Shown: positions 1-64,000 of the stretch, piece by piece | How the letters are laid out: each line of letters starts with the position of its first letter | How positions within the stretch are numbered: the first letter of the stretch is position 1 | Assembly (NCBI GenBank): GCA_900299195.1 | Contig: OMIX01000093.1 | Location: 1-64,000 of the forward strand | Direction: 5' to 3' | DNA length: 64,000 nt | DNA from: Deltaproteobacteria bacterium | GTDB taxonomy: Bacteria; Bdellovibrionota; FAC87; UBA2466 | Made by a program: the position numbers and the translations under genes | Notes under the pieces: generated by a model | Seen by the model: the letters and a program-made list of their open reading frames with translations, nothing else | Told to the model about the DNA's origin: nothing | Databases searched by the model: none

Positions 1-286
1 ATACCATCCAGGTCAAAGACTTAAATACGCCCCATCTCATCTCTAACAATTGCGTCTTCTCGAATTCTCCTCTCATGAAAAATCCGAAATACTGGCCTGC
101 AAGCGAAGAAAACTGTTTCAGTAAGGACTGACTGCTCCCATAAATCGCAAAGGCTACCGCCCCCATCATCAGAACAGACAGAACTTCTCGGCTAACCGCC
201 ACAGTTCCCTGTTTACGAAACTCCTCTCGCCGATAGGGCGTCGCAGTTTCGGTACGTTCATCATTTGAGTCGTCGAAAATAGCCAT
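1..286 (-). CDS. flhB: Flagellar export apparatus switch protein FlhB (N-terminal part, runs off the window)
   Basis: The reading frame starts at the ATG at 286 and continues past the left edge, so only about 95 N-terminal residues are visible. They include the FlhB hallmark, an acidic start followed by RTETATPYRREEFRKQGTV, matching the family pattern of T-E-x-A-T-P-x-R-x-x-E-x-R-x-x-G, and then the first hydrophobic segment. FlhB is the cytoplasmic-membrane component of the flagellar type III secretion gate that switches export from rod/hook to filament substrates. It lies 8 bases downstream of fliR in the same orientation, the usual order. The autocleavage site (NPTH) would lie outside the window. 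Confidence 0.9.
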   Translation of the reverse strand, partial: MAIFDDSNDERTETATPYRREEFRKQGTVAVSREVLSVLMMGAVAFAIYGSSQSLLKQFSSLAGQYFGFFMRGEFEKTQLLEMRWGVFKSLTWMV

Positions 287-294
287 AGTTCAAA

Positions 295-1080
295 TTAAAG
301 AGTTTTCAAAAGTAAAATACAGTTTTCACCCATCAGGTTTAGCAAGTTGCCGATATATTCGAGAATTTCCGGAGCTAACAAATAAAGAGCACAAAAACCT
401 AAGAGGATGGTAACTGGGAAACTAAACAACATCACATTGAGCTGGGGCATCAATCGAGAAAGGACTCCCATCACAGCGTTACAAGAAAGAACCAATAATG
501 TGATAGGGGCTCCCATTTGAATCGCTAAAACAAATAAATTTCCAGAAACCTGAGTGATCAACCGGTAGGTATCTTGGTGGGTAAAGCCCGAAACTTGTAG
601 CTTTTGTGTCGCCACATAACTCATTAAAAACAATTTTAATAAATGGTGATGGAGGTCAGTGGTAAACATCACTAAAAGCGCTAGCCAGCTGTGAAGAGGA
701 ACCAAGAGGGATTCATTGCTTTGATTTTGAGGATCAATCAATCCCGCGGTACCAAAACCCATTTGATAACCCACTATCTGAGCCCCAAGATGAATCGCTT
801 CATAAGTTAAATAACAAATAAAACCCATCAAAAGTCCGACTCCGGACTCTTTCAAGGCCAATAAAAAAATCTCACCCCAAGTGTTTGGAAAATCCCCGAT
901 GGAAGTTTTTACGATGGGGAAAAAAGCCAACGACAATGCCAAACAAAGAAGGACCCTAACATTTATCGGGATAGTCTTGTGAGAGAAACCTGGAACTAAA
1001 AGAAAAAAGCCCAGAACACGAATAAATACTGTGAACACACCTAAATATGACATCCAATTATTTGGATAAAGTGCTGTCAT
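295..1080 (-). CDS. fliR: Flagellar biosynthetic protein FliR
   Basis: This 261-residue, very hydrophobic protein has about six membrane segments and the family's usual length. Regions such as YEAIHLGAQIVGYQMGFGTA and the following DPQNQ are characteristic of FliR. FliR combines with FliP and FliQ in the core export gate of the flagellar type III secretion system in the inner membrane. It is the seventh gene of the fliL-M-N-O-P-Q-R-flhB run and is separated from fliQ by only 5 bases, so it is almost certainly co-transcribed and perhaps translationally coupled. Confidence 0.95.
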   Translation of the reverse strand: MTALYPNNWMSYLGVFTVFIRVLGFFLLVPGFSHKTIPINVRVLLCLALSLAFFPIVKTSIGDFPNTWGEIFLLALKESGVGLLMGFICYLTYEAIHLGAQIVGYQMGFGTAGLIDPQNQSNESLLVPLHSWLALLVMFTTDLHHHLLKLFLMSYVATQKLQVSGFTHQDTYRLITQVSGNLFVLAIQMGAPITLLVLSCNAVMGVLSRLMPQLNVMLFSFPVTILLGFCALYLLAPEILEYIGNLLNLMGENCILLLKTL

Positions 1081-1085
1081 GGATT

Positions 1086-1355
1086 TTATCGAATCATGCT
1101 GGGAATGCTTTCAAAAAGCTGAGTGGTGAAATCCATCAGCAAATCGAGCATCCAGGGGGAAAAAATAATCAAAGCTAATAACATGGCGGCCATTTTTGGG
1201 ACGACCGCTAAGGTTGTTTCCGTAATCTGAGTGACTGCTTGGAGGACATTCATCACAACCCCGACGACAAGACCAAACAGCAAAAGCGGAGCAGATAATA
1301 AAACCGCAACTCTCATCGCTTGCCTTGTGATGTCTAAAATTTGTTCTGTTTGCAT
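1086..1355 (-). CDS. fliQ: Flagellar biosynthetic protein FliQ
   Basis: This is an 89-residue protein with two membrane segments separated by a short polar loop, the typical FliQ size. The motifs ITRQAMRVAVLLSAPLLL and LQAVTQITETTLAVVPK match the family; the QAVTQI(T/N)E loop is its most conserved part. FliQ forms part of the FliPQR export gate. It lies 3 bases downstream of fliP and 5 bases upstream of fliR on the same strand. Other small frames overlapping it have no family character. Confidence 0.95.
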   Translation of the reverse strand: MQTEQILDITRQAMRVAVLLSAPLLLFGLVVGVVMNVLQAVTQITETTLAVVPKMAAMLLALIIFSPWMLDLLMDFTTQLFESIPSMIR

Positions 1356-1358
1356 AAA

Positions 1359-2105
1359 TTACCCAAAGCTTTTGACTAACGAACCAATGATAAGCTGCCA
1401 ACCATCCACTAAAACAAATAGAATCAATTTAAATGGTAGTGAAATGACGACTGGCGGTAACATCATCATGCCCATCGCCATGAGGACACTTGCCACCACC
1501 ATGTCTAAAACCAGAAAAGGAATGTAGATCATAAACCCGATCAGAAAAGCTGTTTTTAATTCGGAGATCATAAACGCAGGGATCAACAAATAGGTGGGAA
1601 CATCTGCCCGTTTGGTGGGCATGGGCATATTGGATAGTTTTACAAACAATCCGAGATCTTTATCCCGTGTCTGCTTGAACATGAATTTTCTGATGGCGCC
1701 TTCGGTGTAGGTTAAAGCATCTGCCTGACTTATTTTGTTATCAAGATAAGGGACCAAAGCCTCTTGATGAATCCCTTTCCAAACGGGGGCCATGATAAAA
1801 GAAGTCAAAAACAGAGCGAGCCCGATAATCAATTGGTTGGGAGGAAGAACCTGGGTTCCAATAGCTTGTCGGAGGAACGATAGAACGATGACTATCCTCA
1901 CAAACGAAGTCATCATGATCAACAAGGAGGGAGCTAAAGAAAGAATCGTCAGCATAGCGACGATCTTTAGAACAACAGCCACTTGCTCCGGATTATTAGC
2001 TGCTCCCATGGAAAGCTGCAGAGGAGGTAACATCCCCCCGTCCGACTTAGGGGCTGAATACGCAATCGTCGAAAACAGTTTGAGGGCTATTGATAAAAAG
2101 TTCAT
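1359..2105 (-). CDS. fliP: Flagellar biosynthetic protein FliP
   Basis: The 248-residue protein has an N-terminal signal-like segment and about four membrane helices. Conserved FliP sequence runs throughout: MTSFVRIVIVLSFLRQAIGT, then PPNQLIIGLALFLTSFIM, and near the C-terminus ELKTAFLIGFMIYIPFLVLD and MGMMMLPP. FliP is the main pore subunit of the flagellar export gate. The ATG overlaps the end of fliO by 4 bases (ATGA-type junction), which supports translational coupling. Confidence 0.96.
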   Translation of the reverse strand: MNFLSIALKLFSTIAYSAPKSDGGMLPPLQLSMGAANNPEQVAVVLKIVAMLTILSLAPSLLIMMTSFVRIVIVLSFLRQAIGTQVLPPNQLIIGLALFLTSFIMAPVWKGIHQEALVPYLDNKISQADALTYTEGAIRKFMFKQTRDKDLGLFVKLSNMPMPTKRADVPTYLLIPAFMISELKTAFLIGFMIYIPFLVLDMVVASVLMAMGMMMLPPVVISLPFKLILFVLVDGWQLIIGSLVKSFG

Positions 2106-2911
2106 ACGTTAAAATTCTTTGCTTTCATTTGTTCTTTAACAGCTTCATTAAAGGTTGATTTCTCGAAAAGATTTTCTTCTTCATATTGCTGAGCTAGTTT
2201 TGGAAGATTTGAAAGAAAGGAGACTTGATTTGGAGTGACGCCCAGGAGAACGAACTCCGAACCGACTTTGACTAAGGCAACTCCACTTTTGGTACCTCCG
2301 ACTGGAATGTAACTCAATTGTTCTACGAGATATTTTCGACTTCCGCCCCAGGATCCCTTGGCCTTAGCATATTTCACGAAAAAGAAGGTCGAGGCCCCAG
2401 CTCCCACTACCACTGCGAGAAAGAGACCGATTTGCACCCAATGAAATTCCTTATTTTCTTTTTTCACTGAAGGGCCAGTGTCATTGAGTGGCAATTGCTC
2501 CTCTTTAAGAAGCTCGAGAGTAGAATTTCCCACTTTCGGATATTCTACTTTTAAACTGACCCCCGTTTCATTTTCAGAAATAGCTAATCGGTTTTTGAGA
2601 CCTTCTAATGATCCATTGATCACCACGAGGGCTTTGGCTTGTTTATTAGCGGCCTCGTAAACACTGACACGATGAATAAGAGCATGGGGGGAACTGACAT
2701 CCAACTTCCCTTGATGAACCGATTTCAAATAAGAGTTCCCCAGGGTTACTTCAACTGTGTTTCCGGAAATTTTAAAAGAAGAACCGCTGGGTTTACCCCC
2801 TTCTCCCACCAGTTGCACTAAGGCCTCTTTGTCTCCTCCTACTTTGACAGAAGAGATCTCAAAACCGAAACCGGGCAAAGCCACCAACAAAAGTAAACTC
2901 AAATACCTCAC
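2102..2911 (-). CDS. fliO: FliO-like flagellar biosynthesis protein with long periplasmic N-terminal domain
   Basis: The position between fliN and fliP identifies this 269-residue protein as the FliO equivalent. It has a signal peptide, then about 100 residues of alternating beta-type sequence that loosely resemble an AMIN domain, a linker, one membrane helix around residues 120-145, and a basic cytoplasmic tail containing KYLVEQLSYIPVGGTKSGVALVKVGSEFVLLG in pieces typical of FliO. FliO assists assembly of the FliP ring. Many FliO proteins are shorter and lack the N-terminal periplasmic part. It overlaps fliP and fliN by 4 bases at each end. The AMIN comparison is my inference; FliO identity is well supported by tail and context. 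Confidence 0.8.
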   Translation of the reverse strand: MRYLSLLLLVALPGFGFEISSVKVGGDKEALVQLVGEGGKPSGSSFKISGNTVEVTLGNSYLKSVHQGKLDVSSPHALIHRVSVYEAANKQAKALVVINGSLEGLKNRLAISENETGVSLKVEYPKVGNSTLELLKEEQLPLNDTGPSVKKENKEFHWVQIGLFLAVVVGAGASTFFFVKYAKAKGSWGGSRKYLVEQLSYIPVGGTKSGVALVKVGSEFVLLGVTPNQVSFLSNLPKLAQQYEEENLFEKSTFNEAVKEQMKAKNFNV

Positions 2912-3285
2912 GCTGTTTCTCCTAACTGTCGAATCCTTTGGGCATGACTCACAATATCTGTCAGCCGAATACCAAACTTTTCGTTCACGACAATAACTTC
3001 CCCTTTGGCCACGACTTTATCATTCACTAGAACCTCTAAGGGCTCTCCAGCTAATTTGCTCAATTCAATCACGCTTCCCTTATGAAGCTTAAGCAAGTCT
3101 TGAACGAGTATTTTAGTTCTGCCTAACTCCACACTCACTTTTAGCGGGATATCTAAAATAAGCTCTAAAGAATGGGGATCCTCATTGGAACCAGGGTTCA
3201 CGTGAAGCTTCAACTCGGGTTGAGGAACGTTTGCTTCGGCTTGGTTCGGTTGCTCCTGTTTTGGTTTTGCGCTTTCATTTGCCAT
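2908..3285 (-). CDS. fliN: Flagellar motor switch protein FliN
   Basis: The 125-residue protein has a proline- and glutamate-rich N-terminal leader of about 40 residues and a C-terminal SpoA (surface presentation of antigens) domain with the conserved stretches VSVELGRTKILVQDLLKL, KGSVIELSKLAGEPLEVLVN and GEVIVVNEKFGIRLTDI. FliN forms the bulk of the cytoplasmic C-ring that controls rotation direction. The start overlaps the 3' end of fliM by 11 bases, and the stop overlaps fliO by 4 bases. Confidence 0.95.
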   Translation of the reverse strand: MANESAKPKQEQPNQAEANVPQPELKLHVNPGSNEDPHSLELILDIPLKVSVELGRTKILVQDLLKLHKGSVIELSKLAGEPLEVLVNDKVVAKGEVIVVNEKFGIRLTDIVSHAQRIRQLGETA

Positions 3286-4297
3286 CGGTAGACTCCTGTT
3301 TTTCTTTGGATAAATCTTTGGTTAATCGAACAGCATTATTTCCTCTAAACACTCCCATCATCCCTCGAAACTTAGAAACATCCTGAACGGTTAAAGAGAT
3401 GGGAGAAACGGCATCTTGTCCTAACACAAGAACATCGCCCACTTTAAGCTGACGAATTTGTTTTAACGTTTTCTCGGTCTGGCCCAGGATTCCTCTGACC
3501 TCAAACTCCATTTCCATCAACTCCTTAAGCCAGTGTTCGCTCCATACATTTTCTTCCCCTGGGATCTGTCCAGTGATATTCACACTTAAAGCATGCTGAA
3601 TGGCATCTAACGGATGAATCTGAACCACAAGATCAAAATTTCCTTTTAAATTATCGATTTCAACTTCGCAGTTGACGATAGAGACTTGCTCATTGGGTTG
3701 AATAGTTTCAATGAATTGCGGATTATTTTCTGCCCTTCGATAGGTCAACTTCAATGGATAATTGAAGCTCCAGGCTTGTTCCAAATCTTTCATGGCCATT
3801 AACACAAACTTTTTAATCACTTCGGATTCAATCGATGTGAAATTTTCAGGCTGGACTGTTTTCGTAAATGGCCTTTCTGATCCACCGTAATAGGCATCAA
3901 CGGCTGCATAACCAAAGGTGGAACGACTTACGATTAGCATATGGGCTTTAAGCGATTCACATTCGTAGTTCGACAAATTCAGTGGCCGACTTAGCGAAGT
4001 AAGATAATCGCTAAATTTCACTACCTCACTCTTAATGATTTTGACTGAGACATTCTTTTTCAAGCTTTGCCCCAAGCTCATTCGAAAGTTATTGGCAAAG
4101 CGCTCGTGGATGCCTTTTAGAGCAACCAATTTTCCTTTGGTCATTCGCTCTTGAGAGGTGAGATCATAACGAGGATATTTCTTTGAAACGTCCTCGGGAG
4201 TAGCTTCCACTGTTGGTGAGCCTACAGCCTCAACTTTTCCATCAGTCACTGCGGTCAGTAGAGCATCAATCTCATTTTGTGAGAGAACTTCAGCCAT
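3275..4297 (-). CDS. fliM: Flagellar motor switch protein FliM
   Basis: The 340-residue protein begins with the conserved phospho-CheY-binding peptide (LSQNEIDALL at residues 5-14). A middle CheC-like domain follows, including RFANNFRMSLGQSLKK and RSTFGYAAVDAYYGG, then a C-terminal SpoA domain (VRGILGQTEKTLKQIRQLKV). FliM couples chemotaxis signals to the rotor's C-ring. The intact CheY-binding peptide implies chemotactic control of rotation. It follows fliL by 11 bases. Confidence 0.96.
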   Translation of the reverse strand: MAEVLSQNEIDALLTAVTDGKVEAVGSPTVEATPEDVSKKYPRYDLTSQERMTKGKLVALKGIHERFANNFRMSLGQSLKKNVSVKIIKSEVVKFSDYLTSLSRPLNLSNYECESLKAHMLIVSRSTFGYAAVDAYYGGSERPFTKTVQPENFTSIESEVIKKFVLMAMKDLEQAWSFNYPLKLTYRRAENNPQFIETIQPNEQVSIVNCEVEIDNLKGNFDLVVQIHPLDAIQHALSVNITGQIPGEENVWSEHWLKELMEMEFEVRGILGQTEKTLKQIRQLKVGDVLVLGQDAVSPISLTVQDVSKFRGMMGVFRGNNAVRLTKDLSKEKQESTDGK

Positions 4298-4308
4298 AAA
4301 AATTTCCC

Positions 4309-4977
4309 TTAATTGAAGTGGAATTGAGTAAAAAAGACTTCTTTGATTGAGCCCGTGGTTAAAAGACTGTTAACAGCCTTTTGAACCTCATTTCTTAAGT
4401 TCTTAATTCCATTAGGCTCTTTCAACTCTTTGTAGCTTTTGCTAGAAAGTAAAACAATAATCGCATCTCGGATGGCAGCTCGCTTTTTGGTAACTTCTTC
4501 CTCAACGGAAGGATCACTGAGTTCGAGTTCTAATTGAGTTTGAAGGAATTTAGCTCCTTGATCACTTGAAATATTCACTAAAAAGCTATCCAACGGGTAG
4601 AGAGTCCCTTGCGGTGGAGTGACAAGATCTTTTCCAATCAGTTTGGCTTCAAGTTTTTTTCTTTTTTCTTTTGCTTCAGTGCGCTCTTTTTCTTCTGAAT
4701 TTGAAACTTCAATCAATGCCGTTGTTTTAGTCTGAAGCTCTTTCACTTGGGCAGCCATTTTGTTGACGATCCAACCCATAGCTACCAGCATTCCTACATT
4801 CGCCACTGATACCGCCAAAGTGGAAATACCTAGAAAATCCTTCTTTGGTTTACTTACCGCGTCACCCTCTGAATTAGGCACTACAGATAATTTCGCCTTT
4901 TCTTTCGAGTTTGCTGTGGATTTGTCCTCAGTCTTTTTTGACTCAGCGGATTTTTTTTCGGCAGTAGCTTCGGCCAT
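4309..4977 (-). CDS. fliL: Flagellar basal-body-associated protein FliL
   Basis: The 222-residue protein has an unusually long charged Lys/Glu/Ser-rich cytoplasmic N-terminus (about 48 residues), a single membrane helix around 50-70, a coiled-coil linker and a periplasmic FliL domain ending in the typical RDAIIVLLSSKSYKELKEP and IKEVFFTQFHFN. FliL surrounds the stator units and supports torque. The ATG at 4977 is preceded by a strong AGGGGG ribosome-binding site. This is the first gene of the flagellar operon and lies directly behind the sigma-54 promoter at 5016-5031. Confidence 0.92.
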   Translation of the reverse strand: MAEATAEKKSAESKKTEDKSTANSKEKAKLSVVPNSEGDAVSKPKKDFLGISTLAVSVANVGMLVAMGWIVNKMAAQVKELQTKTTALIEVSNSEEKERTEAKEKRKKLEAKLIGKDLVTPPQGTLYPLDSFLVNISSDQGAKFLQTQLELELSDPSVEEEVTKKRAAIRDAIIVLLSSKSYKELKEPNGIKNLRNEVQKAVNSLLTTGSIKEVFFTQFHFN

Positions 4978-5015
4978 ACGATCCCCCTAAATTTTGATGT
5001 GACATGGCACTCCAG

Positions 5016-5031
5016 TGCAACGAAAGTGCCA
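5016..5031 (-). promoter_or_regulatory. Sigma-54 (RpoN) promoter of the fliL-flhB operon
   Basis: Read on the minus strand this is TGGCAC-TTTCG-TTGCA, an exact match to the core sigma-54 consensus with the invariant GG and GC exactly 10 bases apart. It lies 39 bases upstream of the fliL start codon, predicting transcription start near 5004 and a leader of about 27 bases that contains the ribosome-binding site. Part of it also forms an imperfect inverted repeat with 5003-5010 (ATGGCACT/AGTGCCAT arms). Confidence 0.8.
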
Positions 5032-5067
5032 TAGCAAATAACAATTTTAGGAAGAACTCGATTGATT

Positions 5068-5096
5068 GAAGTGTCAGAGGCTCGAAAGAAGTGTCA
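5068..5096 (-). promoter_or_regulatory. Two phased direct repeats upstream of the sigma-54 promoter (candidate enhancer site)
   Basis: GAAGTGTCA occurs at 5068-5076 and again at 5088-5096 on the plus strand, exactly 20 bases apart (two helical turns). Relative to the predicted fliL transcription start they lie about 65-92 bases upstream. This is where activators of sigma-54 RNA polymerase (NtrC/FlrC-type) commonly bind. The repeats are directly visible; the binding role is inferred. Confidence 0.5.
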
Positions 5097-5174
5097 TAAC
5101 CTTGACGGAGGGACGCCTGTCTATCGTTTTGTTCAAGTGAGGGGTTGCTCGATCAAACTTAGTAGGGCTCGTGA

Positions 5175-5711
5175 TTACCAGCCGCCCATTCCGCCGAAAC
5201 CAAATCCACCAATCGGTGTGCCTAAGTAATTACCCCAGAAAAAATTAGCATTAGCAGTTTGAGGTAACGCCACCCCAGGTCCCATCCAGGAATAGAAGTT
5301 CGTGCTCATGAACTGAAATAACTGCACGTAGGGACCGTAATTCCAGATTGTCGGGAAATAGAGATTCCAAAAAATGGGGAAATTATAGACTCCGCAACCG
5401 TAAGAAGCCGCGTAGATCTGCCAGCGACTCCAAATATTAAACCAAACATATTGGATCGGCGGATGTTGAATGAAGAAATTGTACATCGGCATCCAAGGAT
5501 AAAACTGAGGTGGCATCGCTTGAGGGACCTGAGGATTAAACATCGGAGGCGGAACATTATTTTGGGGCGGATACATTGGAGCCCTGGGTGGTGGTGCTTG
5601 AGTGATCGGGCTATTCGAAAACCCGGGTCTTGTTCCATAAACTCCAAGGTCATTTTTTCCACATCCCGTGAAAAACAGGAACACCAAAACTGTTAAAAGA
5701 CAACGAACCAT
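5175..5711 (-). CDS. Aromatic- and proline-rich putative lipoprotein
   Basis: I do not recognise a family. The 178-residue protein starts MVRCLLTVLVFLFFTGC, a lipoprotein signal with lipobox FTGC, so the mature protein would begin at that cysteine. It continues with a Pro/Asn/Gln/Met-rich segment (residues 30-70), a segment very rich in Trp, Tyr and Phe (70-150), and a Gly/Phe-rich end (GGFGFGGMGGW). I chose the ATG at 5711 over a GTG at 5723 because an AAGG element precedes it. The composition suggests a surface-exposed low-complexity or repeat-like coat protein. It lies downstream of a FliL-like gene. Confidence 0.6.
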   Translation of the reverse strand: MVRCLLTVLVFLFFTGCGKNDLGVYGTRPGFSNSPITQAPPPRAPMYPPQNNVPPPMFNPQVPQAMPPQFYPWMPMYNFFIQHPPIQYVWFNIWSRWQIYAASYGCGVYNFPIFWNLYFPTIWNYGPYVQLFQFMSTNFYSWMGPGVALPQTANANFFWGNYLGTPIGGFGFGGMGGW

Positions 5712-5873
5712 GGTGGACTGCACCTTAAAACCAAACCTTCATGAAACTTTGCCATACCAACAGGCAAAACCTCACCCCTCTATGCAATGGCATGCCATCA
5801 AAGGTACCGTGCCTAAACAGCAGTTTTGTCTCTTAACACGCGAAAAGGAAAGAAACACCGGTGACGAATTTTG

Positions 5874-6401
5874 TCAGTTCAAGAACCAATCTTGAATCAT
5901 TATCCCTTTGGGAGCTAATGAAGCAAACTTGGTTTGTAATTGGGAAGTTAATTTAGATTTAAATTCAGAAAACCCTTTATTGGCATCCGACTGAGTAAAA
6001 TCTTCAATGTAAAATTCACTACTCACTTCAAAAATAGTGTCCAGAACTTTAGCTCGATTGAGGGCCAAATTTCTCTTACACTTTTCATCAGCACAGTGAA
6101 ATAAGAGACTGAATTGAGCATAGGCCATCCGGGTGTCTTTTTTATCCATAAACCCGACACTGACTCCCTTAATTTCATAGGGTTGTGAAGAATTATCCTC
6201 GGAGGTGTGGTGAGAAGCTACCTCACGAGTCGCTTCTCTCGCAGCTAGAGTTTCAGGCCCACGATAAAGTCTCCACAAGGCCACTACTGAAAAGATAGCT
6301 CCAGTAACGACAAGAATTGCCGAAAGTAACAGCACCCCAAGTTTGATTTTGGTGCCCTTAGAGGCGAAATTAATAAAATCAGAAAGTGAGTTTTCTCCCA
6401 T
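5874..6401 (-). CDS. Single-pass membrane protein resembling FliL
   Basis: The 175-residue protein has one membrane helix (about residues 20-43) after a short cytoplasmic N-terminus, then a periplasmic part. Its last 60 residues (NRAKVLDTIFEVSSEFYIED to the terminal MIQDWFLN) follow the helix-helix-strand pattern of the FliL domain. The similarity is of pattern only, and sequence identity with the fliL product is low. It sits 12 bases downstream of the 6413-7003 gene, likely the same transcript, close to the flagellar operon. A second FliL-like stator-associated protein is a reasonable guess; a generic envelope protein is the alternative. Confidence 0.55.
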   Translation of the reverse strand: MGENSLSDFINFASKGTKIKLGVLLLSAILVVTGAIFSVVALWRLYRGPETLAAREATREVASHHTSEDNSSQPYEIKGVSVGFMDKKDTRMAYAQFSLLFHCADEKCKRNLALNRAKVLDTIFEVSSEFYIEDFTQSDANKGFSEFKSKLTSQLQTKFASLAPKGIMIQDWFLN

Positions 6402-6412
6402 ATCAGGAGAAA

Positions 6413-7003
6413 TTATAACCCTCTTTTATCTTTGATGCTATTGAAGTAATCGGTGACGTAGTCATTTAACCAATCGCCTAACCGAGTTTCCCAAATATTA
6501 ACAAGAGCTTTATTCAAAGAGTCAGTTAAAAATCTTTCTAGCCACTCAGGACAATATCTTCCCAATCTCAATCGACCCAACTTTGCGTAATACACTTTCA
6601 CGTCTACGTTAGGAGAATCTTCACGCATCGTTACTTTAGCTTTCAGAGCGATACTTTCGATTCCTGCTCCGAGCCATCCTGAAGCGTTCACACAACCTGA
6701 ATAATCCCCTAGGTACTCTCCTTCGACTCGACCATACGCATCTGAAAGAAAGGCAGAAATATCTAGCTGATTATCCCCCGAAAGATCCATTTTGATTTCG
6801 TCCAACCGAGAGGTAAATTCGGCTCGTCCTAAATAAAATCCTCTGGAGCAAAGACTCGGGGTAAAATTACGTCCCCCAAACCATTTCCCCTCAATTCTCT
6901 TATTTTCATTAAGAAACTTACCGGCCAACTGCTGAGTATCGAATGCGTGAATATGTGTCGCTAGTAGACTGAACACCCAAAAGGATTTAAGAACCTGAGC
7001 CAT
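6413..7003 (-). CDS. Secreted protein of unknown function
   Basis: The 196-residue protein has a signal peptide ending around HIHA (residues 17-20). It is followed by an alternating beta-rich domain with three cysteines (SLCSRGF, SGCVNAS and GRYCPEW) and a C-terminal amphipathic helix pair (WLERFLTDSLNKALVNIWE, then WLNDYVTDYF). I recognise no family; the long beta stretch plus terminal helices vaguely recalls lipid-binding TULIP-type folds, which is speculation. The start has a good GGAG ribosome-binding site and a sigma-70-like promoter at 7039-7067. It is probably co-transcribed with the FliL-like gene. Confidence 0.6.
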   Translation of the reverse strand: MAQVLKSFWVFSLLATHIHAFDTQQLAGKFLNENKRIEGKWFGGRNFTPSLCSRGFYLGRAEFTSRLDEIKMDLSGDNQLDISAFLSDAYGRVEGEYLGDYSGCVNASGWLGAGIESIALKAKVTMREDSPNVDVKVYYAKLGRLRLGRYCPEWLERFLTDSLNKALVNIWETRLGDWLNDYVTDYFNSIKDKRGL

Positions 7004-7038
7004 CTTTTAAATCTCCTTGAAATTGATTGAGCTTTTGA

Positions 7039-7067
7039 ATTTAACCCAATTGCTTGCGCCGTGTCAA
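7039..7067 (-). promoter_or_regulatory. Candidate sigma-70-type promoter
   Basis: On the minus strand a perfect -35 hexamer TTGACA (7062-7067) is followed after 17 bases by TTAAAT (7039-7044), four of six matches to the -10 consensus. It points at the secreted-protein gene starting at 7003. Identified by eye only. Confidence 0.45.
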
Positions 7068-7121
7068 TCCATCACCTTGAACCCAAGTGAAGCTTTTTAG
7101 CTATTTGATTTTAATAACTTA

Positions 7122-7146
7122 GCTGTCCCCACAGTGTGAGGACAGC
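7122..7146 (-). terminator. Hairpin downstream of the HTH gene
   Basis: GCTGTCC (7122-7128) and GGACAGC (7140-7146) form a perfect 7-bp stem with an 11-base loop just after the stop of the minus-strand HTH gene. The following minus-strand sequence is A/T-rich but has no strict T-run, so terminator activity is uncertain. Confidence 0.35.
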
Positions 7147-7156
7147 GCTCTTTAGG

Positions 7157-7375
7157 TTAATGGGAATAATCGGCTATCACTTGGGGTTCGGTAGTGAGAA
7201 CCCGAGCTAAGCTCTCTAGATGAGACCGTTTCACCCACTGGATGTCGCCTTTAAGCCATCTTCTCAGTGTTGTTTTATGGACTCCAGTGACTTCAGCCAC
7301 CCAGTATTTTTTCAAATCCTGAGCTTGAATCAAACGGATGATTTCTTGAGTTTTTAATTTATATCCAGGTTTCAT
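7157..7375 (-). CDS. Small helix-turn-helix DNA-binding protein
   Basis: This is a 72-residue protein if started at the ATG at 7375, which has an excellent AAGAAGGAG ribosome-binding site five bases upstream; the frame stays open to 7471 but without a comparable signal. It resembles Cro/CI or excisionase-like HTH proteins: helix DLKKYWVAEVTGVHKTTLRRW has the A-x-x-x-G-V-x-x-x-T-x-x-x-W pattern of a helix-turn-helix. A second helical part follows (RSHLESLARVL). It is probably a small transcription regulator. Its target is unknown; the neighbours are the pilin-like gene and envelope genes. Confidence 0.65.
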   Translation of the reverse strand: MKPGYKLKTQEIIRLIQAQDLKKYWVAEVTGVHKTTLRRWLKGDIQWVKRSHLESLARVLTTEPQVIADYSH

Positions 7376-7496
7376 TTTTTCTCCTTCTTCAATCATTTCA
7401 GAGAAAAAATGCAAAGAGGTGCCAAAGTTTCTAGGCTTGTCGAATCGGAACCGAGACTGAAAAGAGTTCAAATCATCCCATTTTTCATAAGATGCC

Positions 7497-8018
7497 TTAA
7501 AAATTATTTTCCGTTAAAGAGTCTCCATTCAAGGCGGAGTTTGCCCAAATTTCTCCAGAACTTTCTAAATAACACCACCCCTGATTTTTCTCCGTTGGAT
7601 GAGGAGCCCCTTTGGGGCCAGGGCAAGAGAAAATACGATTAAACTGGGAAACAGCCAAAGCGGCTTGAGTCCAAGGGTTTTTAGGAATCCCATTGGGAGT
7701 ATCAATGATCTTGGTTCCCTTGAGCACAGGATGGATGTCCAAAAACTGATTAGCTTGGATCTCTTCAAAAGTAGGGAACTTGGGCGAAGCAACACTGGGA
7801 TCTTCTTTGGACTGAATTGAAGCCGCCGCGATCACAATAGAAGATCTCAAAATACCTAAAGCGGCTTGAGTGCTTGAGTTTTTTGCGTCTTTTCTAAAGT
7901 CGATGAAATTGGGAATAGCGACAGCTGCTAAAATCACCAAGAGAGCTACCACCATAAGAAGCTCAATCAAAGTAAACCCGTTGTTTCTTAATTGTTTAAA
8001 CCGGGCTAAGGGGCTCAT
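7497..8018 (-). CDS. Type IV pilin-like / pseudopilin protein
   Basis: The 173-residue protein has a short basic leader and a classic prepilin peptidase site, NNG/FTLIELLMVVALLVIL, with cleavage after Gly14, Phe15 as methylated residue and Glu19 as the conserved +5 glutamate. The hydrophobic helix continues to about residue 35. A globular domain follows with two cysteines (FSCPGPKG and GWCYLES) that could form the C-terminal disulphide loop seen in pilins. It could be the major pilin or a minor pilin/pseudopilin. The pil motor genes lie 30 kb away, so the context does not decide. Confidence 0.85.
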   Translation of the reverse strand: MSPLARFKQLRNNGFTLIELLMVVALLVILAAVAIPNFIDFRKDAKNSSTQAALGILRSSIVIAAASIQSKEDPSVASPKFPTFEEIQANQFLDIHPVLKGTKIIDTPNGIPKNPWTQAALAVSQFNRIFSCPGPKGAPHPTEKNQGWCYLESSGEIWANSALNGDSLTENNF

Positions 8019-8105
8019 GACTATAATGTTAAATGACTCTTCCCCAAATTCTCAAGAGAAAATGCTAACATTGACTTTAGTCCAGTTACTGAATAGCACC
8101 TCTTC

Positions 8106-8696
8106 ATGGTGACATTAACCCCCTCGTTAGAACTAAGAATCAAAACATCCTCTGATTGGGTAGAAACAGCACTCAAAGATTTTGATGCTTTTCTAGTGGA
8201 TCACGCCTCTTGCGAGCGTAAAGCTTCGGCGGTGGGAATGTCGTTTGTGGTGAGATATCCGGATCGTCCGGAGATCATCGAACCCATGATCTCTTTTGCT
8301 CGTGAAGAATTAGAGCATTTTCATCAAGTTTACAAACTGATCTCGCAGCGAAACCTCATTTTGCCTCCAGATGAAGAGGATGTTTATGTCAACCGATTGA
8401 TGAAGCAGGTTCGATTTGGACGAGAAGAAAGGTTTCTGGACCGACTCTTAGTATCCTCCGTGATCGAGGCCAGAGGCTGCGAAAGACTCCACTTAGTAGC
8501 AGATGCTCTCCCTGAGGGAGATCTTAAACAGTTCTACCGTAGACTGGCTCGGGCCGAAGGCAGTCACAAAGATCTGTTTGTTCGACTCGCAGAGTTTTAT
8601 TTCCCTCATTCTGTTATAAAAGAACGCTTAGACCAATGGATGGACATTGAAGCCGATGCGATTGCATCCGTTCCTCACCGTTCGGCCCTTCATTGA
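8106..8696 (+). CDS. miaE: tRNA-(ms2io6A)-hydroxylase MiaE
   Basis: This 196-residue protein belongs to the MiaE family of non-haem diiron monooxygenases that hydroxylate the isopentenyl group of 2-methylthio-N6-isopentenyladenosine at tRNA position 37. Diiron-ligand motifs of the ferritin-like four-helix bundle are visible: VDHASCERKA (Glu with nearby His), then FAREELEHFHQVY (ExxH), EARGCERL, and EGSHKDLF (ExxH). The length is typical. The ATG at 8106 has no strong ribosome-binding site. It is followed by a glycosyltransferase gene after 13 bases. Confidence 0.92.
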   Translation: MVTLTPSLELRIKTSSDWVETALKDFDAFLVDHASCERKASAVGMSFVVRYPDRPEIIEPMISFAREELEHFHQVYKLISQRNLILPPDEEDVYVNRLMKQVRFGREERFLDRLLVSSVIEARGCERLHLVADALPEGDLKQFYRRLARAEGSHKDLFVRLAEFYFPHSVIKERLDQWMDIEADAIASVPHRSALH

Positions 8697-8709
8697 TTAA
8701 GTTTTTTAA

Positions 8710-10020
8710 GTGAAAACCGTACTAAAATATTTAGATACCTTCGCAGAACAGGAAATCCCAAGAGGCATTTACCGAAATGCTTTCTTTCCGAAAAAAAACA
8801 GATCTTATGTTCATTGTGCAGTGATTCCCTTGTATGGAGAGTCTCGTTGGCTGAACCAGGGATTGCCCTCGCTATTAACTGCAGCCGCTCAAGTGAAGGG
8901 TTCCACTCTTCTCATTGGGGTAGTCAACCGACACGAACTATCGGAACCCGAAGTCAGAGCGGACAATCAACTGACTCTAGACCACTTCAAGTCCTTTCCT
9001 CAAATCCCAATTCCGGATTTTCCTCTGATGACACTTGTCGAACTCAATTCACAGGTGGATTTGATTCTGCTCAATCACAATGAAGAGCCCCATCTTTTTT
9101 CCTCAAAAGAAGGGGTTGGAAAAGCTAGAAAATTGGGGTGTGATCTCGCCTTGGCTCTCTCGACCACCCCAACTCTCTCAGTGAAATATATTCACACCAC
9201 CGATGGAGATGCCATCGTCGCTCCCGACTATTTTTCGATGGAAACAAACTTCGACTCAGATGTACTTCTTCACCCTTATCTTCATGTAGGTGACTATGAA
9301 CAAATGGAGGCTTTGCGACTTTATGAGTTTTCTTTAAGACACTATGTTGCAGGCTTAAAGTTTGCCGGCTCCCCTTACGCCCATGAATCACTTGGAAGCA
9401 CCATCGCTATCAAGCCTCATTGCTATGCGGCGGTTCGAGGTTTCCCCAAACGCAATGCTGCCGAGGATTTTTACTTGCTGAACAAAGCGGTAAAAACTGG
9501 AAGTTTATATCAATCCGAACAAGGGCTGGTGCGATTGGTAGGAAGGGAAAGTCGCCGTGTTCCCTTTGGAACTGGAGTCGGGACTGAAAAGATTTGGCAA
9601 AAATTGGTTCATCACCAAGTCCCCACGTTTTACCATCCTAACTGCTTTGAAATCACAAAAAATGTCTGCGCTGTTTTAGAACAATGGAGTCAAAATTTAG
9701 AATCCTCACCTAATCGCAAAGAGATCACTCGAACCATTCGAGGGTCGATTGAAATTAAAGATTTAGAACGGCTGGAAAACATCCTGGACCAGTTAGGTTT
9801 TTTTACTATTCTCGAAACGGCAAAGAAGCAAAGAAAAAGCCCTGAAGCCATACTTAAACACTCCCACGAAAGTTGGGACGGTTTTAAGACGCTGAAATTC
9901 ATTCATGGATTAAGAGAATATTTTTTTCCTGAAGTCACTTTAGAAGAAGCTAGGAAATGGCCACCCTCAGCGGCTATCCCGCTTTTGAAAACGACTGTCT
10001 CAGAGGTATTACCAGAATAA
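8710..10020 (+). CDS. Family 2-like glycosyltransferase
   Basis: The 436-residue protein has the GT-A pattern: a start VIPLYGESRWLNQGLPSLL (residues 37-55), a DxD-type metal/sugar-nucleotide site in TTDGDAIVAPDYF (around 155-167), and an acceptor-side motif GFPKRNAAEDFYLLNKA (ED pair). It would transfer a sugar from a nucleotide donor; the acceptor is unknown. I take the GTG at 8710 as start, only 13 bases after miaE. The last 47 bases overlap the 3' end of the oppositely oriented kinase gene. Confidence 0.7.
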   Translation: MKTVLKYLDTFAEQEIPRGIYRNAFFPKKNRSYVHCAVIPLYGESRWLNQGLPSLLTAAAQVKGSTLLIGVVNRHELSEPEVRADNQLTLDHFKSFPQIPIPDFPLMTLVELNSQVDLILLNHNEEPHLFSSKEGVGKARKLGCDLALALSTTPTLSVKYIHTTDGDAIVAPDYFSMETNFDSDVLLHPYLHVGDYEQMEALRLYEFSLRHYVAGLKFAGSPYAHESLGSTIAIKPHCYAAVRGFPKRNAAEDFYLLNKAVKTGSLYQSEQGLVRLVGRESRRVPFGTGVGTEKIWQKLVHHQVPTFYHPNCFEITKNVCAVLEQWSQNLESSPNRKEITRTIRGSIEIKDLERLENILDQLGFFTILETAKKQRKSPEAILKHSHESWDGFKTLKFIHGLREYFFPEVTLEEARKWPPSAAIPLLKTTVSEVLPE

Positions 10021-11932
10021 ACTTTGTTCCCTGCCCAAGTACACTTTCCACTGCGATCTGCCCTTGGTGTTTCTGAACGAGACCATAAGCGATACTCAGT
10101 CCCAAACCGGTGCCTTCTCCCACTTTCTTTGTCGTAAAGAAGGGATCAAAGATCTTACTGACATTTTCTTTTGAAATACCTGCCCCGTTATCTTCGATTT
10201 CTATCTGCACCGCTCGAGGGATGAGTCGAGTCCGAATCCAAATATCGCCCTTGCCTGAAATCGCCTGAGCTGCATTAGACAAAAGATTAACAAAAACTTG
10301 ATTCAACTGTTGCAGATTACACTCCACTTCAGGAATTTCACCCAACTCCTGATGGACGGTGATTCTATTTTTAAACTGAGGGGCAAGAAGTTTAAGAGTG
10401 CTTAAAATCCCATCGTGAAGATTTTCCTGCCGAAGCCCACCAGAATCCATACGGGAGAAGGTTCTAAGACCCAACACTATATCTCGAGTTCTGCGTGCAC
10501 CATCAATGCAACTTTTGGTAAGTTCTCCGATATCATTCAATATGAAATCGATATCCAATTCCTTTTCTTTTTTGATCCACTGCTCTCTCTCCGCTGGCGT
10601 TAATTGATCGCGAAGGCCATGATACTCTTCCACCAGTTTTCTTATTTTCTCAATATAGTTTTCTAGCGATTGCATGTTGCTGTGGATGGAGCCAATGGGA
10701 TTGTTCAGCTCATGAGCCACACCTGCAACGATTTGCCCTAGTGAAATCATTTTAGCCGAATGAACCATTTGGGTTTGGGCATTTTTAATTTCCTGATTGG
10801 CTTTTCCTAACTCTTCCACTTTTTGCTCTAGCGCCTTTTTGGCTGAAATCACATTTCGCCCCATATCATTAAAGGCATGAATGAGATACTGGATTTCATA
10901 AGGAGACTCTAAGGCAGGAATCTCCTCCACTCGGCCACTTTTAATTCTTTTCATGGCTAAAACGAGCTTTTCGACAGGCTCCACAATACGATTAGCAAAA
11001 ATAAAAATCCAAGTGGCAAAAGCAAGAACCACAAAAAGAGTCACGTAGATCAAACTCCTTTTCAGCTCAGAAGTGACCGTGTCCATAGCGCTCATGGAAA
11101 CAAAAACCCCGAGATACCCCCAATATTTCATTTTCCCGAAAACCCCCGGCATATCATAGAGAAAGGCGGCAAATCGAGTATCTCCTGCGGACACATAACC
11201 CGGAGTGATCGAACCTGCCCATTGACCTCGCTCCGGCTCTTTGAAGGCCTCTTTGGCCATTCTTGAAATCTCATCTTTTGAGAGCGCAAAACTACCTGCC
11301 ATAGAAATAAGATCTCGGCTCAAAAATAGGACTTCAACCCCTCGTTTGTTTTTTATTTGATTAAGTTCCTTAAATCCTAAAGTAGATTCCTCTTCAAGAA
11401 TTCCATAAACCCTGTCTTTGTCCTTTATTAAAATTCGGACTACGGTAATAATGGCTTTATCTTCGCTAGAGAAATATCGATCGACAGTCTCTGAAAAACC
11501 TCTTACTCTTTTCAAACCTTCTTTGGAAATATATGGAATTTGAGAATCTACCACATCACGATTTCTCCGCGTCCAAAACTTGCCTTCTGAGTTGTAAACT
11601 CTGACTTTTCGATTGTTCTTGAAAGAATTTAAGTAGGTATTGGCTTTTAAAAGATCATTTTCAGAAAGGGATCGAATAAGTGGATAGCCATGAGCGTGTA
11701 CTCTTGCTTGCTCCAAAAGCTCTTTTTCATTGGCCTCAAATTCAGAAACAATAGCTTCTCGCTCTGAACTGGCTCTTCTTGCCAAAGTTTCTTGATTGCT
11801 TTTTTCAAAGGCCTGTAGAGCATAGAAACTCACTCCTACGGCCGGCAGGAGGGCAACGGGAATAAAATAAATCGCAAGCTGAGTCTTTAACGACCTAGCG
11901 CCTGGACGTAATTTTTGGATCCACGGTTTCAT
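9974..11932 (-). CDS. Membrane sensor histidine kinase
   Basis: The 652-residue protein has a first membrane helix (about 20-42), a periplasmic sensory domain of roughly 240 residues of dCache-like proportions, a second membrane helix (about 293-313), a HAMP domain (ANRIVEPVEKLVLAMKRIKS), a coiled coil, and HisKA with phospho-accepting His near 406 in GQIVAGVAHELNNPIGS. The HATPase domain shows N (NLLSNAAQAI), G1 (DNGAGIS) and G2 (GEGTGLGLSI) boxes. No response regulator is adjacent. It lies only 3 bases downstream of the barrel-protein gene at the end of the MCE transporter operon, suggesting a link to envelope state (inference). Confidence 0.85.
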   Translation of the reverse strand: MKPWIQKLRPGARSLKTQLAIYFIPVALLPAVGVSFYALQAFEKSNQETLARRASSEREAIVSEFEANEKELLEQARVHAHGYPLIRSLSENDLLKANTYLNSFKNNRKVRVYNSEGKFWTRRNRDVVDSQIPYISKEGLKRVRGFSETVDRYFSSEDKAIITVVRILIKDKDRVYGILEEESTLGFKELNQIKNKRGVEVLFLSRDLISMAGSFALSKDEISRMAKEAFKEPERGQWAGSITPGYVSAGDTRFAAFLYDMPGVFGKMKYWGYLGVFVSMSAMDTVTSELKRSLIYVTLFVVLAFATWIFIFANRIVEPVEKLVLAMKRIKSGRVEEIPALESPYEIQYLIHAFNDMGRNVISAKKALEQKVEELGKANQEIKNAQTQMVHSAKMISLGQIVAGVAHELNNPIGSIHSNMQSLENYIEKIRKLVEEYHGLRDQLTPAEREQWIKKEKELDIDFILNDIGELTKSCIDGARRTRDIVLGLRTFSRMDSGGLRQENLHDGILSTLKLLAPQFKNRITVHQELGEIPEVECNLQQLNQVFVNLLSNAAQAISGKGDIWIRTRLIPRAVQIEIEDNGAGISKENVSKIFDPFFTTKKVGEGTGLGLSIAYGLVQKHQGQIAVESVLGQGTKFILVIPLRQSFSKAG

Positions 11933-11935
11933 GAA

Positions 11936-12469
11936 TTAAAAGTAAAGAAGAGCTCCTAAACCTGCATAAGTTCCATTGGCTAAACTTGGAAGTTTAAACA
12001 ATGCCAAAATTTCAGCGTAGAGCGAGACTCCGCTAGGATGAAGATATTGAACGCCCAAAGCAGGATAGAGCATCCAAACATTAAACCCATCTGAAAAGTC
12101 ATTACCCGAAAGAAATTTATTCTTGAGCACACTGGGCCCGACGTTGGTTTCACGGGTACCGTCCGTCCACCAACGAGCGACACCTCCCCCAATGTAAGGG
12201 CTCACTCTCTCCCCAAGCAGGAAGTATTTTCCTTTTAGAGTAAACGTGGAGTAATCAAGGCCGGTCCCAAGACCGCCGCTCATAGAAAATTCCTCGTTTA
12301 CATTGATGTCGATTTCCAATCCCAGAACAGAAAGGGGACCCGCTGCAGTCACTCCGATCCCAAATCTCTTTTTCATTTTTAATTCTTCAAAAGTTTCGTT
12401 CGAGAAACCAAGGCTCCCCACAATTAAAATCAGACCCAATAGAATTCGTTTCAAATGTGATGTCACCAT
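11936..12469 (-). CDS. Small outer-membrane beta-barrel protein linked to the MCE transporter
   Basis: The 177-residue protein starts at the ATG at 12469, chosen because a GGAGG element lies seven bases upstream; an upstream GTG/ATG at 12487 lacks this. It has a signal peptide to about residue 22 and then alternating beta strands: FGIGVTAAGPLSVLGLEIDI, YIGGGVARWW, and the final strand YAGLGALLYF ending in an aromatic residue, as outer-membrane barrels do. The size fits an eight-stranded OmpA/OmpW-type barrel. Its position between the MCE gene and the sensor kinase suggests an outer-membrane part of the same system, but no MlaA-type family is recognised. Confidence 0.65.
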   Translation of the reverse strand: MVTSHLKRILLGLILIVGSLGFSNETFEELKMKKRFGIGVTAAGPLSVLGLEIDINVNEEFSMSGGLGTGLDYSTFTLKGKYFLLGERVSPYIGGGVARWWTDGTRETNVGPSVLKNKFLSGNDFSDGFNVWMLYPALGVQYLHPSGVSLYAEILALFKLPSLANGTYAGLGALLYF

Positions 12470-12492
12470 AACGTAACCTCCACCCAACTAGC

Positions 12493-13278
12493 TTAAAAAA
12501 TTCGAGCCCGAATGCCTTCTTCTTGGAGAAACTGTTTTATGACTGGCTTATCTATTTTATGGGCTCTATCCACTAACTCATAAATTTGATCATAAAATTT
12601 TTGGGTTTCAGGATTTTTTATTTTGCTTGAGAGATCATGCATGTCGGAAGTCACTGCATTTAAATTGTCGATTAGTGTGATCAACTTTTGTCTCTCTCTT
12701 CCTTTTAGCAATTTATTGGCATCTGCAATGAGCTCTTTCATTCCTCCTAAAAACTCGGTCAGAGTTTTTTCATTTTCATCCATAAAATCCATAATTCTTC
12801 CAAAGACTCCATAACCTTGGGAAAGCAATTGATCAATTCGGGGAGGATCAACTCCTCTAAGAACAGCGCCATTCTGAACCACAGGAGAATTGGAACTGCC
12901 TGGACTGATTTCGATGTATTTCTCCCCGATAATACCGGCCATGTTCACATAGAACCTAGAATCTTGACGAACGGACGGTACCGCCTTATTTGAGACATCG
13001 ATCGTTAATTTCAAGGTCACTCGGTCCTGATTCGTTTCCGCTGTTTCTGGAAGAAATTCGATTTTAGAAACTTTGCCTACTTTTACGCCGGAGACACGGA
13101 CAGGAGACCCCACCTCAATGCCCCCTGCAAAATTGTAGAGCACGTAAAATCGTGAATGGCTTTGCAGAGGTCCTATAGCGCCCATGACCCAACCAAAAAT
13201 AATCAATAGGACAACGACCAAACAAAATAAGATCCCTACCCAAAATTCTTTCGGTAATCCTTTCCCATTTGAAGGCAT
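12493..13278 (-). CDS. mlaD: MlaD-family (MCE domain) substrate-binding protein of ABC lipid transporter
   Basis: The 261-residue protein has an N-terminal membrane anchor (about residues 12-33) and one MCE domain (about 38-117) with the typical YNFAGGIEVGSPVRVSGVKV and later VNMAGIIGEKYIEISPG. A largely helical C-terminal tail of about 130 residues follows. MlaD proteins form hexameric rings in the periplasm that pass phospholipids between the membranes. A single MCE domain and the tail are as in MlaD rather than PqiB or YebT. It lies 90 bases downstream of the second permease gene. Confidence 0.9.
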   Translation of the reverse strand: MPSNGKGLPKEFWVGILFCLVVVLLIIFGWVMGAIGPLQSHSRFYVLYNFAGGIEVGSPVRVSGVKVGKVSKIEFLPETAETNQDRVTLKLTIDVSNKAVPSVRQDSRFYVNMAGIIGEKYIEISPGSSNSPVVQNGAVLRGVDPPRIDQLLSQGYGVFGRIMDFMDENEKTLTEFLGGMKELIADANKLLKGRERQKLITLIDNLNAVTSDMHDLSSKIKNPETQKFYDQIYELVDRAHKIDKPVIKQFLQEEGIRARIF

Positions 13279-13368
13279 AGTAATAGCCGCTTTCTAAGTT
13301 GAGTTACGAGTTGTTAAGGATATTTAATTAAAAGGAAATTTCAGAGCCAAGTCAGACTCTTAGAATTA

Positions 13369-14055
13369 TTATATCGCGTAGAATAAATAGGTTAAAACGA
13401 AATCCGCAACAATGATGGCGAGACTGGATCTAACGACCGCCTGGGTCGCAGCTTCACCCACTGCGGCACTGCCGGTTCCACATCGGAATCCCTGATACGA
13501 TGCAATAAATGGGATCAGCGTTCCAAAAACAGCGGCTTTCAAAAGACACCGAATGACGTCCGGAAACTTCACAAAAAAGAAAACCGTATTGAAATATTCA
13601 CCTGAACTCGTTCCCAATTTTTGAATCGCTAGAAGTGCCCCGCCCCAAAGAGAAACGGCTATGGCCACAACCGTCAGCGAAATAGCCGCAAACACAGATC
13701 CGACCCACCTCGGAACCACTAAGTAATCAAAAGGGTCGATAGAAAGCATTTTGAGTGCATCTAGTTGTTCCGTCACTTTCATAGTCCCGATTTCCGCCGC
13801 AATTCCAGCCCCAATTCTTGAGGTTAATAGTAAACAGGTGATGACTGGACCTAACTCTCTCACCATCAAGACGGCTGAAAAGGCTGGAACTAAAGCGTCG
13901 TGTTTTAAAACTAAACGCATATGAAATGCCAATTCTAAAATCATCATCAGGCCGACAAATCCCAACGAGATAAAAACAATCGGTAAACTCTGAACCCCTA
14001 AAAAGTACATTTGCTCTAGAGCTTCGTGAATTCTTAATCGAAATCTTTTTCTCAT
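13369..14055 (-). CDS. mlaE: MlaE-family ABC permease, second copy
   Basis: The 228-residue membrane protein has about five helices and the MlaE/YrbE family hallmarks VMVRELGPVITCLLLTSRIG, AGIAAEIGTMKVTEQLDALK and SIDPFDYLVVPRW. It lies 3 bases after the first permease gene. The two permeases differ substantially, so they are diverged paralogues and not a recent duplication. In a transporter with two different ATPases, this one probably pairs with one specific ATPase in a heterodimeric membrane domain (inference). Confidence 0.92.
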   Translation of the reverse strand: MRKRFRLRIHEALEQMYFLGVQSLPIVFISLGFVGLMMILELAFHMRLVLKHDALVPAFSAVLMVRELGPVITCLLLTSRIGAGIAAEIGTMKVTEQLDALKMLSIDPFDYLVVPRWVGSVFAAISLTVVAIAVSLWGGALLAIQKLGTSSGEYFNTVFFFVKFPDVIRCLLKAAVFGTLIPFIASYQGFRCGTGSAAVGEAATQAVVRSSLAIIVADFVLTYLFYAI

Positions 14056-14058
14056 AGG

Positions 14059-14835
14059 TTAGAGATACCCCACTTGAAATAGTTCCTGTAAGAGACTTGA
14101 AATCATTGACAAAAAGAAATCGGTAAAAATGATCAAAATCAAATTGGTAACGGCGCAGCTTTGAACTGCTGTTCCAACTCCGACGGCTCCGCCCCTAGCT
14201 GTGTAGCCTTTATAACAAGAAACAATCGCAATCAGAGTTCCAAAAACAAAGCTCTTAACCACGCTTAGTACGATACTCCATCCCGTGACAATTCTAGGAA
14301 TGTTCTGAATATAGCTTAAAGCATTCACACCGATGAATTGAGAAAACAATACCCCTCCTAAAATAGTGACCATCAATCCAACAATGAGAAGTAGAAAACT
14401 CGAAATAATAACTGCCCAGATTCTAGGCAAAATGATGTACTCCACCGGATCTGCCCCCAACAATCGAATCGCATTGAGTTGCTCTGTTACTTCCATCGTT
14501 CCGAGTTCCGCTGAAGTATAAGCCCCAACCTTCCCCGAGAGTAAAAAAGCGATAAGAACCGGTCCTACATTTCTTAAAGTCGTGGAAGTTGAAAGTCCTC
14601 CCAAAAAAGACTCAGCACCAAAATCTTTGAGCTGAACATCGATTTGAAGAGCCATGATAGCGCCGACAAACATCCCTGCTATTAGAGTCATTCCCAGAGA
14701 CTTCACTCCCACTTGAAAAATTTGATCGATGACAAATCCCCAACGCGTTTTGCCCTGAAAAGTTAACTTGATCCACTTTTCGGCTAGTAAAATCATCCCG
14801 CCTAAGGTCTTTGTGAGATTTAAAATATATTCCAT
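14059..14835 (-). CDS. mlaE: MlaE-family ABC permease, first copy
   Basis: The 258-residue membrane protein of the MlaE/YrbE family carries an amphipathic N-terminal segment absent from its neighbour, then motifs RNVGPVLIAFLLSGKVGAYT, SAELGTMEVTEQLNAIRLLG and DPVEYIILPR. MlaE dimers form the inner-membrane part that handles lipid at the base of the MCE ring. The start codon overlaps the ATPase stop at 14835, suggesting translational coupling. It pairs with the 228-residue paralogue immediately downstream. Confidence 0.92.
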   Translation of the reverse strand: MEYILNLTKTLGGMILLAEKWIKLTFQGKTRWGFVIDQIFQVGVKSLGMTLIAGMFVGAIMALQIDVQLKDFGAESFLGGLSTSTTLRNVGPVLIAFLLSGKVGAYTSAELGTMEVTEQLNAIRLLGADPVEYIILPRIWAVIISSFLLLIVGLMVTILGGVLFSQFIGVNALSYIQNIPRIVTGWSIVLSVVKSFVFGTLIAIVSCYKGYTARGGAVGVGTAVQSCAVTNLILIIFTDFFLSMISSLLQELFQVGYL

Positions 14836-15566
14836 TAAAACATTTCCTCTTGAAACTGCTTCGCCAAGGAGGCCGTTGAAGTCTTAAATTTTTCAGCAGA
14901 TCCCTCAAAAACGATTTGCCCCTGGTCCAATAAAATCATCCGGTCCCCAACCGCGAAAGCACTTTTAATATCGTGTGAAACCACCACTGTAGTGACTTTG
15001 AGCTCTTGACTTAATTTTTTAATTAAATGATTTAAACCCGTGGTTGCGATGGGATCCATTCCTGTCGTTGGCTCGTCGAACAATAGGTAATCCGGTTCTA
15101 CTGCTAACGTGCGCGCGATACTCACCCTTTTTTGAGTACTAAAACTCAACTCAGTGGGAAATTTTCCTAATACTTTCTCATTAAGACCTACGAGGGAGAG
15201 TTTTTCTCTTACTTTGGCTTCAATTTCGCTGGGGTTCACAGAAATTTCTCGGGCTCGGATTCCAAAGCTAATATTTTCAAACACACTGACCGAATCTAAC
15301 AAAGCGGGAAACTGAAAAACTAACCCACATTTTTTTCTTATCTGGGCTAGAGTTTGTGAATTCTCCGCATCCACTTTTAGTCCAGCCACATGAATTTCAC
15401 CTGATTCTGGACTGTTCAATCCTACCATCAATTTAAGCAAGACCGACTTTCCCACGCCAGACTTCCCCAGAACAAAAACACACTCTCCAGGCGCCACTTG
15501 CATCGTAATTTGATTAAGAACTCTTCGTTCTCCAAATGACTTACTCACTTGCTTGACTGAGATCAT
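14835..15566 (-). CDS. mlaF: MlaF-family ABC ATPase with degenerate signature motif
   Basis: The 243-residue ATPase has a normal Walker A (GKSGVGKS, residues 34-41), Q-loop (Gln85), Walker B with catalytic glutamate (LLFDEP, Asp164-Glu165) and switch histidine (SHD, His198). Its ABC signature, however, reads LSFST (140-144) instead of LSGGM/LSGGQ. It can therefore provide the catalytic half of an ATP site but a poor signature half. The preceding ATPase has the opposite pattern, so the two probably form an asymmetric heterodimer. Its start overlaps the upstream ATPase by 4 bases. Confidence 0.92.
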   Translation of the reverse strand: MISVKQVSKSFGERRVLNQITMQVAPGECVFVLGKSGVGKSVLLKLMVGLNSPESGEIHVAGLKVDAENSQTLAQIRKKCGLVFQFPALLDSVSVFENISFGIRAREISVNPSEIEAKVREKLSLVGLNEKVLGKFPTELSFSTQKRVSIARTLAVEPDYLLFDEPTTGMDPIATTGLNHLIKKLSQELKVTTVVVSHDIKSAFAVGDRMILLDQGQIVFEGSAEKFKTSTASLAKQFQEEMF

Positions 15567-16363
15567 AAATCATCCACCGCTGAAAGGGGGCCTTCTGAAA
15601 GCCCTCGAGTAAATTGGTAGATCACAGGGTGATTAGAGTTAAGTAAATCCGAAACTGTAGATACTTGGAGCAGTTGCCCCTCAAAAAGGAACCCTATCTT
15701 GGCAGAAGTCTTACGACTGACTTGAAGTGCAAGATCTAAATCACTAGTGGCAATGAGAGTCGCGTTGTTTTTTTCTTTCTGCACCTGAATGATCAGGTCG
15801 ATGATGTGGCGTGAAGTCACTGGATCTAATCCTGCTGTAGGATCGTCATATAAGATAACCTCGGGCTGTAACACTAGGGCTCGGGCAATGCCTAATCGTT
15901 TTTGCATCCCTCCACTGATCTCATAAGGAAATTTCGATTCGCTTTCAAAAATTTCTACTTGATGGAGAGCTTTCCGAGCCAAATCCAGGCATTGCTGATT
16001 AGAGAGGTGGGTCAATTCTTTTAAAGGGAATGTAAGATTTTCTAAAACGGACAGAGAATCGAACAGACCACTGCGTTGAAAAGTCATAGCCACTCTCTGA
16101 AGCACAATTCTTCGCTCTCTCCTGGAAAGCTGGTTCAACGGAGCTCCTTGAAAGAAGACTTCGCCTGACTGAGGAATGAGGATGCCAGCCAGAACCTTAA
16201 GTAGAGTGGTTTTACCCATTCCACTTGGCCCCACAAGAAAAAACACCTCGGAACGGTTTAGAGAAATACTTAAGTGATGGATCACAGATTTTGACGCGCC
16301 CGAAAAAGTAAAAGACAAATCCTTAGCGCTTAGAACTTCATTTTCGTTTACACCGATCCCCAT
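15563..16363 (-). CDS. MlaF-family ABC ATPase with degenerate Walker B glutamate and switch histidine
   Basis: The 266-residue ATPase has intact Walker A (GPSGMGKT, residues 45-52), Q-loop (Gln96) and signature (ISGGM, 149-153). The residue after Walker B is Asp174 instead of Glu (LYDDP), and the H-loop histidine is replaced by Ser207 (IATSDLD). These are the same changes seen at the non-catalytic site of heterodimeric ABC proteins. It is the first gene of the operon. Its ATG at 16363 directly abuts a perfect palindrome and has no ribosome-binding site, so translation may be leaderless or start differently. Confidence 0.9.
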   Translation of the reverse strand: MGIGVNENEVLSAKDLSFTFSGASKSVIHHLSISLNRSEVFFLVGPSGMGKTTLLKVLAGILIPQSGEVFFQGAPLNQLSRRERRIVLQRVAMTFQRSGLFDSLSVLENLTFPLKELTHLSNQQCLDLARKALHQVEIFESESKFPYEISGGMQKRLGIARALVLQPEVILYDDPTAGLDPVTSRHIIDLIIQVQKEKNNATLIATSDLDLALQVSRKTSAKIGFLFEGQLLQVSTVSDLLNSNHPVIYQFTRGLSEGPLSAVDDL

Positions 16364-16380
16364 GGTAAAATGATTTTACC
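16364..16380. promoter_or_regulatory. Perfect 17-bp palindrome between divergent genes
   Basis: GGTAAAATGATTTTACC has 8-bp perfect arms around one central base. It occupies most of the 25-bp gap between the MCE operon start (16363, minus) and the epimerase start (16389, plus). Each arm contains TAAAAT, five of six matches to a -10 hexamer, one per strand. It could be a bidirectional -10 region, a repressor operator, or both. Confidence 0.55.
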
Positions 16381-16388
16381 AAATTCTG

Positions 16389-17372
16389 ATGACAAAAAGC
16401 GCTAACAATTTGCTCTGGATCGTAGGCCAAGGGGGATTACTCGGTTCTTCCATTGCTACTCAAGTTAATCAACACTCAAACAACTGGATACTTTGGAAAC
16501 AGCCAGAAGCCTTCTGCTGGACCGAACCTCTTTTATTAAAAAATCAATTGGAACATCACTTAGATCTTTTTTTGCAAGCCGTTAAAAAACAACCCAAATG
16601 GACACTGATTTGGACGGCAGGGGCTGGAGTCGTCGGTACCTCGGCTGAAAATCTTAGAGCGGAAACATCCCATTTCAAATACTTTTTAAATCAGTTAGAG
16701 AAAAAGATGGGAAGCTATCTCAATCAAGGTTCCTTTTTTTTGGCCAGCTCGGCCGGGGGCATTTGGGCAGGATGCCCTCACTTTCCAGTCAACGAAGCCA
16801 CTCCCCCTCACCCTATCTCCGATTATGGAAAACAGAAATTAGAACAAGAGCAGATTTTAAAGGCGCTCAGTAAAACTTCACCTCAATTTCGGGTGATGAT
16901 AGGACGAATTTCCAATCTTTACGGAACTAGACAAAATCTCACCAAAGCTCAAGGTCTGTTGTCCCAGCTTTGTCGAAGCGCTCTTCTCCAAGTCCCTATG
17001 AATGTCTTTGTCCCACTTTCCACTGTGAGAGATTATCTTTATGCTCCTGATGCTGCGGAACTCATTTTGCGTGCACTTAAAAAAATGGAGTCGACTGACC
17101 AGACTCTTACCACCAAAATTTTCGCTTCAGAAGAAGAGTGTTCTATTTCTCAAATTTTAAGCCATTTAGCACACCTGACCCATCACGAACCTCGAATGGC
17201 TTATCCTGAAAATACCTCATCATCCCTGCAACCTCTTGAACTTTCTTTTCGATCCCAGGTTTTAATAGAACCTTACTCCTACAAGCCTCTCTTAGAAGGA
17301 TTAAATGAAATTTTAAATTTTCAGGAATCTCAACTACAATTAGGAGAACTGCCTTTCCCTCAGGCCATCTAA
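16389..17372 (+). CDS. NAD-dependent epimerase/dehydratase family protein
   Basis: The 327-residue extended short-chain dehydrogenase has a Rossmann nucleotide-binding loop VGQGGLLGSS (residues 12-21, GxGGxxG), the SSAGG substrate strand, a catalytic YGKQK (YxxxK) and a C-terminal part with VPLSTVRDYLYAPDAAELI, typical of sugar-nucleotide epimerases. It probably acts on a nucleotide sugar for the nearby polysaccharide locus. The exact reaction cannot be read from the sequence. It diverges from the MCE operon across the palindrome at 16364-16380 and has no clear ribosome-binding site. Confidence 0.75.
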   Translation: MTKSANNLLWIVGQGGLLGSSIATQVNQHSNNWILWKQPEAFCWTEPLLLKNQLEHHLDLFLQAVKKQPKWTLIWTAGAGVVGTSAENLRAETSHFKYFLNQLEKKMGSYLNQGSFFLASSAGGIWAGCPHFPVNEATPPHPISDYGKQKLEQEQILKALSKTSPQFRVMIGRISNLYGTRQNLTKAQGLLSQLCRSALLQVPMNVFVPLSTVRDYLYAPDAAELILRALKKMESTDQTLTTKIFASEEECSISQILSHLAHLTHHEPRMAYPENTSSSLQPLELSFRSQVLIEPYSYKPLLEGLNEILNFQESQLQLGELPFPQAI

Positions 17373-17398
17373 ACTCGAGGATTCAAAACAGGAGCGTT

Positions 17399-18442
17399 AT
17401 GCTGCGAAATCTTAAGACCTATTTATGCATGGTTATTCTGTTAGTTTGTTACACTTTGAGAGCCAACGATTGGATTCACTCTCAGCATGCTGAAGCTGAA
17501 AAAAATTTCAAACCGAAATACTTTAAATTAGCCCATGGCGATTTAAATAAAAAGCGGACTCGCTCAGGGGGGACGAGATATCCCTGGCCGGTAGCCCTCA
17601 AATCGATTGGCCACACGATGGCCAGTTATCAGCGGTACGGAGGTCTCAATGGCGCCTATTTTCATCATGGGCTCGATATTCGCGCAGACGCCGGAAGCGA
17701 TGTCATCGCATCCGCCGGTGGTCAGGTAGTCAATATCGAAAATTACATGCCAGGAGATGACGCTTACTGGGAAGTGGCGATCTTAGATGCCGAAGGGTTT
17801 ATCTGGCAGTACCATCATATCGAGCGTGAGTCGATTCCAAAGGCTATCTTTGACGCCTATCAAAATAAAACTTCGATCGCCCCTGGAACAAAGTTAGGAG
17901 AAGTTTACTACTGGTCGGTCGTAACCTTCGGTGAGCGTTACCATCACATTCATCTTAATATTTTAGGAAACGATAAAAAATATTTAAACCCTTTTGAGTT
18001 TCTCGAATTGTTACCTGATGATTCAGCCCCTGAAATAGGGAAAGTGTCGTTAGTCGTCAATGGCAATGCTGTTACAGGCAATTCGGTGAGTGGCGGAAGT
18101 TATACGATTGGAGCTGAAATTAAAGATCTTATTTTAAGTGATGTTTTTATCGTACCCGCTAATGAGATTAAAGTTTCCATCGATGGGAATAGTTCTTTCA
18201 CAGTTTGGAAATTCGACTCGTTACCGGGCGGTGCCGACAATGAAAAATTTGTGAATCAATTTTACCTCCCCAAATTGGCCTGTGGAGATTACAGTTGCAG
18301 GAAACCCATTATCGACTTGGGATTTCGAAAAACTCCTGGTCAGGTTTTTCCTGTTTCTCGAGGAAATCATCAAATTGAGATCACTATTTCTGACTACAAT
18401 GGGAATCAGGCTAGGCAAACTTTCGGTTGGACGGTCAACTGA
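17399..18442 (+). CDS. Secreted M23-family (LytM-type) metallopeptidase
   Basis: The 347-residue protein has a signal peptide (about 1-22) and a lysostaphin-type zinc peptidase core. Zinc ligands are in HHGLDIRAD (around 88-92, HxxxD) and YHHIHL (around 181-185, HxH), with QYHHIE supplying the third conserved histidine region. There is a roughly 30-residue insertion between the latter two, and a C-terminal beta-sandwich-like domain of about 140 residues. M23 enzymes cut peptidoglycan crosslinks. The ATG follows a GGAG element. The last 37 bases overlap the oppositely oriented asnB. Confidence 0.85.
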   Translation: MLRNLKTYLCMVILLVCYTLRANDWIHSQHAEAEKNFKPKYFKLAHGDLNKKRTRSGGTRYPWPVALKSIGHTMASYQRYGGLNGAYFHHGLDIRADAGSDVIASAGGQVVNIENYMPGDDAYWEVAILDAEGFIWQYHHIERESIPKAIFDAYQNKTSIAPGTKLGEVYYWSVVTFGERYHHIHLNILGNDKKYLNPFEFLELLPDDSAPEIGKVSLVVNGNAVTGNSVSGGSYTIGAEIKDLILSDVFIVPANEIKVSIDGNSSFTVWKFDSLPGGADNEKFVNQFYLPKLACGDYSCRKPIIDLGFRKTPGQVFPVSRGNHQIEITISDYNGNQARQTFGWTVN

Positions 18443-20418
18443 GGCTTATCTAAAAACTCCCGACACCACACTTCGATACTCATGAGTGAGAAAAGAACGA
18501 AGGTGGCATCGATTTTTCCCTGGCTATCACGATTCATCAGATCGTGGACCCCTTTGGGATCAGACAGTCCCCTTCGTTTCAAAGAATCGTGAGACAAAGT
18601 ATCTTGAAGCACTTCTCTAAGCTCGGTATTTAGCCATTTTCGAATGGGCAGCCCAAAGCCCTGTTTTTTTCTATTCAAGATCTCTTTAGGGACTAAGTCT
18701 TTAACGGCTTGTTTGAAAATATACTTTGTCTCCCCTCTTCTCATTTTAAGACTAGCTGGTATTTTGGCGACAAAGTCCACCACTTCCCGATCGATGAGTG
18801 GCACCCGAACTTCTACTCCCTGTGACATGCTCATTTTATCCACATAATTTAAATTATGGTCAGTTAGAAAATGTTTGGTTTCCAGATACAGCATTCGATT
18901 TAGCAATGCCTCATCCTTACTTAGACGCTTTAGACTTTTCTTAAAGGGCTCCCAAGTCGCCTCGGGTAGCTTTAAGTCTTTAAAAGACTCCCCCAAAACA
19001 GCTCTAATCGAACTTGGAAACTGACACATAAAATAGGCCGAGAGCCTAGAATCGAGATCCCATTGAAGACTCTCCAATACTTTAGCCATTTTTCTCATGG
19101 AATCATTCTTAAAAAGTGCTGCCCCTCCTTGCAAGGAGAAGAGGTTCTCGGCAGTTTTACCTACTCCTTTTTTTAAAAACTCCGGAAACAATGACCACAG
19201 CTTTTCCAGTCCAATGGCAGTATGTCGAGGGTAGCCAGAAAAAATATCATCTCCCCCGGCACCTGAAAGTAAAACCTTCACTCCCATCTCTCGAGCTTTC
19301 CTTGAAATGAGCATCGTATTAATGGCGGCGGGATCTGCTTGCGGTTCGTCCAAATGAAAAATGACTTGAGCTAAAGATTGAAAATCGGAAGGCTTAACTT
19401 CAACTACCTCAAGAGGGAATTGAAATTTTTTAGCCACTCGCTTGGCGTAGTAAAGATCATTTTTCACATTCTCTTTTTGCGTCTCATATCCCATCGTAAA
19501 ACATTGAAATCTCTGTTCGGGAGACACTTGATGCATTAAGGCCACGACTGAGGTGGAATCTAACCCGCCTGACAAAAAAGCTCCCACAGGAACGTCTGAG
19601 ATCAATTGCCGACGAGCTGCATTTTCTAACATTTCTCTTAGATTAAGAGCTATCTCTGTTTCGGAATATCCTGACAAGGATTGCCCATAGGGAACATCAT
19701 AATAATAATGCTTTGAATGGATTCGTCCCTTTCGGATCAAAAGCCATTGGCCAGGTTCGACTTTTTTGATTTTTTCAAAGGGGGAATGCGGAGCTGGGCA
19801 GTATAGATAGGTTAAAAGATAGGTGATACTTTTTAAATCGAGGCATCTGGAAACTTCAGGATGACACAAAAGAGACTTTATTTCCGAAGCAAAAAGAAAT
19901 CCCTGTGGGACTTCCGTATAATACAGGGGCTTGACTCCTAAACCGTCTCGAAAAAGAAGAAGATCTCCAGGCTTAATTCCGTCTCTTTGTCCCGATTCTC
20001 TCCCATCGTATAGGGCCAAAGCGAAAATTCCATTCATTTTTGAAAACGCTTTTAGACCGTACTCCAAATAAAGATGGAGGATAACCTCAGTATCACTGCG
20101 ACTCTTAAAACAGTGGCCTTTCCCTTCAAGCTCGCTTCTTAGCTCACCAAAATTATAGATTTCTCCATTAAAAGTAATCCAAATTGAAGAGTTTTTATCT
20201 TCCGGGACGCCCTTCTGCGTCTCCAGTTTCATCGGCTGATGACCTGCAGGGGAAAGATCGATGATGGCTAACCTTCGGTGGGCTAGCCCTATTCTTTGGG
20301 ATTGATGTTTTAGAAGTATCGAACCGTGACCGTCCGGTCCCCGATGGGACAACATCTGGCCCATGGGCTCTAGCAAATCAGATTGAAAATCTCCGTAAAA
20401 GCCAGCAATTCCACACAT
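18406..20418 (-). CDS. asnB: Asparagine synthetase (glutamine-hydrolysing)
   Basis: The 670-residue protein begins MCGIAGF, giving the catalytic cysteine of the class II glutamine amidotransferase domain directly after the initiator Met, so I set the start at the ATG at 20418 and not the upstream GTG at 20424. The synthetase domain has the pyrophosphate-binding SGGLDST loop, and VPLIDREVVDFV with KQGFGLP near the C-terminus. It makes asparagine from aspartate, ATP and glutamine. AsnB-like amidotransferases also sit in polysaccharide loci, where they may amidate sugars, and this one heads such a locus. Confidence 0.9.
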   Translation of the reverse strand: MCGIAGFYGDFQSDLLEPMGQMLSHRGPDGHGSILLKHQSQRIGLAHRRLAIIDLSPAGHQPMKLETQKGVPEDKNSSIWITFNGEIYNFGELRSELEGKGHCFKSRSDTEVILHLYLEYGLKAFSKMNGIFALALYDGRESGQRDGIKPGDLLLFRDGLGVKPLYYTEVPQGFLFASEIKSLLCHPEVSRCLDLKSITYLLTYLYCPAPHSPFEKIKKVEPGQWLLIRKGRIHSKHYYYDVPYGQSLSGYSETEIALNLREMLENAARRQLISDVPVGAFLSGGLDSTSVVALMHQVSPEQRFQCFTMGYETQKENVKNDLYYAKRVAKKFQFPLEVVEVKPSDFQSLAQVIFHLDEPQADPAAINTMLISRKAREMGVKVLLSGAGGDDIFSGYPRHTAIGLEKLWSLFPEFLKKGVGKTAENLFSLQGGAALFKNDSMRKMAKVLESLQWDLDSRLSAYFMCQFPSSIRAVLGESFKDLKLPEATWEPFKKSLKRLSKDEALLNRMLYLETKHFLTDHNLNYVDKMSMSQGVEVRVPLIDREVVDFVAKIPASLKMRRGETKYIFKQAVKDLVPKEILNRKKQGFGLPIRKWLNTELREVLQDTLSHDSLKRRGLSDPKGVHDLMNRDSQGKIDATFVLFSLMSIEVWCREFLDKPQLTVQPKVCLA

Positions 20419-20475
20419 GGTCACGCCTTAATAAAATGGGTAGCCAAAAAGGTAACTGAACCCTAATATTGTACC

Positions 20476-21027
20476 ATGAAGTTAAGTAACACGTCGCTTC
20501 CTGGAGTTTTTTTAATTGAACCCAAGATTTTTTCTGACCCCCGAGGTTTTTTTTGGGAAAATTGGAACGCTGCTAAATATAAAAGTTTGGGGATCTCTAA
20601 CGAGTTTGTTCAGGACAATATTTCCTACTCAAAACATGGAGTCATTCGTGGTCTCCACTTTCAAAATCCCAAGGGACAAGGAAAACTCATTTCAGTGTTG
20701 CAAGGATCCATCTTTGACGTTGCAGTCGATATCAGACCCAACTCCCCCTATTTTAAACAATGGGTAGGGTTTGAGCTCTCTGCGGAAAATCACTACCAAC
20801 TGTGGATTCCGAGAGGTTTTGCTCATGGCTTTGCCGTTCTTAGTTCCGATGCCTTAGTTTCTTATAAAACTGATGATTACTACAGCCCTTCAGACGAACA
20901 AACTCTGTTCTGGAATGATCCTGAAATTAAAGTCGTTTGGCCCATTAAAAACCCAATTATTTCTGAAAAAGATCTTCAAGGACTTTGTTTGAATGAATTT
21001 TCGATTGAAAAACTGCCTAATATTTAG
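20476..21027 (+). CDS. rmlC: dTDP-4-dehydrorhamnose 3,5-epimerase
   Basis: The 183-residue cupin protein matches RmlC in length and motifs: FSDPRGFFWE, QDNISYSKHGVIRGLHFQ (catalytic His near residue 62), FDVAVDIRPNSP (Asp of the catalytic dyad region) and WIPRGFAHGF. It isomerises dTDP-4-keto-6-deoxyglucose towards dTDP-L-rhamnose. No rmlA, rmlB or rmlD was recognised in this window, so the rest of the pathway must be encoded elsewhere. It diverges from asnB with a 57-base gap. Confidence 0.93.
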   Translation: MKLSNTSLPGVFLIEPKIFSDPRGFFWENWNAAKYKSLGISNEFVQDNISYSKHGVIRGLHFQNPKGQGKLISVLQGSIFDVAVDIRPNSPYFKQWVGFELSAENHYQLWIPRGFAHGFAVLSSDALVSYKTDDYYSPSDEQTLFWNDPEIKVVWPIKNPIISEKDLQGLCLNEFSIEKLPNI

Positions 21028-21135
21028 ACAGTATTCTTCTTAAGGCGTTCACCTAAAACGACATTTTACCTCATCTATTTTTACCCATCACTATCGAAGC
21101 TTCCTTAAGAGCGAGAAAGCGAGTAAACTTAACTT

Positions 21136-21822
21136 ATGGTATTAACGGTTTTTAAGCGCTGCTATCTGTTGGCAGGGTTTCTTTTTTTCTTTTCTTTTCC
21201 CTTTTCTCTACACGGAGAAGCCAACAATGGGATGTCCACAAGTCCTATGCCTAATGGGACCTACACCATGCCCCCTGCGATCCCTGGAACTCCCGGAATT
21301 GTCGCCCTACCTGCAGTCCCTAACTCCCCTGCGAGTTCAGCCGGGCGAACCGATACCCCCAACCGAGTTGACACTTCAACACCTTATTTGGACTCCTCTG
21401 CTCTCAAAGCGTTTGTTTTTAAAGGCCCAACTTCCTTGGCTAAGGTGAGTACCTTAGTTGAAACGATTCAACCCGTTTGTCCCAAAAACAAATCCTATCA
21501 AGGACAAACCAGCTCGGGTAAATTTTTGCTTAGTCTTTGTGTTTTATGCTACGTCCTCAAACACGGACCCTCTCCAGAATATCAGGCGCTAGGGATCCCC
21601 AAAGCGGCAAGCTCCAACGCACTCAATCCCGACGCCAAAATTACGGTCAGTGAAGCCCTCAGGCTTGCAGCTGCCGATTTTAATCATCTTGCTAAAGAAA
21701 TTTATATCTTGCAGCCGGAGCTACTTGAAACTCAACCCAAGTTCGTGACCACTGCTAGGGAATTACTAGTGGCACTGAGAGATGCAGAAAAACAATTCAA
21801 TCGAGGTTCTCCTAAATTTTAA
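21136..21822 (+). CDS. Secreted protein of unknown function
   Basis: This 228-residue protein has a signal peptide ending near LHGEA (about residue 28) and a Pro/Thr/Ser-rich low-complexity stretch (35-80). A compact mostly helical C-terminal domain with three cysteines (QPVCPKN and LCVLCYVL) follows. I recognise no family. It is followed after 18 bases by another secreted protein in the same direction. Both lie inside the polysaccharide locus, so an envelope role is likely but unspecified. Confidence 0.6.
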   Translation: MVLTVFKRCYLLAGFLFFFSFPFSLHGEANNGMSTSPMPNGTYTMPPAIPGTPGIVALPAVPNSPASSAGRTDTPNRVDTSTPYLDSSALKAFVFKGPTSLAKVSTLVETIQPVCPKNKSYQGQTSSGKFLLSLCVLCYVLKHGPSPEYQALGIPKAASSNALNPDAKITVSEALRLAAADFNHLAKEIYILQPELLETQPKFVTTARELLVALRDAEKQFNRGSPKF

Positions 21823-21840
21823 ACCCTTAAGACTCATTCC

Positions 21841-22833
21841 ATGGCAATTTTCCAAATTTTTTTAGGAGTATTCCTTTTTAACTTCTGTGCTAGTACATAC
21901 GGAAGCCCCCCTTCCAAAAAGGGAATGGCTCAAGGAACATCCTCAAAAAAAGAAAATGATATTTCGGAATCAGCCCCACTCAACGACACAGAAAGAAACA
22001 AACGATACCGTGAGATCTTGAAAAAAAACTGGTTCGTTCCTATGCCTAAGGGAGAATATGAACGATTAAGTCGCAGATTTAAGGGACTTTCCCTTTTTGA
22101 CACCGACGACAGACCTTGGGTGATACCCGCCATCTCTTTACTCACTCCGACAGGTTACAGCGCTAAGTGGGGAGATGTTTTCGCCTCATTCGCGGTAAAC
22201 AATCGAGGGCGATACACTAACAATCCCGACGGGGTGGTCATCGTAGGCGCGGGCTTTGGCGATCCCATCTCCTGGTTGGGTTTTGAATTAGCCATCAGCT
22301 TTTTGAACGTCAAAAAAGTTTTCAACTCTGGGCTCGGATTTTCCGGAAAAATCAGTCACACATTCCCAGATTCAACTTCCATTGCGATTGGCAAAATAGA
22401 CTTTTTGCAAATTCCCGTAAATGCAGCCGACTCGGGCTCGAGTGACTATCTAGCAATATCCAGGGCCTTTCAATTAAAAGACGACCCCACAGAAAATTTT
22501 AGTCTGTTGGTGGTAACTCTTGGAATAGGCGATGAAATCTTTAAAGGGGACGAGCTATTTTTCAAAGATGCGGACACATTTGGGCTATTTGGAAGTGCCA
22601 GTTTAAGAATTTTTCAGCCCCTTAATGTTATCTTAAATTGGAATCAAAATATGAATTTGGGCCTATCCGTAACTCCCTTTCGTCGTTTTCCTTTAATTTT
22701 AAGTGCTGGGGCCTTAGACCTCATGAATGTCAACAATTCCAAAGGGGTTCGTTTTATTTTTGGAGTCTCATATTCTGATTCTGTTTTCTCTCAAACCTTT
22801 CCTGTGGGCTGGTTTCGGGGAAATCGTTTATAG
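21841..22833 (+). CDS. Secreted, probably outer-membrane beta-barrel protein
   Basis: The 330-residue protein has a signal peptide (about 1-22) and a charged N-terminal segment. About 220 residues of amphipathic beta strands follow, rich in Gly, Phe and Asp (for example DGVVIVGAGFGDPISWLGFE and VRFIFGVSYSDS near the end). I see no recognisable family. It may be a porin-like or surface protein. Its final 80 bases overlap the 3' end of the convergent glycosyltransferase gene. Confidence 0.6.
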   Translation: MAIFQIFLGVFLFNFCASTYGSPPSKKGMAQGTSSKKENDISESAPLNDTERNKRYREILKKNWFVPMPKGEYERLSRRFKGLSLFDTDDRPWVIPAISLLTPTGYSAKWGDVFASFAVNNRGRYTNNPDGVVIVGAGFGDPISWLGFELAISFLNVKKVFNSGLGFSGKISHTFPDSTSIAIGKIDFLQIPVNAADSGSSDYLAISRAFQLKDDPTENFSLLVVTLGIGDEIFKGDELFFKDADTFGLFGSASLRIFQPLNVILNWNQNMNLGLSVTPFRRFPLILSAGALDLMNVNNSKGVRFIFGVSYSDSVFSQTFPVGWFRGNRL

Positions 22834-23656
22834 TTTTTTGCTTTTGTTCCAATTCTTTAATTTTATAACTAATCAAATATTGAAACCAAAGTCCCTGAAA
22901 AAAATGGAAACTCAATCCTTGCCAACCATCTAAAAATCCCAGACAAAAAAAGAACCGATAAAAAAAGTAACACCACGGACGCAAAAACAGAGGCATTCTA
23001 TTCCAAATTTTCAGATGGACCCAACGCTTCAAAGTCAAAGATCCTTTGGGGCAGTTTTTCGATTTAGCTTTTAAATACTCTAGAGCTTCCAGTTCAGCAT
23101 ATTTCAAATGCTTGAGGTGCCACCGCTCAATCCCATTTTCGTTTTGATGAATAAGATCAGCTTTAAGCATCGCCATTTCACCTTCTACTTGAAGATGCTC
23201 ATTCACAGAACGCTCTTCGCACCAACTCCGTTGAGTTCTCACTAAGCGTAAAAGAGTACTTCCGTAATACCCACGCTTTATCCATCGTCCATTCCAAAAT
23301 AACCGCCAACGCATTTTAAACCCATTTTGTGAAGGAGAGAGCGACAATAATTTCTTAATTTCTTCTATCAACTCAAGAGATAAACGTTCATCAGCATCTA
23401 AAAAGAAAGTCCACTCAGTCCGAATGCCGGCGTCCTTCAAAGCAAAATTTCTTTGCTGGTCAAATGAAAGAAAGGGGTTGGATACAACTCGGGCACCCAA
23501 AGTCTTGGCAATTCTAACCGTGGAGTCGCTACTTAATGAATCGATAACTAATACTTCATGAGTTAAGCCTAAGACACTCTGAATGCAATTTGCAATATTG
23601 TTCTCTTCATTCAAAGTAAGAATCACAACGGTGATATCGGATTGAGTTTTTTCCAT
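22754..23656 (-). CDS. WaaE/KdtX-like family 2 glycosyltransferase
   Basis: The 300-residue protein starts at the ATG at 23656, which has an AAGGA element upstream and follows the polymerase stop by 11 bases; the frame stays open further upstream inside that gene. GT-A motifs are clear: ITVVILTLNEENNIANCIQS, VLVIDSLSSDSTVRIA (LVIDSxSxDxT), QRNFAL and FLDADERLS (DxD). It resembles LPS core glycosyltransferases of the WaaE type. It ends with a long Lys/Gln-rich tail that overlaps the convergent gene. Confidence 0.85.
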   Translation of the reverse strand: MEKTQSDITVVILTLNEENNIANCIQSVLGLTHEVLVIDSLSSDSTVRIAKTLGARVVSNPFLSFDQQRNFALKDAGIRTEWTFFLDADERLSLELIEEIKKLLSLSPSQNGFKMRWRLFWNGRWIKRGYYGSTLLRLVRTQRSWCEERSVNEHLQVEGEMAMLKADLIHQNENGIERWHLKHLKYAELEALEYLKAKSKNCPKGSLTLKRWVHLKIWNRMPLFLRPWCYFFYRFFFCLGFLDGWQGLSFHFFQGLWFQYLISYKIKELEQKQKTINDFPETSPQERFERKQNQNMRLQK

Positions 23657-23667
23657 CGCACTTTCCT

Positions 23668-25155
23668 TCAAGCGTAATCTGACCGACCCAGGGGTGTATG
23701 CGAATACATTCCCAATTGATTCTCTAATAACTCTAACGCCTTCTTCACCAGAAAAAGCAAAGGAATCATCCGAAAAACAAGAAGGGCATTCCCTAAGACG
23801 CCCGTTTCGGTGGCTACTTGTTGTAAATAAACAATCAAAAAAATCGACCAAACTCTTGAGTTTCCACTCACATCAATTAGGGCTAATCCCCATTGAAACA
23901 AAGTGTAAACGACTAATGCAAGCCAAATGAGACCCCACCACTTGCCGATCGCATAGGCTTCAGCAAAAGCACCAAACGAGACACCCGTGTTCTCATCATC
24001 TTCAGAAATGATTCCAATTTTTCTTGCCAATATGGAACCCCGTTCTTCATCAAACTCAAGCCAAGAACCGGTGAGAGACCTTGGCAAGAAAAAAATCTGA
24101 GAGGCTAAATACCTCATCCCCTCTGGTTCGCTTTTTGAATAATAAGAAATCATTTTGTCGGCATCAAAAATTAAAGACAGTCGATCGACCAAAAACAAAG
24201 GCTCCCCAAAATAGAAGTCTCCGCCTCGGTACTTTACCGTTTCTTCCCTTAATTTTGACAGATAGTCAGTATAATTTTCCCATGAACTAAAATTCTTAAG
24301 GAAATAATTCTTCAACACCGAGAGTCTTAAACTTGATTCTTTTTCATATTTTAAGTTTCGACCATGATCAGAAAACGGGGTAAGCACTAACCCCATCGTT
24401 GCGATCACAAACACCACAAAAAATATTTCTTTTTTCTTTAGTCTCACTTGATTGAAGAGCAGAACGAGAAAAATGGAGAATAGAGGTTCAAACATAACCT
24501 GTTTACTAGCTACCAACAACCCACGTCCAAATAGAAAACAAAGCATCAGAAAGCCCTTCAAACTAAGTAACATCCTTCCTTTTGTTAGGGTTAAAGTGCG
24601 CTGGGCCTCGAAAATCAAACCTAGCAACATTAAGGAGCCCACATAAGACAATGCATTCAACCATGGCGTTAAGATGAGGGGAGCATTTCCTCTTCTTTCT
24701 GCTAAAAAACTTGAGACTAGCCCTATGACGAACACTGCTGTGCTCAATCTGGAGTCTATGTTTGGGGAATGAGGCTTAACTAAGCTCAGTCGATTCAGAT
24801 TGAGTTTATAAATTAACAGAGAACTCAAACAAATCATTCCCATCCCGATTGCATAGACCTGAGAGGTCTCTATCGGGCTCGCTAAGTTCAGGTCAGCGGG
24901 TTGCCAAAACAACACTTTTACCATCTGAGATAGAACGACTTGTCTAAAAGCCAATAAACTCAACAACCATCCAAAAACGGTGTTTAGCCCTCCACAAAAA
25001 TTAAAAGTGGTTCCTAATAACAAATTAAAAAATAGAATATTGGAGGCAAACTGAATCGAGGTTCCCTGTATGACTTGAGTAAAAAACAGTAAAAAACTAA
25101 GAACTCCAATGGCATGCCAAGATACTTGAGGGATAGATTTTAATTGAATCTGCAT
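23668..25155 (-). CDS. Wzy-like polysaccharide polymerase (multi-pass membrane protein)
   Basis: The 495-residue protein has 10-12 predicted membrane segments and one large polar loop of about 130 residues between helices around 275-400. Its position between an export protein and a glycosyltransferase in a polysaccharide locus makes an O-antigen/exopolysaccharide repeat-unit polymerase the best call. Wzy proteins are poorly conserved, so the assignment rests on topology and context. An O-antigen ligase is the main alternative. It follows the SLBB gene by 7 bases. Confidence 0.6.
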   Translation of the reverse strand: MQIQLKSIPQVSWHAIGVLSFLLFFTQVIQGTSIQFASNILFFNLLLGTTFNFCGGLNTVFGWLLSLLAFRQVVLSQMVKVLFWQPADLNLASPIETSQVYAIGMGMICLSSLLIYKLNLNRLSLVKPHSPNIDSRLSTAVFVIGLVSSFLAERRGNAPLILTPWLNALSYVGSLMLLGLIFEAQRTLTLTKGRMLLSLKGFLMLCFLFGRGLLVASKQVMFEPLFSIFLVLLFNQVRLKKKEIFFVVFVIATMGLVLTPFSDHGRNLKYEKESSLRLSVLKNYFLKNFSSWENYTDYLSKLREETVKYRGGDFYFGEPLFLVDRLSLIFDADKMISYYSKSEPEGMRYLASQIFFLPRSLTGSWLEFDEERGSILARKIGIISEDDENTGVSFGAFAEAYAIGKWWGLIWLALVVYTLFQWGLALIDVSGNSRVWSIFLIVYLQQVATETGVLGNALLVFRMIPLLFLVKKALELLENQLGMYSHTPLGRSDYA

Positions 25156-25162
25156 TCAGCCG

Positions 25163-25714
25163 TTATTTTTTGAGTTGATTGACAATCACGATGCTCGAAA
25201 CTACCAGTCCCAATAGCGAGGATACGAATCCGACAGCTTGTAAGGTATTACTTGATATTAGGGGTTCTTTGGGAGCCACAAGCACGATATCGTTAGCTTC
25301 CAAATTGATGGGCTTTCCAAGTCCTCTTTCCTCAACCACCTGTTTTAAGTTGATATTAATGCTTCGTTCGGTTTCACTCGTTCGTCTTCGGATTGTAACA
25401 TCCTCTAAATTCGCATCGGCTCTTGTTCCCCCGGCCAATGCTAATAATCGAACAATGTCAGTTTGTTTGGGAATATGATAAACACCAGGTCGCCCTACAG
25501 CCCCTAAAAGATTAACCGGAACTAAAATTTCACCTTGGTAAATTTCTGAAAAATATTCATCGGCTCTCGTGTATCTATTATTTTTAGGGTTTCCCTCAAG
25601 GATGGTAGACGTCTGAATTCCGTAAATCCCAGCGGAGCACCAACTCAAAATAAAAGCGAGATAGGAGGCTAGCGTTAAACTAGTTACAAAATGCTGCTTA
25701 ACATCATTTTTCAT
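25163..25714 (-). CDS. SLBB-domain polysaccharide export-like protein with C-terminal membrane anchor
   Basis: The 183-residue protein has an N-terminal hydrophobic segment (about 10-35), a single SLBB domain beginning VNLLGAVGRPGVYHIP with LLALAGGTRADANL, and a C-terminal membrane helix (about 158-180). Wza-type export proteins normally carry a Poly_export domain before one or more SLBB domains; that domain is absent here. It may be a stripped periplasmic adaptor. It is transcribed away from the Wzc-like gene, sharing a 164-base divergent region. Confidence 0.7.
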   Translation of the reverse strand: MKNDVKQHFVTSLTLASYLAFILSWCSAGIYGIQTSTILEGNPKNNRYTRADEYFSEIYQGEILVPVNLLGAVGRPGVYHIPKQTDIVRLLALAGGTRADANLEDVTIRRRTSETERSININLKQVVEERGLGKPINLEANDIVLVAPKEPLISSNTLQAVGFVSSLLGLVVSSIVIVNQLKK

Positions 25715-25878
25715 GGTTGTTTTCCTATATCAACGAATTACTTAGATTTTATGGGAGTAGAAAGAATTTCGAACCTTAGGATGAGGCCTATACAAGTTGC
25801 CTCGCATAATACCATTCTATCAATAGGGAAATTTATGTAAAGACTTTAGATTATTCGATTCTTTTCCGAAAAGTCAGT

Positions 25879-26166
25879 ATGGAACTACCCAGTCCAACCC
25901 CTTTTTCGCAGAAGAATCGAGCCAGTAGAGAATCCCTTTCTCAAAGCCAACAACCTCTGGACATTGTTTTTGATAACTTCATAGCTTTAATCCAAAGAAA
26001 CAAGTTTATTATTTCCATCCCTGTTTTGCTCGCCCTTACTCTAGCTCTTTACTTTTATTTCGGGAAAGTCACTTACACTTCCAAATCTACTTTGGTCATA
26101 CAAAAAGCTGACAACAGTTCTTTACAAGCTTATCTATCGATTTGGGAGCCTCAAAATCACAGTTAA
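25879..26166 (+). CDS. N-terminal fragment of Wzz/Wzc-type chain-length regulator (frameshifted)
   Basis: This 95-residue frame has a cytoplasmic leader, the first membrane helix (about 48-66) and the start of the Wzz periplasmic domain (VTYTSKSTLVIQK). It then runs into IWEPQNHS and stops. The rest of the Wzz domain continues in another frame from about 26142. One additional T in the TTT run at 26141-26143 would join the two frames seamlessly (reading S-I-L-G-A-S-K-S). It is therefore the 5' part of a single broken gene, or of a gene with a sequencing error. Confidence 0.7.
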   Translation: MELPSPTPFSQKNRASRESLSQSQQPLDIVFDNFIALIQRNKFIISIPVLLALTLALYFYFGKVTYTSKSTLVIQKADNSSLQAYLSIWEPQNHS

Positions 26167-28211
26167 TCAATCAAAACCTGACCAAAGACAATTATCTCGA
26201 CACCGTTTTGCTTTATCTCAATTCACAAGACACCTTTGATGAAGCAGCGAATAACATCTTAATGAAAGAATCAGGAAAATCCCTTTACAATGAAATAGTC
26301 AATCTCAATTCAAAGTCTCAAAGTCCCTTCCGTTATTTTCTAAAAAAAAGGACTCCACCTATCAAATCGACTGCCAACCGGACGCTACATTTCTCTTCCC
26401 TCTTACGCGCTTCTACCAAATTTGAAAAAGGAGCTGTTTTAGGTTTTGTAGTGTCCACTTCGACTAAATCCCCTCGTATTTCAGCTCGGTTAGCTTCGCT
26501 TATGGCGGAACAGGCACAGCTGATTGTGACTAAAAGAGATCTTCGACAGCTGGAAGAGGGAAAAAACTATATTGTCACCAAACTAGATGAAATCACAGAG
26601 TCACTCATCGAAATTGAAAAGGAAATGCTTTTAATCCGAAAGAAATCAGCTGGCCCTATTTCCAAGAAAGGAATTTCCGAGAATCTGACCAATTTCAATG
26701 GAATCAAAAGTGACTTAGAAGAGAATAAAATAAAATTGGAACAAAATGAAAAACTTATTAAGTCGATCACTCAAAATTTAAAAGCTCAAAGAAAACAACT
26801 GGACTCAAGCCGTCCAGACTTGCCCGCGCTCACTATTTTAAAAAGACAATTAGTAGCCCTGGAGGCTAGAAAAAAAGGTCTCATTGCTGAGGGAATGTCT
26901 GAGCAATCGTCCCAAGTACTCGCTTTAGAAGAGGAGATTGAAAATACTAGATCGCAACTCCCCAAAGAATTTCAGAACGACAGCTCACTTTTCAAAGATG
27001 ATTCCGTTGAATTTATTGAAGATAACACCAATCCAGAAATCAGATTGTCTGAGCTAAGAAAAGAAAATTGGCTGCTGAAGGCTCGAATTAATGCTGCTAC
27101 TAAACTCCTGGTAGCAGAGCGAATTTCAAAAGAGTCGGTTCCAGAGGATGAACAAAAGTACTACGCTCTAAATAAGCGTTTGGAAATGAAATACCTTTTG
27201 TTTGGAGAACTCTCAAAGCAACTTTTCAACATTGATGTCAGTCGAATTTCAATTCAAAATCGAATTATACAAATTGAAACTCCTAAACCCATGTATTCCA
27301 TCCGAAAACCCAGTCTTTTTCCACTTGTACCCATGACTCTCATCTTGTCTTTGGTATTTGCCATCCTTGTAGCGTCCATCATCGAACATTTTGATCCTAT
27401 CGTTGTCAACACACAAGATTTTCCAGGTTTTAATTATGTTTCCTTGGGAAACATTCCCTTACTTAAAGAGGCTTTAAAATTTAAAACAAAAAAAACCAAG
27501 GAAAGCTTTCTCAAGTCTCTCATTTTTAAACACCGTTTGGACATCCCACAAACAATCCCTTTTAAAAGAATTAGAACTCGACTACTTCATCTGGATCGAA
27601 ATTCTAGCAATCATACTAAAATTATTTCCATTCACAGCACCCACTCTGGTGATGGAAAAAGTTTTGTAACTGGGAATTTAGCTGCCTCTCTCGCTGCTCT
27701 GAACAAGAAAGTTCTTATAGTTGACACTGACTTAAGGAAAAAGGCCATTTCCAGAGAATTCACATCCAAAGATTCTAAAGGCCTATCCAACTTTCTGGAA
27801 GGTTCCAGTAAAAGTAAAATTGAAGAACTTATTCTGCCCAACATTCAACCTTATTTAGATTTACTCCCTTCCGGCCCCCCCGCGGTCAACTCTACCGAGT
27901 TGATCAATAGTACAAAATTTTCAGACGCATTAAAGCATCTCAAAAACCAATATGACTTTATCTTTTTAGACAATGCTCCATTTTTAGCTTTACCCGACTC
28001 AGAGATCGTAGCTATTCATTCAGATTTAATTCTTATCGTGGCTTCATCTAATAAGACGAAAGTGCATGATCTGGCTACCATGCTCGATCATTTTCTTTCT
28101 TCAGGAGAACAAACAATTGGAATGATCTTAAATCGCTCCCACTCAAAAAATCAGTTATACTATTACTACGGGTCTCCAAAAGAGGAACCTAGTCGAATCA
28201 AAGTAGCTTAA
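26142..28211 (+). CDS. Wzc-like tyrosine autokinase, main part (lacks its N-terminus because of the frameshift)
   Basis: This 689-residue frame continues the Wzz periplasmic domain with long coiled coils (residues about 120-320), the second membrane helix (about 393-417) and a cytoplasmic BY-kinase domain. Kinase features are Walker A STHSGDGKSF (near 500), Walker A' VLIVDTDLRKKA and Walker B IFLDNAPFLALPDS. The C-terminal tyrosine cluster LYYYYG is short. BY-kinases couple chain length control to polymer export. The TTG shown as start is not a credible initiation site; with a one-base correction the whole protein would be about 777 residues from 25879. Confidence 0.85.
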   Translation: MGASKSQLINQNLTKDNYLDTVLLYLNSQDTFDEAANNILMKESGKSLYNEIVNLNSKSQSPFRYFLKKRTPPIKSTANRTLHFSSLLRASTKFEKGAVLGFVVSTSTKSPRISARLASLMAEQAQLIVTKRDLRQLEEGKNYIVTKLDEITESLIEIEKEMLLIRKKSAGPISKKGISENLTNFNGIKSDLEENKIKLEQNEKLIKSITQNLKAQRKQLDSSRPDLPALTILKRQLVALEARKKGLIAEGMSEQSSQVLALEEEIENTRSQLPKEFQNDSSLFKDDSVEFIEDNTNPEIRLSELRKENWLLKARINAATKLLVAERISKESVPEDEQKYYALNKRLEMKYLLFGELSKQLFNIDVSRISIQNRIIQIETPKPMYSIRKPSLFPLVPMTLILSLVFAILVASIIEHFDPIVVNTQDFPGFNYVSLGNIPLLKEALKFKTKKTKESFLKSLIFKHRLDIPQTIPFKRIRTRLLHLDRNSSNHTKIISIHSTHSGDGKSFVTGNLAASLAALNKKVLIVDTDLRKKAISREFTSKDSKGLSNFLEGSSKSKIEELILPNIQPYLDLLPSGPPAVNSTELINSTKFSDALKHLKNQYDFIFLDNAPFLALPDSEIVAIHSDLILIVASSNKTKVHDLATMLDHFLSSGEQTIGMILNRSHSKNQLYYYYGSPKEEPSRIKVA

Positions 28212-28229
28212 TTCACAGGTTGAAAGACA

Positions 28230-29246
28230 TTGAAACCTTTTTCCTCCTTGCTGATTGTGGGGCAGTTCGATCCCGAACACACCGGATTTCATTTTTTTAG
28301 CGCTGCAAAAGAACTGAACTTACCTCATAGCATTTTAGATGATCGGGCTGCAAAATCTCGATTTTCTCCTCTTAACCGTTTAGCTTGGAATTTTAGGGAT
28401 AAAAGCTATTGGAACCAAAAAGTTTTTCAAAAAATACTTTTATCAGATGTTGAGAGTTTCAGACCTTCACATCTTCTAGTCATCGGTAGTTCAGCCATTT
28501 TTTCAGATACCCTGATTCAGCTCAATCAACGAAATATAGTTACCACCCTTTTTGTTACCGACGACCCCTGGAATATCAGTCTCAGTTCTCGATGGTTCTT
28601 TGACTCACTTAAGCATTTCCATCTCATTGCAACACCTCGAAAATCAAATCTGGCACAACTCCGTCAGCACTGCAATTCTTCGGTGTTCTATCTTCCCTTT
28701 GGCTATAATCCCGAAGTTCACTTTGAAGAGAAAACAATCACCCAAGACGAAAAGGAAAAATACGGATGCGACATCATGTTTTTTGGTGGAGCAGATTCCG
28801 ACCGATATCCCTACATTAAAAAGCTCATCTCAGAGGGTTTTAAAATAAAACTTTACGGAGGTTATTGGGAAAAAGATCCTGTAACTCAGCCTTATGCCAT
28901 GGGCATCCTTGGAATCAAAGAATTAAGAAAAGCGGTCAAAGCCTCAAAAATCTCTCTAAATTTAGTCCGTCGCGCTAATCGGGATGGCCATGTGATGCGC
29001 TCATTTGAAATTCCGGCCATGGGTGGATGCCCTCTCAATGAAGCCACAGAGGAACACCGAGAAATATTTGGCTCCAACTTAATCCCGATGTTCCAATCCG
29101 AGGATGAGATGCTTCAACTCGCTAAACAACTCCTTGCGTCTAACACTCTGCGAGCCGAATGGGGCAAAAAAGCCCAAACCCACGTAGTCACAAACAACAA
29201 CACCTATCGTCATCGATTGGAGACCCTATTAAGCCATTGCCCTTAA
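28230..29246 (+). CDS. CgeB-like glycosyltransferase
   Basis: The 338-residue protein resembles the CgeB/GT-B glycosyltransferases: an N-terminal Rossmann-like half with VTTLFVTDDPWN, a linker HLIATPRKSN, then a second half starting CDIMFFGGADSDRYPYI, LYGGYW, and the donor-binding region SLNLVRRANRDGHVMRSFEI with PAMGGC and EEHREIFG. The start is a TTG with a weak AGG element, 18 bases after the kinase gene. It probably adds a sugar to the locus's repeat unit. Confidence 0.75.
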   Translation: MKPFSSLLIVGQFDPEHTGFHFFSAAKELNLPHSILDDRAAKSRFSPLNRLAWNFRDKSYWNQKVFQKILLSDVESFRPSHLLVIGSSAIFSDTLIQLNQRNIVTTLFVTDDPWNISLSSRWFFDSLKHFHLIATPRKSNLAQLRQHCNSSVFYLPFGYNPEVHFEEKTITQDEKEKYGCDIMFFGGADSDRYPYIKKLISEGFKIKLYGGYWEKDPVTQPYAMGILGIKELRKAVKASKISLNLVRRANRDGHVMRSFEIPAMGGCPLNEATEEHREIFGSNLIPMFQSEDEMLQLAKQLLASNTLRAEWGKKAQTHVVTNNNTYRHRLETLLSHCP

Positions 29247-29336
29247 GTTCCGCTTCTCATTCTCATTTTTCTATCTTTCTGAGCAAAAAATACCGATAAT
29301 ATTAAGTAATCTTTAATCTTTTTAACACTCACTTAA

Positions 29337-31487
29337 ATGAAACGCCTCACTCAATCTTTGAAGACAGGGACTTTGGAACTCATCGAAACTCCTATTCCAA
29401 GCTGTAAGCCTGGATATGTTTTGATTCGCACTTACCACTCGGTCATTTCAAAAGGAACAGAAGAAAGTCTGTTGGCTTTCGGTAAAGCGTCATGGTGGAA
29501 AAAAACTAGACTGCAGCCCGATAAATGGGACCAAATAAAAAACAAAGTCAAAACCGATGGACTTGTAGCTACATGGAACACCGTAAGAACCAAATTAGAC
29601 CATCCGATCACTCCGGGGTATTCCCAGAGCGGCATTGTGGTTGAAGTAGGATCCGGAGTTTCTCAGGTGAGTGTAGGAGACCGAGTCATTTCAAACGGGC
29701 CTCATGCAGAATACGTCTTAGTTCCCGAAAATCTCTGTCAAAAAATTCCGCAACATTGCCCTATTTCTTTGGAAGAGGCCGCATTTACTCCTATTGCATC
29801 CATTGCTCTTCAGGGAATTCGACTGTTAGGTCCAAGTTTAGGAGATACCATTGCCGTGCAGGGATTGGGGCTCATTGGACTCATAACAGTACAGCTACTC
29901 AAAGCTCAGGGATGTCGAGTTCTCGGAATTGATTTTGAAGGTCCTCAACTAAAACTTGCAAGATCTTTTGGAGCCGAAATTCACTCTCTTTCCGAAGAAC
30001 CCAATCCCGTCAGCCATGGACTAGATTTCTCCCGAGGTAACGGAGTGGACGGGGTCATCATCACAGCTTCAACTCAGTCTTCAGAGCCTATCCATCATGC
30101 GGCTCAAATGAGCCGCAAACGAGGAAAAATTATTCTCGTAGGAACCACAGGAACTCAGATCCAGCGTTCCGACTTTTACGCAAAGGAGCTTTCTTTCCAA
30201 GTCTCCTGCTCCTATGGCCCCGGCAGATATGATGTCAACTATGAGGAAAAGGGGCTAGACTACCCTATTGCTTATGCTCGTTGGACTGAGAAACGCAACA
30301 TGGAGGCGATAATAGATCTGATTCAAGACAAAAAACTGAACTTAAAACCTCTGATCTCTCACCGCTTTCCCTTTGTAGATGCAGCTCGAGCTTATTCTCT
30401 TTTGAACTCTACTCAACGAAGTTTCGGCATTGTGCTAAGTTACCCGATAGGATGCCTTCCTCTCTTAAATTCTCGAAAACCCACTTTAATAAGAACTCTC
30501 CCCAAAGATGGAGCGATTGGTGTGGGAATGATCGGGGCGGGCTCTCACGCCTCAAAGATTCTTTTGCCCTGCCTTAAAAAGCTGAAAATCCGGGTGCACT
30601 CCATTGCTTCGCAATCGGGACTTTCTGCTACTTTAGCTGCTCGAAAATTTAAAGTTCCTCAGGTGGCAAAAACAGCTTCCGAAGTGATCACAGATCCTGA
30701 AATCAATACTATTTTTATTTCCACTCAACACAACTCTCACGCTGAGTTGGTTAAAGAATGCATCAAGCTCAATAAACATATTTACGTTGAGAAACCTTTG
30801 GCGCTATCGATCGAAGAGATCAAGGCGATTCAAGTGGCAATGGAATCTATCTCATATTCTAAAACCTTGTGGCTGGGGTTTAATCGTCGATTTTCCCCTT
30901 TAAGTATCAAACTCAAAGAACTTTTTAGTTCATCCCAAGCCCCTAAACAAATGATCTATACGGTCAATGCACTTCCACTACCAGCTTCTCATTGGATCCA
31001 TGATCCCAAAATGGGAGGTGGCAGAATTATCAGCGAATTAGGTCATTTCTTAGATCTTCTCTGTTTCTTTGCCGATTCTCCGGTCACCCAATATTCAGTC
31101 CATAAGATCTCTCACCATGGAATAGATGAGAGTAATAGCTTAAGCCTCAGTTTTAAATTTCAAAATGAATCTATTGGAACCCTTCACTACGCCACTCTAG
31201 GCCACAGAGGTTTTCCAAAAGAAAGAATCGAAATTTTTTCTGAGGGAAAAGTGGCAGTTCTGGATAACTTCAAAACGCTTCGAGGATTCGGTTTTTCGAA
31301 CTTCTCCCGAATGTCACTCTGGAGTCAAGATAAGGGGCACCTAAATTGTCTAAGAAGTTTCTTTAAATCTATTGAATCTCAATCTGTAAATCCATGGCTT
31401 GAAACCTTCTTTGAAGTCAGTCGATGGGTTTGCCGAATTCAAAATCCAGAACAAGAAGCCCCCTTACCCTCCACCCAAGTGGCTTGA
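29337..31487 (+). CDS. Bi-domain oxidoreductase: zinc-type dehydrogenase fused to Gfo/Idh/MocA domain
   Basis: The 716-residue fusion has two parts. Residues 1-375 are a medium-chain (alcohol dehydrogenase-like) reductase with GroES-like start and nucleotide-binding IAVQGLGLIGLITVQLLKAQ. Residues about 393-716 are a Gfo/Idh/MocA oxidoreductase with GMIGAGSHASKILLP, the EKPLALS motif (near 484), and a C-terminal substrate domain (GGGRIISELGHFLDLLCFF). This fusion recurs in exopolysaccharide loci, often beside heparinase-like genes, as here. The substrate is presumably a nucleotide sugar. Confidence 0.88.
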   Translation: MKRLTQSLKTGTLELIETPIPSCKPGYVLIRTYHSVISKGTEESLLAFGKASWWKKTRLQPDKWDQIKNKVKTDGLVATWNTVRTKLDHPITPGYSQSGIVVEVGSGVSQVSVGDRVISNGPHAEYVLVPENLCQKIPQHCPISLEEAAFTPIASIALQGIRLLGPSLGDTIAVQGLGLIGLITVQLLKAQGCRVLGIDFEGPQLKLARSFGAEIHSLSEEPNPVSHGLDFSRGNGVDGVIITASTQSSEPIHHAAQMSRKRGKIILVGTTGTQIQRSDFYAKELSFQVSCSYGPGRYDVNYEEKGLDYPIAYARWTEKRNMEAIIDLIQDKKLNLKPLISHRFPFVDAARAYSLLNSTQRSFGIVLSYPIGCLPLLNSRKPTLIRTLPKDGAIGVGMIGAGSHASKILLPCLKKLKIRVHSIASQSGLSATLAARKFKVPQVAKTASEVITDPEINTIFISTQHNSHAELVKECIKLNKHIYVEKPLALSIEEIKAIQVAMESISYSKTLWLGFNRRFSPLSIKLKELFSSSQAPKQMIYTVNALPLPASHWIHDPKMGGGRIISELGHFLDLLCFFADSPVTQYSVHKISHHGIDESNSLSLSFKFQNESIGTLHYATLGHRGFPKERIEIFSEGKVAVLDNFKTLRGFGFSNFSRMSLWSQDKGHLNCLRSFFKSIESQSVNPWLETFFEVSRWVCRIQNPEQEAPLPSTQVA

Positions 31488-31496
31488 TATGACTTT

Positions 31497-33254
31497 ATGA
31501 ACCCAAGATCCATCGTGACTCTGCCCAGAGTTTTTTACCTTCTTCGATACCATCGATGGCGCCAATTCGTATTGAGGTTCATCCGTTCTTGGGCTCTTCC
31601 CCTCCAATGGAAGTTGTTTTTACTTAAACTCCAGCGTTCTCCCATCCCCTCGTTCTGCTCTCATATTTCCGTCCGTCCAATCCCACTCTCTTCTGGTACC
31701 ACTTCAATCCCTTTCCCCCACTACCCCAAGATACAGATTCCATTCCCAGAACTTCCAGAGAAGGCCCTTTCAGCACCACTCCTTCAATTTGAAATCGAAA
31801 GCCATTCTCATATTCAAAATCTCAAGGACACAGAAAAAGCTTGGAAGATAGTCGTTGAATGGATCCAATCCAACACGCAAAATAAAAAATCAAGTTACTT
31901 AACCAGTTGGCATCCCTATGTGATTTCAAAACGCATTCAAAACTGGTTGTTGCTTTGGAGTCAATCTCCCCCCTCTCAGGAAATTGAAAACACAGTACTC
32001 ATTTCACTTTGGCAACAAGGTCTTTGGCTAAGCAACAACTTCGAAAAGGATATCGAGGGAAATCATCTCTGTGAAAACGCTATTTCACTGGCTCTCGTGG
32101 GATTTTTTTTAAAAACGCCCCAAAGTTCGGCCTGGTGGGACCAGGGACTCTCAACACTTCAATACGCTCTTTCACAGCAGATCTTGGATTCAGGAGAACA
32201 TTTTGAAAAATCACCTTCTTATCACTGGGAACTCTGGAAAACTCTGCAATGGCTACTGAATTGGGTTAAACCCGAATACAAAGAACAACTCGAAAAGCTG
32301 ACTCCCTATTTGAACAAAATGGAAAACTTCATAACTCAAATAGCTCACCCTTGCGGAACGCTTCCCTACTTCAATGATTCCTGGCTAATTAAAGTACCCC
32401 CAAGCACGCTCAATTCCAATGAATGGTTGGGCGATTACTTCATCACTAGAAATTCGAGTTCCTTCATGGTATTCGACGGCGGCCCTTTAGGACCTGACTT
32501 TCTTCCAGCTCACTCCCATTGTGATCTTCTGACTTTTGAGCTTTCTATCGGAAAGAAACCTCTATTCATCAACAGCGGAACCCACTCTTATACTGGAGAG
32601 AAACGCCAACACTTTCGCTCTTCGAAGTCCCACAATGTACTCACGTTGAATGATTATGATTGCGCTGACACTTGGAATTCGTTTCGAATGGGAAAACGTG
32701 GACATGTGATTCAAAAAGGGGATCTCTCTTCGGCTTCCGGCCGATGGGTTTGGGCCTCTCACAACGGTTATCGATTTTTGGGATGCCCCTCCGTGACGCG
32801 TTTGTGGTTTATCTCCGAATCCCCTCATCTTTGGGTCTCTTTCCATTGGATTTCTCACTTTCTGGAGGATCATCATTTCAAAGAGTATCTTCACTTCTCA
32901 CCTGAGACCCAACTTCCAAATCTCACACTTAAGGAAAATAAAAAGAGATTTTCATTTCAACACGACTTGGCTTTCCAGTGCCATTTCCAATCTCTTTTGG
33001 AAAATCAATGCTTAGAATTCCAAACCACAAGCTTTGCACCTAGTTTCTACTGTGAACTGCCCAAAACCACGGCCATTTTAAATCGCACCGCTTCCAAGGC
33101 CCCCCTACACAATCAAATAGCCACCGCTTGGGCTCTCAACGTAGGGAAAGATTCCGTAAAGATGTCTTGGGCAGTCTTCAATAACAAGTTAAAATTAAGT
33201 TGGGTATTCGACGGCAAAACTTTTAGCTCTGAAATTACAATTCCTTCTTCATGA
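31497..33254 (+). CDS. Heparinase II/III family (alginate lyase-like) protein
   Basis: The 585-residue protein has an alpha/alpha-toroid N-terminal half (including WLSNNFEKDIEGNHLCENA) and a beta-sandwich C-terminal half beginning around residue 320, with the typical PAHSHCDLLTFELSIG and FINSGTHSYTG, and RSSKSHNVLTLNDYD. The family includes polysaccharide lyases, but many members in biosynthetic loci have no proven lyase activity. No signal peptide is obvious. It could trim, modify or epimerise the polymer. It overlaps the next glycosyltransferase by 4 bases. Confidence 0.83.
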   Translation: MNPRSIVTLPRVFYLLRYHRWRQFVLRFIRSWALPLQWKLFLLKLQRSPIPSFCSHISVRPIPLSSGTTSIPFPHYPKIQIPFPELPEKALSAPLLQFEIESHSHIQNLKDTEKAWKIVVEWIQSNTQNKKSSYLTSWHPYVISKRIQNWLLLWSQSPPSQEIENTVLISLWQQGLWLSNNFEKDIEGNHLCENAISLALVGFFLKTPQSSAWWDQGLSTLQYALSQQILDSGEHFEKSPSYHWELWKTLQWLLNWVKPEYKEQLEKLTPYLNKMENFITQIAHPCGTLPYFNDSWLIKVPPSTLNSNEWLGDYFITRNSSSFMVFDGGPLGPDFLPAHSHCDLLTFELSIGKKPLFINSGTHSYTGEKRQHFRSSKSHNVLTLNDYDCADTWNSFRMGKRGHVIQKGDLSSASGRWVWASHNGYRFLGCPSVTRLWFISESPHLWVSFHWISHFLEDHHFKEYLHFSPETQLPNLTLKENKKRFSFQHDLAFQCHFQSLLENQCLEFQTTSFAPSFYCELPKTTAILNRTASKAPLHNQIATAWALNVGKDSVKMSWAVFNNKLKLSWVFDGKTFSSEITIPSS

Positions 33255-34498
33255 AAATCCTCTACTTTTACCAACACTTTGTCTTACCTGAGAAAAATGG
33301 TATCACCCGCACCTATGAATTTGCGAAAAGATTAAGCCAATTTGGACATGAAGTTCACTTAATCGCTTCTGATGAATCTCTTAGCTCGATCAAACCTGCG
33401 ACTTATCGCACCCAACGAGACGGGATTCAGATTCATTGGTTGCCCATTCCGTATCACAATCGTATGTCTTTTTTGAGACGAATAAGAGCTTTTACCCAAT
33501 TTATCTTCAAGGCGCTGCGAGAAGCTTGGACCCTCCCGAGTGATGTCATTTATGTGTCTAGTCCACCTCTGACTGCGATTCTTCCTGCGGTTTTTATCTC
33601 TCGGCTCAAAAAAATTCCCATGGTCTTAGAGGTCAGAGATCTTTGGCCTGAACTCCCGATCGCTTTTGGAGCTTTAAGAGATCCCTTATCTATTTTTTTA
33701 GCACGACTCATCGAGCGCTGTGCTTACCGTAATTCAAGCCATGTGGTGGCACTCTCACCGGGAATTCAGCGAGCCGTCATTTGTCGGGGGGTAAACCCAA
33801 AACACACTTCCATGCTACCCAATAGCTGCGATATTGAATTTTTTAGAAACACACCTAAAACCGGCTTTGTCCTTCCCCCCCAAATATCGCCCAAAGATAA
33901 CGTGGTTCTTTATCCTGGAACTCTAGGAGTAGCGAATGGCACCTCCTATATTGTCAAACTGGCTCAAGAGACTTTGAAAACAACGGACACCATCAAATAT
34001 CTCATTGTGGGCGACGGTAAAGAAAAACAGGAAGTGTTAGATCTAGCCAGGAAAGTTGGAGTTCTCAATAAAAACTTATTTTTTTTAGAACCTGTACCGA
34101 AACAAGATATCCCGGCGCTCTACTTCCGATCTCAACTCATTCTAAACACGCTAGTAGATAAGCGCCCTCTCTGGAATTCTTCGCCCAACAAATTTTTTGA
34201 TGCGTTAGCGGCTTCAAAGCCAGTTGCCATTAATTTTCAAGGATGGTTAGCCGAGCTCATTGAGACGCATGAAATTGGGCTAGTGATGCCACCCGATGAT
34301 TTTGAGAAAGCTTCAGCTCAACTGATAGAAAGATTGTCACTTCCTTTATGGTCGGAAAAGGCAGGGCGAAAAGCGTTTCAGGTAGGACTAAAGTACTTCG
34401 ACCGGAATCAAATTGCAGACAATTTGAACCGGGTTTTATTAGAGGTGGTTGGAAATAAAAATGAACATCAGGCCACTTTAAGAAAAGTTTCTCGATAG
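33251..34498 (+). CDS. Family 4 glycosyltransferase
   Basis: The 415-residue GT-B protein has an N-terminal domain starting MKILYFYQHFVLPEKNGITR with EFAKRLSQFGHEVHLIAS, the middle VLEVRDLWPELPI, and a C-terminal donor domain with NVVLYPGTLGVANG and the acidic region near FDALAASKPVAINFQG. It resembles WcaI/WbuB-type enzymes of capsule and O-antigen loci. Its start overlaps the heparinase-like gene (ATGA junction). The last 31 bases overlap the convergent JAMM-like gene. Confidence 0.88.
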   Translation: MKILYFYQHFVLPEKNGITRTYEFAKRLSQFGHEVHLIASDESLSSIKPATYRTQRDGIQIHWLPIPYHNRMSFLRRIRAFTQFIFKALREAWTLPSDVIYVSSPPLTAILPAVFISRLKKIPMVLEVRDLWPELPIAFGALRDPLSIFLARLIERCAYRNSSHVVALSPGIQRAVICRGVNPKHTSMLPNSCDIEFFRNTPKTGFVLPPQISPKDNVVLYPGTLGVANGTSYIVKLAQETLKTTDTIKYLIVGDGKEKQEVLDLARKVGVLNKNLFFLEPVPKQDIPALYFRSQLILNTLVDKRPLWNSSPNKFFDALAASKPVAINFQGWLAELIETHEIGLVMPPDDFEKASAQLIERLSLPLWSEKAGRKAFQVGLKYFDRNQIADNLNRVLLEVVGNKNEHQATLRKVSR

Positions 34499-35565
34499 GG
34501 GCTTTGGAGAACCACCCCTTTACTACTCATACTTCCATCGCTAAGAATCCGATAAGCTGAGATATACACATGACAGCCCGCCATAGTAAACCTAACCACA
34601 TTAGTATCTTTGGAATGTGATTTTGAATTACGAATGGCCTTTCCTCGTGCAATCGCAATCACAAAGGAAACCCTCATTCGATGCTTTCTTGATTTCAAAT
34701 TTCTCAGTTCACGATAAAGCAATGCAATATCAGAAGCATCTTGAGTCGAAGCTTCCCAACCTCGATATCGGCGAATTTGCCCCGCCGTATGGTAAGGGTG
34801 AGAATGGTAGTCACCGATAATTTCGAGTTGAGGAAAAAGACTCTGTGAAGTTTCCACTAAAGCACTAATGCTCTTGGCATTAGGAATCACCGAGCTTGTT
34901 CCTGCCTTAGCTCTAATTTGAGGCACCGCTTTTTCGACATAAACAAACCATTTTGTCTTTTGTCCTGTTCCCTTTTTAGTGACCCGATTTCGGCTTGCCA
35001 TTCCTAAACACAATCCGAAGACTTCAGAAAAAGGCTCTTTTTTTGATTTGGGAACCTTGTAGGTTTCAAACACTCCGAGCAACATCTCTTCAAGTGCCTG
35101 CACACTGATAATCACATCCACTTCATCTTGCTCATTTTCCACTTCGGCCAGCCACTCCAAATCTCCCGATTCATAGTATCGATGAAGAAGATGGTGTTCA
35201 TCCTGAGGATCGATATCTGCCTCTTTGACGACTCGTTTCACTAGCGCAAGATCCGATTTGGAAACTCCCCATTTCTCTTGAACTCTTTTTAAAGAAACCG
35301 ATTTTAAAATTCTAGAGTGTAACGCTTGGGGTAATTTACATTGGCTGCCCAAAGCCTGGAACAATCGATTTAAAGTGGGCTCAATTTTTTCTTCTTCGCA
35401 AAACTCGATGAGATTTTGAGGGATCTGAGGTTCTCCCATCAAAACGTAAAAGAGGGCTCGAAATAAATTCTGTCTTTGTTTTTTGAGCAATTCACCGGAT
35501 AAACTTCTCCTCTCGATATGAGAGATAATTCGGTGAACATTTCTTTGTAAAAAAGTAACCGCCAT
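34468..35565 (-). CDS. JAMM/MPN-type putative metalloprotease with helical N-terminal domain
   Basis: In this 365-residue protein the first 150 residues look mostly helical and match nothing I know. Residues about 155-350 resemble a JAB1/MPN+ domain: Glu181 in SEVFGLCLGM (family pattern E-x-x-G-L-L-x-G), the His pair in GDYHSHP (His254, His256), and a downstream STQD (Ser273-Asp276). These are the zinc ligands and catalytic residues of JAMM isopeptidases, although the HxH to SxxD spacing is longer than the usual seven. No ubiquitin-like or E1/E2-like partner is nearby. The domain call is my inference from motifs. Confidence 0.6.
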   Translation of the reverse strand: MAVTFLQRNVHRIISHIERRSLSGELLKKQRQNLFRALFYVLMGEPQIPQNLIEFCEEEKIEPTLNRLFQALGSQCKLPQALHSRILKSVSLKRVQEKWGVSKSDLALVKRVVKEADIDPQDEHHLLHRYYESGDLEWLAEVENEQDEVDVIISVQALEEMLLGVFETYKVPKSKKEPFSEVFGLCLGMASRNRVTKKGTGQKTKWFVYVEKAVPQIRAKAGTSSVIPNAKSISALVETSQSLFPQLEIIGDYHSHPYHTAGQIRRYRGWEASTQDASDIALLYRELRNLKSRKHRMRVSFVIAIARGKAIRNSKSHSKDTNVVRFTMAGCHVYISAYRILSDGSMSSKGVVLQSPYRETFLKVA

Positions 35566-35628
35566 AAGAAAACGAGACCCCTCTCATCCTTATCGGCAAA
35601 TCCCAAGAGTTTCCATTAACGCAAAGAA

Positions 35629-36798
35629 TCACATCGAAAGTCTCATTCTCACTGCAAAGGACTTTTCTTGAGAGCCCCCACTGTCTAACTGAGTGTAAGT
35701 AAAAAAACCCTTAACCGAATCGTCAAAATAAATTTCGGGACCGAACTGAACCTGTCGCAACTCGCCCGACAGCAGCGGAGATTGGGTGGAGTATTCGTAA
35801 CGGCCAAACACTCCTAGCCATTTTCCCAAACCTAGATTCAGCACTACCGAGCCTCCTTTTGGAGAAATTGACCTAACACTATCTTCAAACTGGGAACTAA
35901 ACGCATCCACTACAAGTTGAGATTTCCATTCTGGAATTTCAATCACCATAAACCCATCAGTCACCCAAGTTGATTTATAGTTCACACTCCCTTCAGCGGC
36001 CTGTTTGAGAACATAATTTCCCGTTCCTAAAGAAATTTTCCAGGATTCAAAAGGAAAGTTAACTTTGAGGTAGCCAGTAAAAGCTTTAGCATTGTTGGTA
36101 TTTTCTGCAAAAACTCCAGTGCCATTAAAAGCCCCCACACTCACCTCCAACCTTTGCCGAAATCCCTCCCAGGACAACTCGGCCCCGGCTTCCCTAGAGA
36201 GAAAAAGAGCTCGATGAGTTTCATTGAAATCAGGAATGTTTAAATAGCTTAAATCGGGTGTCCATAAGGGATTGAAGGTGGGGGAAAACAGTCCTGCTTT
36301 AAATTTAAGATTGGAATCCCCTCTATTCTCAATTTCGTTTACATTAAAGATCACGTACGCCTCTACAGGCAAAACCTGAGCTAAAGAGGCCGTTGAAAAT
36401 TCACGAGTTTGGCCCAGCGATAGACGATAGTCTAAATATTTTCCAGCGGTCCCATATCCGGACAATCGAATGGAGGGTATTGAGAACCCTTGAGAGACAG
36501 CGCCTCCTCCGGAATATCCCCCATCAATTCTGATATTGAATCCCATGGAATGGGTAGGAGATAGGCTTTCCACCGTTTTCGCAGAAGAGGAATTGACGGC
36601 TTTCCCCTCTCGAGTATCGCCAGACTTTTCAACCGGGGAGTCTAGAGGTAACGGATCCGTCGATTCCACAGAGGACGATTCAGTCTTGTTTTCCTCAGAG
36701 AACACATTGAATGAAAAAATAATAATAAAGAGAAGTAGTCCCCAACTTCTCACTTTAAGAACGAGGGATATAGATTTCAAAGCAAGTTCCTTTCCCAT
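35629..36798 (-). CDS. Phosphate-selective porin (OprO/OprP)-like outer-membrane protein
   Basis: The 389-residue protein has a signal peptide, a Ser/Glu-rich linker (about 35-75) and a beta-barrel domain ending in RMRLSM. Sequence such as LKFKAGLFSPTFNPLWTPDL, THRALFLSREAGAELSWEGF and the regular 10-14-residue strand repeats resemble the OprP/porin family. The ATG at 36798 overlaps the pilS 3' end by 44 bases; a GTG at 36753 is an alternative that would shorten the N-terminus but still leave a signal sequence. It sits at the end of the pil operon. Confidence 0.7.
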   Translation of the reverse strand: MGKELALKSISLVLKVRSWGLLLFIIIFSFNVFSEENKTESSSVESTDPLPLDSPVEKSGDTREGKAVNSSSAKTVESLSPTHSMGFNIRIDGGYSGGGAVSQGFSIPSIRLSGYGTAGKYLDYRLSLGQTREFSTASLAQVLPVEAYVIFNVNEIENRGDSNLKFKAGLFSPTFNPLWTPDLSYLNIPDFNETHRALFLSREAGAELSWEGFRQRLEVSVGAFNGTGVFAENTNNAKAFTGYLKVNFPFESWKISLGTGNYVLKQAAEGSVNYKSTWVTDGFMVIEIPEWKSQLVVDAFSSQFEDSVRSISPKGGSVVLNLGLGKWLGVFGRYEYSTQSPLLSGELRQVQFGPEIYFDDSVKGFFTYTQLDSGGSQEKSFAVRMRLSM

Positions 36799-38506
36799 AA
36801 GTAGAGTTAACTTTTATTTCTCCGTGGTGAGCTTCGATAATTTTGTAAACGGTAGGAAGCCCCAAGCCTGTCCCTTTGGGTTTCGTGGTAAAAAAGGGTT
36901 CGTAGATATGAGCAAGAACTTCTTCGGTCATCCCTTGCCCTGTATCGGAAATCCACCATTTGACCCTTTGAGCATTCAAAGCCTCACATCCAATTTCAAT
37001 TTTGCCTGGTTGACTGAGAGCTTGTACTGAATTGAGAAGAAGATTCCATACCACCTGTTTCAGTTTTTCTTCATGTGCCAAAACACTCACTTTTTCAAAT
37101 CGAGTAGAAATAGTAGCAATTTCCTTAATCTCCCTCATGCCCGATGCGACTGCTACAACCTCCGAAAGCAGATCATCTAATGATAGCGGTTTTAACTTTA
37201 TTTTTTCAGGTTTTACAAAATCCAAAAACTCCGAAATCAAACCATTCAATCGATCAATCTCTTTTAGTGTAATCTCCATGAGTTTTTTATTCTCAGGATC
37301 GGTCCACTCCTGTGCGGTTTTTAACATTTCAATGCTTGCTGACATACTGGCCAGGGGATTTCTAATTTCGTGAGCAATGCCAGCAGCGAGCTGACCTACT
37401 GCCGCCAGTTTCTCATTCTGTTTTAACTTATCTTCCAAATGAACAATCTCAGTTACATCTTGAAACAACAATACTCTGCCACTTTTAGCTTGTCCTTGAA
37501 GCAATCTTCCTATCCCCGCCTCGACATCTATTTCCGCCACATCCCCTCGCAAAGTTCTTTTTTGAAGGCCGGAGCCCACCTCTACGGTTTGTTGCAACCT
37601 GGCTTGTCCCCCAGTTTCCGACTTTGCTTTTAAAAAGACGCTCCGATGAAACTCAGAACCCGTGGCTGAAACTGAAGTTTCTCTTTCGCCAACAACCTCT
37701 TCATCGGAATCTACAATTTCTTCAGATTCGATCTGAGTAAAGAAGGGCATGAGCTCTTTGCTAACTGTGGCCAATGGCTTCCCCACGGAATCGCGCGCCA
37801 GGACTCCAAGAATGTGCTCTGCCGCTGGGTTGATAAAATTAATTTTCATGTCTTGGTCCACAATAAGAAATCCAGTTGGGATTTCGGCGATAATCCGCTC
37901 TTGAAATTCAGTTAATTTTTCTACTTCTGCCGTTTTCTTTTTAAGATTTTCAGTGGTTCGTCTTAACTCCTCACTTAAAACCCCACCTACCATTCCCAAA
38001 ATCACAAAAATTGCGGAGTAAACTGCCCACATAAACCAAGAGCTGGAAAAAAAACCATACTTTGAGAAAGTAATGCCTCCCAAAAACAGAACCGCAATCA
38101 AACTAGAAATCCAGGCCCCCCGTTGATAAAAACTTAGAGAAACCACTAAAATTTGAACAAGATAAAAAATGGGAAAAACATTTTCAGATTCCTGTCCCCA
38201 ATAAATCCAAAGGCTTGTCACCACCGCATCGAAAATGATTTGACCGACTATCCATCCCCAATGGACTATAATTTTTTCTAGAATAGCTCCCTGCAAAAAG
38301 GTCATCAAAAAGCTACATGAAAGAAGTAATAGGCTGTGCTGAAAAGTCACTTCGCTCATGGGAGATTTGACAAAAATATCTTTAGTTAACACCGTGAAGA
38401 GAATGAGAAATAGAATGGCAGTCCGAGCCAACAACATCCACTTCAGAGACTCTCTCATGTCATAGTTTGAAGACACTGACATTTTGATTTTCTCTACAGT
38501 TTCCAT
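36755..38506 (-). CDS. pilS: PilS-like membrane sensor histidine kinase
   Basis: With the ATG at 38506 as start, this protein has 583 residues. It has six membrane segments in the first 185 residues, a PAS domain (about 205-260, ending IPTGFLIVDQDMKINFINPA and on), a Ser/Glu-rich insertion of roughly 90 residues, HisKA (His near 378 in GQLAAGIAHEIRNPLAS) and HATPase with NLLLNSVQAL and GTGLGLPTVYKI. PilS with PilR controls pilin expression through sigma-54. It follows pilC directly, the usual place, but no pilR follows. A GTG at 38521 that overlaps pilC is an alternative start. Confidence 0.82.
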   Translation of the reverse strand: METVEKIKMSVSSNYDMRESLKWMLLARTAILFLILFTVLTKDIFVKSPMSEVTFQHSLLLLSCSFLMTFLQGAILEKIIVHWGWIVGQIIFDAVVTSLWIYWGQESENVFPIFYLVQILVVSLSFYQRGAWISSLIAVLFLGGITFSKYGFFSSSWFMWAVYSAIFVILGMVGGVLSEELRRTTENLKKKTAEVEKLTEFQERIIAEIPTGFLIVDQDMKINFINPAAEHILGVLARDSVGKPLATVSKELMPFFTQIESEEIVDSDEEVVGERETSVSATGSEFHRSVFLKAKSETGGQARLQQTVEVGSGLQKRTLRGDVAEIDVEAGIGRLLQGQAKSGRVLLFQDVTEIVHLEDKLKQNEKLAAVGQLAAGIAHEIRNPLASMSASIEMLKTAQEWTDPENKKLMEITLKEIDRLNGLISEFLDFVKPEKIKLKPLSLDDLLSEVVAVASGMREIKEIATISTRFEKVSVLAHEEKLKQVVWNLLLNSVQALSQPGKIEIGCEALNAQRVKWWISDTGQGMTEEVLAHIYEPFFTTKPKGTGLGLPTVYKIIEAHHGEIKVNSTYGKGTCFEIYIPRS

Positions 38507-38510
38507 TGGG

Positions 38511-39725
38511 TTAACCCGCACTCATTTTGTCACCCAAACTGAATATGGGCATGTACATGGCGATCATCAAAAACAAAATAATTCCCCCAACTCCCATGAT
38601 CAACAAAGGCTGGAGCAAGCTGGTAATGGCATCTACAGCATTGTCCACCTCATCATCATAAATTTCAGCTACTTTAGACAACAACTCATCCAAGCGGCCC
38701 GTCATTTCTCCGATTCCAATCATATGGATCACCATAGGAGGAAAATGGCCCGAAACTGAAAGTCCATCGACAATGCTTTTCCCTTCGCTCACCCCCAATG
38801 AAGCTCGTTTGATAGACTTTTGAAGAGCCCGATTTGAGATCACTTTGGCACAGATCTCAAAACCAGTTAATAACGGAACCCCGCTTGAAACTAGCGTGGC
38901 AAGCGTTGTAGAAAATCGAGAAACCGAAGATCTTACTGCTAAAGTCCCAAATAGAGGGATTTTAAGAACGAGAGGATCCCAAAATTCACGAAATGAAGGA
39001 ATTCGATACAAAAATGTAAACCCCATGGGCAAGGCAAAAGCTACAGCTAAAATCATCCCAATATTATTTTGAACATTTTTAGAAATATCGAGGACAAAAA
39101 CAGTAATTTCAGGGAGCTTGGAGCTTCCATAAAGTTTTGAGATTTCTGGAATTACTTTAAGCAAAAGAAAAATCACTGCTAGGATTGAAGCCACCAAAGT
39201 CAGAGCTGGATAAGTTAAAGCCTTGATCACTTTTGATTTCAGTTTGGCTAATTTCTCAAGTTGTATCCCGATACTTTTTAGCGATTTATCTAAGGTTCCC
39301 GAAATCTCACCAGCTTCTACAACTCGGATAAAAAACTCTCCAAACACATGCGGATACTTTTCTAGTCCGGCTGATAAAGTGCCTCCCGACTCAATTCCCG
39401 TTTTAACCGTTTCTAAAATTTTTTTAAAAGTCTTATTAGATTCCTGTTGTTCTAGAAGGTCGAGCGCTTGAACAACTGAAACACCGGAATCAATGAGAGA
39501 TGAAAATTGTCTGGTAAAAACGATAAGCTGTTTTAATTTAACGGGACTTCCAAACGATGTATTGATCTTAAAAGATTTAAAAGGGTTCTTGCGTTCCACA
39601 CGAATCAAGTCCGGGCGAACCTGCATGGCTCTCAATTTTACGCGAGCTTCCACTTCGTCCTGGGCCTCCACTACGCCAGAGACTTTTTGCTTAGCTCGGG
39701 AATATCCCTGATATTCATATCTCAT
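38511..39725 (-). CDS. pilC: Type IV pilus inner-membrane platform protein PilC
   Basis: The 404-residue protein has two GspF/PilC domains (about 70-190 and 272-395), each with RQFSSLIDSGVSVVQALDLL- and RFSTTLATLVSSGVPLLTGF-type motifs, three membrane helices and the conserved end region LLQPLLIMGVGGIILFLMIA. PilC is the platform through which the PilB and PilT motors act on pilins. It lies 6 bases downstream of pilT. Confidence 0.94.
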   Translation of the reverse strand: MRYEYQGYSRAKQKVSGVVEAQDEVEARVKLRAMQVRPDLIRVERKNPFKSFKINTSFGSPVKLKQLIVFTRQFSSLIDSGVSVVQALDLLEQQESNKTFKKILETVKTGIESGGTLSAGLEKYPHVFGEFFIRVVEAGEISGTLDKSLKSIGIQLEKLAKLKSKVIKALTYPALTLVASILAVIFLLLKVIPEISKLYGSSKLPEITVFVLDISKNVQNNIGMILAVAFALPMGFTFLYRIPSFREFWDPLVLKIPLFGTLAVRSSVSRFSTTLATLVSSGVPLLTGFEICAKVISNRALQKSIKRASLGVSEGKSIVDGLSVSGHFPPMVIHMIGIGEMTGRLDELLSKVAEIYDDEVDNAVDAITSLLQPLLIMGVGGIILFLMIAMYMPIFSLGDKMSAG

Positions 39726-39731
39726 GGGGTG

Positions 39732-40811
39732 TTATCCTGCTTTTCGTTCTTGGCTAGCTACTATTTTGATAAGTTCCTCAGGATCTGGACTTGCCTCAGC
39801 CGCAGTATCCAAGTTAATCAGTCTTCTAGAAATGAGACTTGCTAAACTCTGATTCATTGTGATCATCCCTGTTTGCTCTTGTCCTACCCGCATGGCTGAA
39901 GGGATTTGAAAAATTTTGTTTTCTCTAATGAGGTTTCTAATCGAATGGTTGGGAAGCATCAACTCAAGTGCAAGAGCTCTTCCCTTTTTATCACTCTTCT
40001 CCAAAAGAACTTGGGATAAAATGCCCTCTAACACCATCGAAAGCTGCATTTTGACCCTATCCTGGTGTTCGTTGGGAAAGGCTTGTACTATCCGATTGAT
40101 CGTTTGATACGCACCGTTAGTATGCAAAGTACTTAATACTAAGTGACCAGTTTCAGCTAAAGTCAAAGCAGTTTCAATCGTTTCTCTATCCCGCATTTCT
40201 CCAATGAGAACAACATCGGGGTCCTCTCTCAGAGCAGCTTTTACCGCATCCGAGTAGCTTACGGCGTCGACTCCAATTTCTCTTTGATTCACTAAACATT
40301 TGGAATGGGAGTGAATATATTCGATAGGATCTTCTACCGTGATGATATGAAGGCGCTCTTTTTCATTAAGTTCGTTAATCAGCGAAGCCAGCGTAGTTGA
40401 TTTACCGCTTCCTGTGGCTCCTGTGACTAAAACTAACCCCTTAGGTTTTAGAATAAGGTTATTAACGGCAGGAGGAAAGCCCAGCGACGCTAGCTTAGGA
40501 ATCTCAAAAGGAATGTGGCGAAAGGCTCCTGAAATAGTTCCCCGCTGATAAAAAATGTTGGCTCTAAATCTCGCTAGTTCCCTAATTCCAAAGGAAAGAT
40601 CAATCTGACGTTTCTCTTCCAAAAGAGCTTTTTGAGTTTCTGTTAGAACAGAATAACATAGTTCTTTGGTTTCTGGAGCCGTTAGAGGAGCTAGTTTAGC
40701 TCGGGTGATCGCTCCAACAACTCGAAAACTAGGAGGCGAGCCAGCAGAAATATGCATGTCCGAGGCTTGGTTATCTAACATCACTTTAAGTAATTGAGGT
40801 AGAGTGATCAT
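39732..40811 (-). CDS. pilT: Type IV pilus retraction ATPase PilT
   Basis: The 359-residue ATPase has Walker A GATGSGKSTT (near residue 132), the Asp box ITVEDPIEYIH, Walker B VVLIGEMRDRET, the His box TGHLVLSTLHTN and the retraction motif SIRNLIRENKIFQIP, which matches the AIRNLIRE signature of PilT proteins. It powers pilus retraction and twitching. The start overlaps the pilB stop by 4 bases. Confidence 0.96.
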   Translation of the reverse strand: MITLPQLLKVMLDNQASDMHISAGSPPSFRVVGAITRAKLAPLTAPETKELCYSVLTETQKALLEEKRQIDLSFGIRELARFRANIFYQRGTISGAFRHIPFEIPKLASLGFPPAVNNLILKPKGLVLVTGATGSGKSTTLASLINELNEKERLHIITVEDPIEYIHSHSKCLVNQREIGVDAVSYSDAVKAALREDPDVVLIGEMRDRETIETALTLAETGHLVLSTLHTNGAYQTINRIVQAFPNEHQDRVKMQLSMVLEGILSQVLLEKSDKKGRALALELMLPNHSIRNLIRENKIFQIPSAMRVGQEQTGMITMNQSLASLISRRLINLDTAAEASPDPEELIKIVASQERKAG

Positions 40812-42553
40812 TTCTTAATTAAGTCTCCATCAGGTCGTGAATTGTTAAGAACTTCCTCTAAAGTCGTCTGACCTCGAAATAGTTTGAGCAAAGCACTTCG
40901 ACGTAAAGTGATAAGCCCCTCCGAAACCGCAGCCTCTTTCAAAGTGTCGGTATTAGCTCCCTTGATAATCAAGTTTCTCAAAGTCTCGGACATAGGCATC
41001 ACTTCATAAATACCTCGCCGACCGGCATAGCCCGTGCTGCCGCAATCGTCACATCCCTTGCCTCGAAGCGGGGTAAATTTTCCTATCCAATCTTGGGGAA
41101 CCTCTGCCGCAAGTAAATCTTTCTCCGAAACTCGCGTGTCGGGTTCAGAACATTTAGGACAATTGACTCGAATCAACCTCTGAGCCTCTACGAGAGTCAG
41201 GGCTGCGGTAATCAAAAAAGGCTCCAAGCCCATATGTAAGAGTCGACTGATAGTCCCGGGAGCATCATTGGTGTGAAGCGTAGAAAAAACCATATGACCT
41301 GTGAGAGAGGCTTTAATAGCAATTTCTGCGGTTTCGTGATCTCGAATCTCCCCCACCATAATAATGTCGGGATCTTGTCTAAGAAGAGATCTCAAAGCAG
41401 CGGCAAAGTTCATCCCAATCGCTTCTTTCATTTGGGTTTGATTGACCCCAGCCATGTTGTATTCTACGGGATCTTCAACGGTCGAAATATTTACATCGGG
41501 GGTATTTAACTCAGACAACATCCCATAAAGTGTCGTCGATTTTCCGCTTCCCGTGGGACCCGTGACAAGTACCATTCCATACGGTTGACTTGCAGCTTTT
41601 CTAAAAGTTTCAAGTTGGCTCTCTTCAAACCCATTTTTTGAAAGGTCTGGAGTTTTATTTCCTTGGTCCAGTAAACGCATCACCACTTTTTCACCAAACA
41701 TGGTGGGAAGAATAGAAACCCTAACGTCTAACTTACTATTTTTCATTTTAAGTTGAATACGACCGTCTTGAGGAAGTCGTTTCTCTGAAATATCTAGCTC
41801 AGACATCACTTTAATCCGAGCCGGAGTCGCCGCTTTAAATTGCGGTGGAAGACGCATCACCTCATAAAGTGAACCGTCGATTCTAAGACGAACTCTAGAA
41901 AAAGTCTCAAAAGGTTCAATGTGAATGTCACTGCATTTTCTTCGAACTGCTTCCACAAAAAGTTTGTTCACCAACCGTATGATAGTATTCTCACCCTCAC
42001 TATCCGAATCGATCGCTACCGAAGTTTCTTTCTTTGAAGCCTTACTCACTTCTACTTCCCCGGTTTCTTGGCTATCTCGCCGGGTCATTTTTTCAAGCTC
42101 ATCCTGAAGATTGGTCGACATCCCATCGTAGGTTTTTGCGATGAGTTTGCCTATGGCTCCTTCAGTAGCCAAATAGATCTGGGGCTCCATATTGCACAAG
42201 AACCGAATGTCATCTGAAACACTTAAGTTAGAAGGATCTGAAACCGCCACGAGAATTTTATTGTTCTCGATCGAAAGAGGAACCATGTGATGCTTTTCAC
42301 AAAGTGAACGGGTAATTAATTTAGCAACTTCAACTTCCACTTTGACACCTTCCAACGAAATGGCAGGCATTCCAAATTGCTTACTCAAAAAGGTGGCCAG
42401 TACTTTTTCATTAATGTGGCCTAAGGTGACAAGAGAGTTTCCAATACGAGTTTTGAACTTATCCTGATGTTCTAAAGCTTTATCTAAGTCTTCTTGTTTG
42501 ATAAGACCTTGCTTTAAAAGAAGCTGGCCTAATTTTTTTCCAGCAGCCGACAT
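40808..42553 (-). CDS. pilB: Type IV pilus extension ATPase PilB
   Basis: The 581-residue protein has an N-terminal MshEN-type domain (about 1-150) that in relatives binds cyclic di-GMP. A linker follows, then a GspE/PilB ATPase core with Walker A GPTGSGKSTTLYG (near 330), the Asp box STVEDPVEYNM, Walker B IIMVGEIRD and the His box FSTLHTND. A four-cysteine zinc site follows (NCPKCSEP near 462 and GCDDCGSTGYAGRRG near 501). It drives pilus assembly. It is the first gene of pilB-T-C-S. Confidence 0.96.
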   Translation of the reverse strand: MSAAGKKLGQLLLKQGLIKQEDLDKALEHQDKFKTRIGNSLVTLGHINEKVLATFLSKQFGMPAISLEGVKVEVEVAKLITRSLCEKHHMVPLSIENNKILVAVSDPSNLSVSDDIRFLCNMEPQIYLATEGAIGKLIAKTYDGMSTNLQDELEKMTRRDSQETGEVEVSKASKKETSVAIDSDSEGENTIIRLVNKLFVEAVRRKCSDIHIEPFETFSRVRLRIDGSLYEVMRLPPQFKAATPARIKVMSELDISEKRLPQDGRIQLKMKNSKLDVRVSILPTMFGEKVVMRLLDQGNKTPDLSKNGFEESQLETFRKAASQPYGMVLVTGPTGSGKSTTLYGMLSELNTPDVNISTVEDPVEYNMAGVNQTQMKEAIGMNFAAALRSLLRQDPDIIMVGEIRDHETAEIAIKASLTGHMVFSTLHTNDAPGTISRLLHMGLEPFLITAALTLVEAQRLIRVNCPKCSEPDTRVSEKDLLAAEVPQDWIGKFTPLRGKGCDDCGSTGYAGRRGIYEVMPMSETLRNLIIKGANTDTLKEAAVSEGLITLRRSALLKLFRGQTTLEEVLNNSRPDGDLIKK

Positions 42554-42647
42554 AAATAGCGAAGACCTTTATTAAATTACTACGTGGTTTGAGTTGATGA
42601 ACAAAAGATAGGACTGCTTTAATTATACCTAACGGAGGCCGCGGAAT

Positions 42648-44210
42648 CTATTGGAATGACTCAATCATGCTGCTACCAGTCATCTCTTGAGGAGCCTCAA
42701 TATTCCAAAGCTGCAAAAAGGTTGGAGCTACATCGCACAATTTGCCGGATTTCTTCAACTTAACCGTCTTAAGCACTGGGTCGATTAGAATCATTGGGAC
42801 AGGGAGTAAAGTATGCGCTGTCATGGGAACTCCATTCTCATCCTGCATCATTTCACAGTTTCCATGATCTGCCGTCAGAATGGCAAAAGCCGAATGGCTT
42901 TCCACCCAATCAATGAGTTGAGCCAAACAACGATCCAGGACCTCGAGTGATTTCACTGCCGCTGAATAATTGCCAGTGTGTCCCAACATGTCGGGATTGG
43001 CAAAGTTGACTACCACAAACTGATATTGGCCCGTCGATAGTTCCGATAACAATTTTTCAGTGACGGTTAAAGCGCTCATCTCGGGTTTCAGGTCATAAGT
43101 ACGAACTTCCCTGGGGGAAGGAACCAGAATGCGGTTTTCTCCTGAAAAAGGCTTTTCATCCCCACCATTAAAAAAGTAAGTCACATGCGCGTACTTTTCG
43201 GTTTCCGCAATTCTGAGCTGTTTCCAGTTGTGTTGGCTCACCACTTCACCCAACGTTTGGGGAACCTTTGCCTTTTCAAAAGCAGTAGGCAATTGAAAGC
43301 TCGCATCATAGGGAGTCATGCAAACAAAGCCAGAAAGCGTCGGAAGTTTTTCCCGTCTAAAACCAGAAAAGTCGGTCTGAGTCATAGCTCGAGTCAACTG
43401 GCGAGCTCGATCCGCACGAAAATTAAAAAAGAGGATCCCATCTCCATCCTCTACCCCTGTATAACCTTTGAGGACCGCGGGAATGATAAATTCATCAGTG
43501 TTAGCTTCTCGGTACTGACTTTCGATGTAAGAGCTGCCTTGAGTAAACTGATGGGGAGCTTCTCCCTCCACTATCGCTCGATAGGCTTTTTCTGTTCGGT
43601 CCCATCTCGAGTCCCGATCCATGGCATAAAACCGGCCCGAAACGGTAGCTATTTTTCCCAGTCCCAGATCTTGGCAAAAGCTTTCCAAGTCTAAGCAGAA
43701 TTTTTTAGCGCTCGTTGGTGAAGTGTCTCTTCCATCAGTAAAGACATGAATAAACACCTGAGTCATGTTCTGTTGCTTGGCCCACTGTAATAGAGCAAAA
43801 AGATGGCTTAGATGACTGTGAACCCCACCATCTGAAACGAGTCCCATCAAATGCAATGTTGTTTTTTTTGGAGCTTGAGCCATTTTTTTAGAAAGCTCTA
43901 AAAAAGCATCATTTTTAAAAAAACTCTGGTCCTCGATAGCCTTACTAATGAGAGAAAAATCCTGATAGACAATCCGACCCGCTCCCAAATTAAGATGGCC
44001 CACCTCGGAATTTCCCATGAACCCCTGAGGCAACCCGACATTTTGCTCCGAAGCTTCTAGCTGAGTGTGTGGATACTGACTTAAAAGTCTGCGGTAGGTT
44101 GGCATTTGGGCCCCCTCCACCGCATTGAATGATTTTTCAGGATTGATTCCAAACCCGTCTAGAATGATCAAAATGCCAGTCTTTACGGTGTCCTTTTGAG
44201 AAGGTGCCAC
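42648..44210 (-). CDS. gpmI: 2,3-bisphosphoglycerate-independent phosphoglycerate mutase
   Basis: This 520-residue, cofactor-independent, manganese-dependent mutase has the expected length. The first metal site is in GILIILDGFG, the phospho-serine loop in FMGNSEVGHLN (Ser near 68), and the substrate-domain motif in HVFTDGRDTSP. The C-terminal metal ligands are in VVNFANPDMLGHTG and ILTADHGNCEMM. It interconverts 3- and 2-phosphoglycerate in glycolysis and gluconeogenesis. It is a separate minus-strand unit, divergent from the acd-etf operon. Confidence 0.96.
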   Translation of the reverse strand: MAPSQKDTVKTGILIILDGFGINPEKSFNAVEGAQMPTYRRLLSQYPHTQLEASEQNVGLPQGFMGNSEVGHLNLGAGRIVYQDFSLISKAIEDQSFFKNDAFLELSKKMAQAPKKTTLHLMGLVSDGGVHSHLSHLFALLQWAKQQNMTQVFIHVFTDGRDTSPTSAKKFCLDLESFCQDLGLGKIATVSGRFYAMDRDSRWDRTEKAYRAIVEGEAPHQFTQGSSYIESQYREANTDEFIIPAVLKGYTGVEDGDGILFFNFRADRARQLTRAMTQTDFSGFRREKLPTLSGFVCMTPYDASFQLPTAFEKAKVPQTLGEVVSQHNWKQLRIAETEKYAHVTYFFNGGDEKPFSGENRILVPSPREVRTYDLKPEMSALTVTEKLLSELSTGQYQFVVVNFANPDMLGHTGNYSAAVKSLEVLDRCLAQLIDWVESHSAFAILTADHGNCEMMQDENGVPMTAHTLLPVPMILIDPVLKTVKLKKSGKLCDVAPTFLQLWNIEAPQEMTGSSMIESFQ

Positions 44211-44302
44211 GAGCGTCCCCTTGGTTTCGACTTTAATACCCCTAAAAAAATCTAGCCTATTAGTATCACGAACCCATATTAACTGGGGAGAGAAAATCTA
44301 TT

Positions 44303-44319
44303 GAAAAGCGGTGCTTTTC
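44303..44319. promoter_or_regulatory. Palindrome upstream of acyl-CoA dehydrogenase gene (candidate operator)
   Basis: GAAAAGC (44303-44309) and GCTTTTC (44313-44319) form a perfect 7-bp inverted repeat with a 3-base centre, 46 bases before the acd start codon. It lies in a divergent promoter region, so it is unlikely to be a terminator. It may be the operator of a fatty-acid or TetR-type regulator. Confidence 0.35.
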
Positions 44320-44364
44320 CGCATAGTTTCATAGGGCATAAAAATTAACCGAGGAGCCCTACCC

Positions 44365-45513
44365 ATGTTAAATTTTTCATTAAGTGAAGACCAAATCGCC
44401 CTAAGGGACATGGTAAGAAAATTTGTCCAACAGGAGATCATCCCCAACTCTGCTAAGTTTGATGAATCCGGGGATTTTACCAGAGAAATTATCAACAAAG
44501 CCTGGGAAGCTGGACTGATGAATATTGCGGTTCCAGAAAAGTTTGGTGGCATGGGTCTTGGAGTCTTAGAAGACGTCATTATCAATGAAGAGATGGGAGC
44601 CGGCTGCTTGGGGATGACCACCAGCATTGCCGTCAATACGCTTGGACTTTACCCCATTCTTCTTGGAGGAACCGATGCCCAAATCGAAGAATTCGTCGTT
44701 CCTTTTTTAAGCTCTCCCAAACTCTGTTCTTTCTGTTTGACCGAACCAGGTGCGGGGTCCGATGCAGGTTCTCTTTCGACGATGGCTAAAGAAGATGGGG
44801 ACGATTTTATCGTTAACGGTTCTAAAATGTGGATTACCAATGCAGGTCACGCTGACCTGTTCACCGTCTTTTGTTCCACCAATAAAGAGCTTAGAACGAA
44901 AGGCATTATTTGTCTGGCGATTCCAGCGAACCTCCCCGGAATTACTTTGGGAAAACACGAAAACAAATTGGGACAACGCTGCTCAGACACTCGAGCTATT
45001 ACCTTCGAAAATGTACGAGTGCCTAAGAGAAATCTCATCGGAAAAATGGGAGAAGGTTTTAAAATCGCCATGAGAACACTTGACCGCACTCGAACCCCGA
45101 TTGCCTCAGGAGCTGTGGGCGCTGCAAGAGCGGCGATGAACTACTCAAAAAATTATTCTAAAGAAAGAAAGCAATTTGGCCAACCCATTGCTAATTTTCA
45201 AGCGATTCAATTTATGTTGGCTGACATGGCGGTCAAAATAGAAACTGCTCGTCTTCTTTGCTACAACGCTGCTTGGCTCATTGATAATGGACAAGACGAA
45301 CAGGGCAGCTATTTCTCAGCTTTAGCTAAACGACACTCTGCCGATATGGCGATGGAAGTCGCAACCGATGCGGTTCAAATCTATGGGGGTTACGGATACA
45401 CCAAAGAATATCCCGTAGAAAAAATCATGAGAGACGTTAAACTGGTTCAGATTTATGAAGGAACCAGTCAAATCCAAAGAGTGGTGATCGCTCGACACTT
45501 ATTAAAAGATTAA
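44365..45513 (+). CDS. Acyl-CoA dehydrogenase
   Basis: The 382-residue flavoenzyme has the standard family length. The N-terminal helical domain begins LSEDQIALRDMVRKFVQQEI. The central beta domain contains FCLTEPGAGSDAGSLST and KMWITNAGHADLFTVF. The C-terminal domain has QIYGGYGYTKEYPVEKIMRD and the catalytic glutamate region KLVQIYEGTSQIQR (Glu near 365). It introduces the alpha-beta double bond into acyl-CoA and hands electrons to ETF, which is encoded immediately downstream. The substrate chain length cannot be told. It has a GAGGAG ribosome-binding site. Confidence 0.95.
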   Translation: MLNFSLSEDQIALRDMVRKFVQQEIIPNSAKFDESGDFTREIINKAWEAGLMNIAVPEKFGGMGLGVLEDVIINEEMGAGCLGMTTSIAVNTLGLYPILLGGTDAQIEEFVVPFLSSPKLCSFCLTEPGAGSDAGSLSTMAKEDGDDFIVNGSKMWITNAGHADLFTVFCSTNKELRTKGIICLAIPANLPGITLGKHENKLGQRCSDTRAITFENVRVPKRNLIGKMGEGFKIAMRTLDRTRTPIASGAVGAARAAMNYSKNYSKERKQFGQPIANFQAIQFMLADMAVKIETARLLCYNAAWLIDNGQDEQGSYFSALAKRHSADMAMEVATDAVQIYGGYGYTKEYPVEKIMRDVKLVQIYEGTSQIQRVVIARHLLKD

Positions 45514-45539
45514 TTTAAACCTAAGAGGTAATTAACTGT

Positions 45540-46316
45540 ATGAATATCATTGTTCTTATCAAACAAGTTCCTGACACCGAAACCAAGGTCAGGATTACAT
45601 CGGACAAAAAAGGTATCGAAACTAACGACATCAAATGGATTATTAATCCTTACGATGAATTTGCGATCGAAGAAGGGTTAAAAACCAAGGAAAAACTAAA
45701 AGAAGGAACGGTCACAGTCGTCACTGTGGGGCCTGACCGCACCGTTGAAGCCTTAAGAACCGCGGTTGCCATGGGCGCTGACAATGCTGTTCATGTAAAA
45801 GTCGATGGAATGCTCGACACCTATTTGGTGTCCCGAGCTCTCGCTGAAGTCTGCAAAAAAGAAAATGGGCACATTATTTTCACAGGTAAACAAGCGATTG
45901 ATGATGATCAAGCTGCCACTTTTAGTTATGTCGCTGAACTTCTCAACTATCCCAGCGCTACAGTCGTAGTAAAATGTGACATTTCAGCAGATAAAACCAA
46001 AGCAACTTTAGAGCAAGAAGGCGATGGCGGAGCTAAAAATATCATTGAAACGGCTCTTCCGGCTGTAATAGGTGTTAATAAAGGGATCAATACCCCTCGA
46101 TACGCCAGTCTTCCAGGGATCATGAAGGCCAAGAAAAAAGAGATCAAAACTTATACTCTCAATGACCTCGGACTCGGCTCTGAAACCAACAAGACAGTTG
46201 AAATGGATTACCAACTTCCACCCGAACGTGCTGCAGGTAAGAAGTTAAGTGGTGATATCCCAGCCCAAGTTAAAGAGTTGGTCAGACTCTTAAGAGAAGA
46301 AGCCAAGGTAGTCTAA
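45540..46316 (+). CDS. etfB: Electron transfer flavoprotein beta subunit
   Basis: The 258-residue protein starts MNIIVLIKQVPDTETKVRI, with INPYDEFAIEEGLKTKE and AVAMGADNAVHVKVDG. The ETF-beta signature region VNKGINTPRYASLPGIMKAKKKEI follows. It binds AMP and pairs with EtfA to carry electrons from acyl-CoA dehydrogenases to the quinone pool. It lies 26 bases downstream of acd and 27 bases upstream of etfA. Confidence 0.96.
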   Translation: MNIIVLIKQVPDTETKVRITSDKKGIETNDIKWIINPYDEFAIEEGLKTKEKLKEGTVTVVTVGPDRTVEALRTAVAMGADNAVHVKVDGMLDTYLVSRALAEVCKKENGHIIFTGKQAIDDDQAATFSYVAELLNYPSATVVVKCDISADKTKATLEQEGDGGAKNIIETALPAVIGVNKGINTPRYASLPGIMKAKKKEIKTYTLNDLGLGSETNKTVEMDYQLPPERAAGKKLSGDIPAQVKELVRLLREEAKVV

Positions 46317-46343
46317 CGAATCTTTTTAAGAAAAGAGGAATAT

Positions 46344-47309
46344 ATGGGAAATGTTTTTTTAATTGCCGAACAAAAAGACGGTCAAGTCAAACGGGTTTCT
46401 TTGGAAATATTATCTGAACTCACGCGACAAGGCGTGACCACCACAACCCTCGTCCCCGGTTTTGGAGACATGGGACAAGTTGCGGAAAGCCTAGTCAATC
46501 ATGGCGCTCATAAAGTTGTTGTTTTGGAACATGAAGGGTTAAAGCAATACAACACTGAAGCTTATGCCAATGCTGTTTTTAGTTACCTCTCTTCTCAAAA
46601 CCCAACTGCCATCATTACTGGTGCAACCTCTCACGGAAAAGATTTTCTTCCTCGAGTGGCTGCAAAATTTAAGGCAGGTTTAGTCGCTGATGGTATTTCG
46701 TTCCAGTTCTCGGGAGACAAAGTCAGTGTGAAAAAGCCAGTTTATGCTGGCAAATGTTCCAAAAGTGTCGAGTTTTCAGGTGGGCCCGCAGTTTTTTCTG
46801 TTCGCCCCAATGTCCTTCCGACTCAAGCAGCCAACAAATCGGGCTCGGTAGAAAAGGTGACTGCCGATCCTGGCAATGTAAAAGCCAAGATCGTAAGCTC
46901 AGTAGCTTCTCAAGTAAAAAAAGTGGAGCTCACCGAAGCCGATATTATCATCTCGGGTGGACGTTCTTTAAAGAGTGCCGACAACTTTAAAATTCTTGCC
47001 GACTGCGCCGCCACCTTAGGTGCAGCCGTGGGAGCTAGTCGTGCGGCCGTTGATGCTGGGTATGCTCCTCATGACATGCAAGTAGGTCAAACTGGAAAAA
47101 CGGTAAGCCCAAAACTCTACATCGCCTGTGGTATTTCAGGAGCTATTCAACATTTAGCGGGGATGAGAACTTCGAAAGTCATCGTAGCTATAAACAAAGA
47201 TCCAGAAGCTCCTATTTTTCAGAAATCGGATTACGGCATCGTTGGCGATCTTTTCGAAGTGGTCCCTCTTTTAACGGAAGAATTAAAAAGACTCAAAAGC
47301 CAATCTTGA
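46344..47309 (+). CDS. etfA: Electron transfer flavoprotein alpha subunit
   Basis: The 321-residue protein has an N-terminal ETF domain and a C-terminal FAD-binding domain carrying the full signature: IIISGGRSLKSADNF, GASRAAVDAGYAPHDMQVGQ then TGKTVSPKLYIACGISGAIQ and HLAGM, and INKDPEAPIFQKSDYGIVGD. It is the last gene of acd-etfB-etfA. A GAGGA ribosome-binding site precedes the ATG. Its stop is only 4 bases from that of the convergent haem-protein gene. Confidence 0.97.
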   Translation: MGNVFLIAEQKDGQVKRVSLEILSELTRQGVTTTTLVPGFGDMGQVAESLVNHGAHKVVVLEHEGLKQYNTEAYANAVFSYLSSQNPTAIITGATSHGKDFLPRVAAKFKAGLVADGISFQFSGDKVSVKKPVYAGKCSKSVEFSGGPAVFSVRPNVLPTQAANKSGSVEKVTADPGNVKAKIVSSVASQVKKVELTEADIIISGGRSLKSADNFKILADCAATLGAAVGASRAAVDAGYAPHDMQVGQTGKTVSPKLYIACGISGAIQHLAGMRTSKVIVAINKDPEAPIFQKSDYGIVGDLFEVVPLLTEELKRLKSQS

Positions 47310-47313
47310 TCTT

Positions 47314-48831
47314 TCAATGAGATAACCAATCACGAATGGCCTTTTTCTCTTTTTGAGAAAGGGGCCTCGTAGGTGGCATAGTTATTTTAGAATCTTGGCT
47401 CTCAATTCTATTTAAAATGGAGTCCACTAAACGGCTATTCTCTCTAATACTTTCCGAGGACTCAAAGGGAATATAGGGAGCTCCGCCTTCGGGACTGTGA
47501 CAGCCCATACAAGTAGCCACCGGATGACTCACCGACACAGGGTCTTTGAGTGGCTCTAAGAATTTCTCCTCTTCAGAACTAACCAACCATCGACAAATCT
47601 CGCTGATATGTTTGGCTTCACCCTCGCCCGTTTCAGGGACTCTCACCTGATTTGAATATTGATTATAGTAATCAAGAACCGGTAATTCTGGGTAGGTGGT
47701 TTTCACATCTTGATAAAGTTCCATCATGAAAATTTCATCCTGATAATACAGTCCCTCAAAGTAGGACCAATATTTAGGAACTCTTTCCAAAGAAAAATCG
47801 GTGTGTTCTATCCCTAATAAGAACAAGAGATGATGTTGTTCAGAGCCGGCCCCAACGTACCCGGTGCGATTCCAAGGAGCTGGGTTCTGACAACTCTTTT
47901 TGTAAACTTCAGTCAAATTATTCAAAGTCTTTTGAAAAGCTACATTTTCAGACTTCACAAAATCACCACATTTTAACAAAGTCGCTAAAAGCAGTTTCTT
48001 TTTATCTGAGTAATCGGGATGAGTCTTCAGTCGACTCAAAAGAGTTTTTGAATGAAGTTTGACTAGAGATTCCGTTAATTTCAGGTTGGGACGAAAACGA
48101 TAATCGGAATATCTCCCGTTCGGACTAAAAGGAGAAACGGGAGAGCCTTCCGCAAATTTCAATTTAGAGTACCTAGGATGATTGCCGACCCCCTTCTTAA
48201 ACTCTAAAAACTGAGCAAACTCTTTTCTTCTTTGCTCAATAGGGGGGGAATTAAAACCAGGGATTGCATATTTGTCGTTATCAAAGTCTGGAATAGCATC
48301 ATCATTTTCCCCGTAAGCTCCGGGCCAAACATCGTAAGCACTCCAAATCGGCCTGACAGGATTTTGATGACAAGACAAACACCGCGAAGGATTGGCTTCT
48401 GACAACTCGACTTTTTGTTTTTTGCCGGAGAAAGAAAGTTTTCTCAGCTCCCATCGTGGGCTTGGATTCTCCCGAAAGAAAATCATTTCCAATTCTTGGT
48501 AACCCGCCTGCTCCTGGTGCCCGTTAAAAGTGAAAATAAATTTTGAGTCCGGACCAAACACAATCGCTCGGGGATTCGTAGTAGAGGCTCCTTGAGCGCT
48601 TAAGCTAGCTTTCATCAAAGTAAACCAAGCCATCTGTTGAGGGTCCGTCTGGTTCACCCATTCCAAAAAGCTCTCTAAACTGGCTGTGGAGTTTTCCTGA
48701 GTCCACTTTTCAACTTGCTCGACCTGAATGGCCGCGAAAGAATAGCTACTTAAAATAAGCCCCAAAAAACCAACAAAAAATCGCAGTAAAACCACATAAA
48801 CCCCACTAAGATTTGGCGGGGACACTACCAT
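47314..48831 (-). CDS. Secreted di-haem c-type cytochrome-like protein
   Basis: The 505-residue protein has an N-terminal signal sequence (about 1-34) and two CxxCH haem-attachment motifs, SRCLSCHQN (Cys151-His155) and ATCMGCHSPEGG (near 445). It ends with KKAIRDWLSH, typical of the C-terminal helix of class I cytochromes c. About 290 residues separate the haems, so the first sits in its own domain. I do not recognise the family. It would act in the periplasm in electron transfer. No terminal reductase is adjacent. Confidence 0.7.
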   Translation of the reverse strand: MVVSPPNLSGVYVVLLRFFVGFLGLILSSYSFAAIQVEQVEKWTQENSTASLESFLEWVNQTDPQQMAWFTLMKASLSAQGASTTNPRAIVFGPDSKFIFTFNGHQEQAGYQELEMIFFRENPSPRWELRKLSFSGKKQKVELSEANPSRCLSCHQNPVRPIWSAYDVWPGAYGENDDAIPDFDNDKYAIPGFNSPPIEQRRKEFAQFLEFKKGVGNHPRYSKLKFAEGSPVSPFSPNGRYSDYRFRPNLKLTESLVKLHSKTLLSRLKTHPDYSDKKKLLLATLLKCGDFVKSENVAFQKTLNNLTEVYKKSCQNPAPWNRTGYVGAGSEQHHLLFLLGIEHTDFSLERVPKYWSYFEGLYYQDEIFMMELYQDVKTTYPELPVLDYYNQYSNQVRVPETGEGEAKHISEICRWLVSSEEEKFLEPLKDPVSVSHPVATCMGCHSPEGGAPYIPFESSESIRENSRLVDSILNRIESQDSKITMPPTRPLSQKEKKAIRDWLSH

Positions 48832-48877
48832 AGCGTGCTGATGAAATCCAGCAACCCCTTAAACTAATGAATAATTT

Positions 48878-49696
48878 CTAATACTTAGCGTGTTTATCGA
48901 TATAGGATGCTATCTCTTCTTTTAAGGCTTTTTTGAGGGCATCGATTCTTGGAGAAGGAAGCCCATACTTTTTTTGGTCCCATTCTCTCACGGGAACAAT
49001 TTCTCTGACACTGCTTGCGATAAAAACTTCCTGACATTCTTGAAATCGGGCCAACGAGATAAACCCCTCCTCAATTTTGAACAAGGGACGGGCCAAATCC
49101 AGTATATGCCTTCGAGTAATGCTGTCCAAAATTCCCACTTGTAATGACGAAGTCATTAAGGTCTCCCCATCTTTCAAACCAAAAATACTGAAAGTGGTTC
49201 CCTCAGTCACATTCCCAAGACCGTCGCACAGAATAGCATCTTCCCCACCCCGGGCTTTCACTTCTTGAATCGCTAATAAACTATTTAGGTAATTGCTGGT
49301 TTTAATATTAGGGTCTTGAGCCGCCGCTGAATTTCTCACCACTGAAGAGGTTAAAAGTTTTATTCCCCGATTTCTTAGATCCTCTAATTTCTCCGAAAGC
49401 GGCTGAAAAATGATCACCAAAGTGGGTTTGAGATCCTCAAAAGATTCTAGTCCTAGAACAGCCCCCACTCCTCGAGACAAAATCACTCTGAAATAGGCCT
49501 GGTCTCGACCAAATGCCTTAGCAGTCCGATAAATTTCTTGGGTGAGCTCGGCATCGGTCAAAGGCATCGGGATTTTTAATTTTCCGGCTGAACGCTTTAA
49601 GCGCTCAATATGCTCTTCGATAAACAAGGGACAGCGTCCCAGTGCTTTTCCAGTCTCATAAACACCGTCCCCAAATAGAAATCCACGATCAAACAC
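48878..49696 (-). CDS. Class IV aminotransferase (branched-chain / D-amino acid / ADC lyase type), N-terminus apparently frameshifted
   Basis: This 272-residue frame is opened by a GTG inside the conserved VFDRGFLFGDGVYE, so it lacks the usual first 20 residues. Upstream in the same frame the sequence reads NGHISAGEDAKVS, exactly the family's N-terminus, but no start codon is available. The missing MNALVN start lies in another frame from the ATG at 49755, and one added base near 49737 would join them. The PLP lysine is in NIKTSNYLNSLLA. The substrate cannot be decided among BCAT, D-alanine transaminase and aminodeoxychorismate lyase. Confidence 0.82.
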   Translation of the reverse strand: MFDRGFLFGDGVYETGKALGRCPLFIEEHIERLKRSAGKLKIPMPLTDAELTQEIYRTAKAFGRDQAYFRVILSRGVGAVLGLESFEDLKPTLVIIFQPLSEKLEDLRNRGIKLLTSSVVRNSAAAQDPNIKTSNYLNSLLAIQEVKARGGEDAILCDGLGNVTEGTTFSIFGLKDGETLMTSSLQVGILDSITRRHILDLARPLFKIEEGFISLARFQECQEVFIASSVREIVPVREWDQKKYGLPSPRIDALKKALKEEIASYIDKHAKY

Positions 49697-49848
49697 GGAA
49701 ACTTTGGCGTCTTCTCCAGCAGAAATGTGGCCATTATGTTCACTAAAGCGTTCATTCTAGGTTAATCTTAGAAGTAGGGTAAGTCTGCTGTCAATTTGAC
49801 TTTAAGAAGGCAAAAAGGCACAAGGAAACAACTTTTAAGGACACTGTC

Positions 49849-50628
49849 GTGAGTATCAAACAAATAATTTTCGATTTTTTTTACTATCTCAGCGCTGGAA
49901 CCTTTATCAGTTTTGGCGTGTTACGACAAAATCAGCTCGGTAGAAGATATTTCATTTACCATGGTTTAGGAATCGCAGTGATTATTCTCTGCAGCTACTT
50001 TTTTTCAGGACAAAGCTTTTTGGACAAGGAAGCCACCTACTGGTTGATAGCCTCTCTAGTTTTCATCACAACTTTTTCTCTTACCGTAGGTTATCGAAAT
50101 CGACTCCCCCTGGCTTCTTATTTCCTCGGTGTTTTAACGATATTAGGAATGTTAGTGTTAGAGATCACCACCACTCATCCCTACCCTCTTCACATTCCAC
50201 TGATGATCAATTTGGGATTATCCACACTTTTAATGGGGTTCGCAATGAATGCGATGTGCTTAGGCCACTGGTATTTGGTGCAACCTAAGCTTTCCATCAA
50301 TGAACTTAAACGAGTTTGTCTAGTTCTAGTGATTTTAATTGTGCTCAGATTTCTGTTTGGAACCCTAGGGCTTTACCATACAATCCAAGGAAAATCGGAA
50401 GGTGAAATCTATAGATATCTTCTAGGGAATTCTCAAGGAATCTTTGTTTTGATGCGCTGGTGTTGGGGACTCTTAGGCCCCTTGGGTTTAGCCTACCCCA
50501 TTTGGGCTACGGTCAAAATACGTTCGACACAATCAGCGACAGGAATTTTATATGTCGCAGTTCTTTTTATTATGACTGGAGAGATCTTAAGTCTCTACTT
50601 AGCCTCACAGTTTGGGATTGCGCTTTAA
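49849..50628 (+). CDS. Multi-pass membrane protein of unknown function
   Basis: The 259-residue protein has about seven hydrophobic segments. It starts at a GTG preceded by AAGGA. A conspicuous motif is AMNAMCLGHWYLVQPKLSI in the middle, with a membrane-embedded histidine that could bind a cofactor. I cannot assign a family. The protein stops one base before the next gene starts, so the two are co-translated. The neighbours include haem-binding secreted proteins, consistent with but not proving a respiratory or redox role. Confidence 0.6.
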   Translation: MSIKQIIFDFFYYLSAGTFISFGVLRQNQLGRRYFIYHGLGIAVIILCSYFFSGQSFLDKEATYWLIASLVFITTFSLTVGYRNRLPLASYFLGVLTILGMLVLEITTTHPYPLHIPLMINLGLSTLLMGFAMNAMCLGHWYLVQPKLSINELKRVCLVLVILIVLRFLFGTLGLYHTIQGKSEGEIYRYLLGNSQGIFVLMRWCWGLLGPLGLAYPIWATVKIRSTQSATGILYVAVLFIMTGEILSLYLASQFGIAL

Positions 50629-51048
50629 ATGGATTTTTCAAGCTTTTGCCCTCATTGCCAATGCTTTCAAGAATATACTCTTCCTGCTTTCGAAGAAAAA
50701 GCATGCCAAAGTTGTAAGAACCCTCTTTTTCCCCATGCCTCAGATAAATTCAAAGAAAGTTTTCACTTCAATCAATGTCCCCACTGTGGTGCTGCTCACT
50801 TGTATCGGCAGAAAGATTTCAACCGCAAACTCGGTTTAATTCTTTTAATTTTGGGAATTGGAATGAGTTTTTTTACCTACGGAATTTCTCTGCTGCTGGT
50901 AACGGTTTTCGACTGGTTTCTCTACAAAAGGGTAGGAGAAGTGGGCTGTTGCTACCAATGCAAATCCCAATTTAGAAACTCGCCCGAAGTAGAAAAGCTT
51001 CCCCAGTTCGATTTGGAACTCCACGATTATTATCAGAATTTATCTTAA
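50629..51048 (+). CDS. Zinc-ribbon membrane protein
   Basis: The 139-residue protein has cysteine pairs FCPHCQCF (near 7-10), ACQSCKNP (near 27-30), QCPHCGAAH (near 50-53) and, after a hydrophobic segment (about 68-95), CCYQCK (near 107-110). These could build two zinc ribbons, one of which would straddle the membrane part. It abuts the preceding membrane-protein gene with no gap. The family is unknown. Its last 9 bases overlap the convergent gene. Confidence 0.6.
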   Translation: MDFSSFCPHCQCFQEYTLPAFEEKACQSCKNPLFPHASDKFKESFHFNQCPHCGAAHLYRQKDFNRKLGLILLILGIGMSFFTYGISLLLVTVFDWFLYKRVGEVGCCYQCKSQFRNSPEVEKLPQFDLELHDYYQNLS

Positions 51049-52791
51049 ATGTGTGGTTCCGCCAAAGGGGTTGTTTCGTGATGACTCTTCTCGAAACAGT
51101 TCTCTGTCTTGACGCTCATCAATATCAAGCACCGACCCTTGTCGAAGATTACAAAACCTAGATTCAAATTGATTTCGATCAATCGCATTTTCTCCGGGAG
51201 GTATAACACTCTTTGCGGCCGCTTCTGAGACTCCCAAAGTTCTTGCGATGTCTGCCGCTTTCAGTGGTTTATCAAACTTTTTAACCATCTTAGGAAGTAC
51301 AGGAAAGGGATTTTGGCCGTCGATTGAAAACAACGAACCCGTGGCTCTCTGGGCTTCAAGAAAAATGTTGCTATCCCGAGCGGCTCTTTTAACATAAGTC
51401 TGATTATCGGTAAAAAAGTCCCTGTGGGTCAAACGATTACCAAAAGCATTTCGAAATACGGTATCAGTGGGAGGAATGTCATTGAGTCGATCGGTATAAA
51501 ATTTATCTCCTTTATCTTTCATCTTTCCGCCGCCGATAAATCCACCCGCATGGCAGTCCAAACAAGCCGTGACCGCTGTAATGGCGGGTCCCACCGTGCC
51601 TAAAGCTCCGGTCGCGATTTCAGCAGGGGCTCTTCCCAAAAGATTTCCGGCCGCATTAAATAAAAATCCCTGCATCATCCCATTTCTACCCAAACAGAGC
51701 CACTCTTCTGCATCGTGAGTGAAATTGATCCCATTCTGACGAACATCGCGTGACGCCGATTGTCCCCCTGGAGCGTTTCTATCAATCACGTCTAAGCTAC
51801 GGTAACAGGAGCTTCCGGGAACTCTTTGGCTGGATTGAACTTCAATGACCCTCAAGTTTTTGGTCACTCCAGACTCAAACTCTCCGTCTCGATTGGTCCC
51901 TACGAGCAACTTATTTCCTGAAGTTCTTGTTTTATCTTCTTCTACACCGATGGCTGCAGCAACTTCAGCTCGAGTTTTGGGGGCATTAATAAACTTATAG
52001 TAGTTATCCGGATTCATCGCGAAGGTGATGAGACGATCGAGTCGAAATTTACCAGTACAAGCAAAAGTGGGGTCAGCAGCTTTGAGTAAAGCTAACGCTT
52101 CACCTCGGAAAAAGGGGGACAGATCTAAATCAACAGTCCCATCCGCTTTTATCCTCTCCGGAGGAATTCTTAATCGAACATTAGTCTGAATCGTATTTAA
52201 CAAGAAATTAAGTGAAGCCAACGCAGCTTCCATGGCCTTTTGTGGCCCTAACTTCAGAACATCTTCGTCCATCACAATGTTTTTCAAATCGATGGTGAAC
52301 TTTCCATCGGACACTCCACCATTTCTGAGGAGAAAACGATCTACCGTTTGTCTTTGTCCTGCATTGAACTTGTCTCGGTTTAAAAGAAAAAATTCCCGGG
52401 CCTGTCTCACCGTTTCTACTTCAGAAGCGCCAAGAAGATTTCCGGCACCATCGATAAAGAGACGTCGAACCTCACCGCGTGAATTTCTTTCAATGAGCTC
52501 GTTACCATTTTTTAATAAATTCGAAAACCCTGCTATTTCCTGAACATTATTCCCGTTAATCTGATTATTCACCCCTCTGACCGCATCAAAATTTCCGATA
52601 AATTGTCTTTGGGGCACAAAACCTTGATTGAATCCCCCCTGATTGCGGATCGCCGGCCGAAATACCGTCCTAGAAACAAAAGGCCTTCGTCCAAAAAGTC
52701 TTCTAAAGAAAAAGGCATGGCAAGGCGAAGCTTCGATAATGACTAAAAGAGCTATTAAAATTTTTAAGCTACCGCTGTTCCTCTGCTTCAT
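51040..52791 (-). CDS. Secreted protein with one c-type haem motif
   Basis: The 583-residue protein has a signal peptide ending near SPCHA (about residue 26) and an Arg/Phe-rich low-complexity segment (FFFRRLFGRRPF to about residue 65). A long domain of unknown fold follows, with a single haem-attachment motif TACLDCHAGGFIG (Cys410-His414). No family is recognised. The Arg-rich start with FGRR resembles that of the upstream gene at 53012-53575, suggesting a related N-terminus. It probably works in periplasmic electron transfer or binds haem structurally. Confidence 0.6.
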   Translation of the reverse strand: MKQRNSGSLKILIALLVIIEASPCHAFFFRRLFGRRPFVSRTVFRPAIRNQGGFNQGFVPQRQFIGNFDAVRGVNNQINGNNVQEIAGFSNLLKNGNELIERNSRGEVRRLFIDGAGNLLGASEVETVRQAREFFLLNRDKFNAGQRQTVDRFLLRNGGVSDGKFTIDLKNIVMDEDVLKLGPQKAMEAALASLNFLLNTIQTNVRLRIPPERIKADGTVDLDLSPFFRGEALALLKAADPTFACTGKFRLDRLITFAMNPDNYYKFINAPKTRAEVAAAIGVEEDKTRTSGNKLLVGTNRDGEFESGVTKNLRVIEVQSSQRVPGSSCYRSLDVIDRNAPGGQSASRDVRQNGINFTHDAEEWLCLGRNGMMQGFLFNAAGNLLGRAPAEIATGALGTVGPAITAVTACLDCHAGGFIGGGKMKDKGDKFYTDRLNDIPPTDTVFRNAFGNRLTHRDFFTDNQTYVKRAARDSNIFLEAQRATGSLFSIDGQNPFPVLPKMVKKFDKPLKAADIARTLGVSEAAAKSVIPPGENAIDRNQFESRFCNLRQGSVLDIDERQDRELFREESSRNNPFGGTTHLR

Positions 52792-53011
52792 AACTTAAAT
52801 CCACAGTTCCTTCCAAAGTCACATTCACTCGAATCTCAACTTGTGGCATTCCTAAGCTGCATTTTGAAGGCCACCAAAACTATTCCAACGTATACCGTCT
52901 TATTCAGAAATAGATTCAGCAACCTTGTTCAAACCTCCGGTGTAACTCAATCTTTTTAACACTTTAAGAATACTGGCTATTTTTTTGACAGTAGTCTTAA
53001 GCTTAATATCG

Positions 53012-53575
53012 CTAAAAACCTCTTCGCCCAAAGCCTCTTGAACTGAGCCCTCTAAACGCGCCAGCAGCGTTTAATTGTCTTACCTGCTCCAAAGTGTCGT
53101 TCCGCAACGGAACAATGGCTCCACCTAAAATTTTTCCGTCATTAAACACCAGGGGTCTGTCGGTGCTAAGCAAATCGGAATCGAACTGTTCAAAAAACTG
53201 ACCCTGGTCATTAACAGCGATATTTGAACTTGCGATTCGACGAAGCCCTCGTCCATTGAGATTTTCGGAAAGTCCCGCCAGTCTGGAAAGATCCCCGGTG
53301 GGGTCTAAGGCCAGGTTTGAGAAGGGGTCAACCGCCCTTCGAGCTAAAGCCAATCTGTCGATATCGTTGAATCTAAAGTTATTGACTCGATTGAAATTTC
53401 TGGCCACCCCACGACGGCGAGGGGCCGGTTGTGCTCTTCGACCAAAAACAGCTCTCCTAAAACCCCCGCGTCTGCGGCGAGCTTCTGCGGTTTCTTCGCT
53501 GAAGACAAAAAGCGAAAGGACCAAGAGAATGAGAAATAAATAACCACGTCGGCTAACATTTTTCCACAGCGACAT
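53012..53575 (-). CDS. Arg-rich secreted protein of unknown function
   Basis: The 187-residue protein starts at the ATG at 53575, which has GAGGTGG four bases upstream; a GTG-like extension to 53599 lacks such a signal. It has a signal peptide (about 1-30), then RRRRGGFRRAVFGRRAQPAP and an Asn/Arg/Leu-rich remainder ending SSRGFGRRGF. The composition is basic and low in complexity, and the family is unknown. It is followed by the haem protein gene on the same strand after 220 bases. Confidence 0.55.
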   Translation of the reverse strand: MSLWKNVSRRGYLFLILLVLSLFVFSEETAEARRRRGGFRRAVFGRRAQPAPRRRGVARNFNRVNNFRFNDIDRLALARRAVDPFSNLALDPTGDLSRLAGLSENLNGRGLRRIASSNIAVNDQGQFFEQFDSDLLSTDRPLVFNDGKILGGAIVPLRNDTLEQVRQLNAAGAFRGLSSRGFGRRGF

Positions 53576-53870
53576 AACCACCTCAACTAGAAGATTCAAC
53601 TCTTATTGAATCCCACTCTTTAAACACTACAGAGAGCATATGAGATGCCACATGAAAGAACTGCGTCAGCCAAAATCGCTAATCCAAAGAATACAGGGCT
53701 TTAGATTCCGTTAAGCTCAGAATACATGAGATGTGAATCCTCTTTGTGGACTGATTAAAAGCGATCCAGTTGACTTGCAAAAAACGGCCTCCAATGGGCT
53801 CCACGTAATTTGTCAGCTGCAGGATGTCCTAGTCTCAAAGGGGCGGTACGAAGCTTCCTAGAATATCGCT
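53576..53870. other. Intergenic stretch without a recognisable gene
   Basis: These roughly 300 bases between the Arg-rich protein gene and the ferredoxin terminator contain no open frame with coding character, no tRNA-like cloverleaf and no repeat that I could see. They presumably hold the promoter of the 53575 gene. Confidence 0.4.
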
Positions 53871-53912
53871 AAAAATAAAAAACCCGAACCGTTCGTGACG
53901 GATCGGGCTTTT
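53871..53912 (-). terminator. Rho-independent terminator of the ferredoxin gene
   Basis: On the minus strand, CCCGATCCG and CGGTTCGGG pair around a short loop (53883-53907, one mismatch) and are followed by TTTTTTATTTTT (53871-53882). It lies 45 bases beyond the ferredoxin stop codon and is a textbook intrinsic terminator. Confidence 0.85.
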
Positions 53913-53956
53913 AAAGCGGATTAAGCTAATCGACTCAAACGAAAATCCCAATCGTT

Positions 53957-54295
53957 TTAGGGCCAGTTCGCTGGCACATAACCTTGCGAATCGAGTTTTT
54001 TCAACTCATCCAGCGGTTTTGCTGAAGGCATAGGATCCTTCTTCTGATTGATCACAGGATTAGCTGACGCTCCATCACGGTTGATATCGACATAAGCCTG
54101 AAATTTGCTCGGAAGATTCTCTTCAGAGTAGATAGCTTCCACAGGACAAGCAGGAACGCAAGCATCGCAGTTTACACAAGTGTCTGGATTAATATAAAGG
54201 ATTCTTTCCCCTTCATGGAAAGCGTCCACCGGACAAACCGCCACACAATCGGTATATTTGCAATCAACACAATGCTGAGTCACGATATAAGACAT
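53957..54295 (-). CDS. fdxA: 7Fe (3Fe-4S / 4Fe-4S) ferredoxin FdxA
   Basis: The 112-residue ferredoxin is close to Azotobacter ferredoxin I in layout: VTQHCVDCKYTDCVAVCPVD for the first cluster region and CVNCDACVPACPVEAIYSE for the second, then a C-terminal extension with KKDPMPSAKPLDEL. The cysteine spacing fits one 3Fe-4S and one 4Fe-4S cluster. It is a soluble one-electron carrier. The ATG has a perfect GGAGG ribosome-binding site. The gene stands alone with its own terminator. Confidence 0.93.
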   Translation of the reverse strand: MSYIVTQHCVDCKYTDCVAVCPVDAFHEGERILYINPDTCVNCDACVPACPVEAIYSEENLPSKFQAYVDINRDGASANPVINQKKDPMPSAKPLDELKKLDSQGYVPANWP

Positions 54296-54437
54296 AATTA
54301 CCTCCGAAGTGGATTAAAAATTCCCAATTAGATTACCACCAATACTCCCCTAGGGCGAGCCTAAATTTCGGGCCAAGCCCCTCTTTGCCCCTTGGAGGTG
54401 ATTAACCCTTTGACATCTTCCTCATTGGGCTAACCCT

Positions 54438-54620
54438 CTAACCCTTTACATTTTTTTTAAGACTGCCTTCCCATAAAGAGAGCTGAACTTCAGAAGTGTT
54501 TATTTTAAGAACAGAACGAATCGAAGGGTCTTCTGACTTTCGAGCCCATTCAGCCTTAATCTCATCTGGTATTTCCTTTGCACATAGAACCCAAGCGGAT
54601 GAGTGTCGTGTCTCCCACAT
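54438..54620 (-). CDS. Possible small protein
   Basis: This frame encodes 60 residues (starting MWETRHSSAWVLCAKEIPDE) in an otherwise empty gap between the ferredoxin gene and a divergent lipoprotein gene. Its composition looks protein-like and soluble, but it has only a weak GGGTG element upstream and no recognisable family. It may be a real small gene or chance. Confidence 0.3.
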   Translation of the reverse strand: MWETRHSSAWVLCAKEIPDEIKAEWARKSEDPSIRSVLKINTSEVQLSLWEGSLKKNVKG

Positions 54621-54657
54621 GGACCGACACCCTTAAATCAGTTGTAGTTGATAGCGG

Positions 54658-55428
54658 ATGTGGTTTCGGAGGAAGTGGAAGTTGAAGCGGAATATTTTTT
54701 ATTTAAGTCTCTTTCTTGTGTTATTTTCCCTGGGTTGCTCTAAATCTTCTAGCACTAACTCTCCAGTGCGGCCGAACGATCCGACCACCCCGGTCAATCC
54801 AGTCAATCCGCCTACCAATGACCCTTATGGTGGAGACATTCGAGCCAGCGTTCCTATTAACCTGGTGGATAAAACCTCTTATACCGGTTTAATCGATATC
54901 GCTAAACCCGATATAGTCGAGCTTCCCCTCGTTGGAGACGCTAAAGTTAGACTTCAGATTTCCGATTCCCGTTCTCAAAGTATTAATGGAAGCCTTTTCA
55001 TCGCCTTTGAAGACCAAGCAGGTTTCTGGGGTGCACGTTGGGAAAAAGCAGTTAAAAACACCGGAGTTCAAACTTCTTCTAGCTCTGGACGAACCGTCGA
55101 CCTCATTTTTGCTGATGATCTTTTAGTCGTAAGAACTCAAGGCATTGTTGTGAACCAAAACTTTGTCGGTGCCTTGTATTACAGATTAAGACAACCAGGA
55201 GATACTGCTTGCAAAGCTGTGAAGACCTATTGCACGGTCACATGGCCTGGTTTTCCTCCCTATTCTTTTGAAATTCAAGACGGACAAACCTGTCCCGGCT
55301 ATTCTACCCCTGTAGATACCGTGACTCCTTGCCGTAACTACATGAATCCTTCTAACCCTCAAGTTAAGCAATTGGGGACTTTTACTAATACCTTCTCCAA
55401 CATTGCGACTTTACCGGAGGCACAATGA
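54658..55428 (+). CDS. Putative lipoprotein of unknown function
   Basis: The protein has 256 residues from the ATG at 54658, or 248 if the TTG at 54682 is used; the TTG has the better ribosome-binding site (GGAGG nine bases upstream). A lipoprotein signal ends in FSLGC, followed by a Ser/Pro/Asn-rich linker (NSPVRPNDPTTPVNPVNPP) and a beta-rich domain with four cysteines in its last third. No family is recognised. It overlaps the next gene by 4 bases. Confidence 0.6.
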   Translation: MWFRRKWKLKRNIFYLSLFLVLFSLGCSKSSSTNSPVRPNDPTTPVNPVNPPTNDPYGGDIRASVPINLVDKTSYTGLIDIAKPDIVELPLVGDAKVRLQISDSRSQSINGSLFIAFEDQAGFWGARWEKAVKNTGVQTSSSSGRTVDLIFADDLLVVRTQGIVVNQNFVGALYYRLRQPGDTACKAVKTYCTVTWPGFPPYSFEIQDGQTCPGYSTPVDTVTPCRNYMNPSNPQVKQLGTFTNTFSNIATLPEAQ

Positions 55429-56129
55429 AAAACTCGACCTCATGGTTGTGGCTTCTCAATCTAGCCACTGCAAGCTTTCTCACTTTGATCGTGGCCTGCG
55501 GAGGCGGAAACAACAACAATAATCCCAATCCCGCTCCAGCCGCTTCAAATCCGGCACCCATTTCTCCCGTAGGACCGATGATACCCGGTTCCAACTGCCC
55601 CATCCTAGGCGGTGGAGTTCCCTTAAACTCCAATGGATCTCCGTTTTTTGGTTCCATGAAATCCAACTCTTCTGGAGCTTGGGGCAACACCAACACTTTG
55701 ACGCTAAACTTATCTTTTGCAAATTACTCGGGTCCAGGAACCCTCATACAAAACCTAATTGGAAGTGGCTCATTTGTGTTTCCCGATTTGAGTTATCTTT
55801 TAGGAACACAGACCAACAATATCAACCTTTGCGTCAGCTCCAATAATGTGGGAGCGGCTGGATATAATCCAGGAACCTTCAATATGGGCAACGGAACCCT
55901 GTCACTCACACTCAACGGGACAGTGCCTGTACCTCTCTACAATCCATTTAACTATTATCCCGGTTCCTACCCACCTTCCCCCTCCAATCAAATGGGACAA
56001 GAAGTGATTCGACTCAACATTGGAATGAGCTGCGCCGCCTATGTTAACAACAACCGAATCTTTGGTTGTGTTGACGTCAGAGTCGGCAATTCGCCCTATG
56101 GAAGAGTCATGCAATATTATTCACGTTAG
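55425..56129 (+). CDS. Asn/Pro/Gly-rich putative lipoprotein
   Basis: The 234-residue protein has a lipoprotein signal with lipobox LIVAC, then GGGNNNNNPNPAPAA and a beta-type domain rich in Asn, Gly and Ser with a few cysteines (NCPILGGG, NLCVSSN, MSCAAYV and FGCVDVR). Its ATG overlaps the previous stop (ATGA), so the two lipoproteins are made together. No family is recognised; a surface or outer-membrane-attached role is likely. Confidence 0.6.
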   Translation: MKNSTSWLWLLNLATASFLTLIVACGGGNNNNNPNPAPAASNPAPISPVGPMIPGSNCPILGGGVPLNSNGSPFFGSMKSNSSGAWGNTNTLTLNLSFANYSGPGTLIQNLIGSGSFVFPDLSYLLGTQTNNINLCVSSNNVGAAGYNPGTFNMGNGTLSLTLNGTVPVPLYNPFNYYPGSYPPSPSNQMGQEVIRLNIGMSCAAYVNNNRIFGCVDVRVGNSPYGRVMQYYSR

Positions 56130-56144
56130 AAAAGGACAGCACCC

Positions 56145-56399
56145 GTGAAAGATGATGATAAAACAGTAGAAATTATTATCCCGAATACAAATCCCTCTGT
56201 GAACATCAGCCCAAGCTTAGCTTCTCAGAGTGACATGAGAGTTGCTCACAGAAGCACAACCCATTCAGTGGCTCCCAAAGTGAGTTCCATCGTCGCTCCA
56301 AGCTGGACCGACGTCCTCAAAAGAGAACTATCAGAGGACTGGACCCTACGGGTGCTCGCAGCCCTCACTATTCTAGTTTTAAGTTTATTGGTGCTCTAA
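56145..56399 (+). CDS. Small tail-anchored membrane protein
   Basis: The 84-residue protein starts at a GTG 15 bases after the lipoprotein gene. It has a hydrophilic N-terminal 60 residues and a single C-terminal hydrophobic helix (VLAALTILVLSLLVL) that ends at the stop codon, the layout of a tail anchor. The family is unknown. It is the third gene of the lipoprotein unit. Confidence 0.45.
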   Translation: MKDDDKTVEIIIPNTNPSVNISPSLASQSDMRVAHRSTTHSVAPKVSSIVAPSWTDVLKRELSEDWTLRVLAALTILVLSLLVL

Positions 56400-56413
56400 A
56401 TACCGTCTCAAAG

Positions 56414-56944
56414 TTAGTTCTTCTTGCTAGAACCTTTTCGAGTGGAATTAAACTTTTCAATCACTTGATCGGTCAAATCTTCGGCACTTTGACTAAAGAG
56501 CACTGCCCCTTCATTTTTTTCAAGAATCAAGGTGAACCCTTTTTCTTTTCCGACACTTTCAATCACAGCTCTTAATTCGTCGATAATGGGTTTAGTAAGC
56601 TCTCTTTCCCTTTTTTGGAGATCCATTTGGCTCTCAGCAGCTTCCTTCTGAAGTTCCATAAACTTCTTCTGAAGCTCTTGTTGTTTTTTTGTTTTGTTAG
56701 CATCGTTTAAGAGAGCCGATTTTTTCTCGAAACTTTCTGCTTCTTTTTGAAGTTCGTTTTGTCGCTTCTCCAGTTCCCCTCTCTTGGAGGTCACTTCTTT
56801 TTCTAGTGATTTTTTAGCATTTTTTCCAGCTTCCACATTTTGCAAAGCTTTCTGTAGATCCACTAAACCTAAATGAAAGCCGTCAGAAGCAAAAATGTTT
56901 CCTGTAAAAACCAACACCATTGAAATGATAAAACTTAGACGCAT
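56414..56944 (-). CDS. skp: Periplasmic OmpH/Skp-family chaperone
   Basis: The 176-residue protein has a signal peptide (about 1-19), then the family start FHLGLVDLQKALQNVEAGK. A long Lys/Glu coiled coil forms the tentacles, and a C-terminal strand region contains EKGFTLILEKNEGAVLFS. Skp holds unfolded outer-membrane proteins on the way to the BAM complex. It follows bamA by 15 bases, the usual arrangement. Confidence 0.92.
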   Translation of the reverse strand: MRLSFIISMVLVFTGNIFASDGFHLGLVDLQKALQNVEAGKNAKKSLEKEVTSKRGELEKRQNELQKEAESFEKKSALLNDANKTKKQQELQKKFMELQKEAAESQMDLQKRERELTKPIIDELRAVIESVGKEKGFTLILEKNEGAVLFSQSAEDLTDQVIEKFNSTRKGSSKKN

Positions 56945-56959
56945 ATTTTTTTCCTTTTC

Positions 56960-59299
56960 TTAAAATGGCGGTCCGATTGTGAAAAAGAATTTCGAAGCAC
57001 CAGATTTAACCATAGGATAGCCAAACTCAAAACGCAAGGGGCCTATCGGCGTAAACCATCGAAATCCCCAACCTAAGTTTGCGTAAAGTTTAGGTCCCGA
57101 ACTCTTAGATAAATCATTAAAGGCATTGCCCACGTCAGCAAACAAGACCCCTCGTATCCTGGCCTCTTTTAATAGGGGGAATTCTATTTCAGCATTCATC
57201 AAAACCTGATTCAATCCCCCAATGAGAATTTGTTTGCCAGCCAGCCCCTGCTTTTTAGCCTCTTCGGAAAGATCATCTGGATTCGTACTTAACGAGACGG
57301 GTTCTCCCCCGATACTGAACGGATCGTAACCCCTTAAGGAAAACAATCCCCCCATCAAAAAGAGTTCATTGTTAGGAACTCGACGGCTTCCCGTTCTAGA
57401 AATATTGGACCCTGTGACATTGAGTCTGAAAATAAAATCCCAAATAATCGGATGAAAATATTTAGCGGTGGCAGTCGACTTAAGGAAATACCGATCTCCA
57501 CCTAAGCCCGCATACTCTGAAGTCACACTTCCAAAAAACCCTTCTCGGGGATCAAAGCGGTCATCACGTTTGTCGTACACAAGATTGCCCGCAAGAGAGC
57601 TCGTGTAACCGTTCACATCTTCTTTGGGGTAAAGGGTTTTGTCGATTACAGTCGAAGGACGCACATAAGCGTGCTCAAACTTGTAAGTCAAAAACAGGTT
57701 GAGAAAGTTGTAAACAGGATGACCCAGTTTAACCGCGGAACCGGTCTTGATCTCTTCAAAACTATTAATCGCTTCTAAAACCGCTACGTTCCTTCGAACT
57801 TGGTAAAGATCGCCTCCTACACTCCAAAGAGTGGCTCCGTAGTAAGGTTCTTGAAAACTCAACGAGTATTCATAAAGTTGAGTTCCTGTTTGAATCTGTG
57901 CTGAGAAGCTCGCTACTTGACCATTACCCAAAAAGTTATTCTGAGAAAGCTGGGCATTCGCAATAAATCCGACTCCTCCAGTGGAATAACCGGCCCCAAT
58001 GACTAACTGGCCCGTGGACCGCTCTTTCACCTTCACATCGATATCCACCACATTCGGATACTCTTTCGAGGTGGTCTGGTGAAATTCTACAGAATCGAAG
58101 AAACCTAAACGGGTCACATTTTCTTTGCTCTCCCGTTTCTTGGTTCCATTGTACAGCTCTCCTTCATTAAAGGTTAGCTCTCGACGAACCACTTTATCTT
58201 TGGTCTTAGTGTTACTGGAGACCGTAACTTTCCCAATGTAAACCCGCTGGCCCAGATCCACTTCAAAAGTGATATCCACTTGGCGAGTATCGTCGTGAAT
58301 AATGGGTTGGGGCACAATATTAGCGAAAGCATAACCCAGATCACCGTATTTTTCGGTCAATCGAAGGGTGTCCCTTCTTAGCGTTTCCGTGTTAAATGTT
58401 TCTCCTGTGAGAAGGCTCATGTCTTCGTTGAGTTCGGCCCTCGAGAAAAGCAGTTCCCCACCAAAATCAATATTTCCCACGGTGTATTGCATTCCCTCAT
58501 CAACAAAAAAGGTAATGTAGATCCACTTCTTATCAGGGGAAACGGTCACTTCAGGTTTGCCAAATCTAGCCTTCACATAACCCAAAGTTCCGTAATAAAA
58601 ACCGAGAGCGGCAATATCTCTTTCAAAAACGACTTCTCGATAAGACCCACTTCCGGTGAGCCAAGAAAAGGCTCCGCCTTCTCGGGTCTGCATCACTCGT
58701 TTTAAATCATCAGAGGAAATCATCTTGTTTCCGATGATGTTCACTTTTTTTACAGTAATTTTGTCGTTCTCTTGGGCCTTAAAGAGAATGCTGACATCAC
58801 TACTTTCAGGTAGGGGTTTGATTTCGTAACTGACATCGGCCAGGTAATAACCCTTCTCTTCATATTTTTGAGTTATTTTTTCGACCGACTCATTCACTTT
58901 TTGACGATTTAAAAGTTCATATTCTTTAATAAGAATTAAGTCTTTCAACTCATCTTTTTCAATCGACTCAAGTCCTTCAAACTCAATCTTAGCAATCGTC
59001 GGTTTCTCTTTAACTTTAAAAATGATTTTGAGTCCGTCTGAAGTTTCCTCTTCAAACACCGACACATCCTCAAAAAACCCCAGGCTAAATAAAGTTCGAA
59101 TGTCGGAAGTGATCAGCTCTTTCGAAAACGTCCCATTCACTTGAGTTTTCAGCTTTTGCTTTACAGCTGCACTTTCAATTTTTCGATTGCCCTGAATCTC
59201 GACGGCGGAAACCACATCCCTTGCAGCTAAAGCAGGAAAACTTCCCTGAAACAGAAGGGAAAATAACAAGGCAGAAATGATGAAACTTATGTTACGCAA
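56960..59299 (-). CDS. bamA: Outer-membrane protein assembly factor BamA
   Basis: The 779-residue protein has a signal peptide (about 1-25), five POTRA domains to roughly residue 425 (for example VSAVEIQGNRKIESAAVKQK, FEGLESIEKDELKDLI and VNIIGNKMISSDDLKRVMQ), and a 16-stranded barrel with the family motifs YDKRDDRFDPREGF and LFLMGGLFSLRGYD (the RGF/RGY loop). It ends in KFFFTIGPPF. BamA inserts beta-barrel proteins into the outer membrane. A sigma-70-like promoter lies at 59381-59410. Confidence 0.96.
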   Translation of the reverse strand: MRNISFIISALLFSLLFQGSFPALAARDVVSAVEIQGNRKIESAAVKQKLKTQVNGTFSKELITSDIRTLFSLGFFEDVSVFEEETSDGLKIIFKVKEKPTIAKIEFEGLESIEKDELKDLILIKEYELLNRQKVNESVEKITQKYEEKGYYLADVSYEIKPLPESSDVSILFKAQENDKITVKKVNIIGNKMISSDDLKRVMQTREGGAFSWLTGSGSYREVVFERDIAALGFYYGTLGYVKARFGKPEVTVSPDKKWIYITFFVDEGMQYTVGNIDFGGELLFSRAELNEDMSLLTGETFNTETLRRDTLRLTEKYGDLGYAFANIVPQPIIHDDTRQVDITFEVDLGQRVYIGKVTVSSNTKTKDKVVRRELTFNEGELYNGTKKRESKENVTRLGFFDSVEFHQTTSKEYPNVVDIDVKVKERSTGQLVIGAGYSTGGVGFIANAQLSQNNFLGNGQVASFSAQIQTGTQLYEYSLSFQEPYYGATLWSVGGDLYQVRRNVAVLEAINSFEEIKTGSAVKLGHPVYNFLNLFLTYKFEHAYVRPSTVIDKTLYPKEDVNGYTSSLAGNLVYDKRDDRFDPREGFFGSVTSEYAGLGGDRYFLKSTATAKYFHPIIWDFIFRLNVTGSNISRTGSRRVPNNELFLMGGLFSLRGYDPFSIGGEPVSLSTNPDDLSEEAKKQGLAGKQILIGGLNQVLMNAEIEFPLLKEARIRGVLFADVGNAFNDLSKSSGPKLYANLGWGFRWFTPIGPLRFEFGYPMVKSGASKFFFTIGPPF

Positions 59300-59380
59300 C
59301 TCTTCTCTCGCACCTTTAAGACTTCACTAGATTATCTCGAGCTAAGTACTTGTATTTATTAAACAACCTATTGAGGGGCG

Positions 59381-59410
59381 ATTCTAACCTTAGAGCAGAG
59401 TAATTGTAAA
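59381..59410 (-). promoter_or_regulatory. Candidate sigma-70-type promoter of bamA-skp
   Basis: On the minus strand TTTACA (59405-59410) and TAGAAT (59381-59386) are five-of-six matches to -35 and -10 hexamers with an 18-base spacer, about 80 bases upstream of the bamA start. Found by eye. Confidence 0.4.
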
Positions 59411-59444
59411 CGACGAGTTAACGGAAATCTCACTTTTTATTAAC

Positions 59445-60152
59445 TCATTGTGTCGCAGAAGAGCCACCGGCCAGCGTAAAAAGCTCCCCTTGATCCAACC
59501 TAAGAACCCGAGGAAAAGATTGGGCCAAAGTTTCATCGTGAGTGACCGAGACCAGCGCAATCCCATGTTCCTCTTGGAGTAAGCGAATCATCTCAAAAAT
59601 TTGACGACCAGTTGCCGTATCCAGGTTACCGGTCATTTCATCGGTCAAAAGAAGTTTGGGTTTCATCATGAGGGCTCTTGCGATAGCGACTCGTTGTTGC
59701 TCCCCACCTGAAAGTTGATTCGGCTTATGGGTCAACCGATCTCCTAGCCCGACCCGTTTGAGTAGGTTTTCTGCTAGGCCCCTAGCTTTGGATTTACTCT
59801 CTCCGGCCAACAAACTTGGCATCATCACATTCTCAAGCGCAGAAAATTCGATCATCAAATAATGAAACTGAAACACAAAACCGATCTGGCGATTTCTAAA
59901 ACGAGCTAGATCATTTTCCCCTAAATCGAAAATATCTTTTCCTTTAAACTTCACAACACCGTGAGAGGGAGCTTCCAGTGTGCCTAAAATATGGAGTAAA
60001 GTGCTCTTGCCAGCTCCGCTTTTGCCTAAAATCGCAATTCGGTCATTCACTCCAATATCTAAATCGACCCGTTTGAGCACACTCACGGGAGGCTCCCCTT
60101 TTCGTCGATAAATCTTAGAAACATCTCTTGCTGATAAAAGAAGTTCACTCAT
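59445..60152 (-). CDS. lolD: Lipoprotein-releasing ABC ATPase LolD
   Basis: With the ATG at 60152 the protein has 235 residues; this start has GGAGG nine bases upstream and overlaps the lolC stop by 8 bases. It has Walker [15 protein letters not shown], the signature [15 protein letters not shown], Walker [13 protein letters not shown] (Met in place of the usual Pro) and switch SVTHDE. LolD drives release of lipoproteins from the inner membrane with LolC/E. MacB-like ATPases are close relatives, but the adjacent permease supports LolD. Confidence 0.9.
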
Positions 60153-61329
60153 ACCGTAATGCCTCCACCGGTCTCGCATAAGCCGCCCTTAAGGCAGGCA
60201 ATACACTAAAAACGATACAAAGCCCCAAAGCTGCTAATGAAATCAAAAGCACATCTCCCACCGCAATTTTAAAGGGAAGCCGATTCGTATTATAAATAGC
60301 TTCATTTAAAATAGAGGGTTGATACTTTTCTACTAGTTTACACGTCAAAAATCCGAATCCTAGTCCCAAGGAAACTCCGATGGCCCCTACCACAGCACCT
60401 TGTGCGAGAAAAAATAAAAATACCCCTCGAGCTTTAAAACCCATGGCCCTTAAAATAGCCATGTCTTTTCGTCGATAGTGAGAACTCATCATCAGAAGAC
60501 TGATCACATTCACCCCAGCCAGCCCTACAATAATTTCAAGAACTAAAAACAATCGGCGTTTTTGATCCTCGACTGCTAAAAAAAGATTCTGGTTGATCTG
60601 ATTCCAGGTTTTGACTTGAGCATTTTTTTGAAGAGCTACTTTAACGGCTCTAGCTGCACGAAAAAGAGGGACCGCTTCCTTAATTTTCACTTTATACAAA
60701 ACAGGGCTATTGGTTTTATTAAAAATGGTACGTAAGACATTGAGATCGATTCTGGCATAGTGGAGATCGTGATCATAAAGACCAAACTTCGTGATGGCTG
60801 TGACCGTAAAAGGCTCTAGCTGATTCTTTTGGCCCGGAATAAAAATCTCCACCGAATCGCCCACCTGAGCACGAATTTTCTTTGCCAATTGAGAACCTAA
60901 CCAAATCCAATGAGCGTTCCGTACTTCCGATTGCCCTTTTGGCTCTGCTAACCAAACCTGCTCCCACTGAGTCACTTGAGACGAAGATGCCAAATCAATT
61001 CCCTCTAACGTCACTCCCGCAACTCCCTCTTTAATCAACATGCTCTGCCCCAAACCAAAGGGAGTGAGAGCTTGAACTTCCGGAATCTTGTGAATGATTT
61101 CCGGAAAATTAACTTTGGCAGCAGAGTTTTTAGGAATCACCACCATATCAGAAGAGATCGCGGTGTATTTATCTTCTAGAAACTCGAGAAACCCAGTCAT
61201 GACTGACAGAACCAACATAAGCTGAATGATTCCAATCACAACTCCAATGACCGACACCCAGAGCGCAAAAGACAAGAGGTTTCCCTCTTTAGGAACCAAA
61301 TATCTTCGCAATAGGAAAAGAATAGGCAT
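60145..61329 (-). CDS. lolC: Lipoprotein-releasing ABC permease (LolC/LolE family)
   Basis: The 394-residue protein has the LolC layout: first membrane helix near 20-45, a large periplasmic domain (about 50-260), three further helices in an FtsX domain with ILRAMGFKARGVFLFFLAQG and a C-terminal [13 protein letters not shown]. Only one such permease gene is present here, so the transporter may be a homodimer (LolF-like) or have its partner elsewhere. It lies 1 base downstream of valS and overlaps lolD. Confidence 0.9.
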   Translation of the reverse strand: MPILFLLRRYLVPKEGNLLSFALWVSVIGVVIGIIQLMLVLSVMTGFLEFLEDKYTAISSDMVVIPKNSAAKVNFPEIIHKIPEVQALTPFGLGQSMLIKEGVAGVTLEGIDLASSSQVTQWEQVWLAEPKGQSEVRNAHWIWLGSQLAKKIRAQVGDSVEIFIPGQKNQLEPFTVTAITKFGLYDHDLHYARIDLNVLRTIFNKTNSPVLYKVKIKEAVPLFRAARAVKVALQKNAQVKTWNQINQNLFLAVEDQKRRLFLVLEIIVGLAGVNVISLLMMSSHYRRKDMAILRAMGFKARGVFLFFLAQGAVVGAIGVSLGLGFGFLTCKLVEKYQPSILNEAIYNTNRLPFKIAVGDVLLISLAALGLCIVFSVLPALRAAYARPVEALRYE

Positions 61330-61330
61330 C

Positions 61331-63964
61331 TTAGCTTAAGTCTTCCAGGTATTGCTGAAGAGCTTCGACTTCTCTCTTAAGCTCAGTTTTCTGTTTCACC
61401 ACCCCGTCTCTCACAGCTTGCGGGGCACTGTTCATAAATCTTTCATTGCGAAGCTTTTCTTCTGCACGACGAAGCGCTTCAGTCTTTTCGACCAACTCCT
61501 TTTTCTTTCGAGCCAGCTCTTGAGTTAAATCTCCCAAATCGGTCTTAGGAATAAATAATTTTAAATCCCGCATGATCACTGAGAGGTGAGTCTCTTTGGG
61601 AAACTCCGTTTGAATAAATTCAATTTCCTTCAATTTTCCTAGTTTTTTAATGAGTTCCTTAAAAGGAATCAGCTCTTTAAGTAGCCCCTCTCCCACTAAG
61701 GAGGTCACCGAGATAGTTATTTCCACTGCCGGAGATAACTGATGAACCCCACGAGTGGTTCTAATCTGCTCGATCAACCGGATCACCCGACCTAACTTGT
61801 CCTCGGTCTCTTGTGAAATTTTCGATTTGTCCGTTTCAGGATATTGAGTGATACAAATAGAGACTTTGGTTTGATCCCTTAAGGGCATCTCTTGCCAAAG
61901 TTTCTCGGTCACAAAAGGCATAAAGGGATGAAGTAATCTCAAGGCTTCTTCTAACACTTGAACTGCAGTCGACTCTTTGGAGGACTTTCTTAACTCCAGT
62001 TCCTCTTTCGATTTAATAAACTCTATGAACCAATCGCAATACTCACTCCAAATAAAATGGTAAATGGCCTGAGCCGCTTCAAAGAAACGGTACTGATCTA
62101 AGGAACGATTGACCTCTTCTTTGATGTGGTTGAGCCTAGACCAGATCCAACGATTGATTTCATTAGAAAGATCAATCTTAGACTCTTTCACGTCACTAAA
62201 ATGCATCAGCACAAACCTAGAAGCATTCCAGATTTTATTGACGAAAAACTTACAGTTCTCGACCCCTTCCTCCGAAACCCTCATGTCTCGGCCGTGAAAA
62301 GCATTCCAACTCAAGAAAAACCTTAGGGCGTCGGTTCCTAATCGGTCACTGATTTCTAAAGGGTCCACAACGTTCCCTTTAGTTTTAGACATCTTTTGAC
62401 CCTGTTCGTCGCGGACCATGGGGTGCAAATAGACCGTATGAAAAGGAATTTTTCCGGTCATTTTCATGCCCAGCATGATCATGCGAGCTACCCAGAAAAA
62501 TAAAATATCAAAACCCGTTTCTAAAACTGAGGTCGGATAAAAAGCGTTGAGATCTTTAGATTCGTGGGGCCATCCCAGAGTCGATATCGGCCACAGTCCA
62601 GAACTAAACCAAGTATCTAGAACATCTTCATCTTGTTTAAGACTAGAGTGATGACACTTTGAACATTCTTTGGGGGCCTCTAGGCCAACATGAACCGCCT
62701 CACACTTGGCACAATACCAAACAGGAATTCGATGTCCCCACCAAAGCTGGCGACTGATGCACCAGGGGCGAATATTTCTCATCCATTCGAAGTAGGTCTT
62801 CTCCCACTCCTCCGGAACAATTCGAATTTCCTTTTTTTCAACCGCCCGAATCGCATCTTGAGCAAGCTCTTCAGCTTTGACAAACCATTGCTTGCTCACT
62901 TTAGGTTCCACTACAGTTCCACAACGGTCGCAATGGCCTACATTGTGAGAATGGTCTTCTTCCTTCACTAATAGTTGCTGATTTTGCAGATCTTCAAGCA
63001 CTTTTTGCCGAGCTTTGACTCGGTCTAAACCTCGATAGCTTCCAGCCTCCTGATTGAGAATGGCATTCTCATCCATCAAGGAGATAATGGGCAAATGATG
63101 GCGCTTTCCCACAATATAGTCGTTCGGATCGTGTCCCGGAGTGATTTTTAAAGCTCCAGTTCCAAACTTAGGATCCACATACGAATCTAAAACCACTGGA
63201 ATAGCTCTTCCCACGAGCGGAACCATCACTTCTTTGCCGTGGAAAGATGAGTATCGTTCATCGTCAGGATGAACGGCAACTGCGGTATCTCCTAACAAAG
63301 TTTCGGGACGAGTCGTAGCCACTACCAAAAACTGACTGGGTTCACCTTTGAGTCGATACTTGATATGCCAAAATTTTCCAGGGACCTCTTTGAATTTTAC
63401 TTCAAGATCCGACAAAGCGGTGTGACACCTGGGACACCACTGAATAATCGCAGTGTCTCTAAAAATGAGCCCTTCATTGTAAAGACGAAGGAAACACTCT
63501 TTAACCGCTAAAGAAACATTTTCATCTAAAGTGAAAGCCAAACGACTCCAGTCGAAGCTTCCCCCCATTTTTCTCATTTGGCTGATAATAGTCTCTTGAG
63601 ACTTTTCCTTCCATTCCCAGACTTTCTCTAAAAATTTTTCACGACCCAAATCGTGACGACTCTTTTTTTCCTCTTTCATTAAGTTTCGCTCAACCACCAT
63701 TTGAGTAGCGATTCCCGCGTGGTCCGTTCCCGGAACCCAAAGGGTATTAAATCCCTGCATACGCTTTCGGCGAATTAAAATATCCTCGAGGGTGCAGGTT
63801 AAAGCATGGCCCATGTGTAAAACGCCGGTCACATTGGGAGGAGGAAAAACAATCGTGTAAGTAGGCGCTTTTGATTCGGGATCGGCTTTGAACAGATCGT
63901 GTTTCAACCAAAATTCATAAATCGAACTTTCAGAGTCTTTCGGTACAAACTGGGATTCCAACAT
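61331..63964 (-). CDS. valS: Valyl-tRNA synthetase
   Basis: This 877-residue class I synthetase has the HIGH motif as HMGH (residues 50-53, in NVTGVLHMGHAL), the editing domain (VATTRPETLLGDTAVAVHP), the KMSKS motif as KMSKT (near 526), and a C-terminal coiled-coil arm (LARKKKELVEKTEALRRAEE). Two CxxC pairs (CDRCGT and CAKCEA with CSKCHH) look like zinc-binding sites. It charges tRNA-Val and clears mischarged threonine. It is the first gene of the run valS-lolC-lolD. Confidence 0.97.
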   Translation of the reverse strand: MLESQFVPKDSESSIYEFWLKHDLFKADPESKAPTYTIVFPPPNVTGVLHMGHALTCTLEDILIRRKRMQGFNTLWVPGTDHAGIATQMVVERNLMKEEKKSRHDLGREKFLEKVWEWKEKSQETIISQMRKMGGSFDWSRLAFTLDENVSLAVKECFLRLYNEGLIFRDTAIIQWCPRCHTALSDLEVKFKEVPGKFWHIKYRLKGEPSQFLVVATTRPETLLGDTAVAVHPDDERYSSFHGKEVMVPLVGRAIPVVLDSYVDPKFGTGALKITPGHDPNDYIVGKRHHLPIISLMDENAILNQEAGSYRGLDRVKARQKVLEDLQNQQLLVKEEDHSHNVGHCDRCGTVVEPKVSKQWFVKAEELAQDAIRAVEKKEIRIVPEEWEKTYFEWMRNIRPWCISRQLWWGHRIPVWYCAKCEAVHVGLEAPKECSKCHHSSLKQDEDVLDTWFSSGLWPISTLGWPHESKDLNAFYPTSVLETGFDILFFWVARMIMLGMKMTGKIPFHTVYLHPMVRDEQGQKMSKTKGNVVDPLEISDRLGTDALRFFLSWNAFHGRDMRVSEEGVENCKFFVNKIWNASRFVLMHFSDVKESKIDLSNEINRWIWSRLNHIKEEVNRSLDQYRFFEAAQAIYHFIWSEYCDWFIEFIKSKEELELRKSSKESTAVQVLEEALRLLHPFMPFVTEKLWQEMPLRDQTKVSICITQYPETDKSKISQETEDKLGRVIRLIEQIRTTRGVHQLSPAVEITISVTSLVGEGLLKELIPFKELIKKLGKLKEIEFIQTEFPKETHLSVIMRDLKLFIPKTDLGDLTQELARKKKELVEKTEALRRAEEKLRNERFMNSAPQAVRDGVVKQKTELKREVEALQQYLEDLS

Positions 63965-64000
63965 GATGATTCCTTAAATTTATTCAAAAACACGTGAATT

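Follow-up and report, generated by a model that had tools for sequence, protein, structure and literature searches.

Which activator controls the flagellar operon that starts with fliL, and which sequence upstream of its promoter does it recognize? The question arises from the window, i.e. the whole stretch of 64,000 nucleotides that was analyzed, which lies on contig C93 of a draft genome of 2.83 Mb in 128 contigs; in the FliM alignment, the nearest named relatives found are Bdellovibrionales and 'Deltaproteobacteria' metagenome bins, and the source is accordingly an uncultured bacterium of Bdellovibrionales type. A sequence-only reading of this DNA had proposed an operon fliL-M-N-O-P-Q-R-flhB, driven by a sigma-54 promoter and by an NtrC-family flagellar activator acting through a short direct repeat. 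Pfam matches agree with the proposed genes from fliL to fliR:

4309..4977, minus strand: fliL (Pfam FliL, E 7e-22)
3275..4297, minus strand: fliM (Pfam FliM, E 2e-35)
2908..3285, minus strand: fliN (Pfam FliMN_C)
2102..2911, minus strand: fliO (Pfam FliO, E 5e-9)
1359..2105, minus strand: fliP (Pfam FliP)
1086..1355, minus strand: fliQ (Pfam Bac_export_3)
295..1080, minus strand: fliR (Pfam Bac_export_1)
2..286, minus strand: flhB, cut by the contig end
4983..4988, minus strand: Shine-Dalgarno-like AGGGGG of fliL, from the sequence

The proposed end of the operon has instead to be moved. The end of flhB is found on another contig of the same genome (C91), followed by flhA-flhF-flhG-fliA, and in a relative (G003) the operon runs on after flhB with the same genes; thus it reaches from fliL through flhB to flhA-flhF-flhG-fliA, the names of the genes past flhA (flhF, flhG, fliA) being assigned by reading of the sequences. 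Just upstream of fliL, a lipoprotein-like gene (window 5175-5723) gave no Pfam match; a similar gene is present in another genome (G010, L066), where it is preceded by TGGCACTCTTTTGCA. A search of the window against Rfam gave no match.

The promoter itself is assigned from its match to the consensus and from its conservation at fliL across the family:

5016..5031, minus strand: sigma-54 promoter TGGCAC-N5-TTGCA (-24/-12)

The minus-strand sequence TGGCACTTTCGTTGCA (5031-5016) stops 38 nt short of the fliL ATG (4977), contains both the GG at -24 and the GC at -12 and is the only match in the window to the consensus used, TGGCAC-N5-TTGCW, at up to one mismatch. A single perfect site is to be expected by chance now and then, but at up to one mismatch the genome holds 94 sites, against 53 for the reversed pattern. 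A perfect site is found in 11 of the 12 fliL promoters recovered from the family and the order, in support of the proposed promoter, and rpoN, whose presence the proposal implied, was found in the genome (PF04963, E 6.5e-64).

Around the promoter, a TGGCACT...AGTGCCA inverted repeat on the minus strand (window 5000-5031) begins at the -24 element and ends close to the start site. The sequence past the -12, CTGGAGTGSCATGTCAC, hardly varies within the genus and includes one more GTCA half-site:

5000..5005, plus strand: TGACAT, a candidate extra TGAC half-site close to the expected start, in the five same-genus fliL promoters

At a similar place, GTGTCATG is found in the same-genus promoter of the TPR/FlbD-like operon described below; TGACAT possibly represents a further TGAC half-site and is given as a lead only.

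The repeat that had been noticed upstream of fliL consists of two exact copies of GAAGTGTCA on the plus strand, at 5068-5076 and 5088-5096, exactly 20 bp apart; on the coding strand both copies read TGACACTTC. On its own this is weak evidence, and its significance comes from conservation, since TGAC pairs 20 bp apart are kept in related fliL promoters. Comparison with these promoters also brought out one more half-site, absent from the earlier reading, which forms with the distal copy an inverted repeat GTCA-N6-TGAC (5093-5106):

5103..5106, minus strand: half-site 1 (GTCA) of the FleQ-type box GTCAAGGTTATGAC (5093-5106); GYCAA in 12 of 12 family and order promoters
5091..5096, minus strand: half-site 2 (TGACAC), inside the distal GAAGTGTCA copy (5088-5096); TGAC conserved, at -65 from the -24 element
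5071..5076, minus strand: half-site 3 (TGACAC), inside the proximal GAAGTGTCA copy (5068-5076); TGAC conserved, at -45

The resulting array, GTCA-N6-TGAC-N16-TGAC, lies roughly at -65 to -101 from the expected start. Fourteen fliL promoters from this family and order were compared, including two near duplicates drawn from a different collection. Each of the 14 has the TGAC pair with a spacing of exactly 20 bp, against 0.024 expected, and 10 of them have GTCA-N6-TGAC, against 0.027 expected, where the shuffles preserved base composition alone and the genomes are related, so that the events are not independent; in the form GYCAA-N5-TGAC, the inverted pair is found in 12/12 promoters of the family and the order. 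Alignment of 12 promoters gave the consensus cGtCAA-N5-TGACgCt..tt..g.....cTGAC, its half-sites standing at about -75/-65/-45 from the -24 element; in one genome they are found at -86/-76/-56, displaced outward by 11 bp, i.e. about one helical turn. The composite of array and sigma-54 site gave 0 matches with the reversed pattern. The phylum's other families mostly have fliL promoters devoid of the array, although similar activators exist.

These data also bear on whether the repeat is fortuitous or serves a DNA-binding protein other than a sigma-54 activator. When the 197-bp intergenic region was shuffled, 4.5% of the sequences contained some exact 9-mer direct repeat, thus in one sequence alone such a repeat is not rare; against this stand the presence of the TGAC pair in 14/14 promoters, the fixed phase and distance and the match to the box of a sigma-54 activator family. 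A chance origin is very unlikely, and the alternative as a whole can be given hardly any weight.

The 9-mer as such, proposed as the recognition sequence, does not hold: its TTC tail is unconserved in the related fliL promoters, and the conserved core is GYCA-N6-TGACRY with a third TGAC, that is, GYCA-N6-TGAC-N16-TGAC. The exact pair TGACACTTC-N11-TGACACTTC was found nowhere else in a genome-wide search, including near other sigma-54 flagellar promoters, and was rejected as a general flagellar motif, while the array or box, in degenerate form, is found again at two further promoters, those of the TPR/FlbD-like operon and of the TPR gene of the flagellin cluster. TGAC pairs near sigma-54 sites on two other contigs of the same genome (C49, C23) have neither constant spacing nor the inverted half, and were not retained as targets. 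A short repeat in a single genome had pointed to the right place and to the wrong motif.

The conserved core resembles a known element. The FleQ box is described as GTCAAT and ATTGAC, inverted repeats separated by two bases (PMC10723142), and is also given as GTCaNTAAAtTGAC in a study that counts fliL among the FleQ targets of P. fluorescens F113 bearing the motif (PMC6120874). DVU2894, a predicted FlrA/FleQ-like protein of Desulfovibrio, has a predicted box yGTCA-N6-TGACr before its own gene, for which autoregulation was proposed (PMC4641369), and the FlrA site of Vibrio flrBC is GTCA-N6-TGGC, as cited in the same paper.

Which protein of this genome could read such a box? There are 16 clear sigma-54 activators, 15 of which were compared with the HTH of FleQ; the sixteenth was left out because of a stop inside its frame (G000:C71:73557-74051, L048, with one internal TAA, either a broken gene or an assembly error). 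The protein encoded by G000:C25:4947-6308 scored 107, the next 82, and it is the only one of the 15 with a FleQ-like HTH, where the recognition helix is RTTLVEK as in FleQ; this helix is invariant across the phylum in every ortholog with a readable C-terminus. FleQ is also its best PDB match and its AAA+ domain carries GAFTGA. Similarity to FleQ in the AAA+ domain is no higher than for several other activators, so these scores proved uninformative for picking the regulator, and the protein is better called FleQ-like, short of strict FleQ orthology. The same failure of AAA+ similarity to discriminate, together with the number of activators, would leave room for a reader encoded outside the flagellar clusters; since none of the others compared has the FleQ-type recognition helix, and a matching palindrome stands before the FleQ-like gene, we regard this as very improbable.

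The N-terminal receiver of the FleQ-like protein scores below the Pfam cut-off (PF00072, 23.5 bits against 30.2) and inspection of the sequence found no Asp at the usual place, which indicates a degenerate domain devoid of the phospho-acceptor. In the alignment the c-di-GMP-contact residues of FleQ are not kept: in contrast to the Pseudomonas protein, R144, R185, N186, E330 and R334 are replaced by P, K, A, A and K. N186 and E330 take part in c-di-GMP binding. Of the five residues, PMC10723142 discusses R144, R185 and R334. The loss of these contacts makes a c-di-GMP response of the FleQ type doubtful.

The strongest link between the FleQ-like protein and the array is provided by the promoter of the regulator gene. 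Of the 11 genomes searched in the family and the order, 8 have the full palindrome GTCAAT-N2-ATTGAC, absent at fliL, a single time, always just before the FleQ-like gene, and the reversed pattern had no match; if one-base variants are admitted, the palindrome precedes this gene in 14 of 14 genomes. Its right half makes TTGACA, a -35 element with a -10-like hexamer 16-18 bp further on. A palindrome lying over the -35 of a sigma-70-like promoter fits autorepression, and most likely the FleQ-like protein represses its own sigma-70-type promoter.

A second activator is encoded close to the flagellar genes. In same-genus relatives the FleQ-like gene is about 3 kb from a TPR gene, which is followed by a receiverless activator and then by flgB-flgC-fliE; in the genome of the window parts of the TPR gene are found on both C25 and C126, which makes this gene order likely there too. 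The receiverless activator (G000:C126, L110, 17473-18423) has FlbD as best NCBIfam match, at 355.9 bits below the cut-off of 750, hence it is FlbD-like only; its best flagellar PDB match is FlrC. The operon of the TPR gene and this activator has a promoter CGGCAY-N5-TTGCT, with G(A/T)CA-N6-TGAC in 6 of 8 genomes against 0.03 expected; the box is here one base off, GACA-N6-TGAC. The TPR gene of the flagellin cluster (G000:C71, L309, 2652-3815), behind flagellin, fliD and fliS, also has its own sigma-54 promoter, with an array of three half-sites: GTCA-N6-TGTC, again a one-base variant of the box, and a TGAC 19 bp on, in 5/5 genomes.

Conversely, the flgB and flgF promoters carry sigma-54-like sites with the conserved box GGAAA-N4-TTTCC near -77, often also at -55, the boxes being often paired, 19-22 bp apart; they are degenerate in some genomes, among them at flgF in the genome of the window. 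No TGAC array was found at these two promoters, hence the expectation that the repeat would be a common motif of flagellar promoters was not borne out. These boxes are probably read by the FlbD-like protein. The same evidence weighs on the alternative that this protein is the single activator of all flagellar sigma-54 promoters and also reads the array before fliL: its gene directly precedes flgB and its best matches are FlbD and FlrC, yet the flgB and flgF promoters lack the array, its recognition helix (RTLRNKL) is unlike that of FleQ, and its own operon bears a TGAC box, which makes such a role quite unlikely.

The array and the sigma-54 promoter very probably serve the fliL-fliA operon, with the FleQ-like protein as reader and head of a cascade, because the FleQ box has GTCA-N6-TGAC as its core and both the helix and the palindrome match. 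The NtrC-family activator proposed earlier finds here a likely candidate, as the array is kept in position and phase. Starting from the observed sequences, their conservation and the presence and linkage of the genes, we infer binding, activation, repression and the order of the cascade as follows. A dimer of the FleQ/FlrA-type activator would most likely bind the inverted pair GTCA-N6-TGAC, the third half-site would take a further protomer or dimer, and the AAA+ ring would open the sigma-54 complex at fliL. The protein would repress its own promoter through the perfect FleQ box over the -35 and activate that of the TPR/FlbD-like operon; the FlbD-like protein would act through GGAAA-N4-TTTCC on the flgB and flgF operons, and fliA would then serve the late genes.

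This model is similar to those of Vibrio and Pseudomonas, here in a different phylum; the control would be of a known kind in a new lineage. The Pseudomonas FleQ regulon (box GTCAATNNATTGAC) shares the box sequence, the HTH recognition helix, the degenerate receiver and a flagellar operon as target; however, here the box lies upstream of the promoter and there is a third TGAC half-site 20 bp on, which the canonical FleQ box lacks. As in the Vibrio FlrA-FlrBC cascade, a FleQ/FlrA-type protein would be on top and a second activator below, but the latter is FlbD-like and without a receiver, and the top regulator seems to act directly on the fliL-fliA operon as well. DVU2894 of Desulfovibrio has a predicted GTCA-N6-TGAC core before its own gene in common with the FleQ-like protein, but it has no N-terminal domain and carries GAFTHA, in place of the degenerate receiver and GAFTGA. 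Caulobacter FlbD is the best NCBIfam match of the second activator, which differs in its low score (356 against 750), the lack of a receiver and, probably, the box.

A literature search, with many subscription papers outside its reach, found nothing on sigma-54 flagellar cascades of Bdellovibrionota. The locus would offer a concrete candidate regulator, together with its binding site, at the head of the flagellar hierarchy of a Bdellovibrio-like lineage, for an operon ending in fliA, and extend the FleQ/FlrA box past gamma-proteobacteria and Desulfovibrio. A tentative reading is that the whole order shares a cascade of two sigma-54 activators, each with its own box, in which the first is a FleQ-like protein devoid of the c-di-GMP site of FleQ and acts on a three-half-site array. 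Since the operon ends in fliA, which was proposed as the global attack-phase sigma factor in Bdellovibrio bacteriovorus (PMC3627812), the fliL array would then act as a switch ahead of the motile phase; to this reading as a whole we give somewhat less than even weight.

Elsewhere in the genome, a weaker sigma-54-like site with GTCA-N6-TGAC at about -64 (G000:C15:17099-17177, L290) precedes a gene for a secreted-looking Gly/Ser-rich protein, a possible further target. Many of the 15 perfect -24/-12 sites (L001-L015, C49:7410) also stand before genes for secreted-looking proteins, and upstream of some of them lies TTTAGGCAC or TTAGGCAC, which may be bound by a different activator.
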